Below, one piece after another: positions 1-44,056 of a stretch of DNA of 44,056 nucleotides. Positions within the stretch are counted from its first letter, which is position 1. Every line of letters starts with the position of its first letter. A program made the position numbers and the translations under genes. The notes beneath the pieces were generated by a model. That model was not told the DNA's origin. It saw only the letters and a program-made list of their open reading frames with translations, and did no database searches. The stretch comes from a virus. Location of the stretch: the IMG/VR virus record IMGVR_UViG_3300030616_000006, positions 1 through 44,056 of that record; one strand, written 5' to 3'.

Positions 1-127
1 TGATAATCAGTATCGACATACCCGACGCGGCGGCACCTGACCTGGTAGACATGTACTGCGCTGAAGGCGACTACGAGAACAACAAGCTACAGGACGAAAC
101 GAGGGCGCAGTTTGCCAAGCGTATGCA
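1..127. repeat. 127-bp terminal direct repeat, left copy
   Basis: Bases 1-127 are identical to 43930-44056. A perfect end-to-end overlap of this length is what an assembler leaves when it closes a circular or circularly permuted genome, and 127 is a common maximum k-mer. The left copy starts at the second base of an ATG whose A is at 43929, so the cut lies inside a gene and has no biological meaning as an end. Confidence 0.95.
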
Positions 128-269
128 CCGGCAGGAAGTGGCGAAGAAGCTCAACGACTACAGGCTTGAGCAGTTCAACAATGATTACAGCATACAGAAC
201 AAGGCATGGCAGGATGACTGGGAAGCGGCTAACATGCCGCCCGAAGATGTCGTGGTGACTGACGCTTAA
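1..269 (+). CDS. Small phage structural-region protein, 5' end cut by contig start
   Basis: The reading frame is open from base 3 and joins across the circle to an ATG at 43929, giving a full protein of 89 residues that starts MIISIDIPDAAAPDLVDMYC. The ribosome site GGAGG lies just before that ATG, and the start overlaps the stop of the preceding membrane-protein gene (ATGA). An internal ATG at 51 would give only 72 residues. The N-terminal pattern (short beta strand, then a helix with a V-D pair and an AQFAKR segment) resembles a small protein seen beside tail genes in many phages. That likeness is from memory and no function is known. The C-terminal half is polar, charged and Asn/Asp-rich. 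Confidence 0.75.
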   Translation, partial: IISIDIPDAAAPDLVDMYCAEGDYENNKLQDETRAQFAKRMHRQEVAKKLNDYRLEQFNNDYSIQNKAWQDDWEAANMPPEDVVVTDA

Positions 270-280
270 AGGAGAGCAAA

Positions 281-478
281 ATGAATTTTGATATTCTGAA
301 GCTCATCGCAACCGGAGGAACACCCGTTGTCCTCGTGGCAATCACGGTAATCTTTCTGCGTGAGATGCGGAAGTTACGGGAGGAGTTTCTCAACACCATC
401 GAGAATCACATCGACCACAACACGAATGTGCTTCACGATCTTCACCTGTTTCTCAAGGCTAAACTTGACAGGGACTAA
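281..478 (+). CDS. Small single-span membrane protein (holin-like candidate)
   Basis: 65 residues, with an AAAGGAGAG ribosome site 5 bases before ATG 281. Residues about 8-26 form one hydrophobic segment (LIATGGTPVVLVAITVIFL), followed by a charged amphipathic helix (EMRKLREEF) and a His/Leu-rich polar tail. This is the shape of small phage membrane proteins such as holins or spanin subunits. A second protein of the same plan lies two genes upstream on the circle (43726). No endolysin lies beside it, so a lysis role is only an inference. It could also be a virion-associated membrane protein, because the neighbours are tail and ejection genes. Confidence 0.75.
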   Translation: MNFDILKLIATGGTPVVLVAITVIFLREMRKLREEFLNTIENHIDHNTNVLHDLHLFLKAKLDRD

Positions 479-520
479 TGGTATGATACTCGGGGCGTTC
501 TATTCAATAGGAGGTGTTCG

Positions 521-1027
521 GTGAAGCTGTCGGGAAATGACCTCGTTGCGTTGCATGGTGCCTTGGAAGCCGTGGCAAATCTGAAGGGCATCAAGTTTGC
601 CTATGGCGTTGCGAAGAACAAGAGTCGAATCGAGACCGAGCTGAAGGCGCTGCAGGCCGGGCTGACACCAAGCGATAAATACGCGGAGTACGACAAGAAG
701 CGGCTCGCGCTTTGCCGCACACATGCCGCGAAGGACGAGAAGGGCGCTCCGCAGACAGTGGGCCGTTCCTTCGTGGGACTCGAAGGAAACGAGGAGTTCC
801 AGACGAAGGTGGAGGCGCTGCAGAAAGAGTACAAGGACGCCATCGACACCCACCAGAAGCTACTCGACGAGTACGTCGCGGCGATGAAGGAAGATGTCGA
901 GTTCAAGGAGTACATAATTCCGCTGGCGAACGTGCCCGAGGATATTACGGCCGGACAGCTCAGCGGGATAATTGTCCTCATAGATGACAGCGAGAAGGAA
1001 GATGATAAAGAGGTGCCGAGTAACTGA
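521..1027 (+). CDS. Conserved phage protein of unknown function (DUF1617-like), GTG start
   Basis: 168 residues. The start is GTG 521, chosen because AGGAGGT sits 6 bases upstream and translation gives a natural N-terminus (MKLSGNDLVALHGALEAV). The protein is mostly helical and charged. A central EYDKKRLALCRTHAAKDEKG segment followed by a long helix (FQTKVEALQKEYKDAIDTH) resembles the DUF1617 type of small phage protein found near tail genes. I assign that by pattern only. It overlaps the GNAT gene downstream. Function unknown; a virion assembly role is an inference from position. Confidence 0.8.
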   Translation: MKLSGNDLVALHGALEAVANLKGIKFAYGVAKNKSRIETELKALQAGLTPSDKYAEYDKKRLALCRTHAAKDEKGAPQTVGRSFVGLEGNEEFQTKVEALQKEYKDAIDTHQKLLDEYVAAMKEDVEFKEYIIPLANVPEDITAGQLSGIIVLIDDSEKEDDKEVPSN

Positions 1028-1472
1028 CGCAAATGAAGTCAACCGGATAATGACGCACCCGGACGTCTATCCGAAGATTTCAGACGACGGCTGCCCCGAA
1101 GCCGGTGATTACGATGTCACCCCGCTTCTGGAGTGCGATGCGATCTACTGTCTCGGATGGATGATTGACGGCATCTGGGCCGGTATGTGGCTGTTGAAGC
1201 CGTGGAACACGATCACGTATGAAGCCCATACGTGCATACTTCCCGGCTTCAGGGGCGCGGCGGCGATCGTCGCGGCGAATGATGCACGCGGCTGGATGTT
1301 TCGCAATACGCCGTGTCGGAAAGTGGTGACGCTGATTCCCAAAGGAAACAAGCCGGCCCTCGCGTTCGCCATGTTGGTAGGGATGAAAAAAGAAGGTATC
1401 ATCAAGAGGTCGTTTTTGAAAGGCGGTAAAGTCGTGGACCAACAGTTACTCGGGATCGAAAAGGAGGAGTGA
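1002..1472 (+). CDS. GNAT-like phage protein (DUF2824/acetyltransferase fold)
   Basis: 156 residues from ATG 1002. An in-frame ATG at 984 would add MTARRK but has no ribosome site, while AAGGA precedes 1002. The opening VTDANEVNRIMTHPDVYPKI is the typical first helix of phage GNAT-like proteins that sit among podovirus tail and injection genes. Later come a GFRGAAAIVAANDARGW segment (the place of the acetyl-CoA binding turn, R/G-rich) and a conserved ALAFAMLVGMKKEG helix. The substrate is unknown. In related phages this family accompanies internal virion proteins, as it does here (the injection protein follows after 1 base). Confidence 0.75.
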   Translation: MIKRCRVTDANEVNRIMTHPDVYPKISDDGCPEAGDYDVTPLLECDAIYCLGWMIDGIWAGMWLLKPWNTITYEAHTCILPGFRGAAAIVAANDARGWMFRNTPCRKVVTLIPKGNKPALAFAMLVGMKKEGIIKRSFLKGGKVVDQQLLGIEKEE

Positions 1473-1473
1473 G

Positions 1474-2076
1474 ATGCCAGCAGCACCTATTGTCGCAGCG
1501 GTAGCAGGGTCCGCAGCCTCAGTCTACTCGGCCAACCAGGCAGCCAGGGCGCAGAAGCGCGCGGCCAAGAAGGCGCGGCGAGCGACGGAAGCAGCGCGAA
1601 CGGCTGATGTCGAAGCTCGGCAGCCGTATGCCGATGCGGGCAAGAAGGCCCTTGCGAGCCTGGAGGCGCTCACCGCGGCGGGTCCCGGGGGGCCGATGTA
1701 CGAGTGGCGTCGGGCGCAGGAAGAGGACGCTATGGAGAAGCGGCTCCGTGCGGGAGGTATGTACAGGTCGGGTCGCATGACGCAGCTTATGAGCGACATC
1801 GGCCAGAGGCTTACCGCCGAGGAAACGGAAGCCCACAACGCAAGGCTGATGTCACTGGCTCAGATGGGTCAGGGCGGCGTCGGAGCGGGAAGCGTGGACA
1901 CGCAGGGCTACTATGCGGAGGGTGCCGCAAGCGCGGCGCCGTGGCAGCAGGTGGGCCAGAGCATTTCTACCATATCAGGTACGGTGGCTGACGCGGCGGA
2001 AGAGGAGCGGAAGCGCAGGGAGTGGGAGGCGTACAAGAGGCGGTCGGATGCGTCCAGAGATACCGCCTGGGTCTAA
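1474..2076 (+). CDS. Internal virion / DNA injection protein (podovirus type)
   Basis: 200 residues, ATG 1474, with AAGGAGGAG just upstream. The N-terminus is a short Ala/Val hydrophobic helix (APIVAAVAGSAASVYSA). It is followed by a long Ala/Arg-rich coiled region containing RQPYADAGKKALASL, then GGMYRSGRMTQLMSDIGQRL and a helix NARLMSLAQMGQGG. This series (PYxDAG, then a Gly/Ser turn, then a repeated helical region ending in LAxxGQ) is typical of the ejection or DNA-transfer proteins of P22-like and other podoviruses, which leave the capsid with the DNA and help form the channel across the envelope. It is followed by two more probable ejection proteins. Confidence 0.8.
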   Translation: MPAAPIVAAVAGSAASVYSANQAARAQKRAAKKARRATEAARTADVEARQPYADAGKKALASLEALTAAGPGGPMYEWRRAQEEDAMEKRLRAGGMYRSGRMTQLMSDIGQRLTAEETEAHNARLMSLAQMGQGGVGAGSVDTQGYYAEGAASAAPWQQVGQSISTISGTVADAAEEERKRREWEAYKRRSDASRDTAWV

Positions 2077-2091
2077 GAAGGAGAATTAACC

Positions 2092-2934
2092 ATGAACGGA
2101 CAAGCGTTCGGCGGCGGGCAGATGGCCCTGGACACCATGCGTGCCCTTCAGGACAAGCGGGTCGAGGACGAGAAGCACGAGATGGGCGCCATCTTCAACA
2201 TGGCGAGAATAGATCCCAAGGGAGCGGCGAACGCATGGAACCGTAGCTACTTCGGGATGAAGTACGGGCCGATTACTTACGCGGGAGCCAAGGGTGACTG
2301 GGTCGCCTACAAGGACGGTTCGGGCAAGCTGTACTCCATGAACAGAACCACCGGTGAGTTCAATGAAGGCATCGGCGCGGGGAAGCCGGGCGTTACGAAG
2401 AGTCTTTTCGACCGCCAGACGCCGACGGTACAGGGCGACATCGTGACTGAGTTGGGCCATGTGCCAACGTCCGACAGAGAGACCGAGGTGACGTTGCAGA
2501 AGGTGGGAATCAAGAGGGCAGACGTGAAGGCGCAGGCCGCGGCGGACGCGGAGCTCGCAAGGCTTCGGAAGATGCCCGAAATAGATCGTGAGGAGCTTTA
2601 CGCGAGGGATCCGCTTCTGAAGGACGCCGCAGAGAACATGGGTTACGAATCCTTCGACGAGATGTCTCCGCAGGAGCAGGAGTCTGCCATACGCGATATC
2701 GAGCTCGGTCGGCAAAGAGAGGCTCAGGGGATTGCCGGGAAGGTGGTGCATGAGGGTCCCTATCGAGGCGAAAGTGGCATTGCGAGACGACAGGCGACAA
2801 TCGCCGGGAATGCTGGTCCCGCGAAGGCTGGCCCCGCGCGGATTCGCGTCCTGATTATGGAGGGTCCGGAGAAGGGCAAGCGTTACGAGATAGACGACAA
2901 GGACTTCGATCCTTCTTGGATGAAGAAGATATAG
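2092..2934 (+). CDS. Probable internal virion protein, function unknown
   Basis: 280 residues, ATG 2092 with AAGGAG 8 bases upstream. No known domain is recognised. The first 60 residues are helical and charged. A middle part contains a beta-rich stretch (GPITYAGAKGDWVAYKDGSG). Residues about 120-220 are strongly helical and Ala/Glu/Arg-rich, and the C-terminus ends in PSWMKKI. It lies between the injection protein and the 1250-residue protein with almost no spacing, in the place where podoviruses keep their second ejection protein. That role is inferred from position only. Confidence 0.7.
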   Translation: MNGQAFGGGQMALDTMRALQDKRVEDEKHEMGAIFNMARIDPKGAANAWNRSYFGMKYGPITYAGAKGDWVAYKDGSGKLYSMNRTTGEFNEGIGAGKPGVTKSLFDRQTPTVQGDIVTELGHVPTSDRETEVTLQKVGIKRADVKAQAAADAELARLRKMPEIDREELYARDPLLKDAAENMGYESFDEMSPQEQESAIRDIELGRQREAQGIAGKVVHEGPYRGESGIARRQATIAGNAGPAKAGPARIRVLIMEGPEKGKRYEIDDKDFDPSWMKKI

Positions 2935-2937
2935 ACT

Positions 2938-5900
2938 ATGCCTTATGAGCTTCCCAAATCTGCAACGGCGCTAGGGGAGCCCGAGGAAAAACGGGACTCT
3001 CTGTACCAGCTTCCGAAGAGTGCCGTTCAGCAGTCGCCAGGCACCTTCGATGAACAGACGGCGCAGCTTGAAGCGGCCCTTGAAGGGAAGGAGGTAGGCG
3101 AGTATCAACCGGCAAAACCGAGGGCCGTAGGGGCTCTGGATCAGTTGATAGCCGGGGTGCTTGAGGCAACCGCTACCACGCCGAGCACGGTTTCCAACAT
3201 GCTGAAAACGCAGATAGAGAAGGCGCAGCATGCGGCAACGCCGACGATTCCGATAAATTGGATTCCCGGTCCTGTCCCTGGCATGGGAATCCCAGTACCA
3301 GACTCATCCCCCGCAGCTTCTGAAATAGGGTTGTCGGAGTTGCTGAAGAAGACAGAGAAGGACGAGAAGACCGTAAAGGCGTTGGGGTTGATTGCTGGGG
3401 CGAATTTGGCAACCGTGTCCCAGTATCCGTATGTGCGCGATGAGCCGACGGGAATGGTAGACAAGGCCATGCGTACTATTGGTTCTGGAGGAGTGTCCCT
3501 TGCCGAAGCAGCAGGGCTTACATTCCTTGCGGGAGGAAACCCAGCTCCGGCGGCGTTGTTCTTCGGAGCAATGGCTGAAAGCGACACGTACCAGAGGGCG
3601 TTGAAGGAAGGGACAAGACCGGAAGATGCTGAAAGTCTCGGTGAGTTGAGGGGCGTAGCCGAAGGGGCCCTTGAGTACATCGGGCTGAAATGGCTATTGG
3701 CGAGACATGGAGGACCGATTCGCACGTTCATAGCGAGGCTCTTGGAAGAGCCGGTACAGGAAGCACTGCAATCAGGAGCGCAACATGCGATAGAGGTGCC
3801 GACGATAGCACCGGAACGTACCTCAGCTGAGATCAAGGAGGACATAGCCTATTCTGCGTTTGCAGGGTTGGTGCTTGGCGGTGGCGCTTCAAGCGTGATG
3901 AGCATGTTGGACGAGACGCACCCGGACGTAGACCGTGAGACGAAGAAGAAGATAGTGGATGGGATAGCCCCGATAGCCGAAGCGGCCGAGAAGGAGTTTG
4001 CGGAGGTCCCAGAAGCCCCACAAGGGCCTGTAGCGGCCCCGGTGGCAGAGGTGGCTCCCGGGTCCCTTAAGTTGCCCCAATCGGCAGTAGAAGTGCCCGA
4101 GTCTCAAATTGAGACAGCCACTGCTGAGCCCCAGGTTGCCCCAGGAGCGACGGAAGCCCTAGAGGCGACCACTGAGGCGAAAAAGCCGTCCGAGGCGATT
4201 GTACCCCCCGCGGAGGCTGCGGAGGTGGTCGAGAAGGGCCTGTTGAAGCAGAAGCAGATGGACCGAGCACGCGAACTGGTAGCGAAACGATTGGCGAAGG
4301 TTGATAAGTATGGAGAGGCGTTTGTCCCCGCAAAGGTGAGTGTGAGGTTGCCGAAGGCCAAAGCGGTGAAGATCAGCACCAGGAAGATTCTTCGTGAGTT
4401 GGGGGCAAGAGAGGTAAGCGCGAGAAAGAACAAGTGGGTGCCTTCTGAGACGAAGGAGGGCAAGGGGTTCAAGATGGAGCCTGCGGAGAAACTTGCCTCA
4501 ACATCAGGGCAGATGGCTGAGGTTCATAGAGTCGCCAGCGAAAAGGCATTGCTCGACCCGAAGACCGGGAAGACGAGACCTGGGTATCGGAGGCTGGCAG
4601 AAATGATGGTGGGGAAAACATCAGCCTCCCAGATGACGAGGAAGGAAGCGGAAATCTTTCTTGGCGCATTGAATCGGCTGCCGAAGCCGAAGATGGGGAA
4701 GAAGGGGCAGCTTGTCCCACCATCTATCCCGAAGACTACTGCCCTGGTAAGAACCGGGGAGTTCGAGCGGGAGTTCAAGGAGCCACGGGCCATCGAGGAA
4801 TCGCTTACGCCGCAGACGTATTACTCTAGCATCCTCGGGACCAGGTATCTCACGAAGCCGCTGGAAGAAGCGAAGCAGCGATTCGATCTTGAATATCGTG
4901 AGGCATCAAATCAAGTGGACAAGATGCTTCGGAAAATAGAGAGGCTTGGGCGAACCTCCTTTACGGAGAAGGCAAAGGCGAAGCTGACAAATCGGCCAAC
5001 AGCAGCTATCGAACGGATGCGGGATCTACTTGATAAACACGAGACCGCTCCCGAAGAACTATCGCCGAAGGAGAAGGAGGTCTTCGACTGGTTCAGAAAT
5101 CTCAACAGGGAGATTCTGAAACGGGAGAATGCTGTGCGTCGGGCTATGGAGATGTCGGAAATCAAGGAGCGAAAGGCTTACGTCCGGCACACCGCAGACA
5201 TGATGGCAAAGGAAATGCTCGAAGGGAGATACCCGTTCCCGCAGAACCTGAAATACTGGGCATCGCAACGTGTGGTGGACAAGATTCACAACCCGATGGA
5301 AATGCAGCGGAAGTTAAGCGATGATCTTGCTGGCATCTTTACGAAAGACCTTGGGCTTGCAACGAAGTCGATGTTGTGGACTGGCCTGAAGGAAGTTCAC
5401 CTTACGAAGCCGTTGAAGTTCTTCTCGGAACAGTTTGGGGCGGTGTCGAAGGACATAGCCACATATGAAAACCTCACGCCACGGGAACAGGAACAAGCAG
5501 AGAAGCAGGCCGTTCTTCCTGCATCGACGAAGAAGTGGCTGATTGATTTCGTCAATGTTCAGATCAAGGGGCAAGAGACTGACTTTGATGAGAAGGTGAA
5601 TAATTGGTTCACGAAGGGAGTTGGCTACAATCTCATAAACAAGATACTGAGGCCGTTTGGAAGAAGTCTCAGCCGAAAGCCGGTGACGAACTTTATGAAG
5701 GCCATTGGCCGGTCTACGATCTCCGGAGTAATGGGGTGGAGGCCGAAGCAGCTTATTCGCAACAAGTTCCAGGGAGTTCAGAACCTTGCCCTCTACACGC
5801 TGAAGGCCAACCTGAAAGGGTTCCTGCCCAAGACCAAGGCAATGAAGGAGTTGCTTACTGACAACCTGTTCAGGGAAACGTACACTGGGTTCGAGGAACT

Positions 5901-6690
5901 TCCACAGGGAATGCAGAAGAAACTTGAGTCGGTTTGGCTGGCTCCGTATCAGCTCACGGCGACAACGAATGTCACGAGGGCCATGAAGGTAGCGTACTGG
6001 GACACGCTCGATCTGATTACCAAGAAGAAGTACAAGGATCTCGGGTGGGCCGACCCCAAGAGGACGTACACCGAAGCGAAGGAGTTTCTTTACCCGTCAG
6101 AGAAGAAGAAGATTCTGGCTGAGATGGAACTTGGCGCAGACGTGACACAGTTTCACTACATACCGATGGGGATGCCTGGGATATTCAAGCATAAGACCCT
6201 GACGCCCCTTACTCGGCTTCAGAGTTGGTGGATGAATTACTTCACGAAGTTTCACCGGGAGGCGATTCACCGAGGGATCACAGGAGAAACACGCAACAAG
6301 TTGCGGCTTCCCTGGAGTCGTCGTATCGGCTGGCTTCGGTACATGATTCTCGGCGGGTTCATCTTGAATATGCTTGGATACTATCGAAGCTATCTGTTCG
6401 GAGTTGCCCCCTCGGCTCTCGCGCCTCCCGCGCAATTTGTCTTGGGGCTCTACATGTATCTCGTCGCACAGAGTGAATGGCAGCGGGCGCAAGCGAAGAA
6501 GAAAATGATTGAGGCGCTGAAGGTGATGATCCCTGGATATCTTGCCGTGAAGGATTGGAATGCTATAATCAGGGGAGAGAAGCCCCTGTCGCATCTGTTC
6601 TTCTATAGCAAGTGGAAGAAGAAGAAGCCCACGAGGAAAAAAAACTTTCGATTTCCCCTTGACAGGCCGAAAAGGATGAGTAGACTGTAG
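2938..6690 (+). CDS. Very large internal virion / ejection protein with C-terminal membrane segments
   Basis: 1250 residues, ATG 2938, three bases after the previous stop. There is only a weak ribosome site (AAGAAG), so coupling to the upstream gene is likely. Three short repeats of the type ELPKSA/QLPKSAV/KLPQSAV occur near residues 4, 23 and 378. Residues about 165-240 hold hydrophobic Gly/Ala segments (VSLAEAAGLTFLAGG, APAALFFGAMA) and residues 300-320 another. Residues 600-1000 are long charged helices. Residues about 1135-1185 carry two further hydrophobic spans (MILGGFILNMLGYY, FVLGLYMYLVA), and the last 40 residues are Lys/Arg-rich. The size, membrane-active segments and place in the operon fit a T7 gp16-like ejection protein. 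No transglycosylase motif was found. Confidence 0.7.
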   Translation: MPYELPKSATALGEPEEKRDSLYQLPKSAVQQSPGTFDEQTAQLEAALEGKEVGEYQPAKPRAVGALDQLIAGVLEATATTPSTVSNMLKTQIEKAQHAATPTIPINWIPGPVPGMGIPVPDSSPAASEIGLSELLKKTEKDEKTVKALGLIAGANLATVSQYPYVRDEPTGMVDKAMRTIGSGGVSLAEAAGLTFLAGGNPAPAALFFGAMAESDTYQRALKEGTRPEDAESLGELRGVAEGALEYIGLKWLLARHGGPIRTFIARLLEEPVQEALQSGAQHAIEVPTIAPERTSAEIKEDIAYSAFAGLVLGGGASSVMSMLDETHPDVDRETKKKIVDGIAPIAEAAEKEFAEVPEAPQGPVAAPVAEVAPGSLKLPQSAVEVPESQIETATAEPQVAPGATEALEATTEAKKPSEAIVPPAEAAEVVEKGLLKQKQMDRARELVAKRLAKVDKYGEAFVPAKVSVRLPKAKAVKISTRKILRELGAREVSARKNKWVPSETKEGKGFKMEPAEKLASTSGQMAEVHRVASEKALLDPKTGKTRPGYRRLAEMMVGKTSASQMTRKEAEIFLGALNRLPKPKMGKKGQLVPPSIPKTTALVRTGEFEREFKEPRAIEESLTPQTYYSSILGTRYLTKPLEEAKQRFDLEYREASNQVDKMLRKIERLGRTSFTEKAKAKLTNRPTAAIERMRDLLDKHETAPEELSPKEKEVFDWFRNLNREILKRENAVRRAMEMSEIKERKAYVRHTADMMAKEMLEGRYPFPQNLKYWASQRVVDKIHNPMEMQRKLSDDLAGIFTKDLGLATKSMLWTGLKEVHLTKPLKFFSEQFGAVSKDIATYENLTPREQEQAEKQAVLPASTKKWLIDFVNVQIKGQETDFDEKVNNWFTKGVGYNLINKILRPFGRSLSRKPVTNFMKAIGRSTISGVMGWRPKQLIRNKFQGVQNLALYTLKANLKGFLPKTKAMKELLTDNLFRETYTGFEELPQGMQKKLESVWLAPYQLTATTNVTRAMKVAYWDTLDLITKKKYKDLGWADPKRTYTEAKEFLYPSEKKKILAEMELGADVTQFHYIPMGMPGIFKHKTLTPLTRLQSWWMNYFTKFHREAIHRGITGETRNKLRLPWSRRIGWLRYMILGGFILNMLGYYRSYLFGVAPSALAPPAQFVLGLYMYLVAQSEWQRAQAKKKMIEALKVMIPGYLAVKDWNAIIRGEKPLSHLFFYSKWKKKKPTRKKNFRFPLDRPKRMSRL

Positions 6691-6709
6691 TGTCGAAAGG
6701 AGAGTCGTA

Positions 6710-6829
6710 ATGGCGGAGGGAAACGCGGTGAAAGCAAGTCTGTTGAGTGTTAGCTCCCCCCACAAAGGTTCACGACAGGGTCGTCACCGCGTCCCTCTCT
6801 GCCGCTTTTGTTGGGGGGAGCTTCTATAA
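6710..6829 (+). CDS. Possible 39-residue ORF spanning a long hairpin
   Basis: ATG 6710 follows AAAGGAGAG at good spacing, and the frame runs 39 codons to TAA 6827-6829, just before the ribosome site of the next gene. The product ends CRFCWGELL. The DNA also forms a 15-bp stem (6752-6766 with 6806-6821), so the coding sense may be incidental. A real small gene, or only a spacer between the late and early modules, are both possible. Confidence 0.35.
   Translation: MAEGNAVKASLLSVSSPHKGSRQGRHRVPLCRFCWGELL
6752..6821 (+). terminator. Long inverted repeat at the late/early module boundary
   Basis: The left arm AGCTCCCCCCACAAA (6752-6766) pairs with TTTGTTGGGGGGAGCT (6806-6821) with a single bulged T and a loop of about 39 nt. 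It lies between the end of the ejection-protein operon and the first gene of the recombination module. No T-run follows, so it is not a textbook intrinsic terminator. It could be an RNA processing site, a Rho-independent terminator of unusual form, or a transcript-end stabiliser. Confidence 0.45.
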
Positions 6830-6841
6830 AGGAGGTCAACC

Positions 6842-7039
6842 GTGGGGTGTAATAAGTTGGTGAAGCATCCGTCCGAACGGATCGCGGAGCTCATGGCAGA
6901 GGTCGCGGATCTCAAGGACCGGATCGAGGCGCTCGAAACATCCGTGTCAACATGGGCGAGTCTCGCCAGGACGGCCGAGGTCGAGCGCGACCGCCTCAAG
7001 GATCGGGTTCGCAAGGCACAGGTGGTGCTCCATGAGTAA
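6842..7039 (+). CDS. Small coiled-coil protein, GTG start
   Basis: 65 residues, GTG 6842 preceded by AAGGAGGT at 5-base spacing, one of the strongest ribosome sites in the window. From residue 12 the protein is a continuous heptad-like helix (AELMAEVADLKDRIEALETS) and then a second charged helix. It overlaps the start of the nuclease gene by 8 bases. It is the first gene of the recombination module. It may be a small oligomerising regulator or partner; the function is unknown. Confidence 0.75.
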   Translation: MGCNKLVKHPSERIAELMAEVADLKDRIEALETSVSTWASLARTAEVERDRLKDRVRKAQVVLHE

Positions 7040-7892
7040 CGATTGTGAGTTGAGACTCAGCATAGCCGGTGGCTCCGGGTGCGACTGCTCGTGCGTGCTG
7101 GAGTGTCCGTACAAACACTTCCTCAAGTACGAGGAGGGCTGGCGGCTCAAGAGGATGCCGAAGCACTTCGCGATGGGGATCATTGTTCACGAAGCGTTCT
7201 TCGCTCGTGACCACGGGCTGTTCCGCGCGAAGTGGGAGAACGGCGTTATCTTCGACGACAAGGATGAGGACGCCGAGGGCTGGCCGATCGACCGCGACGA
7301 GGAGGAGATCGACGCGGACGTGGAGCTGGCGGGGAAGATGCTCGACGAGCTTGAGAAGGAGCAGATCGAGGTGGTCGAGTACGAGAAGAAGCTGGTGACT
7401 CCGATCATCGACCCGAGCACGCAGAAGACCCCGTCCCACCTGGAGGGCGTGGAGGTTGCGGGTCGCCTGGACCTGAGAGAGAAGTACAGGAAGGGCGAGC
7501 AGCTTTCGGACCTCAAGACGTCGGCGAGCATGTGGCCCGAGCACCAGGCGCGCGGGATGATCCAACTGCCAACATATCGGTATCTTGAAGCGTGTACCGG
7601 GCTTCCGGTGCATGACCACGGCGACTACATCGTAGTCACCAAGACGAAGCAACCGAAGGTTCGTCGGTTTCCGGTGGACATGGGCGACTCGGACTTCTTC
7701 GCGGTGTACGAGCAGTTCAAGGCGTCCGCGGAGAAGATACTGGAGTGCCGCAAGACGGGTGTGTGGCCGAAGCATCGTAACAACTGCCTCGGCATGTATC
7801 AGCAGCTCTGCGACTACCACCCCCTGTGCTTCCCGGAGCGCTACAGCGACCCGGAGGCCGCGGTGAACGCGAAGCTGGAGAGGAGGGGGTAG
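7032..7892 (+). CDS. PD-(D/E)XK nuclease with Fe-S cluster cysteines (Cas4/AddB-like)
   Basis: 286 residues, ATG 7032. The RecB-family motifs are visible: H53 in VHEAF, D147 in GRLD, D160-L-K162 as the D-x-K motif (LSDLKTS), and Q178-LPT-Y182 as the QxxxY motif. One cysteine before the core (C25 in ECPYKHF) and three at the C-terminus (C252, C260, C266) are arranged like the 4Fe-4S staple of Cas4, AddB and phage exonucleases. Such enzymes resect DNA ends for recombination or trim replication intermediates. The neighbours RDF-like, Rad50-like and RuvC-like support a recombination role. Start overlap with the upstream gene implies translational coupling. Confidence 0.88.
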   Translation: MSNDCELRLSIAGGSGCDCSCVLECPYKHFLKYEEGWRLKRMPKHFAMGIIVHEAFFARDHGLFRAKWENGVIFDDKDEDAEGWPIDRDEEEIDADVELAGKMLDELEKEQIEVVEYEKKLVTPIIDPSTQKTPSHLEGVEVAGRLDLREKYRKGEQLSDLKTSASMWPEHQARGMIQLPTYRYLEACTGLPVHDHGDYIVVTKTKQPKVRRFPVDMGDSDFFAVYEQFKASAEKILECRKTGVWPKHRNNCLGMYQQLCDYHPLCFPERYSDPEAAVNAKLERRG

Positions 7893-7898
7893 GTAAGT

Positions 7899-8123
7899 AT
7901 GGTAAACGAAACACGTGGGCCGTGGGTGGAGCTATTCCATCTGTGTAACTGGTCCCGAAACCAAATAGGGTTAGGCGGGAAGATTCCACAGTCGTTGAGG
8001 AACGCTGAGTTTGCCTTTCATGCCTTTACCGGATTGTGGCCTAGAAACTGTAGCGAGAAAGATGTCCGAGTGGCAATGGTCAGGGCCGAAAAAATAGGAG
8101 GTCAACATGATCCAGGGAATTAG
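7899..8123 (+). CDS. Small protein of unknown function
   Basis: 74 residues from ATG 7899. The purine-rich GAGGAGGGGG lies rather far upstream and GGTAAGT sits nearer. It reads MVNETRGPWVELFHLCNWSR, then a helix-rich region with many aromatic residues. It ends inside the first codons of the next gene (overlap of 17 bases), whose ribosome site AGGAGGT lies within it. No family recognised. The frame is free of stops and shows no competing gene, so it is probably real. Confidence 0.6.
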   Translation: MVNETRGPWVELFHLCNWSRNQIGLGGKIPQSLRNAEFAFHAFTGLWPRNCSEKDVRVAMVRAEKIGGQHDPGN

Positions 8124-9162
8124 CGCGCAGCTTCCGGAACGCTGGAAGCTCAAGATCGGCGGGAAGGGTGCGGAGCGTTCGACTAAGGCGGGCGGCAAGT
8201 TTCGCCTCCCGCAGAAGTGGCCGTTCATGCAGATATGTCGCAACGAGCGCGACGGTGACGGTAACTTCATCGTGGACGCGGAGCTCACCGAGAAGCTCGG
8301 GTCCGAGGAGTACGAGTGGCGCTCGAAGGACGGCAAGCAGCTCTACGGCAAGGGGCCTCGCGTGATCGGTCCGATCGTGCTGCCCTACAACGACCCGGAC
8401 CTCAACCTGTTCACGGCATACCGTTGTTACAACGGGCGCACGCTCGCCTGTCGCGGCAATGGGGAAACGGCGAAGCGGTTGAATCAGGCCGGCGAGTGGG
8501 CCGAGGCTCAGTGTCCGTGCAAGAACCTGACGGGGAAGAATCCGACGTGCAAGCCGAATGGGATCTTCTCGTTCCTGTTCCCGGACGCTCCGCTGCAGGG
8601 CGTGTGCAAGTTCCGTACGACGAGCTATCACAGCATCAAGGCGATCGTCGGCGGCATGGGGCTGGTCAGCACGCTCACCCGCGGGCGGCTCATCGGTATC
8701 CCGTTCTATCTGCGGCTCAACGAGATTCAGGCCCAAGTGCAGGGCACGGTGCAGACGATCTACTACGTCTCGCTTGAGTGCAATGACACTATGGACGGCC
8801 TGAAGGATCGAGTGCTTGAGTACACCAAGAACGAGGCCGAACACCTGGTCCAGGTGGAGCACGCGGAGACGGAGGCCCGGAAGCTCCTGGCGCTGGACGC
8901 TGAGGTGGTCGAGGGCGAAGACGGGGATCCGGACGTCGGGGAGTACTACCCGGAGTACGAGGAGACGGAGAGCGGAGCGATTGTGGACAAGGCCACTGGC
9001 GAGCTCGTCGAGTCGGCACCCGTCGAAACGAAGGAGCCCAAGTTTCCCTTGAAGCAGAAGAAGGCCCCGGACCCCGAGCCGGACCCTGAGCCCGAGCCGG
9101 AGCCCGAGGAGGATGAGTCACCACCGGAACCCATAGATATAGGGAAGGGAGGTTTCATTTGA
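8107..9162 (+). CDS. Recombination-directionality-factor-like phage protein
   Basis: 351 residues, ATG 8107 after AGGAGGT. The N-terminus (LPERWKLKIGGKGAERST, then GGKFRLPQKWPFMQI) and the later ERDGDGNFIVD, CRGNGETAKR and Cys-rich CPCKNLTGKNPTC segments match a large family of phage proteins usually labelled recombination directionality factor-like. That label rests on distant likeness to Bxb1 gp47. C-terminal residues about 300-345 are low-complexity Glu/Pro repeats. The protein probably binds metal through the CxC...C group. It sits between a nuclease and a Rad50-like ATPase, so a recombination or replication role is more likely than prophage excision, because no integrase is present. Confidence 0.7.
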   Translation: MIQGISAQLPERWKLKIGGKGAERSTKAGGKFRLPQKWPFMQICRNERDGDGNFIVDAELTEKLGSEEYEWRSKDGKQLYGKGPRVIGPIVLPYNDPDLNLFTAYRCYNGRTLACRGNGETAKRLNQAGEWAEAQCPCKNLTGKNPTCKPNGIFSFLFPDAPLQGVCKFRTTSYHSIKAIVGGMGLVSTLTRGRLIGIPFYLRLNEIQAQVQGTVQTIYYVSLECNDTMDGLKDRVLEYTKNEAEHLVQVEHAETEARKLLALDAEVVEGEDGDPDVGEYYPEYEETESGAIVDKATGELVESAPVETKEPKFPLKQKKAPDPEPDPEPEPEPEEDESPPEPIDIGKGGFI

Positions 9163-10874
9163 AACCCATAACGCTCAAAGCCAAGAAGTTCGAGGGACTC
9201 AAGAAGGTCGACGTGACCTTCGATCAGCCGCTTTCCGTGGTGCTTGGCATCAACGGAGCCGGTAAGACCAGTGTGGCCGATGCGTTCCGGTATGCCTCCG
9301 GGGCTCCCGTGCGTTCGCTGCCCTTCAAGGAGAGCGGCGACCTGGGATTCGACGGCGACGACTACAGCGTCGAGGTCGGCGTGGGGAAGAAGTCGCTCAA
9401 GGCGACGAAGTCCGGCCGGCCGAAGGAGTCGGAGGTCAAAGAGGTGCTCGGCGTCTCGAAGAAGGCCGTCGAGTTCTGCCTGGACTCCGACAAGATGCTG
9501 GCCGTGCAGCCGAAGGATCTCAAGGACCTGCTGGCCGAGGTTCTGCAGTTGGAGTACGACTGGAAGGCCGCATGTGAGGAGCGGGGGTGCGAGAAGCACA
9601 AGCTGGCCGTGCTGCCGAAGGAGGCGAAGAAGGCGGCGAAGGAAGCCGCCGAACGTCGCGCTGCGTGCAAGCAGGAGAAGGTGGAGGAGCCTGAGGACGA
9701 GGAGGTCGAGGTGCGCGGAGGCACCGCGAAGCTCTCGGAGATCCCCCTGGCCGCGATCGAGAAGTCGATCGAGGAGAAGGAAGCGGAGTACGAGACCGCT
9801 GTTGGCCGTCATGCTTCCATACTCGACCGGCGGCTCGACGATGCCAGCCGCACACAGGCCGAGGATGAACTGCAGGACCTTCAGCAGAGGCTCGAAGCCA
9901 TCCCTGACGTGGCCCCCGACAAGGAGAGGCTGGCTGAGATCGAGAAAGAGAAGCTGCATCTGCAGGAGCAACACAACGAAATGCAGCTTCGGCAGAAGGA
10001 AATCCAGGCCGCGTGCGGGAAGGCCGAGGAGGTTCTGGGCGTCGAGCTATGCCCGAAGTGCCGGAAGCTCGTGGACTCAAGGCTCTCGAAGGGCAAGGGG
10101 CAGGACCGGGCCATCGAGGGCAAGCTCGCCAAGACCGTCGAGAAAATCACCGATCTCATCAAGGAGGAGGGCCGACTGAGCGCCAAGGTAGACGCGGTCG
10201 AGGACGAGAGAGAGCTTCGCAACAAGATTCGGAAGCTCAAGGAGACCCTGGAGTCTCAGACGAACATCGAGGACCTTGAGGCCCTCAAGACACAGCTGGA
10301 CGAGTTTCAGGAGCGGCTCCAGTTCGGGCGTCGCCTGCGTGACAAGTTGCGCGACTACCACAACGCGCTTGAGGCGTACAACAAGGCACAGGAAAACTCC
10401 GAGGTCGCACAGGCCGAGTGGGACGCATGGGACAAGATAGCCAAGACGATCCCCGAGGTTGAGAAGGCCGGCGTGGCGTCTGGGATGGACCCGTACCGCG
10501 CGGCGATTGCGAAGTATCAGGTGCTCGACGGGGAGATCGAAATCTCCGAGGACCTGGTCGTGAGGTACGCTGGCAGGAGGTACGAGTTGCTGTCGGACAG
10601 CGAGCGGTATCGAGTGAATCTGGTGCTGTACTTCGGCGTGGTCGAGATGTTCGATTTCCCGTTTGCCCTGGTTGACCGCGGCGACATTGTCGTCACTGAC
10701 GTCTACAAGGACAAGATGCTCAAGGCCCTTGTGACGGTAGCGTCGCAGAGGCCGGTGATATTCCTGCAGGCGCGGCTGAACGATGAGGAGATCGAGGAGG
10801 CGGCGAAGAGGAAGGTCAGCGGCATCGGCTTCTATCATGTGGTCGGACAGACCGTGAAGAGGCTGGCGTCGTGA
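9159..10874 (+). CDS. Rad50/SMC-like AAA ATPase, TTG start
   Basis: 571 residues. The start is TTG 9159, overlapping the previous TGA, with GGGAGGT 5 bases upstream. The Walker A loop is G30-INGAGKTS (K36, T37). Residues about 170-420 form a long coiled coil broken by CPKC at C298-C301, matching the Rad50 zinc hook. Near residue 478 LLSDSERYRVN takes the place of the ABC signature, and FALVDRGDIVV takes the place of Walker B, where the usual D-E pair is replaced. These proteins tether and process DNA ends with a nuclease. The likely partner here is the PD-(D/E)XK protein upstream, because no Mre11 gene is seen. Confidence 0.85.
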   Translation: MKPITLKAKKFEGLKKVDVTFDQPLSVVLGINGAGKTSVADAFRYASGAPVRSLPFKESGDLGFDGDDYSVEVGVGKKSLKATKSGRPKESEVKEVLGVSKKAVEFCLDSDKMLAVQPKDLKDLLAEVLQLEYDWKAACEERGCEKHKLAVLPKEAKKAAKEAAERRAACKQEKVEEPEDEEVEVRGGTAKLSEIPLAAIEKSIEEKEAEYETAVGRHASILDRRLDDASRTQAEDELQDLQQRLEAIPDVAPDKERLAEIEKEKLHLQEQHNEMQLRQKEIQAACGKAEEVLGVELCPKCRKLVDSRLSKGKGQDRAIEGKLAKTVEKITDLIKEEGRLSAKVDAVEDERELRNKIRKLKETLESQTNIEDLEALKTQLDEFQERLQFGRRLRDKLRDYHNALEAYNKAQENSEVAQAEWDAWDKIAKTIPEVEKAGVASGMDPYRAAIAKYQVLDGEIEISEDLVVRYAGRRYELLSDSERYRVNLVLYFGVVEMFDFPFALVDRGDIVVTDVYKDKMLKALVTVASQRPVIFLQARLNDEEIEEAAKRKVSGIGFYHVVGQTVKRLAS

Positions 10875-11110
10875 AGAGGGAGTTAAAGCAGGTTGACCTC
10901 CTGCGGTTGGAGCGGGCCAAGCGCTCGGGATGCCACCCGTCCGGGCGCGGCCCCTCCTTCTTTGAGAAGCACTGGCTCGACATCATCGGGGTACTCGTGG
11001 TCTACGGGTTCTGCGTCTATGCACTCGGTTGGATTGTGCCGACGCTGCTGTTTGGTTTCATGGGCGTCATTGCATGGGCCGTGTCCGATGAAGAGGGGAG
11101 GCTGAAGTGA
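10871..11110 (+). CDS. Small two-span membrane protein, GTG start
   Basis: 79 residues from GTG 10871, overlapping the Rad50-like stop (GTGA). Residues 1-35 are charged (KQVDLLRLERAKRSG). Two adjacent hydrophobic helices follow: IIGVLVVYGFCVYALGWIV and TLLFGFMGVIAWAV. The C-terminus is short and acidic. The overlaps on both sides place it inside the early operon rather than a lysis cassette. Function unknown; an inner-membrane effector on the host is one possibility. Confidence 0.7.
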   Translation: MKRELKQVDLLRLERAKRSGCHPSGRGPSFFEKHWLDIIGVLVVYGFCVYALGWIVPTLLFGFMGVIAWAVSDEEGRLK

Positions 11111-11370
11111 GCGATGCAGGGAGCTTGACTCTCAAGATGTGGGAGGAGTCTCTTCTCAGGCGATTAGAACTCGAAGAGAAGATTCGCAAGCCGCGTCCTG
11201 GTGAAACCGACGAGCAAGCAGAGATGCGCTTTTGGGTTATGTGCCGCACCGCACCGGCTATGGCAAGTATAGGCATGAGCACCACCATAGACGAGAACAC
11301 CAACACGATGCGTTTCGAGAAGGCTGGTGAGGATGGCCCGACTCTGACGGTAATCAAGAAGAAGACATGA
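11107..11370 (+). CDS. Small protein of unknown function, GTG start
   Basis: 87 residues from GTG 11107, overlapping the previous stop by 4 bases (GTGA). It begins with a charged helix (MWEESLLRRLELEEKIRKPRPG), then a Cys-containing hydrophobic turn and a beta-rich C-terminus ending in KKKT. No family recognised. Overlap with its neighbours and an intact frame support a real gene. Confidence 0.65.
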   Translation: MSDAGSLTLKMWEESLLRRLELEEKIRKPRPGETDEQAEMRFWVMCRTAPAMASIGMSTTIDENTNTMRFEKAGEDGPTLTVIKKKT

Positions 11371-11380
11371 AGGAGCGAGA

Positions 11381-11854
11381 ATGAATTTCTACCTTGGTAT
11401 TGACCCAGGAATTACTGGCGGCATCGCTGTCGTCAGCGACAAGACAGCGGGGGTGAAGCGCGAGTACGCCGAGGCGCACCGCTACCCAGGTGACATTTCC
11501 CTCGCGGTAGACCTGCTTCGAGACATACACCTTGGCAACACGCGCATCACGCTCGCCGCGATCGAGCAGGTTCATTCGATGCCGAAGCAGGGCGTGGCCT
11601 CGTCGTTCAAGTTCGGCATGGGTTTCGGCGCGTGGCTTGGGGCGCTCTCGGCGCTGCAGATACCCTACGTGCTCGTCACGCCGCGGAAGTGGCAGAAGGC
11701 CATGCTGGACGCGGGCACCGGAGAGACGAAGGAGCGTAGCCTCAGTATGGCGCGACGGTTGTACCCCGACGTGGAGCTGAAGTACAAGAAGGATAACGGC
11801 ATGGCCGATGCGTTGCACCTGGCGCGGTGGGCGAGAGAGCAGGGGGAGAGATGA
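11381..11854 (+). CDS. RuvC-like Holliday-junction resolvase
   Basis: 157 residues, ATG 11381 preceded by GAAGGAGCGAGA. The RNase H-fold catalytic acids are in place: D8 in LGIDPGITGGIA, E62 in AAIEQVHSM, and D143 (with D138) in KDNGMADALHLA. The length matches RuvC and phage resolvases. The enzyme cuts four-way junctions left by recombination and branched replication, so that DNA can be packaged by the terminase. It lies directly downstream of the nuclease and Rad50-like genes and is coupled by a 4-base overlap to the YopX gene. Confidence 0.9.
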   Translation: MNFYLGIDPGITGGIAVVSDKTAGVKREYAEAHRYPGDISLAVDLLRDIHLGNTRITLAAIEQVHSMPKQGVASSFKFGMGFGAWLGALSALQIPYVLVTPRKWQKAMLDAGTGETKERSLSMARRLYPDVELKYKKDNGMADALHLARWAREQGER

Positions 11855-12357
11855 GAGAGATAAAGTTCAGGGCGTGGCACAAGCCAACAAAGTTGATGCT
11901 GCCGTGGGATTGGGTGCGGGAACGCCTCCGGGGCACAAGCATTGCCATACACAAAAGACTGAATTACTACCAAGGGGAATGCGCAACACCGCCCCCGCAA
12001 GAAGTCGTAACTACCTACCGCGTGGACAATGCCCTGCAGGTGTTTGAGTCGGAAGATTTTGAGCTTATGCAATACACCGGCCTCAAGGACAAGAACGGGG
12101 TGGAGATATACGAGGGGGATATCCTCAAATGCACGCATTCGTTTTTTCAGCACCCGCCCGGCGAACGAATAGGCGAAGTAATGTTTTTGTCGAGTGGTTG
12201 GAGCGCTAAGTTTAGCATCGTTTGTCGCATTGCCCCAGAGGGTGACAATATGGGTATGGGCGACGGGGAAACCGGCTATCCTTTTGAGGTCAGCGAAGTC
12301 ATCGGCAACATCTGGGAGAACCCCGAGCTTCTCGAATACTGTAAGGAGGAACGATGA
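11851..12357 (+). CDS. YopX family protein
   Basis: 168 residues. The start is ATG 11851, not the longer in-frame possibility at 11827, because GGGGAGAG precedes it and MREIKFRAWHK is the normal start of the family. The family signature LMQYTGLKDKNGVEIYEGDI lies in the middle, and SEVIGNIWENPELL ends the domain. YopX proteins are common in phages; they form ring-like oligomers, but their role is unknown. Its start overlaps the RuvC-like stop and its end overlaps the next start (ATGA). Confidence 0.9.
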   Translation: MREIKFRAWHKPTKLMLPWDWVRERLRGTSIAIHKRLNYYQGECATPPPQEVVTTYRVDNALQVFESEDFELMQYTGLKDKNGVEIYEGDILKCTHSFFQHPPGERIGEVMFLSSGWSAKFSIVCRIAPEGDNMGMGDGETGYPFEVSEVIGNIWENPELLEYCKEER

Positions 12358-12581
12358 GCAAGGATGATGGAGGACCGGCGTTTCCTGGCACCACGGACGA
12401 TATTTGCACAGGGAGAAGTCTGCATATCTATCACACTGGCATGTCCATGCGCGACTGGTTCGCGGGGCAGGCATTGGGAGAGATGTGGAACCACGAAAGG
12501 GCTGTTGGGGTAGACCCGGAAACGGTGGCAAGGAAGTGCTACAACATGGCCGACGCCATGCTGAAGGAGCGGGAGAGATGA
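12354..12581 (+). CDS. Conserved small phage protein (GGPAFP...MSMRDWFAGQAL type)
   Basis: 75 residues, ATG 12354, with AAGGAGG 5 bases upstream and overlapping the previous stop. The pattern GGPAFPG, then HTGMSMRDWFAGQAL, then a helix ending AMLKERER is a widespread small phage protein found with DNA-metabolism genes. No function has been established that I know of. The 3' end overlaps the glycosyltransferase start. Confidence 0.75.
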   Translation: MSKDDGGPAFPGTTDDICTGRSLHIYHTGMSMRDWFAGQALGEMWNHERAVGVDPETVARKCYNMADAMLKERER

Positions 12582-13621
12582 GCCGACCCGTAGCCCTCTA
12601 CTGTCGCGCCTTCGCGGCCAGCCGCCACAAGGTGTACGCGCTCTGCCAGCAACTCTACGGCCCGGACAGCATCGACGTCTACCGCTGCCAGGGTAAGCTG
12701 TCCGACCCCGAGATCGCCGACACCGACAAGGAACATATATGGACCTCACCCGAGGATGCCATACCGGCTCTCATGCAACACCAGATCATTCATGCCTTCT
12801 GCGACGAGGCCGCGATGCTCCTGCCGCTTCTCAAGACGGGCCGGAAGTTCGTCGCGCATCAGCCGGACGTGTACACCATGCGCGGCGCCCAGGACATAGG
12901 TGAGGCGTCGGTACACATGAGCGAGAAGACCGTGAGCGTCTTCCCGTCTGAATCATGCCGCCGGTACATGAGGAAGAAGCTGCACCTGCCGAAGAAGGAT
13001 ACATATGTATTCAAGGCGATGCCGGTCCTCGCGTGGCAACCGGAGCTGCCGAAACCCAAGGACCACGTGTCGAACTCGCTCGTCTATGCCGGGTACGTGA
13101 CGACCGACCCGGCCGCGCCGAATGGCTTCCGGTACTTCGCTGATATCTTCCGCAAGTTGCTCGACGCGGGCATCCACATCTACCTGATGAACGCGGGTGA
13201 GGCCGTGTTCCCGGCCGTGCTGGAGGCATATAAAGCCCCTGGCATGACCAACTTGCACATCATGGTCGGCAAGCCGTACCGGGAACTGTACGAAGAATTG
13301 GCACGATACGACGTCGGGTTCTGCGGGTTCACGCGGCCCCCGGAGCTGCCGGATATCGTGAAGGACTACGGGGACCAGTCGTTGCCGAACAAGACCTTCG
13401 ACTACATGTTCGCCGGGATTCCTACGCTCGGGCACAACATGGCAGAGGCGTGTCCCTACGTGAACAAGTGGGGCAAGTGTGAAAGCGACCCGGACAAGCT
13501 GGTGGATACGTTCTATGAGGTTCAGAAGATGAACATCGACTACGAGCGATGGCGGCATGAGTATTGTGCGGAGACGCAGTTGCAGATGCTCAGGGAGATA
13601 CATATGAGGGTGGCGCAATGA
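12578..13621 (+). CDS. Glycosyltransferase, GT-B fold (GT4-like)
   Basis: 347 residues. ATG 12578 is chosen because the upstream gene ends there (ATGA) and GGAGCGGGAGAG precedes it; a longer reading frame from 12404 only shadows the previous gene. It has two Rossmann-like halves. The C-terminal half carries the GT4-type donor-binding loop LPNKTFDYMFAGIPTLGHN, preceded by YRELYEELARYDVGFCGF. The donor sugar and acceptor cannot be read from the sequence. It is followed by a TPR-like protein and a SAM methyltransferase, so the three may modify one target such as a virion protein, a host surface glycan or DNA. Confidence 0.8.
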   Translation: MSRPVALYCRAFAASRHKVYALCQQLYGPDSIDVYRCQGKLSDPEIADTDKEHIWTSPEDAIPALMQHQIIHAFCDEAAMLLPLLKTGRKFVAHQPDVYTMRGAQDIGEASVHMSEKTVSVFPSESCRRYMRKKLHLPKKDTYVFKAMPVLAWQPELPKPKDHVSNSLVYAGYVTTDPAAPNGFRYFADIFRKLLDAGIHIYLMNAGEAVFPAVLEAYKAPGMTNLHIMVGKPYRELYEELARYDVGFCGFTRPPELPDIVKDYGDQSLPNKTFDYMFAGIPTLGHNMAEACPYVNKWGKCESDPDKLVDTFYEVQKMNIDYERWRHEYCAETQLQMLREIHMRVAQ

Positions 13622-14016
13622 AGACCTACCAGGAATACCAGACCGACCTGGACCTCGACCCGAAGAATCCGTACCTGTGGCTCGCGTACACCCAGGCGCT
13701 CAGTAGGCAGCCGGATCTCACGGTGGAGACCGTGATCGCCGTGAACAAGACGATGGAGTGTCTCGCTGAGTGCCGCAGGGACAAGTGGTGGTACGAGGAG
13801 TTCGTGGAGCTGTACGGCATACTCGGCACATGCTACGCACGAAGGGGATGGTTCGAGCGGGCGCACGACAAGATCACGGAGGGCTTGTGTGTCAGGCCGG
13901 ACTTCTATCCGTTCTGGCTGTTGCGGGCGAACGTGTCGGCGGCAAGGGCAGAGAGGGATATGGAGAATTACAGGACTGAGAAGGCGCTTGTTGAGAAGGG
14001 AATGGAGGGAGCATGA
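13618..14016 (+). CDS. TPR-like helical repeat protein
   Basis: 132 residues from ATG 13618 (ATGA overlap with the glycosyltransferase; an upstream start at 13564 would lie inside it). Helical repeats are visible: DPKNPYLWLAYTQALSR near residues 13-29, LYGILGTCYARRGWFERAHD near 64-83, and RPDFYPFWLLRANVSAARAE near 92-111. This spacing is that of tetratricopeptide repeats. TPR proteins often bind partner proteins and accompany glycosyltransferases, so it may be an accessory to the preceding enzyme. Confidence 0.65.
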   Translation: MKTYQEYQTDLDLDPKNPYLWLAYTQALSRQPDLTVETVIAVNKTMECLAECRRDKWWYEEFVELYGILGTCYARRGWFERAHDKITEGLCVRPDFYPFWLLRANVSAARAERDMENYRTEKALVEKGMEGA

Positions 14017-14288
14017 AGCATACATCTGTGTCGGAAGACAAGGTTCCCGCCTCGGCGTGGCGCGTGGATGTTGAGGAACACCCGACCCTGGGCAAACTGT
14101 TTGAGGATAAGAGCGGTGGGGTGGAAAACCGCGTGGAACAGTTTGCGTGCAAGGAGAGGCCGGAAATGTGGGCAGGAAACCTGCTGACCATGTTGATGTT
14201 CGATGGTTCTGAAGTCCTGATTCCAATGCACCGGATAGTGAAGGTAATCATCAAGCCCCCGGTGGTGTCGAAGGGTGGTGAGGCATGA
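14013..14288 (+). CDS. Small protein of unknown function
   Basis: 91 residues, ATG 14013 overlapping the previous stop (ATGA), with AATGGAGGGAG upstream. It has an acidic N-terminal part, then a beta-rich C-terminus (LLTMLMFDGSEVLIPMHRIV). No family recognised. It sits between the TPR-like protein and the methyltransferase in a fully overlapped gene run. Confidence 0.65.
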   Translation: MKHTSVSEDKVPASAWRVDVEEHPTLGKLFEDKSGGVENRVEQFACKERPEMWAGNLLTMLMFDGSEVLIPMHRIVKVIIKPPVVSKGGEA

Positions 14289-14431
14289 AGCTACCGAAGA
14301 AGATACCTGGAGGGATGGCGGTGTCTGCGGGGGGCCTGCGTGGAACTGTCAACGACAGAGTGGATGATGGCGGTAGTAATTTACCAGACACCTGCCCGTG
14401 GGGCGGTGAAGCAGAATGGAGGAAAGCATGA
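14285..14431 (+). CDS. Very small ORF (48 residues) in an overlapped gene run
   Basis: ATG 14285 overlaps the preceding stop by 4 bases, and its TGA (14429-14431) overlaps the methyltransferase start, so the gene fills the gap exactly. The product is MKLPKKIPGGMAVSAGGLRG followed by a Gly/Asp-rich tail with CPWGGEAEWRKA. The overlaps at both ends and the GGTGGTGAGG ribosome site favour a real gene. No function can be suggested. Confidence 0.5.
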   Translation: MKLPKKIPGGMAVSAGGLRGTVNDRVDDGGSNLPDTCPWGGEAEWRKA

Positions 14432-14958
14432 GCCTGTTTGAATCAATACGAAACGGTGGACTGGACAGAGAACGGTTTCGCCTGGTCACTGAGTATGCAC
14501 GCGAGCATTTCAAGGAGGGCCACAAGCTCCTCGAAGTAGGCTCCGACGTCGGCGCGTTCGCCGTGGGCTTCTGCATGATCGGCTACAACGTAGTCGCCCT
14601 GGACCCCGAGACCATACCGTACCTGGCGCAACTGTATATCTTCAAGCGCGTTACGCTCAACGATTGGTACAAGCAGCACAGCGCCGAACGGTTCGAGGTA
14701 GTGCATCTGGGCGAGGTGATCGAGCACGTCGAGGACCCCAACGAGATGATGAAGCAGGCGTGTCGCGTGTGCAGCGGGAAGCTGATCGTGTCTGCGCCGA
14801 ACTTTCATCATCCGGGGCACGTGCGAACCTACGACAAGGAGGGCTTCATGAAGTTCGTGGCGCAGTACATGAAGGTCGATAATATGTATGAAATCAAGAG
14901 CGAGAGGACTGGCGATGCCCGTCAGTGGCTCGCGATGGGAGAACCGAAAGGAGAGTAG
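14428..14958 (+). CDS. Class I SAM-dependent methyltransferase
   Basis: 176 residues from ATG 14428 (TGGAGGAAAGC upstream; ATG 14416 is possible but lies inside that ribosome site). Motif I is LLEVGSDVGAFAVGF, followed by VVALDPET for motif II and VVHLGEVIEHVEDPNEMMKQ for motif IV and the following helix. This is the Methyltransf_23 small-molecule or glycan type rather than a DNA methylase, because no DPPY/NPPY motif is present. Together with the glycosyltransferase upstream, it may methylate a sugar or the same acceptor. Confidence 0.82.
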   Translation: MSLFESIRNGGLDRERFRLVTEYAREHFKEGHKLLEVGSDVGAFAVGFCMIGYNVVALDPETIPYLAQLYIFKRVTLNDWYKQHSAERFEVVHLGEVIEHVEDPNEMMKQACRVCSGKLIVSAPNFHHPGHVRTYDKEGFMKFVAQYMKVDNMYEIKSERTGDARQWLAMGEPKGE

Positions 14959-14960
14959 TT

Positions 14961-15374
14961 ATGCCGTCGTATAACAAGGTCATGTTGATGGGGAATCTCA
15001 CGCGGGACCCGGAACTCAAGCACACGCAGTCCGGCGCGGCCGTCGTGAACGTCGGGATCGCGATGAACCGCAAGTACAAGACGCAGTCCGGGGACCAGAA
15101 GGAGGAGGTGTGCTTCGTAGACCTCACGGCCTGGGGGCGCACCGCGGAGGTCATGGCCCAGTACCTCCACAAGGGCTCGCCGCTTTTCGTGGACGGCCGG
15201 CTGCAGCTCGACTCGTGGGAGACGAACGAGGGTCAGAAGCGATCGAAGCTCAAGGTGATCGTCGAGAACATGCAGTTCATCGGCGGCAAGGGCGACGGTG
15301 GTGGCGGGGGTAACAAGGGTGACGAGGAGGAGCGTGGGGAGCCGGGGTTTGACGAGGATTCGATCCTGTTTTGA
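14961..15374 (+). CDS. ssb: Single-stranded DNA-binding protein
   Basis: 137 residues from ATG 14961 (AAAGGAGAG upstream; a longer frame from 14925 runs back into the methyltransferase). The OB fold begins YNKVMLMGNLTRDPELKHTQ and continues with VDLTAWGRTAEVMAQYLHKG and a GRLQLDSW strand, as in bacterial SSB. A Gly-rich linker follows near residue 113. The acidic tip ends DEDSILF, close to the bacterial DDDIPF tip that recruits host repair and replication proteins, so it may bind the host SSB partners. Confidence 0.95.
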   Translation: MPSYNKVMLMGNLTRDPELKHTQSGAAVVNVGIAMNRKYKTQSGDQKEEVCFVDLTAWGRTAEVMAQYLHKGSPLFVDGRLQLDSWETNEGQKRSKLKVIVENMQFIGGKGDGGGGGNKGDEEERGEPGFDEDSILF

Positions 15375-15389
15375 TGAAAGGAGGTGCCT

Positions 15390-15887
15390 ATGAGGCGCTG
15401 GTTGATTGTGGCGGTCTTGGTGGTGGTGGGTCTCGGGGTCGTCGGCTGCGATGCGGAAAACGCGGCACGCAGAACAAAGGAGGGTGCTGGCGCGGCGGCG
15501 CCCTGGGTCCCGGAGCCGTTCAATATGATCGCGATCGCCGTGGCTACGATCGCCGCGGCTACGGAGGCCGTGCTCGCCTCTCGGCGAAAACGCGCGGCGG
15601 CAACGGCCGAGGAGAAGCTCGCGGCCGAGGCGTCCGCACGGAACGCTGCCCTTGATGGTATCCATGCCCTATCAACTCTCATCGACAAGATGGCGACATC
15701 GGAGGATCCCAAGATCAAGGAGTTGACGGAAAAGTGGCTCGCCGAACTGAAGAAGGCGAAGAAGTCGGCGCTGGCCGGCCACCTGGCTGACGGGCTGGCG
15801 ATCTTCGACGCGATCCGGAAGTCGCCTCAGTGGGCGAACCTGGTCAACGCGACGAAGGCCCGCACGGACATTGGTGTCACCGGCTGA
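15390..15887 (+). CDS. Lipoprotein with signal peptide and a second hydrophobic helix
   Basis: 165 residues from ATG 15390 (AAAGGAGGT 5 bases upstream; GTG 15384 is inside that site). The signal peptide MRRWLIVAVLVVVGLGVVGC has two arginines, a long hydrophobic core and a VVGC lipobox, so the mature protein should start at C20 and be lipidated. A second hydrophobic stretch (FNMIAIAVATIAAATEAVLA) near residues 45-65 is followed by charged helices. The lipobox implies export in a bacterial host, most easily a Gram-negative one. Superinfection exclusion, envelope modification or a lysis accessory role are possible. Confidence 0.78.
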   Translation: MRRWLIVAVLVVVGLGVVGCDAENAARRTKEGAGAAAPWVPEPFNMIAIAVATIAAATEAVLASRRKRAAATAEEKLAAEASARNAALDGIHALSTLIDKMATSEDPKIKELTEKWLAELKKAKKSALAGHLADGLAIFDAIRKSPQWANLVNATKARTDIGVTG

Positions 15888-15910
15888 GAAGCTCCCTGTG
15901 CTCCAGTGAG

Positions 15911-15925
15911 CGACCGGCCCGGTCG
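15911..15925. other. Short perfect hairpin in the 167-bp gap after the lipoprotein gene
   Basis: CGACCG-GCC-CGGTCG is a 6-bp stem with a 3-nt loop. No T-run follows, so termination is doubtful. The rest of the gap (15888-16054) shows no gene with a ribosome site, and no convincing promoter. The GTG at 15908 opens only a 23-codon frame. Confidence 0.35.
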
Positions 15926-16054
15926 TCCTGATACGGCGGCCGGGCCCACAAAACGGCGATTTCGGGTTTCGGACTGAAAAACGACGCACGAGGTTGCCCC
16001 AGGAACGATTTGGATTGATGGCGAGGGTAATGACACGGGTGTAACGGGGGCAAT

Positions 16055-16366
16055 ATGAGCACCACCTTCGGACCTACATATGAAGCGGCGGTAGACGGAG
16101 ATCGTATCCGCACCCAGATGGACGTGGTCAAGGGCTTCATGCTGCGCGCAACGACCTGGATGACCCTGGCTGAGATCGAGGACGCGCTCGAGTTCCCACA
16201 GGCCAGTCTTTCTGCGCAGCTCCGTCACCTTCGCAAGCCGCGCTTCGGTGGCTACGATGTTCGCAAGAGACGGAGATCCCCGGGGACCTGGGAGTACCGG
16301 GTGTTGCCTGGGGAGAAGACGCAGCCGGAATTACCGTGGGAAATGGAGGTGAGGGATGGGAGATGA
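16055..16366 (+). CDS. Winged-helix DNA-binding protein
   Basis: 103 residues, ATG 16055 with ACGGGGGCA upstream. The N-terminal helix is followed by a helix-turn-helix (TTWMTLAEIEDALEFPQASL, then SAQLRHLRKPRF) and a Gly/Arg-rich wing (RRRSPGTWEYRVL). This order is typical of a compact winged-helix domain seen in many phage early regions. It begins the array of small accessory genes and may regulate it, but no operator was identified. Confidence 0.75.
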   Translation: MSTTFGPTYEAAVDGDRIRTQMDVVKGFMLRATTWMTLAEIEDALEFPQASLSAQLRHLRKPRFGGYDVRKRRRSPGTWEYRVLPGEKTQPELPWEMEVRDGR

Positions 16367-16787
16367 GTTGAAGGATTGCCCTTTCTGCGGAGCCACACCA
16401 AAAGAAGGCGGCCTCGGAGGTGAGCCGGAGAACTGGTGCATCTGGTGTCCTAATTGTGGGGTAGCATGTGCCGAAGTGATTGACGGTAAGTCCGTATCTC
16501 GGGATGAGGCGGTGAAGCTGTGGAACACCCGCAAGCCCTCCGACGATGAAAGACTGAGAGATGCGGCACAGAGGGTGATTGATGCATGGCGCGATGGCAA
16601 AATCACAACGAACGACAGGTTCTCGTCGGTGTTCACCGGCTTGGAAGACGCCCTCACCGCCAAGCCCAAGGCCGACAGTGACGGGGGAGCCGGTGAGGGT
16701 GTCGAACGGCAGTCTCGGAGCCTGCAGACCGGCTCCCCAGCCCCCACCGACGCTACTGTGGAGGGTGACAAGGGGGAGGAGTCATGA
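16356..16787 (+). CDS. Lar-like zinc-ribbon protein (restriction alleviation family)
   Basis: 143 residues, ATG 16356 inside the end of the upstream gene, after GGAGGTGAGG. The domain LKDCPFCGATP...WCPNCG...AVKLWNTR is the Lar_restr_allev zinc ribbon (CxxC at about residues 8-11 and 32-35) that in Rac prophage modulates type I restriction. Residues 55-95 add a helical part, and the last 40 are Pro/Ser/Thr-rich and low complexity. A Thr-Asp-Ala-Thr-Val-Glu-Gly stretch near the end recurs in the protein at 16962. Such Lar-like domains are common in phages, and the restriction function is unproven for most. Confidence 0.8.
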   Translation: MGDELKDCPFCGATPKEGGLGGEPENWCIWCPNCGVACAEVIDGKSVSRDEAVKLWNTRKPSDDERLRDAAQRVIDAWRDGKITTNDRFSSVFTGLEDALTAKPKADSDGGAGEGVERQSRSLQTGSPAPTDATVEGDKGEES

Positions 16788-16981
16788 AAGCTGAAGTTAT
16801 CGGCAAGACAATCAAGTACGGCAAGCAGACATGGCGCATCACCAGCGGCCACTGGCAGGTCATGGCATTCGGTACTCGCGGCCCAGAGGATAACATGATT
16901 CCTCGGTGGTACTGGCTTGATGTGAAAGAAGAGAGAGTCCCTGACGGCGTGAAGGAGATGAATGATGCAGATAAGATTTGA
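16784..16981 (+). CDS. Small protein of unknown function
   Basis: 65 residues, ATG 16784 (ATGA overlap with the Lar-like gene, GGGGGAGGAG upstream). It is beta-rich: KYGKQTWRITSGHWQVMAFG and WYWLDVKEERVP, rich in Trp and Tyr. No family recognised. Its end overlaps the next gene by 20 bases. Confidence 0.65.
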   Translation: MKAEVIGKTIKYGKQTWRITSGHWQVMAFGTRGPEDNMIPRWYWLDVKEERVPDGVKEMNDADKI

Positions 16982-17321
16982 TGGACCGCCAGGACCAGAG
17001 GCGGGACGGTTTGTAGAGGTTGAGGATGATACCGGCAAGAGCATCAGTGCTGGTGAGTGGGTGCAGGACGGAGAATACTGGTTGTTGAAGCTGACCCCCC
17101 AGCACACTGACGCTTCTGTGGAGGGTGAGAAGCAGCGAGACCGCGTCATCACCTACTGTGCGTCAGTGATATCCGAGCATTCTTGTGCCGAGAGGCCAGA
17201 CTGCGTTCATCAGTTCAGTCGAGAGTGTGAGGTCCAGTGTATGAACTGTTGGGAAAGGAAGTTGCAATATATCGCGGAGGACAGAGAGCCGTGGGCCGCA
17301 CTCCAAGAAGGGAAGGAGTGA
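16962..17321 (+). CDS. Small conserved-type phage protein with Cys-rich C-terminus
   Basis: 119 residues from ATG 16962 (an adjacent ATG at 16965 is equally possible; GAAGGAG upstream). The N-terminal 50 residues (FVEVEDDTGKSISAGEWVQD, then GEYWLLKL) resemble a small beta domain common in phage accessory genes. A linker with TDASVEG echoes the Lar-like protein. The C-terminal half has C-rich spacing (CASVISEHSC...DCVHQF...CEVQCMNCW), which could bind zinc. It may be a fusion of two cassette domains. Confidence 0.65.
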   Translation: MMQIRFDGPPGPEAGRFVEVEDDTGKSISAGEWVQDGEYWLLKLTPQHTDASVEGEKQRDRVITYCASVISEHSCAERPDCVHQFSRECEVQCMNCWERKLQYIAEDREPWAALQEGKE

Positions 17322-17324
17322 GGG

Positions 17325-17525
17325 ATGGACAAAGAAGACCAAGAACGGCAGGCATTGAAGTGCTTTCAGACTGACCCCGAATGGTCCGATGAGCATGTGA
17401 CTGACGTGAAGCTACGAATCAACGCGCTGATTTGGGAGAACGCGCCGCATAACATCACGCTCGCTGAAGCAGAGAAGCTGGCCTGTCACATTCTCGACTG
17501 CCTCCAAGAAGGGAAGGTGAAGTGA
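17325..17525 (+). CDS. Small helical protein of unknown function
   Basis: 66 residues, ATG 17325, preceded by the junction sequence AGAAGGGAAGGAGTGAGGG. It is helical and acidic (LAEAEKLACHILDCLQEGKVK). The C-terminal LQEGKVK is encoded by the 24-base junction repeated before the next genes. No family recognised. Confidence 0.65.
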   Translation: MDKEDQERQALKCFQTDPEWSDEHVTDVKLRINALIWENAPHNITLAEAEKLACHILDCLQEGKVK

Positions 17526-17746
17526 TGATACGGTCACTTGAAGAACTAGACGCTGAAATAAAGGCCGGTCGTATTCCCGAGGATGAATACTTCGAGCCAT
17601 TGTTAGGTGGCATAATCGGATGGGACGCTGAGCGTAATGAACCTATCCGGCGAGTCGAGGGCTACATCGGACGCACAAGCAGAAGAACGATTGGATGTTG
17701 GTTCGCTGAAGTGATGGAACCATGCCAAGAAGGGAAGGTGAAGTGA
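17525..17746 (+). CDS. Small acidic protein of unknown function
   Basis: 73 residues from ATG 17525, with the junction repeat AAGGGAAGGTGAAGTG upstream; GTG 17522 directly before is an alternative. It reads MIRSLEELDAEIKAGRIPED, then a beta-rich C-terminus with RRTIGCWFAEVMEPC, and ends QEGKVK like its predecessor. No family recognised. Confidence 0.6.
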   Translation: MIRSLEELDAEIKAGRIPEDEYFEPLLGGIIGWDAERNEPIRRVEGYIGRTSRRTIGCWFAEVMEPCQEGKVK

Positions 17747-18093
17747 TGGGACATGCTGATGAACACAATATGTCTTGGACAAGCCCGACTGTAGAAGACA
17801 AGGACGCCACCATAGCCAAGCTGAAGGCAGAGGCCAACAAGCCACAGATAAGCCGGTGCGTCGAGTGCGGCAACACGTTCTACAACATCCCTGCGGCCAA
17901 GGTAATGCAGGAGTATGTGCATCGTGCGGTGGATGCGGAGAAGGAGCGCGACGCGGCATTCTCTGTGCTCAAGGAGTTGTATGCGAAGTGCTGTATGACT
18001 GTGGGGTCGGGTCATATCACAGACATGAAAGTGTGGCTCGAAAACAGGTGCGAAGCATTAGGCATAGATGCCGCACTGGAGGAGGGGAGATGA
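17746..18093 (+). CDS. Zinc-binding helical protein of unknown function
   Basis: 115 residues from ATG 17746, overlapping the previous TGA; a longer frame from 17722 lies inside the upstream gene. Residues 45-52 hold CVECGNTF, a single zinc knuckle. The rest is a coiled, charged helix (YVHRAVDAEKERDAAFSVLKE) ending with CEALGIDAALEEGR. The Cys-Cys pair in KCCMTVG could complete a metal site. It is one of several small zinc proteins in this array. Confidence 0.65.
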   Translation: MGHADEHNMSWTSPTVEDKDATIAKLKAEANKPQISRCVECGNTFYNIPAAKVMQEYVHRAVDAEKERDAAFSVLKELYAKCCMTVGSGHITDMKVWLENRCEALGIDAALEEGR

Positions 18094-18194
18094 AACGCTT
18101 CCTCTGCAACGTTATAGAAATCGTGTTTATTGGAGTGATGTTGTGCCTGTGGCCGCTGTACAAGGCTCACTGTTGGTTGGAGGAGGGGAGATGA
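18090..18194 (+). CDS. 34-residue membrane peptide gene
   Basis: ATG 18090 overlaps the previous stop, with the strong GGAGGAGGGGAG ribosome site 1-12 bases before it. The peptide MKRFLCNVIEIVFIGVMLCL is positively charged and then one hydrophobic helix, and it ends WPLYKAHCWLEEGR. A single-span membrane peptide in an accessory array could be a host-directed toxin or inhibitor; that is inference. Its 3' junction repeats 18 bases of its own 5' junction. Confidence 0.6.
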   Translation: MKRFLCNVIEIVFIGVMLCLWPLYKAHCWLEEGR

Positions 18195-18355
18195 AGCACA
18201 AGCACGACTGGCAGAACATCCTGATGGGCCAAGGCCGGTCGATAGACTGGTGTGCGAAGTGTGGGACCGTGGTGGTGTCCATGATGATTGCGACGGGCAA
18301 GGTGAAGCGGAGGTACTACCGGCCCAAGAGAGGCAAGGAGAAGGGGAATGGCTGA
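18191..18355 (+). CDS. Small zinc-knuckle protein, paralogue of the 18519 gene product
   Basis: 54 residues from ATG 18191 (second copy of TGGAGGAGGGGAGATGAA). It contains KHKHDW, then WCAKCGTVVV (one CxxC) and a basic tail RRYYRPKRGKEK. The same order (K-H-x-W, W-C-x-x-C-G, Y-x-R-P-K-R-x-K) is found in the product at 18519, so the two are probably diverged duplicates. Possible nucleic-acid binding; function unknown. Confidence 0.6.
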   Translation: MKHKHDWQNILMGQGRSIDWCAKCGTVVVSMMIATGKVKRRYYRPKRGKEKGNG

Positions 18356-18370
18356 GAAGGAGAAGGGGAG

Positions 18371-18526
18371 ATGACATTGCACACATGGAAGCACCGACAC
18401 TGGACCGTTCGAGAGTGGTGCTGTTGTGGGTTGTTGTGGCAGTTGCTGATGAGTCGCCGCTACCCAGATCGCTACCAGTGGAAGCCGGTGTGTCCCAAGT
18501 GTGGGGAGGACAAGGGGAATGACTGA
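18371..18526 (+). CDS. Small zinc-ribbon-like protein (51 residues)
   Basis: ATG 18371 follows AAGGAGAAGGGGAG. The product begins MTLHTWKHRHWTVREWCCCG and has VCPKCGED near the C-terminus, giving two cysteine groups as in a zinc ribbon, with RRYPDRYQWKPV between. The 3' end overlaps the next start by 8 bases. It belongs to the set of small Trp- and Cys-rich proteins in this array. Confidence 0.55.
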   Translation: MTLHTWKHRHWTVREWCCCGLLWQLLMSRRYPDRYQWKPVCPKCGEDKGND

Positions 18527-18707
18527 GAAGTGTAAGCACGAGTGGAAGCCGGTCTGCTGTACCCGTGTTCGCTCCAGTGAGGGATGGTGGTGGTGTAGGA
18601 ATTGCGGGTGGTTGCGCGAAGGTTGGTGGCCCAAACATGCACAGCGCATGGAGTATCGCTACCACCGCCCCAAGCGCCTCAAGGCAGGCAAGGAGAAGGC
18701 AGTATGA
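18519..18707 (+). CDS. Small zinc-ribbon protein, Trp-rich
   Basis: 62 residues from ATG 18519. It reads MTEKCKHEWKPVCCTRVRSS, then GWWWCRNCGWLREGWWPK and the basic tail YHRPKRLKAGKEKAV. The cysteines (C5, C13-C14, then CxxC) suggest one zinc ribbon. It is related to the product at 18191 and shares its Y-x-R-P-K-R tail. The last codons are the AAGGCAGGCAAGGAGAAG junction repeat. Confidence 0.6.
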   Translation: MTEKCKHEWKPVCCTRVRSSEGWWWCRNCGWLREGWWPKHAQRMEYRYHRPKRLKAGKEKAV

Positions 18708-18925
18708 GCAGGTATACGTTTGTCCCGGACATCGGACTCCCGCCGAGAACGGTTACGTGTCGGGAATGTGGCGGCAAATTCGAGCCGGGGGTATGCAGGC
18801 ACAGGAAGTACCCCGAGAAAGGCTGGCCGTTTCCGATATGCCCGTATTGTGATGGGACGAAAGACCCAAAGGGGTTCGTCACAGACAGAGGGCCGTATGC
18901 CAAGGCAGGCAAGGAGAAGCCATGA
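18704..18925 (+). CDS. Small two-knuckle zinc-ribbon protein
   Basis: 73 residues, ATG 18704 (ATGA-type overlap, GGAGAAGGC upstream). TVTCRECGGKFEPGVC and FPICPYCDGTKD supply four cysteines in two CxxC knuckles about 25 residues apart. The C-terminal KAGKEKP comes from the second copy of the junction repeat. The fold is probably a zinc ribbon; function unknown. Confidence 0.65.
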   Translation: MSRYTFVPDIGLPPRTVTCRECGGKFEPGVCRHRKYPEKGWPFPICPYCDGTKDPKGFVTDRGPYAKAGKEKP

Positions 18926-19146
18926 GACGCTTACGATTGCGGTCCCGAATGAAGTACGCCGTGGACTCCGAGGACAGCAGCGTCTATCACAAGATTGACT
19001 CGGATTTGGCAAGCACGAAATGCGGGTTCGCGTTGAGCGAGGGGTGGGGAGATAAGTTCTACATGACCCGGCCAAGAGGGAAGCCGATGTGCGACAACTG
19101 CCGGGACGGAATAGTGGTGAACCAAGAGAGCAAGGAGAAGCCATGA
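18922..19146 (+). CDS. Small protein with C-terminal CxxC, unknown function
   Basis: 74 residues, ATG 18922 with AAGGAGAAGCC upstream. It contains STKCGFALSEGWGDKFYMTR and MCDNCRDGIVV, which may form one metal site. The N-terminus RRLRLRSRMKYAV is basic. The end ESKEKP is read from the AGCAAGGAGAAGCCATGA junction that also starts the next gene. Confidence 0.6.
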   Translation: MRRLRLRSRMKYAVDSEDSSVYHKIDSDLASTKCGFALSEGWGDKFYMTRPRGKPMCDNCRDGIVVNQESKEKP

Positions 19147-19259
19147 TCCCCCACCTCATAGCGATCTACCTGTACCTGCGAGCATTCGTCACCGGCAAGC
19201 CGCAGGACTTCTGGTGCCATAGCTTTTATATTCACGTCGGGCCGAAGGGGGAGAAGTGA
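19143..19259 (+). CDS. 38-residue small ORF
   Basis: ATG 19143 overlaps the preceding stop and is served by the repeated AAGGAGAAGCC ribosome site. The product MIPHLIAIYLYLRAFVTGKP is hydrophobic at the start, then polar and ends GPKGEK, the same kind of Gly-Lys-Glu-Lys tail as its neighbours. A single short membrane helix is possible. The function is unknown, and reality is supported mainly by the shared junction. Confidence 0.5.
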   Translation: MIPHLIAIYLYLRAFVTGKPQDFWCHSFYIHVGPKGEK

Positions 19260-19284
19260 GCCACGCCATACCATGGAGGAAACC

Positions 19285-19665
19285 ATGAGAACAGAGAAGA
19301 AGGTGACGAGCAAGGGGCTGTCCGAAGCTCTCAGGGATGCTGGGGCGGTGCAGGAGAGCCAGTGGTGGTGGTGCGTCACAGAAGATGGCGTCCTTGTAGA
19401 ATTGGAGGAAAAGGGGTCTGGCCTATACATCACGACCCCCCTTAATGATGGTTCGGTATATGCCGCCTTCGACTGTGCGGAGCTACTGGAGAGGTTGAAA
19501 TGCGATATTGACGGACACCGCCTAAGAATACACTTCGGCGAAGGTGAGATGTATAAGGTCGGGTTTCGAGAAATCATTGGAGCGTTCGCTTGTGACCCGA
19601 GCCCCGCCGAAGCCCTCGGCAAGCTGTACCTGTTCTGTCTGGAGAATGGACACGTGACACCATGA
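19285..19665 (+). CDS. Protein of unknown function, soluble
   Basis: 126 residues from ATG 19285 (TGGAGGAAACC upstream; ATG 19273 is in frame but overlaps that ribosome site). An N-terminal charged helix (KKVTSKGLSEALRDAGAVQE) is followed by a Trp-rich turn and alternating strands (VLVELEEKGSGLYITTPL). The C-terminus is helical. No family recognised. It overlaps the next start (ATGA). Confidence 0.65.
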   Translation: MRTEKKVTSKGLSEALRDAGAVQESQWWWCVTEDGVLVELEEKGSGLYITTPLNDGSVYAAFDCAELLERLKCDIDGHRLRIHFGEGEMYKVGFREIIGAFACDPSPAEALGKLYLFCLENGHVTP

Positions 19666-19847
19666 CCACCATACGCGCCTGGCTGCACCTATACGCCCGC
19701 AAGATCACCGGCACCCTCCTCTGCCTGCCAATCGCAGCATCAGGCATCATCATACACGAGGGGCTTGTCTCGCCGGCCGTGGGCTACATTACCGTCTTCG
19801 TCGGCCTCATCTGCCTCATGGCCGGGATCTACGTGCTCAATGAGTGA
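19662..19847 (+). CDS. Small two-span membrane protein
   Basis: 61 residues from ATG 19662, overlapping the previous stop. Two hydrophobic stretches, GTLLCLPIAASGIIIH and GYITVFVGLICLMAGIYVL, are separated by a short turn (EGLVSPAV), with a basic N-terminus (IRAWLHLYARKIT). It is the last gene of the accessory array, about 20 bases before a strong promoter. A holin-like or host-membrane role is possible but unsupported. Confidence 0.65.
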   Translation: MTTIRAWLHLYARKITGTLLCLPIAASGIIIHEGLVSPAVGYITVFVGLICLMAGIYVLNE

Positions 19848-19867
19848 CATGAGTTGCATCGGGGGCC

Positions 19868-19896
19868 TTGACAACGTGGGGAGTAGGCGGTATAGT
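19868..19896 (+). promoter_or_regulatory. Sigma70-type promoter for the downstream RNA / HNH unit
   Basis: TTGACA (19868-19873), a 17-base spacer, then TATAGT (19891-19896): a perfect -35 box and a 5/6 -10 box at optimal spacing. This is the best consensus promoter in the window. Transcription should start near 19903, just ahead of the inverted repeats and terminator described in the next entries. Confidence 0.8.
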
Positions 19897-19902
19897 ATTG
19901 GC

Positions 19903-20002
19903 AGTAGGTCAGGAAGGTACGCTATGAGACAACTGACAATCTGCCCGGCAGTCAACACGCCTCGGCGTGCCGTCCTGACCGACGCTGCCGGGCTCTTTTT
20001 TT
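19903..20002 (+). ncRNA. About 100-nt small RNA or attenuator leader
   Basis: The unit has its own promoter upstream and an intrinsic terminator at its end. GGTCAGGA (19907-19914) pairs perfectly with TCCTGACC (19973-19980). GCCCGGCAG (19943-19951) pairs perfectly with CTGCCGGGC (19985-19993). Between them lies a small hairpin CACGC-CTCG-GCGTG (19956-19969). The order of arms is A, B, A', B', so the two long helices either exclude each other or form a pseudoknot. Seven T residues follow the second helix. It may be a free small RNA or an attenuator for the HNH gene that starts at 20013. An ATG at 19924 with GGAAGG upstream could give a leader peptide. Confidence 0.65.
19943..20002 (+). terminator. 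Intrinsic terminator before the HNH gene
   Basis: A 9-bp perfect GC-rich stem (19943-19951 with 19985-19993) encloses a smaller hairpin and is followed, after TC, by TTTTTTT (19996-20002). It lies between the consensus promoter and the next gene, whose ribosome site GGAGTAAGG begins at 20003. Confidence 0.8.
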
Positions 20003-20012
20003 GGAGTAAGGT

Positions 20013-20405
20013 ATGTCCAGCTACCTTGAACTCTTGGACGATCCGAGATGGAAGAAGCGTGCCGCGGAGATCCGCGAGAAGCAAAACTGGCGGTGCCGCG
20101 GGTGTCACACATACGACAAGCTGTACGTCCATCACATGCGGTACATTGCTGGCCTGGCGCCTTGGGAGTACCCGGACGAATACCTCGTCGCGCTGTGCTT
20201 CGAGTGCCACAAGGCAGCTCATCAGGGAAGGTATCTTGAGGTACTTGAGGGCGGTGGTGAATGGGGAGGCGGCCACCAGGAAGAGGGAAAACTGCCTCCG
20301 CGCGACGAAGTTTTTCTCAAAATTCTCAAAAAGTTTTCATCGAGGTGGCGCAAAAATGAAAGTGAGGCTGCGTTTGGAACCGGCGGTGTAAACCATGGCG
20401 CATAA
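20013..20405 (+). CDS. HNH endonuclease-like protein
   Basis: 130 residues, ATG 20013 after GGAGTAAGGT. The motifs are WRCRGCHTYDKLYVHHMRY (CxxC and the first His pair) and YLVALCFECHKAAH (second CxxC with the final His), the order of the HNH/zinc family. The N-terminal DPRWKKRAAEIREKQNW is the usual helix in front. The last 45 residues are charged with no motif. Small HNH proteins in phages may help DNA packaging or act as free endonucleases. This one precedes the replication protein, overlapping its start. Confidence 0.85.
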   Translation: MSSYLELLDDPRWKKRAAEIREKQNWRCRGCHTYDKLYVHHMRYIAGLAPWEYPDEYLVALCFECHKAAHQGRYLEVLEGGGEWGGGHQEEGKLPPRDEVFLKILKKFSSRWRKNESEAAFGTGGVNHGA

Positions 20406-21303
20406 AAGGCTTTACAAAAATAACAAGTCATCAGCTTTTCAATTCTATCCTTCAAAGTGGCTCTCTGGGGTAGCACATTTATCGCATGAAGGGTACGTGG
20501 CTTATCACAAGATCCTCTGTTGGATGTGGCTCCACAGTAAGAGCCAATACACGATGGACGATACGACGGAAGTATGGGCTGACGCTACAGGTATGAATGG
20601 AAAACGCCTCGAAAGAGTGCGCCGGGAACTGATGAAACCGGGGTTCCAGCTGTTGCAAAAACGAGGGTCAAAGGTGCTCTCTAGGGGGCTCAAAAAGGAA
20701 CACCAAAAACAACGTGCGTGGAGGATAAAGTCGTCTATGGGGGGCAAAAAGAGCGCGGAGCGTAGGTATGGCAAGAACTTACAGGGTAAGGGTGGTGACA
20801 AGGGTGGTTACGAAAAAAAGCAACCAAAGGGTAACACTACGTCTACTACCCCTACGGTAGTAGACTACGTAGGGCTACCGCTCGCCGCGCCACCCCCTGA
20901 GGGGGGCGGCGGCGCGGCTGGGCTACGCGAGGCTACGCCTCCGGATCAACTGAACAATATCCTCAGCGCCGGCGGCGGCCTCCTTGTCGCCTGGGGCTGC
21001 CCGAGATGCACGGTCAACCCACCTCCCGAGGGCTCCACATGTTTCCTCTGCAACAACACGGGAAAGATGAACGCCACCAGTGAGGGCCGCTCCCTCATCA
21101 TCAAGATCCTCTACGACCGAGGCATCCTGAAGGCATCAGAACCAAAGCCGAAGCTCCCACGCACCGACTCCCGCGGAGAATACCTGGGCACCTACGGCAC
21201 CGACTTGGCCCCAGATAAGACCGATACAGACGACACCCCCGAACCCGATGAAGCCCCCGAACCAAAGCACTCCCCGCCTCACAAGCTCCCCGAGCTCATA
21301 TGA
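20395..21303 (+). CDS. Replication-initiation-like protein (DUF1376-type)
   Basis: 302 residues, ATG 20395 inside the end of the HNH gene. The N-terminal domain (AFQFYPSKWLSGVAHLSHEG, then YVAYHKILCWMWLHSKSQY and a winged region with VWADATGMNGKRLERVRREL) is the DUF1376 pattern of phage O-like initiators. A GGKKSAERRYGK segment follows. Residues 140-185 are a low-complexity Pro/Gly linker. CPRC and CFLCNN near residues 203-221 make a zinc knuckle, and the C-terminus is acidic and Pro-rich. It probably binds the origin and loads the host helicase; no origin repeats were identified inside it. Confidence 0.75.
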   Translation: MAHKRLYKNNKSSAFQFYPSKWLSGVAHLSHEGYVAYHKILCWMWLHSKSQYTMDDTTEVWADATGMNGKRLERVRRELMKPGFQLLQKRGSKVLSRGLKKEHQKQRAWRIKSSMGGKKSAERRYGKNLQGKGGDKGGYEKKQPKGNTTSTTPTVVDYVGLPLAAPPPEGGGGAAGLREATPPDQLNNILSAGGGLLVAWGCPRCTVNPPPEGSTCFLCNNTGKMNATSEGRSLIIKILYDRGILKASEPKPKLPRTDSRGEYLGTYGTDLAPDKTDTDDTPEPDEAPEPKHSPPHKLPELI

Positions 21304-22820
21304 CAACAGGGTCTACGGTGATCTGCGGTGATGCCCTGGCCGAGCTGCGAAAACTGCCGGCCGGCGCCGTCAACACCTGCGTGACGAGCCCGCCCTACTG
21401 GGGCCTGCGGGACTACGGCGTAGAGGGCCAGCTGGGCCTCGAGCGCACCCCAGAGGAATACGTGGAGCGCATGGTGGGGGTATTCAGGGAAGTGCGGCGA
21501 ATCCTTCGACCAGACGGCGTATTGTTTTTGAACTTGGGAGACTCTTACTCGGTCGGGACGAACGACGCGAAGTCATTCAGGAGGGACCGCGCTCAGGTGA
21601 ACCACGTAAGGCGGCGTGCGCCTTCTTGTGACAGCGACGACATAATCCCACAAGATTGTCCGCTGCGTGATTCGATTTGGAGCCGTCCTTGTGATGGGTG
21701 TCAAGCGGCTTCTGTTCTCCGCAGTCTGCACAACGGCCGCCCTGACGCTTCCAGATTAGACGGCGATTCACGCGACCCCAGCCTGGAGCGTATGGAATCT
21801 GCGCCCGCCCATCCTCCCACATCGGGTTCTTCTGGCCGGACACGGATTCCCCGATCCGACGACGCCACTCGGGATCAGCGGCGAAGCGGAGACCGCGTCG
21901 CCGGGCGGCTTCCCGCTTCTCGGGGGTCCACGCCTGACGGATCTTCTCCGCGACGTCAATGCGAGTGCTTGCGCTCGGATAGTCATGGGAGCGACCACGG
22001 AGAGCCTTGCTCATCTTCTTTCGATGCTCGGGAGTTCTCTCGTACGGATGAGCACAAGCACGGCATCGGCGAGACGTTTTCTTCTTCCGGTTCCCACATT
22101 GGCATAGATCGTAGTGCCTGTCCATACCGACATTCTACCATGCCGTACCACGATGTCAAGCTCAAACACAAAGACCTAGTAGGCATCCCCTGGCGCGTAG
22201 CCTTCGCCCTCCAGGCCGACGGATGGTATCTCCGAAGCGACATCATCTGGAGCAAGCCCAACCCGATGCCGGAGAGCGTGACGGACAGGCCGACAAAAAG
22301 TCACGAGTACATTTTCCTGTTGGCGAAGTCGGAACGGTACTACTACGATTCGGAGGCGATTAAGGAACCGGTGGCCGTTTCGCAGGTCGGCAGAGTTCGG
22401 GAGGACATCGTCGGTGGAAAATCTTACCTGGAACGAGGGCAGCACTCGAGGGGCGGGGTGTACCGCAGCGGGAACAAAGAGCGGAAGGCAGCAACGGAGA
22501 GGGGATGTCCACGCGAAGGCGTATGTGGATCTGTGCCGTGGGAAGACGATGGGCATGGCCGCAACAAACGAACCGTCTGGACCGTCACCACCAAGCCGTT
22601 CAAGGACGCTCACTTTGCCGTGTTCCCTCCCGACCTCATCAAGCCCTGCATTCTGGCCGGGTGCCCAAAGGGCGGCACGGTACTTGACCCTTTCGGCGGC
22701 TCGGGAACAACTGGCCTGGTGGCGAAGGAATGCGGGTGTGAGTACGTCCTGATCGAACTGAACCCGGACTACTGCGACATGTCCCACAAGCGTATTCGGC
22801 AGGAGGTATTCGATTTTTGA
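21300..22820 (+). CDS. DNA methyltransferase (beta-class, SPPY) with a 184-codon insertion antisense to an HNH gene
   Basis: 506 residues, ATG 21300 overlapping the previous stop. Motif IV is T29-SPPYWG with RDYG after it. Motif I, DPFGGSGTTGLVAKE, lies near residue 464, so the order is that of beta-class N4-cytosine/N6-adenine enzymes. The stretch DLVGIPWRVAFALQADGWYL and KSHEYIFLLAKS are typical. Between LNLGDSY (residue 83) and HDVKLKHKDLVGIPW (residue 282), where relatives have a short variable linker, about 190 Ser/Arg-rich residues are encoded by the strand opposite to an HNH endonuclease gene, without breaking the frame. Activity may survive if the extra loop is tolerated. Confidence 0.82.
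   Translation: MTTGSTVICGDALAELRKLPAGAVNTCVTSPPYWGLRDYGVEGQLGLERTPEEYVERMVGVFREVRRILRPDGVLFLNLGDSYSVGTNDAKSFRRDRAQVNHVRRRAPSCDSDDIIPQDCPLRDSIWSRPCDGCQAASVLRSLHNGRPDASRLDGDSRDPSLERMESAPAHPPTSGSSGRTRIPRSDDATRDQRRSGDRVAGRLPASRGSTPDGSSPRRQCECLRSDSHGSDHGEPCSSSFDAREFSRTDEHKHGIGETFSSSGSHIGIDRSACPYRHSTMPYHDVKLKHKDLVGIPWRVAFALQADGWYLRSDIIWSKPNPMPESVTDRPTKSHEYIFLLAKSERYYYDSEAIKEPVAVSQVGRVREDIVGGKSYLERGQHSRGGVYRSGNKERKAATERGCPREGVCGSVPWEDDGHGRNKRTVWTVTTKPFKDAHFAVFPPDLIKPCILAGCPKGGTVLDPFGGSGTTGLVAKECGCEYVLIELNPDYCDMSHKRIRQEVFDF
21577..22125 (-). CDS. HNH homing-type endonuclease, nested antisense in the methyltransferase gene
   Basis: 182 residues on the minus strand, ATG at 22125. The N-terminal zinc group is CQCGNRKKKTSRRCRAC. 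NUMOD3-like helices follow (TPEHRKKMSKALRGR; ESVSGQKNPMWEDG). The HNH core is RCADCGEQKPLDTHHKDG with NLVGLCRRCHKKAH. These are the standard parts of phage and intron-encoded HNH enzymes. No strong ribosome site precedes the ATG. There is no room for an intron around it, so it seems to have inserted as a bare gene into the coding sequence. Confidence 0.85.
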   Translation of the reverse strand: MDRHYDLCQCGNRKKKTSRRCRACAHPYERTPEHRKKMSKALRGRSHDYPSASTRIDVAEKIRQAWTPEKREAARRRGLRFAADPEWRRRIGESVSGQKNPMWEDGRAQIPYAPGWGRVNRRLIWKRQGGRCADCGEQKPLDTHHKDGSKSNHAADNLVGLCRRCHKKAHAALRGSPERGPS

Positions 22821-22830
22821 GCAAAAAGAT

Positions 22831-22858
22831 GCCCGGACCCAACTGCTTCCAGCCGGGC
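22831..22858 (-). terminator. Terminator for the minus-strand operon
   Basis: Read on the minus strand, GCCCGG pairs with CCGGGC across a 16-nt loop, and TTTTT follows after ATC (plus-strand AAAAA at 22823-22827). It lies 26 bases past the last minus gene, against the 3' end of the methyltransferase, so it would stop leftward transcription before it runs antisense into that gene. Confidence 0.55.
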
Positions 22859-22883
22859 CCGGGCGGCCAGGGGGAGTACTGGC

Positions 22884-23105
22884 CTATCTCATCAACGGCC
22901 TCGAACGCCTCAACGGCTTCACCGGCCTCGACACCTTCATCACCTGGATCCTCGTCGCTCCCTGCTCCCGCAGATACCGCGCGCACCCCTGCGCCATTAC
23001 CTGCGCCCTCCACGGATTCGTGTGTCTCCGACGATCCCCGTACGAGTACCACACCACCCACGTCTCCTCAGCCTCCTTCGTGACCTCCTGCTCAACGACA
23101 CTCAC
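22884..23105 (-). CDS. Small protein of unknown function, GTG start
   Basis: 73 residues on the minus strand from GTG 23105, overlapping the upstream stop (GTGA). It starts MSVVEQEVTKEAEETWVVWY and has a basic, Arg-rich C-terminus (KPLRRSRPLMR). A plus-strand ORF opposite it is Pro/Ser/Thr low complexity and is judged a shadow. It is the last gene of the operon. Confidence 0.6.
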   Translation of the reverse strand: MSVVEQEVTKEAEETWVVWYSYGDRRRHTNPWRAQVMAQGCARYLREQGATRIQVMKVSRPVKPLRRSRPLMR

Positions 23106-23335
23106 GACGCTCCTCCTTCCCGGGACACCCCGAACACCACGGCCCGCTCGCCGGCCAGGTCCGCGACCCTGTCCACCGCCTCGTCCCTCTGCTTCTTCAG
23201 CCGCGCGGATCTCCGCTTCTCATCCCGCAGCGCATGAGACACGAGGTTCCACGCACACTGAAGCTGCATGACCTCCTCGATCAGCTCCACCTTGCTCATG
23301 GCCTCCAGCTCCTTGACGGTCTTGTGCTCGCTCAT
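23102..23335 (-). CDS. Small coiled-coil protein of unknown function
   Basis: 77 residues on the minus strand, ATG 23335 (ATGA overlap with the upstream gene). The sequence KTVKELEAMSKVELIEEVMQ begins a helix that continues through RDEKRRSARLKKQRDEAVDR, a strongly charged amphipathic run. It is probably oligomeric. The overlap with both neighbours supports a true operon member. Confidence 0.65.
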   Translation of the reverse strand: MSEHKTVKELEAMSKVELIEEVMQLQCAWNLVSHALRDEKRRSARLKKQRDEAVDRVADLAGERAVVFGVSREGGAS

Positions 23336-23607
23336 GCGCCACCCGTCGCCTTGGCGATGGCGGCCCTTGCGTCCTCCATGCTACAGTGTAGGGCACAGAC
23401 AAACCCGTGCTCACACTCGCAGTCATTGTCTGCGTGTTCCAGCAGATCCTCGAGCGCCGCCAGTAGGTCTGCGTTGACGGCCTCCAACGCTTCAGCTGAT
23501 TCGGCAAGCACATACTCGCCATCTGCGCAGAAGCAATGCTCCCGCCTTCCTATTCGGTCGTGGCTCACGTTCAACCTCTTCAGCGGTCCCGGCGTATGCT
23601 CTTTCAC
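23332..23607 (-). CDS. Conserved small phage protein (HTPGP...ALEDLL type), GTG start
   Basis: 91 residues on the minus strand. GTG 23607 follows GGGGGAG of the 28-base junction repeat. It has the layout of a very common phage accessory protein: KEHTPGPLK at the start, then alternating helices ending in VNADLLAALEDLLEHAD and MEDARAAIAKATGGA. A Cys-rich loop (DCECEHGFVCALHC) is unusual for it and may bind a metal. Function unknown. Confidence 0.75.
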   Translation of the reverse strand: MKEHTPGPLKRLNVSHDRIGRREHCFCADGEYVLAESAEALEAVNADLLAALEDLLEHADNDCECEHGFVCALHCSMEDARAAIAKATGGA

Positions 23608-23609
23608 GA

Positions 23610-23637
23610 TCTCCCCCTTTGCCCTTTGCGGGCTATT
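23610..23637 (-). repeat. 28-bp junction repeat, copy 1
   Basis: Identical to 23914-23941. On the minus strand it reads through a small hairpin (GCCC-GCAAA-GGGC) and then GGGGGAGA, the ribosome site of the next gene, so it is a portable stem-plus-ribosome-site unit. Confidence 0.85.
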
Positions 23638-23911
23638 TCCTTATTTGACGGTCATTTGACAACAGCGCTTTAGCATCTACCAGCCAAGCACTTAGTATTT
23701 GATCGCCTTCAGCATTGGCAATTTCTACCCTTGCGATTGCTTCTCTCAAGCATAACTCCAAGCATTTGATGTGTGCCAGCAGAAATCGAACGTCGTGGTT
23801 CTTCCATGCGAGATCAGTCAGGGAGTCCCCCTCATTCTCGCATCCCTGATCATATTCGAGCCTTGCGATAACCCCCTCCATGCTCTCGCGCTGGTCATAT
23901 TCTTTACTCAT
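23633..23911 (-). CDS. Small helical protein of unknown function
   Basis: 92 residues on the minus strand, ATG 23911 preceded by GGGGGAGACG of the junction repeat. It is acidic and helical: MSKEYDQRESMEGVIARLEY, SLTDLAWKNHDVRFLLAHIK, CLELCLREAIARVEIANAEG. No family recognised. It lies between two copies of the repeat. Confidence 0.65.
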   Translation of the reverse strand: MSKEYDQRESMEGVIARLEYDQGCENEGDSLTDLAWKNHDVRFLLAHIKCLELCLREAIARVEIANAEGDQILSAWLVDAKALLSNDRQIRK

Positions 23912-23913
23912 CG

Positions 23914-23941
23914 TCTCCCCCTTTGCCCTTTGCGGGCTATT
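23914..23941 (-). repeat. 28-bp junction repeat, copy 2
   Basis: Perfect copy of 23610-23637, placed between the 23937-24119 and 23633-23911 genes. Its first bases form the end of the upstream gene and its last bases the ribosome site of the downstream one. Confidence 0.85.
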
Positions 23942-24119
23942 CCTTCTCTCTGTCTATCTTCATCACGTCCACATCGGCAATTACGTCCTTGATTGCCTCT
24001 GCCAGCCGTTTTTTCTTAGCTTCTGAGCAATCTACTACGAATAGCAGTATCGTTGCGTGCGTTGCTGTCTCAATCCGTATGCCGTACTCATCCTGTGTTA
24101 CTTGGTGCGACCATATCAT
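23937..24119 (-). CDS. Small protein of unknown function
   Basis: 60 residues on the minus strand. ATG 24119 is chosen because AAGGGGGG lies 9 bases before it; TTG 24125 in the same frame is less well spaced. Beta strands (GIRIETATHATILLFVVDC) are followed by a charged helix (SEAKKKRLAEAIKDVIADVD). No family recognised. Confidence 0.6.
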   Translation of the reverse strand: MIWSHQVTQDEYGIRIETATHATILLFVVDCSEAKKKRLAEAIKDVIADVDVMKIDREKE

Positions 24120-24148
24120 CCTCAATCACCCCCCTTCAAGTTAGTGCC

Positions 24149-24451
24149 TCAGTCTGCCAACAGTGTACTTATATCCGATATAATGGCCTTTGCTTTTGCA
24201 TCCCCTTGACTTGCCTTGTCTGTGATGTACCTGTACATGGTTGGGGCTGCTGCCATTAGGTAGGCATCCGGTTTATGAAGAACATTGCCCGCTACTGTCC
24301 ATGTGCCGCTTTTTGTTTCGACGATCCAATAGACGCGATTGTCTAGCACGGTTGCCTCACGTACTATCCAAGGGTCTGCCGTGTGGGCTTCTATAACCTT
24401 GCTGATTTCCTTCGCCAGTGTGCATGATGCCATGTCTTTTCCGTCAAGCAT
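24149..24451 (-). CDS. Small phage protein of unknown function
   Basis: 100 residues on the minus strand. ATG 24451 follows AGGGAGGGAAAT; a much longer frame reaching 24661 reads through the promoter and leader and is rejected. The sequence includes ADPWIVREATVLDNRVYWIV, TKSGTWTVAGNVLHKPDAYL and MAAAPTMYRYITDKASQGDA, that is, beta strands and then a helix with the AAAP turn common in small phage accessory proteins. It is the first full-size gene of the leftward operon. Confidence 0.7.
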   Translation of the reverse strand: MLDGKDMASCTLAKEISKVIEAHTADPWIVREATVLDNRVYWIVETKSGTWTVAGNVLHKPDAYLMAAAPTMYRYITDKASQGDAKAKAIISDISTLLAD

Positions 24452-24545
24452 ATTTCCCTCCCTGAAAGTGACCGGACCCCGGAGTGTCAACGCTTCGGGC
24501 TGTGGTGGGCTCGAGGCTCTCCGGGGTCCAGGTCGCGTTTTCCAT
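24444..24545 (-). CDS. 33-residue leader ORF of the minus operon
   Basis: ATG 24545 on the minus strand is preceded by GCGGAGGGAATCTAAG. The frame runs 33 codons (MENATWTPESLEPTTARSVD...) and ends with TGA at 24444-24446, overlapping the start of the next gene by 8 bases. It lies wholly over the paired arms of the leader structure, so its translation would melt them. A leader peptide controlling the operon, or simply a small gene, are both possible. Confidence 0.45.
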   Translation of the reverse strand: MENATWTPESLEPTTARSVDTPGSGHFQGGKYA

Positions 24546-24570
24546 CTTAGATTCCCTCCGCGTTGACACT
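24470..24570 (-). promoter_or_regulatory. Structured 5' leader of the minus operon, interleaved inverted repeats
   Basis: On the plus strand AGTGTCAACGC (24483-24493) and GCGTTGACACT (24560-24570) are an 11-bp perfect inverted repeat. GGACCCCGGAG (24474-24484) and CTCCGGGGTCC (24519-24529) are another 11-bp perfect one, extended by GACC/GGTC with one bulge. In the minus transcript the arms come in the order A, B, A', B', so the helices form a pseudoknot or alternate. The 11-bp repeat next to the -10 box could also be an operator pair. Confidence 0.6.
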
Positions 24571-24572
24571 GT

Positions 24573-24601
24573 AGTATACCCCCCAAACACCCCGAGCGCA
24601 A
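24573..24601 (-). promoter_or_regulatory. Promoter of the minus-strand operon
   Basis: On the minus strand TTGCGC (24601-24596), a 17-base spacer, then TATACT (24578-24573). The -10 box is strong and the -35 weak, similar to the rightward promoter at 24712. Transcription would start near 24566, within one arm of the leader's 11-bp inverted repeat. Confidence 0.6.
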
Positions 24602-24711
24602 GGCCAAATCCAAAATAACTTTGACCCCCTCCCGCTGACCGTAGTGCCACAAGGGACACATGTTACACCATGCCCCCTACGTGTGGGTCGGCTTCGTCGT
24701 TTTCCTGCCCC

Positions 24712-24739
24712 TTGCGTGGCCCGCAGCCTCTGGTATACT
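24712..24739 (+). promoter_or_regulatory. Extended -10 promoter of the late (packaging) module
   Basis: TTGCGT (24712-24717), 16-base spacer, then TATACT (24734-24739) with TG one base upstream (TGGTATACT), an extended -10. The predicted start near 24746 leaves a leader of about 15 bases holding CGGAGGG before ATG 24761. It is divergent to the minus-operon promoter, and the two share the TTGCG and TATACT hexamers. Confidence 0.65.
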
Positions 24740-24760
24740 TTGGCAGATCGGAGGGCCTCC

Positions 24761-25219
24761 ATGGTCGACAAAGTAGCGATCAAAAAGTCCGTCAAGACGA
24801 GTCGGGAGCTGCGGGAACAAATACTTGCCCTGCTTGACGATGGACGATACACACACCGCGAAATCGGAGATCAACTGAACTGCTCCTACCAACTTGTCGC
24901 CCAGACCCAGGCGCGGGCGACGAGGATGGAGGAAAACCAGCGTCTCACCCTGCGCGATCCAGCCACGTCGGAGCGCATCGAACATGCGCTGGTGAGGAAA
25001 CTTAGGCCGAGCATAAACCGCTTGAACGCGAAGGGCCAGAGCGCCACGGATTTCAAGAACATCTGCCAGGGCCTCGGGGTGCTGATAGACAAGGCGCGTC
25101 TGTTTGCCGACAAGAGCACGTCGAACGTGCAAAACAGATCGCTCGCGGTAGTCGTCGCGCGCCGCGCCAAGTCCGAGGATCCCAAGTCACTGAAGTCCGC
25201 AGAGACGGGCGCGGCATGA
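24761..25219 (+). CDS. Helix-turn-helix protein, terminase small subunit candidate
   Basis: 152 residues from ATG 24761, chosen because CGGAGGG and a promoter lie directly before it (a longer frame from 24644 runs through the promoter). An N-terminal helix-turn-helix (RYTHREIGDQLNCSYQLVAQ) is followed by a helical part with LGVLIDKARLFADKST. This arrangement and the position at the head of the packaging genes fit a small terminase, which recognises the pac site and loads the large subunit. A transcription regulator is the alternative. Overlaps the next gene (ATGA). Confidence 0.6.
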   Translation: MVDKVAIKKSVKTSRELREQILALLDDGRYTHREIGDQLNCSYQLVAQTQARATRMEENQRLTLRDPATSERIEHALVRKLRPSINRLNAKGQSATDFKNICQGLGVLIDKARLFADKSTSNVQNRSLAVVVARRAKSEDPKSLKSAETGAA

Positions 25220-25689
25220 TGAGCGCACGGCCCACCACGCTTGACACCGTCGCACGTGAAGCACGTGAAGCACCGCAAGCCCCGAGTTGCACGCCCGGAC
25301 ATATCGCCCCGAGTGGCACGGCTGGACATATCGGCGACCGGGTCGTCACGCCCACGACGGCCGGCGGGGACTGCGCCGACTGCGGCGGCCCACTTGGCTC
25401 ACCCTCCTACCGATGGCGCGGCGGTGCCGCGGCCCCCATCTGCCAGGCGTGTCACCTGGCGCGGCGGGCGGCGAGTGTTGCGGCGGTTCCCTCTGCTCCT
25501 GGCCTCGCTGCCCCTCCGGGTGCTACTGGTGCCTCGGCTAGCGACGCTGCCCCGGCCGGTGCGGACGGCGCGGACGCTCGCGAGGGGGGGGGAGGCGGGG
25601 GGGGTGACTTCCGAGGGCGGGATTCCGGTTATATATGCCCCACGCGCACCTCGCGTCCCGAAATCCCATCGCGACATAGGGAGCGATAG
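25216..25689 (+). CDS. Low-complexity protein with a zinc knuckle pair
   Basis: 157 residues from ATG 25216 (ATG 25219 is equally close). CADCGGPL and ICQACHLARR form a zinc ribbon near residues 53-80. The rest is Ala/Pro/Gly-rich. Two runs of eight G (25584-25591 and 25596-25603) lie in the C-terminal third and give a Gly7 stretch, a likely place for slippage or an assembly error. A second plus frame stays open across the same bases, so the exact C-terminus is uncertain. Confidence 0.5.
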   Translation: MMSARPTTLDTVAREAREAPQAPSCTPGHIAPSGTAGHIGDRVVTPTTAGGDCADCGGPLGSPSYRWRGGAAAPICQACHLARRAASVAAVPSAPGLAAPPGATGASASDAAPAGADGADAREGGGGGGGDFRGRDSGYICPTRTSRPEIPSRHRER

Positions 25690-25845
25690 ATGAAGTTAAG
25701 AGAGCAGTCCTTGAGGAACGCGGAGAGCATGAGGAGGAACAGAGACCTGTTACTTGGGGATATTCGGAGGTTGAAGGAGCGGTTGGAGCATTTGAGTCGG
25801 GAGAATCGGGAGTTAAGGACGAGGGTAAAAGCGCAGGAGGGGTAA
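25690..25845 (+). CDS. 51-residue coiled-coil protein
   Basis: ATG 25690 after AGGGAGCGATAG; TAA 25843-25845 overlaps the next ATG. The product (MKLREQSLRNAESMRRNRDL...) is one continuous leucine-zipper-like helix: LLGDIRRLKERLEHLSRENR shows Leu at heptad spacing. It is too short for automatic callers but has a good ribosome site and an overlap with the next gene. Possible scaffold-like or regulatory oligomer. Confidence 0.6.
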   Translation: MKLREQSLRNAESMRRNRDLLLGDIRRLKERLEHLSRENRELRTRVKAQEG

Positions 25846-26252
25846 TGGTACCCGGGACGTATAGTACGGTGAATCTGATGAGGAAGGCATCAACGGCATT
25901 GACGTTGATGATAAGTCGATTTCCGGAGAGTGCGTTTGCAGAGGGACCGGTACTGGAGCCGGAGATCAGGCGAGAGATAGAGGGGTTGGTCAAGGCGATG
26001 GAGTTACATTCGGCGCAGTTAAAGCGGGATAAGGTAGAGCAGAGGGAAGTGCATCATCCGACGAAGGCAGAGGGGAGAGAGGAGCGGAAGGCGACGGGAA
26101 GGAGGGGGCAGAAGAGGCGTGGGAGGAAGAAGTTTCCGACGGGAGAGGAGATGATAAGGCGGCGTGGGCCGAGGGAGAGGGGAGGTGGTCCGGTAGATGA
26201 TGGAGAAGGGGTGGGAGGTGAGGGAGAGAAGAAGCGGGAAGGGTTTTTCTAG
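25845..26252 (+). CDS. Basic protein of unknown function
   Basis: 135 residues, ATG 25845 overlapping the previous TAA, with GCAGGAGGGG upstream. The N-terminal 60 residues are a mixed helical domain. Residues 70-110 are strongly basic (GRREERK-type runs of Arg/Lys/Gly), and the C-terminus is Gly/Glu-rich. The DNA is purine-rich with AGG, CGG and GGA codons unlike the upstream terminase gene. Nucleic-acid binding is possible; no family recognised. Confidence 0.55.
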   Translation: MVPGTYSTVNLMRKASTALTLMISRFPESAFAEGPVLEPEIRREIEGLVKAMELHSAQLKRDKVEQREVHHPTKAEGREERKATGRRGQKRRGRKKFPTGEEMIRRRGPRERGGGPVDDGEGVGGEGEKKREGFF

Positions 26253-26263
26253 GAGCAGATGAG

Positions 26264-26851
26264 ATGAGTTGGCGAGACCAGCTATACGAACAGGTAATGA
26301 CGCCGGAGTTAGAGGCATCGAGGTTGGCGTTGAATAATCGTCGGCCGGGGGGATGGCGAGGGCAGCTATACGATCAGACAATGACGCCGGCATTGGAGGC
26401 ATCGAGGGATGCGTGGAAAGATCGAGAGCCGGCGGGATGGCGAGGAGGGTATCCGGAGGCGAGTGATTTATCGGGTGGAGGGAACGCCGAGTACTCGATG
26501 GTTTCGGAAGATCCGTACAGTGTTGAGAATCCGAGTGTAGGGACGGCGAGTGGACACATACCGACGGCGGCGGAGCAGGCATTGGCGTGGCAGGCGTGGA
26601 ATGCGAAGCGAGCGGGAGTGAGGAGGTTGAGGTCGCTAGGAGAGCAGGGGTACACGCAGTTACCGAATCGGATGGTAGGGCCGGGAGGAGGGATGACGCA
26701 GCAGGAGCTTTCGATGTACGCGACGCCGAGGGGAGGGAGAGAGGCAGGTGCGTTACTACCCGGGGCAGAGCAGAGCATAATGGCGAGGTATCGTCGAGAG
26801 CAGGGGCAGTTACCGAGCATCAACACGATTGCGTCGCCAGGGGTGTATTGA
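26264..26851 (+). CDS. Protein with an N-terminal tandem duplication
   Basis: 195 residues, ATG 26264 with AGGAGCAGATG upstream. Residues 2-31 and 32-62 are two copies of a W-R-x-Q-L-Y-x-Q-x-M-T-P-x-L-E-A-S-R unit. Later come AEQALAWQAWNAKRAGVRRL and a Gly-rich turn. The repeated unit (about 30 residues) is unlike known capsid proteins, so function is unknown. The neighbours are small proteins between the terminase subunits; a minor head or packaging accessory is possible. Confidence 0.6.
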   Translation: MSWRDQLYEQVMTPELEASRLALNNRRPGGWRGQLYDQTMTPALEASRDAWKDREPAGWRGGYPEASDLSGGGNAEYSMVSEDPYSVENPSVGTASGHIPTAAEQALAWQAWNAKRAGVRRLRSLGEQGYTQLPNRMVGPGGGMTQQELSMYATPRGGREAGALLPGAEQSIMARYRREQGQLPSINTIASPGVY

Positions 26852-27120
26852 TGCGTGACGGAGATGAGATGGTGTGTGACTCCTGTGGGCGTAGCATGAC
26901 GAACCTCACTGGCACCAGTGTAGTCGGGACGATAATTACTCCTGGCTTAGGAGAAGACCCGGAGATAAGAAAGACGATGGCGCAACAGTGGTCGCCTTAT
27001 CCACTGAGGGAGTATCACGTCTGCTGGGCGTGTACGCTCAAGGCGCATGGCGTTCCGGTACCGGAAATTATTTCCGAAGAAGGAGAGTCCAGTGCCGAAA
27101 GCATAGGAGGTGTGAGGTGA
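26851..27120 (+). CDS. Small zinc-ribbon protein
   Basis: 89 residues from ATG 26851, overlapping the previous stop; a longer frame from 26587 reads inside the upstream gene. CDSCGRSMTN and the later YHVCWACTLKAHG supply two CxxC knuckles 42 residues apart. It ends SESSAESIGGVR. Zinc-ribbon proteins of this size occur beside terminase genes, but the role is not known. Confidence 0.65.
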   Translation: MRDGDEMVCDSCGRSMTNLTGTSVVGTIITPGLGEDPEIRKTMAQQWSPYPLREYHVCWACTLKAHGVPVPEIISEEGESSAESIGGVR

Positions 27121-27335
27121 ACGGTGGGACGCTATTTCTCCCGCTCGACTGTCTTCGTGGTGTGTACCAGGCGATGAAGAAGGGCGCGGAAGAAAGGCAG
27201 GTGATTGAGATGGCGAGAAGAGGCAACGCGGGTCGTGGAAGCAGGGGAGCGTGCGGAGGTCGCAGAAGGAGAGATGGCAGCGGTGGAGGTGTAGGGAACC
27301 GGGGGACGGCGAGGCAGCCGAAGAAGCGGAGATAG
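27117..27335 (+). CDS. Small basic protein, GTG start
   Basis: 72 residues from GTG 27117, which overlaps the previous TGA; TAGGAGGTGAG precedes it. The N-terminus LFLPLDCLRGVYQAMKKGAE is a normal globular helix. The C-terminal 35 residues are almost only Gly, Arg and Lys (RGSRGACGGRRRRDGSGGG), as in nucleic-acid-binding tails. It ends just before the TTG start of the terminase. Confidence 0.55.
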   Translation: MNGGTLFLPLDCLRGVYQAMKKGAEERQVIEMARRGNAGRGSRGACGGRRRRDGSGGGVGNRGTARQPKKRR

Positions 27336-27337
27336 TC

Positions 27338-28999
27338 TTGACGAAGAAGAGGGCGTCCACCAAGAGGGAGATGAAGAAGGAGCTCGCCGAGCTTGAGGCG
27401 GAGATGGCGCGGACGATAGACGAGGCGAACGATGCGATGCTCCTGCGGTGGGCGGAAGACCCGGTAGCGTATGTGCGTGAGGCGCTTGGTGTAGATGGTG
27501 TTCCCGGCGACATGAAGAACCCGGGCATCTCGACGCAGCAGAAGGATGGGTTGGAGAAACTCGGGAAGCTGGTGAACTCGAAGATAAAGCTTTCGGAAGG
27601 CCGGAAGCTGACGGAAGAAGAGGCGGAGTACGCATCGAAGATCGGCATTTCGATTATGAGCGGGCACGGAGTCGGCAAGGATGGGTTTGCGGCATGGGCG
27701 ATACTGTGGTTTCTCACGTGTTTCCCGTATCCCAAGATTCCGTGTACGGCGCCGAACGCAGCGCAGCTTCAGTCGGTATTGTGGTCGGAGATCGCGAAGT
27801 GGTTGAATCGTCGTAACGCGGTAGGAGAGCCGTGTTGTCTGGAGGAGATACGGCAGGTTTTCGCGATACAGACGACGAAGGTGTTTCGGACGGACCTTGA
27901 AGACAAGAGTGAAGTCGGGAAGCGATGGTTTGCCGAGGCGCGGACGGTGAATCTGAATCAGTCGGAAGACAAGCAGGCGGAGACGCTGGCGGGTCGGCAT
28001 GAAGACTACATGTTCGCTTTGGTTGACGAAGGTAGCGGTGTACCCGATGCGGTGAGGCGGCCGTTCGAGGGAGGGCTGACGGGCATCTGCAATTTCCTGC
28101 TGGAGATATTCAACCCGACGCATCGGAGCGGTTTCTCGTATCGCACGCATTTCGGCAAGGCATCGGAGACGAAGCAATGGGTGAAGCTGCATTGGGACGC
28201 GGAGGAGAGTGAGATTGTCCCGAAGGAGCACATCGAGAAGATCGCGGCGAAGTACGGTCGAAAGAGCAACTTCTTCCTCGTGCGCGTAAAGGGTCTGCCG
28301 CCGCAGTCGGATGAAGACACGCTGATACCGGACAACTGGGTGTATGCGGCGCAGCAGAGGAATCTTGACCCGTTACCCACGGACCCGGTATTCGTCGGAG
28401 TCGATTGCGCGATGGGTGGCGGAGATGACGCAGTACTCACGGCGCGCAAGGGGCCGAAGATCATCGGGAAGGCGACGTACCCGAAGACGGAGAAGACTCA
28501 AGAGCTCGGGACGAACGTTGTGTCGTTTGCGAACGAGTACGAAGCGGACATGATTTTCATTGACTCGATTGGAGTCGGCAAGGGCGTGTATGATTTCGTT
28601 TGCCTGTTTTTCCCGTCGCACAAGGTAGTCGGGGTAGACGTGCGAGAGGCGGCGCGGGAGCCGAGCCGTTTCTATCGTCTGCGTGACGAATTGTGGTGGA
28701 AGATGCGGACGGCGTTTGAGAAGAATCTCGTTGACATTCCCGAAGACGATGGAGACCTGAGATCGCAGTTGTCGTCGGTGAAGTACGAGCGGTCGGTACA
28801 GCATCTTGGAAACGTCATCAAAGTGGAGAGCAAGGCGCAGATGAAGAAGCGGCAGAAAGGGTCGCCGGATCATGCAGACTCTTACATGCTGACGTTCGTT
28901 CGTGATATAACTGCGTTGAGGCTTGACAAGGAGATGGACAAGTACGAAGAAGAGGAGCCGGAAGAGGCCGAAGTGGAACACGCATGGATGATGGCGTAG
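27338..28999 (+). CDS. terL: Terminase large subunit
   Basis: 553 residues. TTG 27338 is preferred (GCGGAG upstream, two bases after the previous stop); GTG 27251 would overlap that gene by 85 bases, and ATG 27371 is poorly spaced. The ATPase has the P-loop S108-GHGVGKD, with Asp where Thr/Ser is usual, TAPNAAQLQSVLWSEIAKWL, and Walker B VD230-E231. The nuclease has GVDCAMGGGDDA (D356), IFIDSIGVGKG and HADSYMLTF. The enzyme cuts concatemers and pumps DNA into the prohead through the portal. Confidence 0.92.
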   Translation: MTKKRASTKREMKKELAELEAEMARTIDEANDAMLLRWAEDPVAYVREALGVDGVPGDMKNPGISTQQKDGLEKLGKLVNSKIKLSEGRKLTEEEAEYASKIGISIMSGHGVGKDGFAAWAILWFLTCFPYPKIPCTAPNAAQLQSVLWSEIAKWLNRRNAVGEPCCLEEIRQVFAIQTTKVFRTDLEDKSEVGKRWFAEARTVNLNQSEDKQAETLAGRHEDYMFALVDEGSGVPDAVRRPFEGGLTGICNFLLEIFNPTHRSGFSYRTHFGKASETKQWVKLHWDAEESEIVPKEHIEKIAAKYGRKSNFFLVRVKGLPPQSDEDTLIPDNWVYAAQQRNLDPLPTDPVFVGVDCAMGGGDDAVLTARKGPKIIGKATYPKTEKTQELGTNVVSFANEYEADMIFIDSIGVGKGVYDFVCLFFPSHKVVGVDVREAAREPSRFYRLRDELWWKMRTAFEKNLVDIPEDDGDLRSQLSSVKYERSVQHLGNVIKVESKAQMKKRQKGSPDHADSYMLTFVRDITALRLDKEMDKYEEEEPEEAEVEHAWMMA

Positions 29000-29011
29000 C
29001 AAGGATAAAAA

Positions 29012-31180
29012 ATGCCTGACCTACTGAAGACGACGAAGGACGCGGGGCACTATCATCTCGTGTACGTGAGAAGGCTCGAAGAGGGCTACACGTCTGTCGA
29101 GAAGCCGAGGAAGCATCGGCACGATGTTGTCTTCCGGTACAAGATGGATCCGATGACGGGTCGGGAGCTCGTAGATCCCAAGACCGGCGGTACGGTGCCC
29201 GAGGAGATCGTGTTGGCCGAAGCGGAAGGCCACACGCACAGGCTCGAAGAGATTGTTGATTCCAACAGCGTCCCGCGCGGCAAAGAAGAGGAGAAGGTCG
29301 CTGAAGTCCTGCGTCTCTGGAAGACGGCGAAGGAGTTCGATGGCGATGCGTTCGAGAAGGCGGAGGAGTGTGAGCGGTTCTACGCGAGTGACCAGTGGGA
29401 GAAGGGGACGAAGGACAAGCTGAAGGCCGAGCAGCGTGCGGCGCTCACGATAAACGAGATCGAGGCGAAGCTGGATATCCTTGGTGGGTATCAGCGTCGG
29501 AATCGCACGCAATTCCAGTTCCTCCCGGTTGAAGGCGGCGATGAGATCGGCGCGAATCTCGCGACGCTCGTAGTGAAAAACGTGTGCAATCAGAACGAGT
29601 TTGAGCATGAGGAAAACGAGTTCTTCGACGACCTGATGATCGCGGGCCGCGGTGCGTGGGACGTGGACATCGACTACAACGAGAACATCGAAGGCGACAT
29701 AGTCATCAAGCATCGGCCGTGGAAAAAGCTGCGGTTGGGGCCGCATGATGATGCGCGTCTGAGTGACCTGGAATACCTGTGCAATCACGACATGTATTCC
29801 GAGGCGAAGGTGAAGCAGATGTGGCCGGACAAGAAGTCGGAAGTCGGTCTGATGTTCGCGGCAGCTGGGGAAGATGAGCAGGACGACACGCCGAGGAGTC
29901 CGGGGCGCCAGTATGACACGGAGCCGTTAAAGGATTTCGGTTCGATGCTCGAGAGCCCGGACATGATCGACCTGGAGCGGAAGAACATTCGGGTCATCGA
30001 GTGCTGGCGGAAAATGTATCGCCGCGTGTTCACGATCGTCGCGGAAGATGACGATTTCGTTTTCGAGGAGCCGATTGCCGACAAGGCGATGGCGAACAAG
30101 GCGAAGACGATCAAGGGGCTTCAGGCAGTTGAGCGAAACCCCTTCTACATGCGAGTCACGACTATCGCGGGAGCCGTGTTGCTCTCCGATGACATACCGG
30201 ACCTTGCGGTGCAGGATTTTCAGACGGTTGTTGCGTATGCGAAGAAGCGCGGCAGGGATTTCTGGGGCAAGATTCGTCCGGCGCTGGACCCGCAGCGTGA
30301 AATGAACAAGCGGATATCGCAGTCGATAGACATCCTGAATCGCTGTGTGGTCTATGCGATCTACTACGACGACAAGACGTTTGACAGAGCCAACGACGTC
30401 AAGACGTTCAAGGAGAACGCGACGAAGCCGGGGGCGCTCATCAGGGTGGCCGACACTACCCGGCCTCCGAAGCGTGAGGAGGGGGTGAAGTTCCCGAATG
30501 AAGTCGCGCAGATGATCGTCATATCGCGTGAGACGCTTCGCGAGATTCTGTCGATCGGGCCTGCGATGCAGGGTCTCGAACAGGGTCAGCAGAGCGGTAT
30601 CGCGCTTGTCGAGAAGAAGAAGCAGGGAGTTATCGGCAACGAGTTCCTGTTCGATAACAAGTCGATGGCGAAGAGAAAACTTGGCAAGATGCTTCTGTCA
30701 TTGATTCAGGCGCATTACAGTCCGCAGCGTATCGCGCGAATCGTGATGAGCCAGGCGGCGCGTGACGCATCGAGTGACCGGGGTGAGATGCCGACGCTGC
30801 CGACGCAGGGTGCCGATGGTCAGCAGGAGCAGCGGGATCTTACCGAGTTCACGATGGACGAGATCGTCGCGTTTCTTGAGACGCGGGATCTGACGAAGTA
30901 CGACGTCGTTGCTGCGGAGCGCGAGTGGACGCCGACGATACGGCGTGCCACGTTCTACGAGATGGCACAGATGATGCAGCATGGCGCGCCGATACCGGCG
31001 GAGCTCGTGCTGGATCTGTCCGATCTGCCGAAGAAGGAGAAGCAGAAGGCGATTGCGATGGTTCAGCAGGCGCAGGCGCGTGAGCAGCAGATGGAAGACG
31101 CGAAGATAAAGTCCGAGACTGACAAGGCGATGATCGCCGCGGAGTCGAGGATGCAGAGTTCCGGAAGAGAACCGGCATGA
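29012..31180 (+). CDS. P22-type portal protein
   Basis: 722 residues, ATG 29012 after AAGGATAAAA. After a 90-residue N-terminal extension with GHYHLVYV and AEGHTHRLEE His pairs, the portal core starts at ERFYASDQW...AALTINEIEAKLDILGGYQR, RNRTQFQFLP, then GAWDVDIDY. A later DFWGKIRPALDPQREMNKRI and a long helical C-terminus (barrel-like) complete the family. It forms the dodecameric vertex that takes up DNA and seats the neck proteins. The His-rich extension is not usual in P22 portals. Confidence 0.88.
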   Translation: MPDLLKTTKDAGHYHLVYVRRLEEGYTSVEKPRKHRHDVVFRYKMDPMTGRELVDPKTGGTVPEEIVLAEAEGHTHRLEEIVDSNSVPRGKEEEKVAEVLRLWKTAKEFDGDAFEKAEECERFYASDQWEKGTKDKLKAEQRAALTINEIEAKLDILGGYQRRNRTQFQFLPVEGGDEIGANLATLVVKNVCNQNEFEHEENEFFDDLMIAGRGAWDVDIDYNENIEGDIVIKHRPWKKLRLGPHDDARLSDLEYLCNHDMYSEAKVKQMWPDKKSEVGLMFAAAGEDEQDDTPRSPGRQYDTEPLKDFGSMLESPDMIDLERKNIRVIECWRKMYRRVFTIVAEDDDFVFEEPIADKAMANKAKTIKGLQAVERNPFYMRVTTIAGAVLLSDDIPDLAVQDFQTVVAYAKKRGRDFWGKIRPALDPQREMNKRISQSIDILNRCVVYAIYYDDKTFDRANDVKTFKENATKPGALIRVADTTRPPKREEGVKFPNEVAQMIVISRETLREILSIGPAMQGLEQGQQSGIALVEKKKQGVIGNEFLFDNKSMAKRKLGKMLLSLIQAHYSPQRIARIVMSQAARDASSDRGEMPTLPTQGADGQQEQRDLTEFTMDEIVAFLETRDLTKYDVVAAEREWTPTIRRATFYEMAQMMQHGAPIPAELVLDLSDLPKKEKQKAIAMVQQAQAREQQMEDAKIKSETDKAMIAAESRMQSSGREPA

Positions 31181-31204
31181 AATGGTGCCGCGCGGCGAGA
31201 GTCC

Positions 31205-31255
31205 GCACGGCTTGGTGATTTTGGAGACCGGGCATAGACCGTAAAGCCGGCGTGC
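31205..31255 (+). promoter_or_regulatory. Possible structured leader before the scaffold gene
   Basis: The 91-base gap (31181-31271) has no gene. GCACGGCTT (31205-31213) can pair with AAGCC (31244-31248) plus GTGC (31252-31255) across a 3-nt bulge. This could be an RNA element ahead of the scaffold gene, which is translated from AAGGAGG. No promoter is obvious. Confidence 0.3.
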
Positions 31256-31271
31256 TCACAAGGAGGCAGAG

Positions 31272-32291
31272 ATGCCAGAGGAAGTAGTTGGAGCGGAAGT
31301 AGAGGCCGAGACGGTAGAGGACTTGGGGGATGTCATAGACGACGAGACCCTCGATTCGCTCAGCTCCGAGGATATCGACAGGCTTCTCAAGGACCGCACG
31401 GTTCCTGAAGAACCGATCGAGGAGGAGGAGCCCGAGGAAGTGATCGAGTCTGAGGAACCCGAGCCCGAACCCGAGCCGGAGAAGAAGGTCGAGGAACCCG
31501 CGAAGGAACCGGAAAAGGAGCCTGAAAAGGAGCCTGAGAAGGAACCGGAGCAGGAGCCCGAACCTGCCCCGCCAGCCGAGGAGAAAGCAGAAACGCTTGA
31601 AGAACGGGTGGCGAAACTGGAGCAGGAAAAGGCCGATCTTCTCGAACGGTTCGATCGCCAGAAGACCCAGTTGGGTCGATGGAGCAATGAAATCGGCGAG
31701 ATGCGGAGGCTCCAGAAGACGCTAGATGAGACGCAGTTGACCGACGAAGAGTTCGCCGCGAAGATGGAGGAGAATCCACGCGAAGCGATTCGCATGGAGC
31801 AGCAGCGCCTGAAGGCACAGGCCGACAGTGAGGAGCTTGAGCTTCAGCGTCTCCGTGACGCTTGTGAGGAATCAGTTCGTGGACAGGTATCGGATTTCGA
31901 CGATCTCCTGCCGGAAATGGTGGAGGCCGCCAGAAAGAAGTATCGACTCGCCGACTGGGGTGTCGATGCGTTCAAGAAAGATCCGTTCCGGTTCAACGAA
32001 CATGAAATTCTCGACCTGGCACGGGACGCAAAGCTCGCAAGGTTGGAGGCCAAGCTCGCATCTGCCGAGACCGAGAACGAGGGCCTGAAGAAGAAGGCTG
32101 GCGGGAACCTTGCTGAGAAAATCAACAAGGCCGCCAAGAAACCTCCGCGAGTTGGCGGCGGATCCGGCCAGGGAGCCGAGGGCAAGTCGGCTGCGGACCT
32201 GACCGAAGAGGATCTCTCCGACCAGCAGATCGAAGACATGGATGAAAAGACCGTGTCCAAGGTCCTGAAGGAGAGGGGTGTACCAATTTGA
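31272..32291 (+). CDS. Capsid scaffolding protein
   Basis: 339 residues, ATG 31272 after AAGGAGG. The N-terminus is extremely acidic with Glu-Pro repeats (EPEPEPEPEKK and EKEPEKEPEKEPEQEP) near residues 60-100. A long coiled coil follows from about residue 105 (ERVAKLEQEKADLLERFDRQ). The C-terminus carries helices ending in KVLKERGVPI, where a capsid-binding helix would be. The position between portal and major capsid protein and the acidic coiled-coil composition are those of scaffolding proteins of podoviruses. Confidence 0.82.
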   Translation: MPEEVVGAEVEAETVEDLGDVIDDETLDSLSSEDIDRLLKDRTVPEEPIEEEEPEEVIESEEPEPEPEPEKKVEEPAKEPEKEPEKEPEKEPEQEPEPAPPAEEKAETLEERVAKLEQEKADLLERFDRQKTQLGRWSNEIGEMRRLQKTLDETQLTDEEFAAKMEENPREAIRMEQQRLKAQADSEELELQRLRDACEESVRGQVSDFDDLLPEMVEAARKKYRLADWGVDAFKKDPFRFNEHEILDLARDAKLARLEAKLASAETENEGLKKKAGGNLAEKINKAAKKPPRVGGGSGQGAEGKSAADLTEEDLSDQQIEDMDEKTVSKVLKERGVPI

Positions 32292-32309
32292 TTTCAAGGA
32301 GGCTAGGAT

Positions 32310-33092
32310 ATGGCTAAGACTGCTGTAGCAACTGGTGATGCTCTCACCAGGAAACTGTGGGATCGAAAGCTCTATCTCGACATCCAGAAGCAGTCCTACT
32401 TCACGAAGTTCGAGAGCGAGGACGGCGACAACGTCGTTCACGTGAAGAAGGATCTGGAGAAAGAGAAGGGCGACGCGATCACTTTCGGCATCCGGATGAG
32501 GCTGAACAAGCCGTTCATCGTGGATGGCCAGTCGGAAGGCAACGAGCACGCGCTCACGACTCACAGCTTTTCCGTTGCCCTGCACAAGTACCGTGTGCCT
32601 GTGCGGGACGATGGCGAGCTGACGAGGAAGAGGGCGATCTGGGACGTCGAGAAAGAGTCCCGTGCGGCGATCGTCGAGGATGCGGCGGAGAAGCTGGACG
32701 AGCTGAAGTTCACCACGTTGGGGGCGACCCTGACGCGCAACTTCTACTGCTCGGCGCTGGCGGCGTCGTTCCACACGAGTGCGAACGCTGTGGTCGCGAA
32801 GGCGGGTCTGACGACCGCGGGACCGACGAGCTGCGACATCTCGCCGAAGCTCATTTCGTTCGCGAAGACCTGGGCGCTCACCGGCGGCCTGGCTGCCGGT
32901 GCGAGGGTGCAGACTCCGCTTCAGCCGATCATGGTGGACGGCAAGCCGCACCTGATTCTTCTGATTCACCCGGATCAGAGGTTCGACCTGGCGAACAACA
33001 CCGTCATGGTGCAGGCGCATCGTGAGGCTCGTGAGCGGGGCAAGGAGAACCCGATCTTCAGCGGGGCCGATTTCATCTGGGACGGGGTGGTT
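32310..33092 (+). CDS. Major capsid protein, exon 1 (N4gp56 family)
   Basis: Encodes residues 1-261 from ATG 32310 (AAGGAGG upstream). KTAVATGDALTRKLWDRKLY, FGIRMRLNKPFIVDGQSEGN, HKYRVPVRDDGELTRKR and LLIHPDQRFDL are features of the N4gp56 major capsid family (HK97-like fold). The reading continues 12 more residues into the intron and stops at 33107, but the capsid sequence is resumed at 33818. Joining 33092 to 33818 gives ...FIWDGVV-IHSHPNIEIG... and a 348-residue protein of normal family length. If splicing failed, a truncated 265-residue protein would be made. Confidence 0.9.
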
Positions 33093-33817
33093 AGAAAGGC
33101 TGCTTGAATTGATCACCTTAAACCGAGCTATATGCGGGAAACACTTGTTAGGTTCTGACTACCGGGAGGTAAAAATGTCAGAAATAGAGTCAATCCGCAG
33201 GGAAGATCTTGAGACTGACCTCGCCTGGCTTGCAGGTTTCATAGACGGCGAAGGCAATATTGGTGTTGCGTTCCACAAGAACGATAGAAAGAACCCCAAT
33301 TACCGAGTGTTTCGTATTCATGTGAACATCTCTAACACTGATGTGTTAGCGATAGAGAAAGTGACGCGCATCCTTACCAAAATTGGTTGTTTCTTTAAGG
33401 TGTATCTGAGAAGGCAGAATAGCAAGAAGTGGCTACCCTGTGCAAATGTAGTCGTTCAGGGTCAGCGTAACGCATCGAAATTGCTTCGCGCAGTAGAACC
33501 TTTCTTAACTGTAAAGAAAGAAACTGCTCGGCAGGCAATATACGCTGCGGATTATCGCAATGGACTCAGGCGTGCTTTCAACAACCAGTGGGGTCGTCAC
33601 GGGAAGCCTATTTACGAGAATCCTGTGCTTCATGTGATGGCAGATAGGGCGCGTGAACTTGTTCACTATAGAGCGGACATACGGAAGTATTCGATTAAGG
33701 CGAGTAAGCCAATCGAACTCAAGAAACCCTCAGAGACTACACGCTTGGCTGCATTGAATGTTGAAGATGCAGAAGATATAGTCCGATCTGCACAGAGATG
33801 TGCAGCTAACACAAATG
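33093..33817 (+). ncRNA. Group I self-splicing intron in the major capsid gene
   Basis: 725 nt. The exon 1 end GGTGGTT (33086-33092) pairs with GATCACC (33111-33117), giving P1 with the U-G splice pair. CCGAGC (33123-33128) pairs with GCTTGG (33743-33748) as P3. GACTA (33735-33739) pairs with TAGTC (33779-33783) as P7, inside the R element CAGAGACTACACGC and the S element AAGATATAGTCC. CTGCAT/ATGCAG is P8, and CTGCAC/GTGCAG is P9 (33788-33793 with 33800-33805). The last base is G33817, the usual omegaG. TGAAT (33105-33109) can pair with the exon 2 start ATTCA (P10, with one bulge). It contains a LAGLIDADG gene. Confidence 0.93.
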
Positions 33818-33825
33818 ATTCATAG
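33175..33825 (+). CDS. LAGLIDADG homing endonuclease (intron-encoded)
   Basis: 216 residues. ATG 33175 follows GGGAGGT at 33164-33170; a longer frame back into exon 1 is not needed. The single LAGLIDADG motif is LAWLAGFIDGEGNIGV near residue 14, so it should act as a homodimer. Strands and helices with SNTDVLAIEKVTRILTKIGC follow. The enzyme would cut an intronless capsid gene near the exon junction and spread the intron. The gene runs through the ribozyme's P7, P8 and P9 and ends 8 bases into exon 2 (TAG 33823-33825), so its last codons are also catalytic RNA. Confidence 0.9.
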   Translation: MSEIESIRREDLETDLAWLAGFIDGEGNIGVAFHKNDRKNPNYRVFRIHVNISNTDVLAIEKVTRILTKIGCFFKVYLRRQNSKKWLPCANVVVQGQRNASKLLRAVEPFLTVKKETARQAIYAADYRNGLRRAFNNQWGRHGKPIYENPVLHVMADRARELVHYRADIRKYSIKASKPIELKKPSETTRLAALNVEDAEDIVRSAQRCAANTNDS

Positions 33826-34081
33826 CCATCCCAACATCGAAATCGGCACCGACGCGGGGGCCGGCGCTGTTCCCTACGGGAAGGGTCTGCTTCTCGGGAA
33901 GCAGGCGCTGTGCATGGCCTGGGGTCGCCGGGCGAAGGTGGTACGCAAGACCTTCGACTACGACAACGAGGTGGGCTTCGACTGGTCGGCTGTGTTCGGG
34001 GTAGCCAAACCCGTCTTCAACAGCATCGACTACGGAGTCATGGGTGTGTGGACCTCGCGGACCCAGGTTACGGACGCGTAA
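33818..34081 (+). CDS. Major capsid protein, exon 2
   Basis: Codons 262-348, beginning I-H-S-H-P-N-I-E-I-G and ending TSRTQVTDA at TAA 34079-34081. It shows the typical C-terminal region of N4gp56 capsids (DAGAGAVPYGKGLLLGKQAL, RRAKVVRKTFDYDNEVGFDW). The frame is joined to exon 1 by removal of the group I intron. An apparent start at 33800 belongs to intron sequence and is not a gene. Confidence 0.9.
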   Translation: MHSHPNIEIGTDAGAGAVPYGKGLLLGKQALCMAWGRRAKVVRKTFDYDNEVGFDWSAVFGVAKPVFNSIDYGVMGVWTSRTQVTDA

Positions 34082-34116
34082 GGTAGCGCCGTAACGAAGA
34101 AAGGAAGGTGAAGTAG

Positions 34117-34563
34117 ATGGCTGTTACTACTCACGGATACCCGGCGAATCTGCATTCGCCGATGGAGTTCCTGAAGGGTGAGAAGTTCTGCGCGGCCGTG
34201 ACGGCGGATCTGTCCAAGTCTCCGGACGGGATAGTTTCGCTCACGGACGTCATGCAGATGATTCCCACCTGCAAGGGCCTGCTGGTGACGGACGTGTTCC
34301 TGCGTATCGACGCGAGCACGACCGTCAGTACGGTTGTCAGCATTGGTGACGTAAGCGACGTCAACGGGTACGACAATGCCGTTGACCTGGCGGTCGCGAA
34401 TGGCACGATAACCAAGAGTCTTGAGGCCACCGATGCCTACGGAGTCGGCAGGCTGTACACGTCGAACGACCTGACGATCAATCTGAAGTTCGCCACGTCG
34501 AACGTGTCGGCCGGTACGCTGACGCTGATCGCCGAAGGTGTCGTTCTGGAGCAGTACGCGTAA
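34117..34563 (+). CDS. Decoration-like capsid protein, paralogue A
   Basis: 148 residues, ATG 34117 after GAAAGGAAGGTGAAGTAG. A beta-rich protein: AVTTHGYPANLHSPMEFLKG, LLVTDVFLRIDASTTVSTVV, then NVSAGTLTLIAEGVVLEQYA. It is about half identical to the next gene along its whole length (shared FLKG.KF.AAVTA, LVTDV.LR.D, L.AEGV.LEQYA), so they arose by duplication. Small beta-rich proteins directly after the capsid gene are usually decoration or cement proteins. A hairpin follows its stop. Confidence 0.8.
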   Translation: MAVTTHGYPANLHSPMEFLKGEKFCAAVTADLSKSPDGIVSLTDVMQMIPTCKGLLVTDVFLRIDASTTVSTVVSIGDVSDVNGYDNAVDLAVANGTITKSLEATDAYGVGRLYTSNDLTINLKFATSNVSAGTLTLIAEGVVLEQYA

Positions 34564-34575
34564 CGAAACGGATAG

Positions 34576-34606
34576 GGCCGCGGGGGCCTGAAAACCTCCC
34601 GCGGCC
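34576..34606 (+). other. Hairpin following paralogue A
   Basis: GGCCGCGGG (34576-34584) pairs perfectly with CCCGCGGCC (34598-34606), extendable by a G-U and a G-C pair, with a loop of 9-13 bases. It is followed by TGATTCCACAAAGGAGG. The hairpin after the next gene has the same flanks (CGGATAGGG... and ...CCTGATTCC) with compensatory base changes. It has no T-run, so an mRNA processing or stabilising structure, or a weak terminator, is possible. Confidence 0.75.
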
Positions 34607-34631
34607 TGATTCCACAAAGGAGGTGAAGTAG

Positions 34632-35096
34632 ATGGCTGCGATTACCCATGTGTATCCGGCCAACCAGCACTCGGCGATGGCATTCCTGAAAGGGAAGAAG
34701 TTTGCCGCTGCGGTGACTGCCAACGTAGCCACAATGCCTCAGCGAGCGTATGTTTCTGAGGGTGACGTCGTACAGATGATCCCGGTGATGAAGGGTCTGC
34801 TCGTGACGGACGTGTGGCTGCGGATGGATACGAGCCTGATAGCCGTGAGTGCCACGGTAAGCATCGGTGACGGGGACGGCGTGAGCGGTTACGCCGCGTC
34901 CGTATCGACGAAAGGCGCGTGTGGAATCCTGCGGAAGAGTCTCGAGGCTATCAACAACTACGGTGTTGGTAAGCTCTACACGGCGGCCGACACGATCGAC
35001 ATCAAGTGGTCGGCGGTTTCGGGTGCCGCCTCGAACGTCTCTGTCGGGATCGTAACGCTGGTTGCTGAAGGTGTGCTGCTTGAGCAGTACGCCTAA
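34632..35096 (+). CDS. Decoration-like capsid protein, paralogue B
   Basis: 154 residues, ATG 34632 after AAAGGAGGTGAAGTAG. It begins MAAITHVYPANQHSAMAFLK and ends IVTLVAEGVLLEQYA, matching paralogue A from end to end with insertions near residue 100. Both copies are intact, and both likely cover the capsid surface, for example one at each of two lattice positions. Duplicate retention is shown by the shared downstream hairpin. Confidence 0.8.
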   Translation: MAAITHVYPANQHSAMAFLKGKKFAAAVTANVATMPQRAYVSEGDVVQMIPVMKGLLVTDVWLRMDTSLIAVSATVSIGDGDGVSGYAASVSTKGACGILRKSLEAINNYGVGKLYTAADTIDIKWSAVSGAASNVSVGIVTLVAEGVLLEQYA

Positions 35097-35117
35097 AGAA
35101 AGGTGAATAGCGGATAG

Positions 35118-35147
35118 GGTCACGGGGGCCTTGAGGTTCCCGTGACC
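35118..35147 (+). other. Hairpin following paralogue B (covaries with the first)
   Basis: GGTCACGGG (35118-35126) pairs perfectly with CCCGTGACC (35139-35147), extendable by two G-U pairs. Compared with 34576-34606, the third pair changes from C-G to T-A and the fifth from G-C to A-T, and both stems keep full pairing. Confidence 0.75.
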
Positions 35148-35168
35148 TGATTCCGAAGGAGAGATACA

Positions 35169-36014
35169 TTGGCTACTTCCGGATCGTTCAACTGGGACCA
35201 GACCCGCAACCAAATCGTCACCGATGCACTTCGGACAGTGGGTGCGATTGACCAGGAAGGTAGCCCAAGTGCCGCGCAGCTTTCCAATGGCTGCGAGGCG
35301 CTCAATTCGATAGTGAAAAACCTGCAGACGATGGGCCTGGGGTTGTGGGCTCGCGAGTGGACGACCGCGGCGCTGACGGCTTCGACGATGCTGACGCACA
35401 ACGCCGTGAATTACATCTGCGTTCGCAGCCACACGTCTTCGGCGGCGGGAGCTGTGGGAGATGAGCCCGGTGTCGGCAACGACTGGGAAACCTTCTGGAT
35501 GGTAGGAGGCACGGGCGGCGGGGCGTGGGCAACGGCGACGGCCTACAACGCCATTGGCGATTTCGTCCCGGCCTCTGACACGATCTTCATTGAAGAGGCG
35601 TTCATCCGTCGCAACAATTTCGATCACCCGATGAGAGTCGTGAGGTACGCTGATTATCTCACTGGTGTCGGGGCGAAATACAGTACCGGGCTGCCGAGTG
35701 TCCTGACGTTCAACAACAGTCTCGCAAGTCCCGTCGTGCTGATGAGTCCGCAGTCGGAGAGCGCGAGCGATATCGTCAACTATCTACGGTATCGCAAGCT
35801 CGAGGATTTCGATGCTGCCGCCGACAACCCGGACTCGCCGGCGTCCTGGGTGGAGCTACTGGTGTTCGCGCTGGCACGAAGGATTTCGCCGCAATACGGC
35901 CTGCCGCTTGAGGAGAGGTACTATCTAGGCAGAGAAGCGAACCGGCTGCTTGCTCTCGCCAAGAAGGCCGACCAGGAAGCGCCGACGGCCGAGTCTCTCG
36001 ATCCGGTTTTTTAA
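35169..36014 (+). CDS. Head-to-tail adaptor / neck protein (P22 gp4-like), TTG start
   Basis: 281 residues, TTG 35169 after AAGGAGAGATACA. The N-terminal helices (IVTDALRTVGAIDQEGSPSA, then ALNSIVKNLQTMGLGLW) and the C-terminal region (WVELLVFALARRISPQYGLP) are typical of the tail accessory factor that seats below the portal. Between them, residues 75-125 hold an insert, NYICVRSHTSSAAG...PGVGNDWETFWMVGG, which recurs in the gp10-like protein two genes on. It seals packaged DNA and links portal to tail. Confidence 0.78.
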   Translation: MATSGSFNWDQTRNQIVTDALRTVGAIDQEGSPSAAQLSNGCEALNSIVKNLQTMGLGLWAREWTTAALTASTMLTHNAVNYICVRSHTSSAAGAVGDEPGVGNDWETFWMVGGTGGGAWATATAYNAIGDFVPASDTIFIEEAFIRRNNFDHPMRVVRYADYLTGVGAKYSTGLPSVLTFNNSLASPVVLMSPQSESASDIVNYLRYRKLEDFDAAADNPDSPASWVELLVFALARRISPQYGLPLEERYYLGREANRLLALAKKADQEAPTAESLDPVF

Positions 36015-36023
36015 GGAGGAACA

Positions 36024-36794
36024 ATGGCTCTCTTGGCCGCACAAATCGACCTGCTACTTGCGGGGCTTACGAACAAGACTGACGGTGGGCCGCTTGCGGG
36101 CGGCAAGGTTTATACCTACGGAGCCGGTGGCCTTGCCCCGAAGGCAACGTATGAAGACGCAGCTCGCGCAGGGACTCATCCGAACCCGATCGTGCTGGAC
36201 GCATACGGGAGGGCGCTTGCCTTCGGAGACGGTTACTACAAGTTCGTCGTGAAAGATGCGGCTGATGTCGCTCAGTACACGTGGGACTATCTCAACTACA
36301 GCGGCGGATTCTACGAGGGTGACGTTGGCGCTGTTCAGACGATCAAGTACCAGGATGAGGACAACACGGTACGGCAGATCACGAGTCGCGCGGGAGTCGT
36401 AGTCTACAAGGCGGCGGACCAGAATTGTGTCTCGGCCGCCGCGCAGGCGATAGAGTTTGACACGGAAATCGACGACCCGTTTGCCGAGTACAATGTGGGG
36501 ACGCATGAGTTCACCGCGAAGTACGCGGGCGCGTATCTCATCGGATGCGAAATCGAGGTTTCGCTCGTGTCGGCCGGGAAGGTGATCGACCTGTACACGG
36601 CCGGTGATCTTGCGACGCAGATACACCGTCGAGGCGAAAGCGCCGGTCACGATGTATGGGGCCTTGGGTTCACGACGATAGAAGAACTGGCGGCCGGGAA
36701 TCAGATTTCCTTCATGGTCAGCGGCAATGATGCGGCCTGGGACGTTCTTGGAGGGCGCGGCGCTTCGCGTGCTATGTTTGCGAGACTTTTCTAA
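36024..36794 (+). CDS. Fibre-type protein: N-terminal phage-fibre domain plus C1q-like head
   Basis: 256 residues, ATG 36024 after AAGGAGG. The N-terminal part (GGPLAGGKVYTYGAGGLAPK, then NPIVLDAYGRALAFGDGYYK) is the common domain that phage tail fibres use to attach. From residue about 125 the protein looks C1q/TNF-like (jelly-roll trimer): VVVYKAADQNCVSAAAQAIE, GTHEFTAKYAGAYLIGCEIE and the end ASRAMFARLF. It may be a short head- or neck-attached fibre with a trimeric knob, inferred from its domain order and neighbours. Confidence 0.75.
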   Translation: MALLAAQIDLLLAGLTNKTDGGPLAGGKVYTYGAGGLAPKATYEDAARAGTHPNPIVLDAYGRALAFGDGYYKFVVKDAADVAQYTWDYLNYSGGFYEGDVGAVQTIKYQDEDNTVRQITSRAGVVVYKAADQNCVSAAAQAIEFDTEIDDPFAEYNVGTHEFTAKYAGAYLIGCEIEVSLVSAGKVIDLYTAGDLATQIHRRGESAGHDVWGLGFTTIEELAAGNQISFMVSGNDAAWDVLGGRGASRAMFARLF

Positions 36795-38407
36795 TGCCGA
36801 AAAAAATGATTCCGCTCAACACCGATCCCTACGAGAACGTAGACGAATCGGAACTGCGAGAAACGCACGCGGCGAAACTCAAGAATGCGTATGTCGATGA
36901 CCTGAAGAACACCAAGCGGCGCCCGGGCCTTCTGTCCAAGTGGGACCTGAGTACCGACGTCACTAACCCGACATACTACACCGGCGCACCACTCGACGGC
37001 ATCTTCTGGTGGAACTCTCAGAAGCGGCTGATTATCGCCGCCGGTCGAAGCCTCTACTATATTGACAGCCCCTTCGCCGCGCCGGTCTGGATTGGAAGCC
37101 CGACCAACCTTGCCCGCGGAACGCCCGTAGTCTTTGCCGATTGCGGCAATGACCTCCTGTGTGCAAATGGGACCGGGATGTTCTACGTAAACATCACGGG
37201 CGGAATCATCACGGCCGAGAACGTCCCGGTTTCCAGTGAAGTGATTGGAACGGACGCGCTGAATTATCGCTGTAAGGTGGCCCACATCGCTGCCGCCGCA
37301 AACAGGCCGACCACCGGAGCGGACTGGGCCGACTACTGGGAGCTGGCCGGTTTCTCCGGTGTGCCGTGGGTCGTGGATACGGCATATATCTACAGCGACC
37401 CTCCGCTGTGGAGCACACATGTCGGATACCTTGACGGGTACAGCCTTGCCAACGACAACAACGACGAGTTCCGCTGGTCTACCGCGGACAACGTGCAGGC
37501 GTGGTCGGCGCTCGACTTCGCTACGGCTGAAGCGGCCCCGGACAACGTGATGGCGCTGCTCGTAAACTGGCGGGAGATCCTGTTGGTGGGCGAGACGACA
37601 ACCGAGACATGGTACAACGCTGGGACGACCGCTCCGTTCGGCAAGCTCGCGGGAACCCATATCGAACGAGGCACGAGTGCAAGATATACCGTCAAGAGCC
37701 TGGGCAACACATGGTTCTGGCTCGACCAGGACCGTCGCCTCATCACGCTCGTTCAGAGGACTCCGCAGGTCGTCAGCGGCCCGTTCGAGAAAACGATTGA
37801 GGGCTTCACCGAAGTCTCCGATGCTACGGCAGACGTTCTCGATGTCGGCGGTCAGCATTGGCTGGTTCTTACCTTCCCGAGTGCGAACAGGACGTTCGCG
37901 TATGAGTACGCAAGGAAAACGTGGAGTGAGTGGTCCACATGGGACCCCATTGGTGCGATTGACCAGGAGTGGCGTGCGCGGTATTTCTGTCTTGTGCCTG
38001 AGTGGGGCATGTGTCTCGCGGGCGACCGGCTGAGTTCCAAGATATTCGACGTATCGCCCGACTATCACGATGACGACGGAGACGACATTCGCGTACTCAG
38101 GCGCACGGGCCACATCACGCACGACACGCACATGATGAAGCGGACGAACAGGATCGTCATTCGGTTAAAACGCGGCGTGGGAAGCGTTGCGGGCAGCGAA
38201 CCGAAGATGAGCGTGCGATGGAAGAACGACAATAGCGACTGGAGCCAGCCGCGTGAGGTGTCACTGGGGAAGATAGGTGAGGATTTCTGTTTCGCGACCC
38301 TTCACGGCCTGGGGATGTACCGAAGCAGGCAGTTTGAGTTCGTGCTTCTCGGGGCCTCCGACTTTATTCTCATGGATGCAGAAGAAGACGTTGACGCATT
38401 GAGGTAG
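36794..38407 (+). CDS. P22 gp10-like packaged DNA stabilisation protein
   Basis: 537 residues, ATG 36794 overlapping the previous stop. It begins MPKKMIPLNTDPYENVDESE and continues with KNAYVDDLKNTKRRPGLLSK, the typical opening of this hub protein. Repeated aromatic strands (LDGIFWWNSQKRLIIAAGRS, GYSLANDNNDEFRWS, WREILLVGETTTETWYNAG) suggest a beta-propeller-like body. An insert NYRCKVAHIAAAANRPTTGA near residue 156 matches the one in the gp4-like neck protein. It closes the tail channel above the spike. Confidence 0.82.
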   Translation: MPKKMIPLNTDPYENVDESELRETHAAKLKNAYVDDLKNTKRRPGLLSKWDLSTDVTNPTYYTGAPLDGIFWWNSQKRLIIAAGRSLYYIDSPFAAPVWIGSPTNLARGTPVVFADCGNDLLCANGTGMFYVNITGGIITAENVPVSSEVIGTDALNYRCKVAHIAAAANRPTTGADWADYWELAGFSGVPWVVDTAYIYSDPPLWSTHVGYLDGYSLANDNNDEFRWSTADNVQAWSALDFATAEAAPDNVMALLVNWREILLVGETTTETWYNAGTTAPFGKLAGTHIERGTSARYTVKSLGNTWFWLDQDRRLITLVQRTPQVVSGPFEKTIEGFTEVSDATADVLDVGGQHWLVLTFPSANRTFAYEYARKTWSEWSTWDPIGAIDQEWRARYFCLVPEWGMCLAGDRLSSKIFDVSPDYHDDDGDDIRVLRRTGHITHDTHMMKRTNRIVIRLKRGVGSVAGSEPKMSVRWKNDNSDWSQPREVSLGKIGEDFCFATLHGLGMYRSRQFEFVLLGASDFILMDAEEDVDALR

Positions 38408-38411
38408 ACGT

Positions 38412-41400
38412 ATGCCCGTTATAGTACAGATACCGCCGAGGACCGACGACTGGAGAGAAGTCGGTGGATGGCGGCAGAATGTGTATGACGTGCTTTCTCA
38501 GTTGTCACTCAACGACGATGGCAACGGGTTGATCGTTGAAAACTTCGCGATCACCGACACGCTTTATGTTGACCGGATACGAGAGTACACGGTCGGCGTT
38601 GGCGTTACTGTTGAGGATGTTCTGCTGCAGGACGGCAACATAACAATCGGAAGCGGGAATTGGCTCGGTGGTGGCGGCGGTGCGCCGCGTCTTGCGTACG
38701 ATGCTACAGAACAGGTTCTTGCTTTTCTCGACGATGACGTAGAGACGAGATGGATTTCGCTCGATGACGCTAACCGTTACACGAGTCTTCGGCGAGTCGC
38801 TGAGTCACAGGAGGCGGTCAGAACAAATCAGATTCTTGGCCTTCAGACCACCAGCGGCTTAGAGTTCGCGGGTGCGAGTCCGTGTGAGCACGTAAACAGT
38901 GGCGTATACGCAACGCAGTTTCAGGTAGACGGCAAGACCACTTTTACGATTGAGTTCTGGGCAAAGCCTGTTGCCGCAGACGTTAATGGAACAGTCTTTG
39001 GCACGATATGGGGAGCCAATTACTTCTACTTTGGACAGGATGCTGGGGGATCGGGTAGCTGGTCTGCAGCGGTAGGAGCAAGCGGCTGGGGCGATACTGG
39101 AGTTGCCTGTGATGCTGGAGTGTGGCAGCATATCGTTTACAGATCGAACGCTCTAGCGGCAACGTGTGACATCTGGAAGAACGGAGTTCTTGCAGGCACG
39201 GAGGCATATGACGAGAACTTTGCAAACCTTCCGCGCCCTCTAGCTGGCCCGGATGGAACGCAGGCTTGGATAGGCGACTACAACAACGGTTCGGCAGGAG
39301 GACATAATTGGTACGCAGGAGTTCTTGATGAGGTTCGGGTCTACAATCGAGAGCTGACTGATGCAGAGATCGTCGCGCATTACGCCGCTGGGGTTGGACT
39401 CTACGGGTCTAAGGAAACGGGTCAGTTGGGTGGCTACCACATGGACGAGGGTTCCGGAGCCGTCACCCTCAACTATCAGAACGGAGAGGCGAGGTGGCTT
39501 TACGGTGACGGTGGAGAACCCGACTGGACTCCACTCACTCCGTATGGGTCGGGCTCGATAGCTAAGCCCGGAATCGGTTTTGTTGGCCTGTTGCTTCGGG
39601 CTATCTGGGGCGGCACGTCAGCCGCGGCGGGGCCTCCCACGCCGTCTTACGAAGGCCAGATAATCTTGGACGGCACGGTAATCTGGGAAGCCGTCTATCC
39701 CGACATGACCGCCGCATGGGCGGTTGGTCATGTTCCTGCGGTGCAGGCAGTATTTGACGTAAACGTCTGGAGTGCTATATCCTCAAGTACCGTTGGCACC
39801 ATAGGGGACATCACCTTCGGGGCCGGTCTTGCAGACGTTACGCTTGTAGGCCAGCAGTTGATGTTCAACATCGGCACGAACACGCTGATGAGAATGGACA
39901 CTGGAGGCATCTACTTCTACCGCGACATCATTTTCTATGGCGACAATCTCAGGATAGCAGACGTAGACTCATCGCATAGCTTGGGGTTGCTGTGCGCGAG
40001 TGACCTCACCGCAGACAGGAACCTTGCGATATTCACGGGAGATGCCGATAGGTCGCTCACGTTCGAGGGCGACGCGATAGTCTCGCAGGACTACTCGACC
40101 GACGGCGATGTGCAGTTCGGCACGATTACGACTACGGGTGTAGGAACATTTGACTCGGTAATCGTATCAAACGGCGGCAGTCTGGACGTATACGAAGACA
40201 TCACATGGCTTGGAGGCACAGGCGAGAACCTGCTACAGTTCCCCACGAACCTTGCCGTGGCGTTAGAGATTGGCACGACAGGAGTACCCTATCAGGTATT
40301 CGACTCAACGACCGACGCAGAGCAGATAGAGTACTTCAGCAATCAGTACGTCATTACCAAGGCAGGCACCGACGAAGCGGTAAACGCCGCGATAGACTCC
40401 GGTGCCTTGAACATCCTGCTGACTGCTGGGGGGACGGTGGATGCGGAGTCCACCATTGACAACGATTACACGATGCTTCGAGGTGGAGGGTGGGGCACGT
40501 TACTGGATGCTACGGGTGCCCATACTTTCCACGTCATCAACCTTGGAAGCCATGATTACTGCTCGGTACGCGACATGCGGATTCAGGGGAAGTCGAGCGG
40601 GACCGCAAGCGACCTCATCAACGGCAACGGCGCTGAGTACACCACGCTGATGAACCTTTGGCTGGAGGACTCCGACGACGACGCCGCGTACCTCTACAAC
40701 TGTGACTACTCGACGGTAGCATTCTGCAACATCATCGACGCTGATGGCGACGGTATAGACTTCAGCCACTCCGACTTTGTGCGCTGCTTCGGTAACTACT
40801 TCAAGGACAATGGTGGGTATGGCGTTCTCTCCGACAGTACGAATCGGTACTCGACGTACATGGGGAACATTCTTTGGAACGACTTCGCAAGGCTGATGGG
40901 TGGCTACAATACATACATAGGGAATGTAACCCTTTCGGCCAGCTGTGGCGTGAATACCGTTAGCAGCTATCAGCCTGTTATAGGGAACGTGTGGGCATCC
41001 TGCACGAACAGCATGTACATGCAGTCCAGTCTTGGCGTTATCTTCGGCAACTGCTCGGTGACGCCGACGCAGACACACTTCTCGTTCACGGCGAACCGGA
41101 CAAGAAACATATTTGCCTGCAACAATCTTTATCAGGCCGCGAACACCTACAACGACATGCCGCTCGACCAGCATGACGATAGCATCTACCTCGGGAACCT
41201 GTTCATCAGCGCAGTCGGGAAGTCTGAGAGGGCGATCTACGCGACGAACACAGAGCGCGGGGTAATTGTCGCCTCGCTTTCGCTGGGACACGATACGGGC
41301 GGATTGAACCTTGACACTGATAGCCACTACTGGACGGTTGTAGGGAACAACTTCTACGGTGACGATGGCTGCTCAGATGCTCCGATAGTTGTGGCTGGCG

Positions 41401-43724
41401 ATCACAACATCCTTATGGGCAACCATCGTGGAACGACTGCAATCACCAACACGGGAGCCAACAACATCATATTTGACCACGACACAACGAACATGGTTTC
41501 TCTGATGAACCACGCCTGTAGCTGGATAGCCGCAGACGGTGCCCGCGCCGGTGAGTACGTCGGCATCTTCCACAACCTGGAAGCCACGGACGACGAGAGT
41601 TTCGGAGTCTACATCCGGGCGGGAAGTACCACCGCAGACTACAACATCCGTGGCTACGACCATGACGCAGCCAATGAGCTGTGGCATATAGATGGGGCGG
41701 GTAATTTGTTCGTTGCTAATAGTCTAGAGTGTCTGCAGGCCACCGCCACCAAGATCAACCTCGGAGGCGGTCTTACCGCTTTCGTCTTAAACGGCGTTTC
41801 GCTGGATGCAGTTGTTGGTGCGACTTCGCAGATTGACACGGAACTTCACTACGTTGCACTACAGCACTCGAATACCGCTTTGGCTGGTACACGTTTCATG
41901 TACGGACGTTCGCGGGGTACGCTTGCCGTACCAGTGATAGTGCAAGACAATGATGTCCTGGCTGCTATTGACGCCGCGGGTTTCGACGGCACGGATTATG
42001 TTCTTGCCGCACAAATAGACTTTGAAGTGGATGGAGCTCCTGGTGCCAATGACATGCCGGGCAGGATCGTTTTCAAGACTACTACTGACGGCGGGGTATT
42101 ACCCACTACGCGATGGACGATAGACAGTACCGGACAGTTGTTATCAGGTGCGGACGGGACGGCTGCTTTCGACATTGTTACCGCTGGTAGCGTTGCCTGT
42201 GGGGCGATTGCATTAACAGGCGACTTGATTCTCAGCGAAGATATATTGAACGCCGACAACGACGATGTCCTTACGATATACGGCGGCAACGGGGCCGCGC
42301 AGGGCGCGAGCATCTCCCTGTACGGCGAGACGCACGCCACTGGCGCAGGAGACATGTACTTCTACTCAGGCGCATTCGCACAGCTCTGGTACGACAGGAC
42401 AAACGATGAGTGGTACTACTACGCGGGCATAACGCTGACCACGGGGGAGACTCTAAGTTTCGCAGACGGTGGCAGCGTCAACCTCATCTCGACTACGGTA
42501 GGCGACCCCGGTGATGACACGACGCTGGTAACAGAGCAGGGGATACGCGAGGCGCTTGATGCTATCCCGGCCGGTGGTGACGTTACGGCCGGAGCGAACA
42601 TAGCGGACCACACGCTCGTGCGTGGCGACGGCGGCGCGAAGGGCATACAGGACAGTGGCATTACCGTCAGCGATGCAGACGATGTCAGCGGCATGGGGAC
42701 CCTTGGGTGTGGAGCGATCACGAGTACCGGAGACATCACGGCGCAGGGCGGCGACGTACATGTGGGCGTGGACAAGACGACCGAAGGAATCCTTCACCTC
42801 TACGGAGCCAACGAAGACGCAGACAACCCTCAAGGTGGCGCGACGTACTTCTATTCATCTGACTTCTACGAGGGCAACGTAGACCACTGGATCATACAGA
42901 ACTACGCGGGAGACTTGCAGTTCATGTCTGACGGTGCTCATGTGATGACGATGGTGGATGCGACGCTGAGCGTCAATTTCCACACTCGTGCCATTTACGG
43001 TATAGGTACTGTGGGCTGTGGGGCGATAACGAGTACGGGGAACCTTATTGTCTTGAGCGATATCGGTATCGCGGCAGACACAGACCTGATACAGCTTACT
43101 GCGGCGAATACGGTGCAGGTGAATGGCAACGTCGGGATAGGTGTGGCACCGAGCTACCCGCTTCATTTGACTGGAGCTATGGCCGGGGATTTTATCACCA
43201 AGCTCATCAACAGCACCGCCACAAACCCGAACGGCTTATGGATAGACTTCAGCGGAGCATCCAATGATGATAACACAAGAAAGTTTCTTGTCTGTGAAGA
43301 TAGCACCGCCTATCGCTGTTACATCTACTCTGATGGCGACCTCGCAAATCACGACGGCACCTACGGGGCTATCTCAGACGTCTCACTCAAGCAGGACATC
43401 GTTGACGCTCCGAGTTATTGGGATGACTTCAAAAACGTACGGTATAGGAAGTTTCGATTCGCTTCCGACGTTGAAGCTGACAAGGACGCTCCTGACCTAT
43501 TTGGCACGGTGGCGCAGGAACTTGCGACGGTGTTTCCGCGTCTCGTGCATGAGTCTGACGGGATTAAGTGGACTGACATATCAACGCTGTCGCAGATAGG
43601 TGGGAAGGTCTTGCAGGAAGCGCAGGTCCGTATAGAACTGGCCGACACCGAACGCGCCGCGATGCAGGCACGCATAGATTCATTGGAGGCGGAGGTTGCC
43701 ACGTTGAAGACGGCGAGGAACTGA
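38412..43724 (+). CDS. Tailspike: LamG, beta-helix and S74 chaperone domains
   Basis: 1770 residues, ATG 38412, four bases after the previous stop. The N-terminal 40 residues should attach it to the tail. Residues about 176-326 form a LamG/concanavalin-like domain (TFTIEFWAKPVAAD...DEVRVYNRELTDAEIVAHY). Residues about 645-1035 are a pectate-lyase-like right-handed beta-helix (NILLTAGGTVDAESTIDNDY, then many short N/D-G turns). Three copies of a GxxxCGAI(T/A)(S/L)TG repeat follow. The S74 chaperone at the C-terminus has S1655-DVSLK1660, the Ser/Lys dyad for self-cleavage that would release about 116 residues. It is the host receptor-binding, probably glycan-processing protein. Confidence 0.85.
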   Translation: MPVIVQIPPRTDDWREVGGWRQNVYDVLSQLSLNDDGNGLIVENFAITDTLYVDRIREYTVGVGVTVEDVLLQDGNITIGSGNWLGGGGGAPRLAYDATEQVLAFLDDDVETRWISLDDANRYTSLRRVAESQEAVRTNQILGLQTTSGLEFAGASPCEHVNSGVYATQFQVDGKTTFTIEFWAKPVAADVNGTVFGTIWGANYFYFGQDAGGSGSWSAAVGASGWGDTGVACDAGVWQHIVYRSNALAATCDIWKNGVLAGTEAYDENFANLPRPLAGPDGTQAWIGDYNNGSAGGHNWYAGVLDEVRVYNRELTDAEIVAHYAAGVGLYGSKETGQLGGYHMDEGSGAVTLNYQNGEARWLYGDGGEPDWTPLTPYGSGSIAKPGIGFVGLLLRAIWGGTSAAAGPPTPSYEGQIILDGTVIWEAVYPDMTAAWAVGHVPAVQAVFDVNVWSAISSSTVGTIGDITFGAGLADVTLVGQQLMFNIGTNTLMRMDTGGIYFYRDIIFYGDNLRIADVDSSHSLGLLCASDLTADRNLAIFTGDADRSLTFEGDAIVSQDYSTDGDVQFGTITTTGVGTFDSVIVSNGGSLDVYEDITWLGGTGENLLQFPTNLAVALEIGTTGVPYQVFDSTTDAEQIEYFSNQYVITKAGTDEAVNAAIDSGALNILLTAGGTVDAESTIDNDYTMLRGGGWGTLLDATGAHTFHVINLGSHDYCSVRDMRIQGKSSGTASDLINGNGAEYTTLMNLWLEDSDDDAAYLYNCDYSTVAFCNIIDADGDGIDFSHSDFVRCFGNYFKDNGGYGVLSDSTNRYSTYMGNILWNDFARLMGGYNTYIGNVTLSASCGVNTVSSYQPVIGNVWASCTNSMYMQSSLGVIFGNCSVTPTQTHFSFTANRTRNIFACNNLYQAANTYNDMPLDQHDDSIYLGNLFISAVGKSERAIYATNTERGVIVASLSLGHDTGGLNLDTDSHYWTVVGNNFYGDDGCSDAPIVVAGDHNILMGNHRGTTAITNTGANNIIFDHDTTNMVSLMNHACSWIAADGARAGEYVGIFHNLEATDDESFGVYIRAGSTTADYNIRGYDHDAANELWHIDGAGNLFVANSLECLQATATKINLGGGLTAFVLNGVSLDAVVGATSQIDTELHYVALQHSNTALAGTRFMYGRSRGTLAVPVIVQDNDVLAAIDAAGFDGTDYVLAAQIDFEVDGAPGANDMPGRIVFKTTTDGGVLPTTRWTIDSTGQLLSGADGTAAFDIVTAGSVACGAIALTGDLILSEDILNADNDDVLTIYGGNGAAQGASISLYGETHATGAGDMYFYSGAFAQLWYDRTNDEWYYYAGITLTTGETLSFADGGSVNLISTTVGDPGDDTTLVTEQGIREALDAIPAGGDVTAGANIADHTLVRGDGGAKGIQDSGITVSDADDVSGMGTLGCGAITSTGDITAQGGDVHVGVDKTTEGILHLYGANEDADNPQGGATYFYSSDFYEGNVDHWIIQNYAGDLQFMSDGAHVMTMVDATLSVNFHTRAIYGIGTVGCGAITSTGNLIVLSDIGIAADTDLIQLTAANTVQVNGNVGIGVAPSYPLHLTGAMAGDFITKLINSTATNPNGLWIDFSGASNDDNTRKFLVCEDSTAYRCYIYSDGDLANHDGTYGAISDVSLKQDIVDAPSYWDDFKNVRYRKFRFASDVEADKDAPDLFGTVAQELATVFPRLVHESDGIKWTDISTLSQIGGKVLQEAQVRIELADTERAAMQARIDSLEAEVATLKTARN

Positions 43725-43725
43725 C

Positions 43726-43932
43726 ATGTTCACCCCAGAGACCATGAACCTCATTGTTGCGGTGGTGCTCGGGCTGCACGTAGCGGTCGAGTTGGTTCAC
43801 TACTTCATCGGCTTTGTGGACAACCGAAGGACGAAGAAGATACTGACGAGTATCGAGGCCATTCTGAAAAAGGAGCCGCCCTGTGTAGAGCGGCTGAAAC
43901 AGATAGAGAGGACTTTGAAGGAGGCGCGATGA
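43726..43932 (+). CDS. Small single-span membrane protein
   Basis: 68 residues, ATG 43726, one base after the tailspike stop. One hydrophobic helix (MNLIVAVVLGLHVAVELVHY) is followed by a charged, coiled C-terminus (RTKKILTSIEAILKKEPPCV). Same plan as the protein at 281 on the circle. The TGA 43930-43932 overlaps the next ATG. A holin or spanin-type role is possible, but no lysin is seen nearby. Confidence 0.7.
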   Translation: MFTPETMNLIVAVVLGLHVAVELVHYFIGFVDNRRTKKILTSIEAILKKEPPCVERLKQIERTLKEAR

Positions 43933-44056
43933 TAATCAGTATCGACATACCCGACGCGGCGGCACCTGACCTGGTAGACATGTACTGCGCTGAAGGCGAC
44001 TACGAGAACAACAAGCTACAGGACGAAACGAGGGCGCAGTTTGCCAAGCGTATGCA
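43929..44056 (+). CDS. 5' end of the gene continued at base 1
   Basis: ATG 43929 after GGAGGCGCG, in frame with the open reading frame at 1-269. It begins MIISIDIPDAAAP. The first 127 bases of the coding sequence after the A are the terminal repeat. The gene is complete only when the two ends are joined; the ends are an assembly cut, not a true gene break. Confidence 0.75.
   Translation, partial: MIISIDIPDAAAPDLVDMYCAEGDYENNKLQDETRAQFAKRM
43930..44056. repeat. 127-bp terminal direct repeat, right copy
   Basis: Identical to bases 1-127, base for base. It shows that the sequence is circular or circularly permuted, with a unique length of 43,929 bp. It may be purely an assembler overlap, because 127 equals a usual k-mer size and the repeat cuts through a gene. 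Confidence 0.95.

Follow-up and report, generated by a model that had tools for sequence, protein, structure and literature searches.

Group I introns in phage capsid genes have been published before: mycobacteriophage LittleE carries one in gp13, its major capsid gene, with a U before the 5′ splice site, a terminal G, an endonuclease of the LAGLIDADG type related to I-CreI, and splicing that has been demonstrated (PMC3706429). The same paper cites a capsid intron in Tuc2009 as well. A study of 45 introns in Bastillevirinae does not mention capsids (PMC11878797), and a GenBank-based database places more than half of the group I introns of viruses in subgroup IA2 (PMC11835236). According to a review, the ORFs of group I introns lie mostly in loops, and those that invade the core are under tight expression control (PMC3984707). 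Here we describe an insertion in the N4gp56-type capsid gene of an uncultured tailed phage, and we put the probability at about 95% that it is a mobile self-splicing group I intron with a LAGLIDADG endonuclease.

An interrupted capsid gene and its empty counterpart

The window, i.e. the whole stretch of DNA analysed here, comprises 44,056 nt of the IMG/VR record IMGVR_UViG_3300030616_000006. The capsid gene occupies 32310-34081 on its plus strand, as do the intron, its helices and its endonuclease gene described below, and lies downstream of genes for a terminase large subunit and a P22-type portal protein (Pfam and PHROG scans), an order consistent with a capsid gene. Exon 1 (32310-33092; 261 codons and a final U) matches Pfam PF13252 and the major head protein family PHROG 334. 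Its frame terminates at a TGA (33105-33107), 15 nt into the insert, and excision of the 725 nt at 33093-33817 yields a single uninterrupted frame of 348 aa that continues through exon 2 (33818-34081) to a stop at 34079-34081. The sequence-only reading had placed the disruption at 33107 and the resumption at 33818, exactly where we find them. The joined product scores 77.1 bits against the NCBIfam model for N4-gp56 major capsid proteins (TIGR04387, cut-off 60) and exon 1 alone scores 57.5 bits, below the cut-off. The insert has a G+C content of 46%, compared to 61-62% in the exons. Querying GTDB genomes with the capsid found nothing.

Scanning IMG/VR with the joined capsid protein returned 11 relatives. 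The closest, L002, is intronless, shares 89% protein and 82% DNA identity over the gene and aligns without a gap at the junction. An assumption-free alignment of the whole window with L002 gave two blocks, 31190-33091 and 33818-34570, which meet at L002 positions 5166/5168; given this break at 33091/33818, the limits that P1 and the terminal G imply for the insert agree with those deduced from the comparison. Eight more relatives (L003-L008, L011 and L012) are also uninterrupted at the insertion site, and in none of these nine does the sequence at 33093-33817 appear as capsid protein, an occurrence that would have spoken against an intron. The alignment with an intronless homologue thus breaks where the sequence-only reading had predicted the junction.

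Two further features were noticed around the gene. A 414-aa open frame on the minus strand (31872-33116), antisense to exon 1, is probably not a gene, such frames being common in G+C-rich DNA. Downstream of the capsid gene, adjacent genes at 34117-34563 and 34632-35096 encode similar products, both starting near MA.IT(T)H.YP.N.HS.M.FLKG.KF and both without a match in Pfam or PHROG. They are a tandem duplication and possibly, as a guess, encode a virion decoration protein. The first joins L002 at 5168-5937 and the second at 5452, so L002 seems to have a single copy.

Ribozyme core and covariation

The anatomy of a group I intron can be followed along the insert. P1 pairs GGUGGUU (33086-33092) with GAUCACC (33111-33117) and places the pair U33092.G33111 at the 5′ splice site; since 1.5% of random U positions would offer a 7-bp P1 with a U.G pair, P1 alone is weak proof. 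The TGA lies within L1 and is part of the P10 guide UGAAU (33105-33109), which pairs with nucleotides 1-5 of exon 2 (AUUCA, 33818-33822), with one bulged base beside P1. P3 is formed by CCGAGC (33123-33128) and GCUUGG (33743-33748). The helix reading further gives P4 (33133-33138/33194-33199), P5 (33143-33145/33188-33190), P5a (33153-33159/33177-33183), P5b (33160-33163/33168-33171), P6 (33200-33202/33727-33729) and P6a (33207-33213/33718-33724), whose loop holds most of an ORF. P7 (33735-33739/33779-33783) encloses the 3′ strand of P3 and P8 (33749-33755/33766-33772), P9 (33788-33794/33799-33805) is capped by the GNRA loop GAGA, and the final base of the intron is G33817. The pseudoknotted P3-P8 core with P4-P6 and P7 is thus present. 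The claim that nearly all helices are readable stands for those it listed, namely P1 with its 7 bp and U-G pair, P3, P7, P8, P9 and a possible P10 with one bulge, besides the terminal G; P4, P5, P5a, P5b, P6 and P6a are present too, but were left off that list.

When the P6a loop was swapped for GAAA and the ORF-stripped core was folded without constraints, the minimum-energy structure contained P1, P3, P5a, P5b, P6, P6a, P8 and P9 in full, and P4 and P5 almost in full. P7, being pseudoknotted with P3, is absent from this fold, and P10 lies outside it, as its pairing uses exon 2. With only 3 nt in J7/3, the intron lacks P7.1 and P7.2, which are typical of IA; it may belong to subgroup IB, the fungal mitochondrial type.

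The sequence-only reading expected a group I covariance match, and Rfam RF00028 indeed matches 33657-33805 with 47.8 bits (E 7.7e-13 for this genome), about 2 bits below the curated cut-off of 50 bits; at the gathering threshold the window has no match in Rfam. Together with the core helices and the TIGR04387 score of the joined product, this match bears out that a group I intron interrupts an N4gp56 capsid gene. The score falls under the cut-off because a 0.5-kb ORF splits the core, and three introns that share the core signature but have no ORF reach 69-75 bits on the same model, above the cut-off. P4-P5 was caught by RF00028 as a separate piece (33133-33246). From 33657 to about 33720, the main alignment fits spuriously to the ORF loop, the true P4-P5 lying at 33133-33199.

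Searching IMG/VR by the P7 and J8/7 signature gave at least 27 stretches and a looser pattern at least 85; a control pattern, TCAAAGACTA..., gave zero stretches, was uninformative and was left out of the results. Among the matches listed, 48 introns with both halves could be compared. Five of the six P3 pairs vary yet stay paired in 46-48 of the 48, against a shuffled expectation of 20-37. Pair 4 of P4 is U-A in 44 introns and G-C in four, the window included, and pair 3 of P6 covaries as well. The P7 pairs within the search motif are fixed by construction and therefore have no evidential value. A distant DNA search among phages gave no match.

These results bear on whether the insert might be a homing endonuclease gene that stands alone, with no working ribozyme, or an intron so decayed that it has lost splicing. 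The sub-threshold Rfam score and an ORF spanning nearly the whole insert would fit such an element, but we consider it very unlikely, as the core helices are all intact and contain covarying pairs, the insert limits are exactly the group I splice positions and the capsid without splicing would be truncated after 265 codons. Even less probable is an assembly chimera or a misjoined contig: the record is metagenomic and the insert is lower in G+C, but the two junctions coincide exactly with group I splice positions, P1 and P10 provide complementarity to the two exons and both flanks are colinear with one relative.

An endonuclease gene across the ribozyme core

Most of the insert is taken up by a gene for a LAGLIDADG homing endonuclease (33175-33825; 216 aa), on which the sequence-only reading was silent. 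The protein has one motif, LAGFIDGEG, scores 26.2 bits against PF00961 (cut-off 23.1) and leads by sequence comparison to I-OnuI and I-MsoI. An AlphaFold model built on an alignment of 24 sequences has high confidence over residues 11-130, where most pLDDT blocks exceed 80, but is poor over the final 40 residues; its best matches in the PDB are I-MsoI and I-CreI (E 2.5e-8), pointing to the I-CreI/I-MsoI fold. G25, G27, K114 and R190 are invariant in the alignment of 24 relatives, although the conservation of R190 may stem from the RNA, because its codon falls in P7-P3. A protein-pattern search of viral contigs for the endonuclease gave two weak loci only; the DNA pattern of the intron core performed far better. 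Many inteins encode LAGLIDADG endonucleases, as this insert does, but an intein-like in-frame protein insertion has a negligible probability here, refuted by the in-frame TGA 15 nt into the insert and the different frames of endonuclease and capsid, with the Pfam scan also free of any intein family.

In the group I intron, the endonuclease ORF opens within the P5a/P5b hairpin, with its ribosome-binding site GGGAGGU (33164-33170) and AUG (33175-33177) in or beside the P5b and P5a pairs. From there it overlaps the 3′ strand of P4, P6, P7, P3, P8, P9 and also the 3′ splice site, before ending after 8 nt of exon 2. Relatives also use core and ORF doubly, in varying frames: P7 is translated as SETTR, LRDYT or PQRLH, and J8/7-P7 in many cases as EDIV. 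The idea that the P5a hairpin is a regulatory element specific to the endonuclease was weakened by finding the same UAC...GU(A/G)AAAAU hairpin also where the ORF starts elsewhere; being common to relatives with other ORF starts, the hairpin is part of the intron architecture and was borrowed by the endonuclease gene.

Ribosomes translating exon 1 would stop in L1 (33105-33107), before they reach the P1 guide, so that the remaining intron could fold freely; an in-frame stop as a possible folding aid has been discussed (PMC3984707). By analogy with the group I family, P1 and P10 would align exons 1 and 2 in the transcript, a guanosine bound by P7 would attack after U33092 and exon 1 would next attack after G33817, so that exon ligation and intron release would give an intact mRNA for the 348-aa capsid. 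Within the P5a/P5b hairpin, the ribosome-binding site and start codon of the endonuclease may be sequestered in the cell. Since the ORF runs through the whole core and the 3′ splice site, full-length enzyme can come only from unspliced RNA, and its translation would compete with splicing. That the dependence of the capsid gene on splicing puts a strong selective constraint on the intron, as previously claimed, is a reasonable inference.

The endonuclease, probably homodimeric, would cut intronless capsid alleles at a pseudo-palindromic empty site, and the intron would spread when the break is repaired from the copy that carries it. The predicted homing site is a 22-bp pseudo-palindrome made, once the intron is removed, of 33085-33092 and 33818-33831. 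In the joined exons, GGGTGGTTATTCATAGCCATCC, 8 of 11 positions are palindromic around a centre 3 bp 3′ of the insertion point. This score is equalled at 0.15% of window positions, and with a chance of about 4% over the 25 offsets tried, the palindrome at the insertion point is suggestive only; as such, it would fit a homodimeric endonuclease.

Capsid genes as hosts and comparison with known systems

The view that capsid genes are a less usual home for group I introns did not hold: capsid introns have been published, and two samples from IMG/VR are mostly capsid. In the first, relatives were fetched by the intron core alone, blind to the interrupted gene, and the longest open frame adjoining the intron was taken as the host-gene fragment of each locus. 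Among the matches listed, a major capsid gene is interrupted in 38 of about 41 core-found relatives whose host gene could be assigned (20 direct PHROG major head matches and 18 that cluster with these by phmmer or visible identity, one duplicate removed), a raw count, not per gene content, bounded by the search pattern and drawn from contigs that IMG/VR recognises partly via hallmark genes. The other assigned genes encode a cold-shock protein and an exonuclease resembling RecJ, and one has a weak DNA-binding match; about ten fragments had no assignment and four loci were fungal-mitochondrial in look (again among the matches listed). The capsid families interrupted are PHROGs 1357, 267, 9953, 2263, 752, 1328, 2522 and 9206, the window's own being 334. 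An independent sample, found with a different core motif and subject to the same caveat, had 19 of 30 in major head genes among the matches listed, the remainder lying in ribonucleotide reductase, DNA polymerase or Sak4 genes, unassigned or not clearly intron-interrupted. This suggests that such introns commonly reside in the capsid genes of uncultured phages.

The intron itself appears to be an ordinary kind of element, and what appears to be new is the capsid preference of its lineage, of which we found no description in the literature searched, with incomplete coverage. Such a bias contrasts with the emphasis on DNA-metabolism genes in T4- and Bastille-type phages, and whole databases can be used to test it. 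It is a tentative and rather unlikely proposal that a widespread phage lineage of core-overlapping LAGLIDADG/group I elements prefers major capsid genes, across unrelated capsid families, and that its endonuclease benefits the carrier phage by cutting those of co-infecting intronless rivals, an attack for which the intron endonuclease of PhiPA3 offers a comparison (PMC11620839); the bias would then stem from this competitive gain as well as from selfish homing. On a practical matter, the intron and the scanned ORF-bearing relatives are missed at the Rfam cut-off, so many capsid genes of uncultured phages may be annotated as truncated. Splicing of the capsid transcript would be needed for particle building, and because the endonuclease gene and the ribozyme core overlap completely, the conflict between translation and splicing can be tested directly.

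Other introns were noticed during the scans. ORF-less inserts of about 240 nt occupy three different sites in related capsid genes (L009 ~5952-6202, L010/L042 ~864-1102 and L043 ~3270-3510), with a U before, a G at the end, a P1 with U.G and, by eye, covarying P3, P7 and P8. From these features we read them as group I introns; they have no match in Rfam even at E 10. Their P7 is GCGUA/UACGC, not GACUA/UAGUC, and six further loci (L109, L115, L116, L135, L161 and L166) have GCRUA/UAYGC with an extra G-C, A-U or C-G pair, which may represent a group I variety under-detected by Rfam. The records 3300023063_000037 and _000046 (L078, L081, L082 and L083) contain several introns with GIY-YIG and LAGLIDADG endonucleases and look like fungal mitochondrial DNA, perhaps a contamination of IMG/VR.

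I-TevI, I-TevII and I-TevIII belong to endonuclease families other than that of the LAGLIDADG enzyme here. The T4 td, nrdB and nrdD introns that encode them are likewise phage group I introns in which the ribosome-binding site of the endonuclease is sequestered in RNA structure (PMC2988022), but they interrupt nucleotide-metabolism genes, and the window intron lacks P7.1 and P7.2. I-CreI and I-MsoI share with our enzyme the predicted fold and the single motif, and would also share a homodimeric state and a 22-bp pseudo-palindromic site. Identity to them is only ~16%, however, and the window enzyme adds an 80-residue C-terminal extension, modelled with low confidence and partly encoded by the ribozyme core. 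The IMG/VR introns L015-L100 resemble ours in helices, LAGLIDADG family (phmmer E down to 5.5e-15), ORF/core overlap and their mostly capsid host genes, but differ in insertion sites and capsid families; in most of them, the ORF begins at the 3′ strand of P4 or immediately ahead of it (MDNQQ) and ends in J8/7-P7. The LittleE intron is alike in its phage major capsid gene, the bases at its splice sites and its type of endonuclease. It interrupts another capsid family, its splicing is demonstrated where ours is predicted, and its endonuclease gene lies on the opposite strand, whereas the window intron has its endonuclease gene on the sense strand, in overlap with the core.
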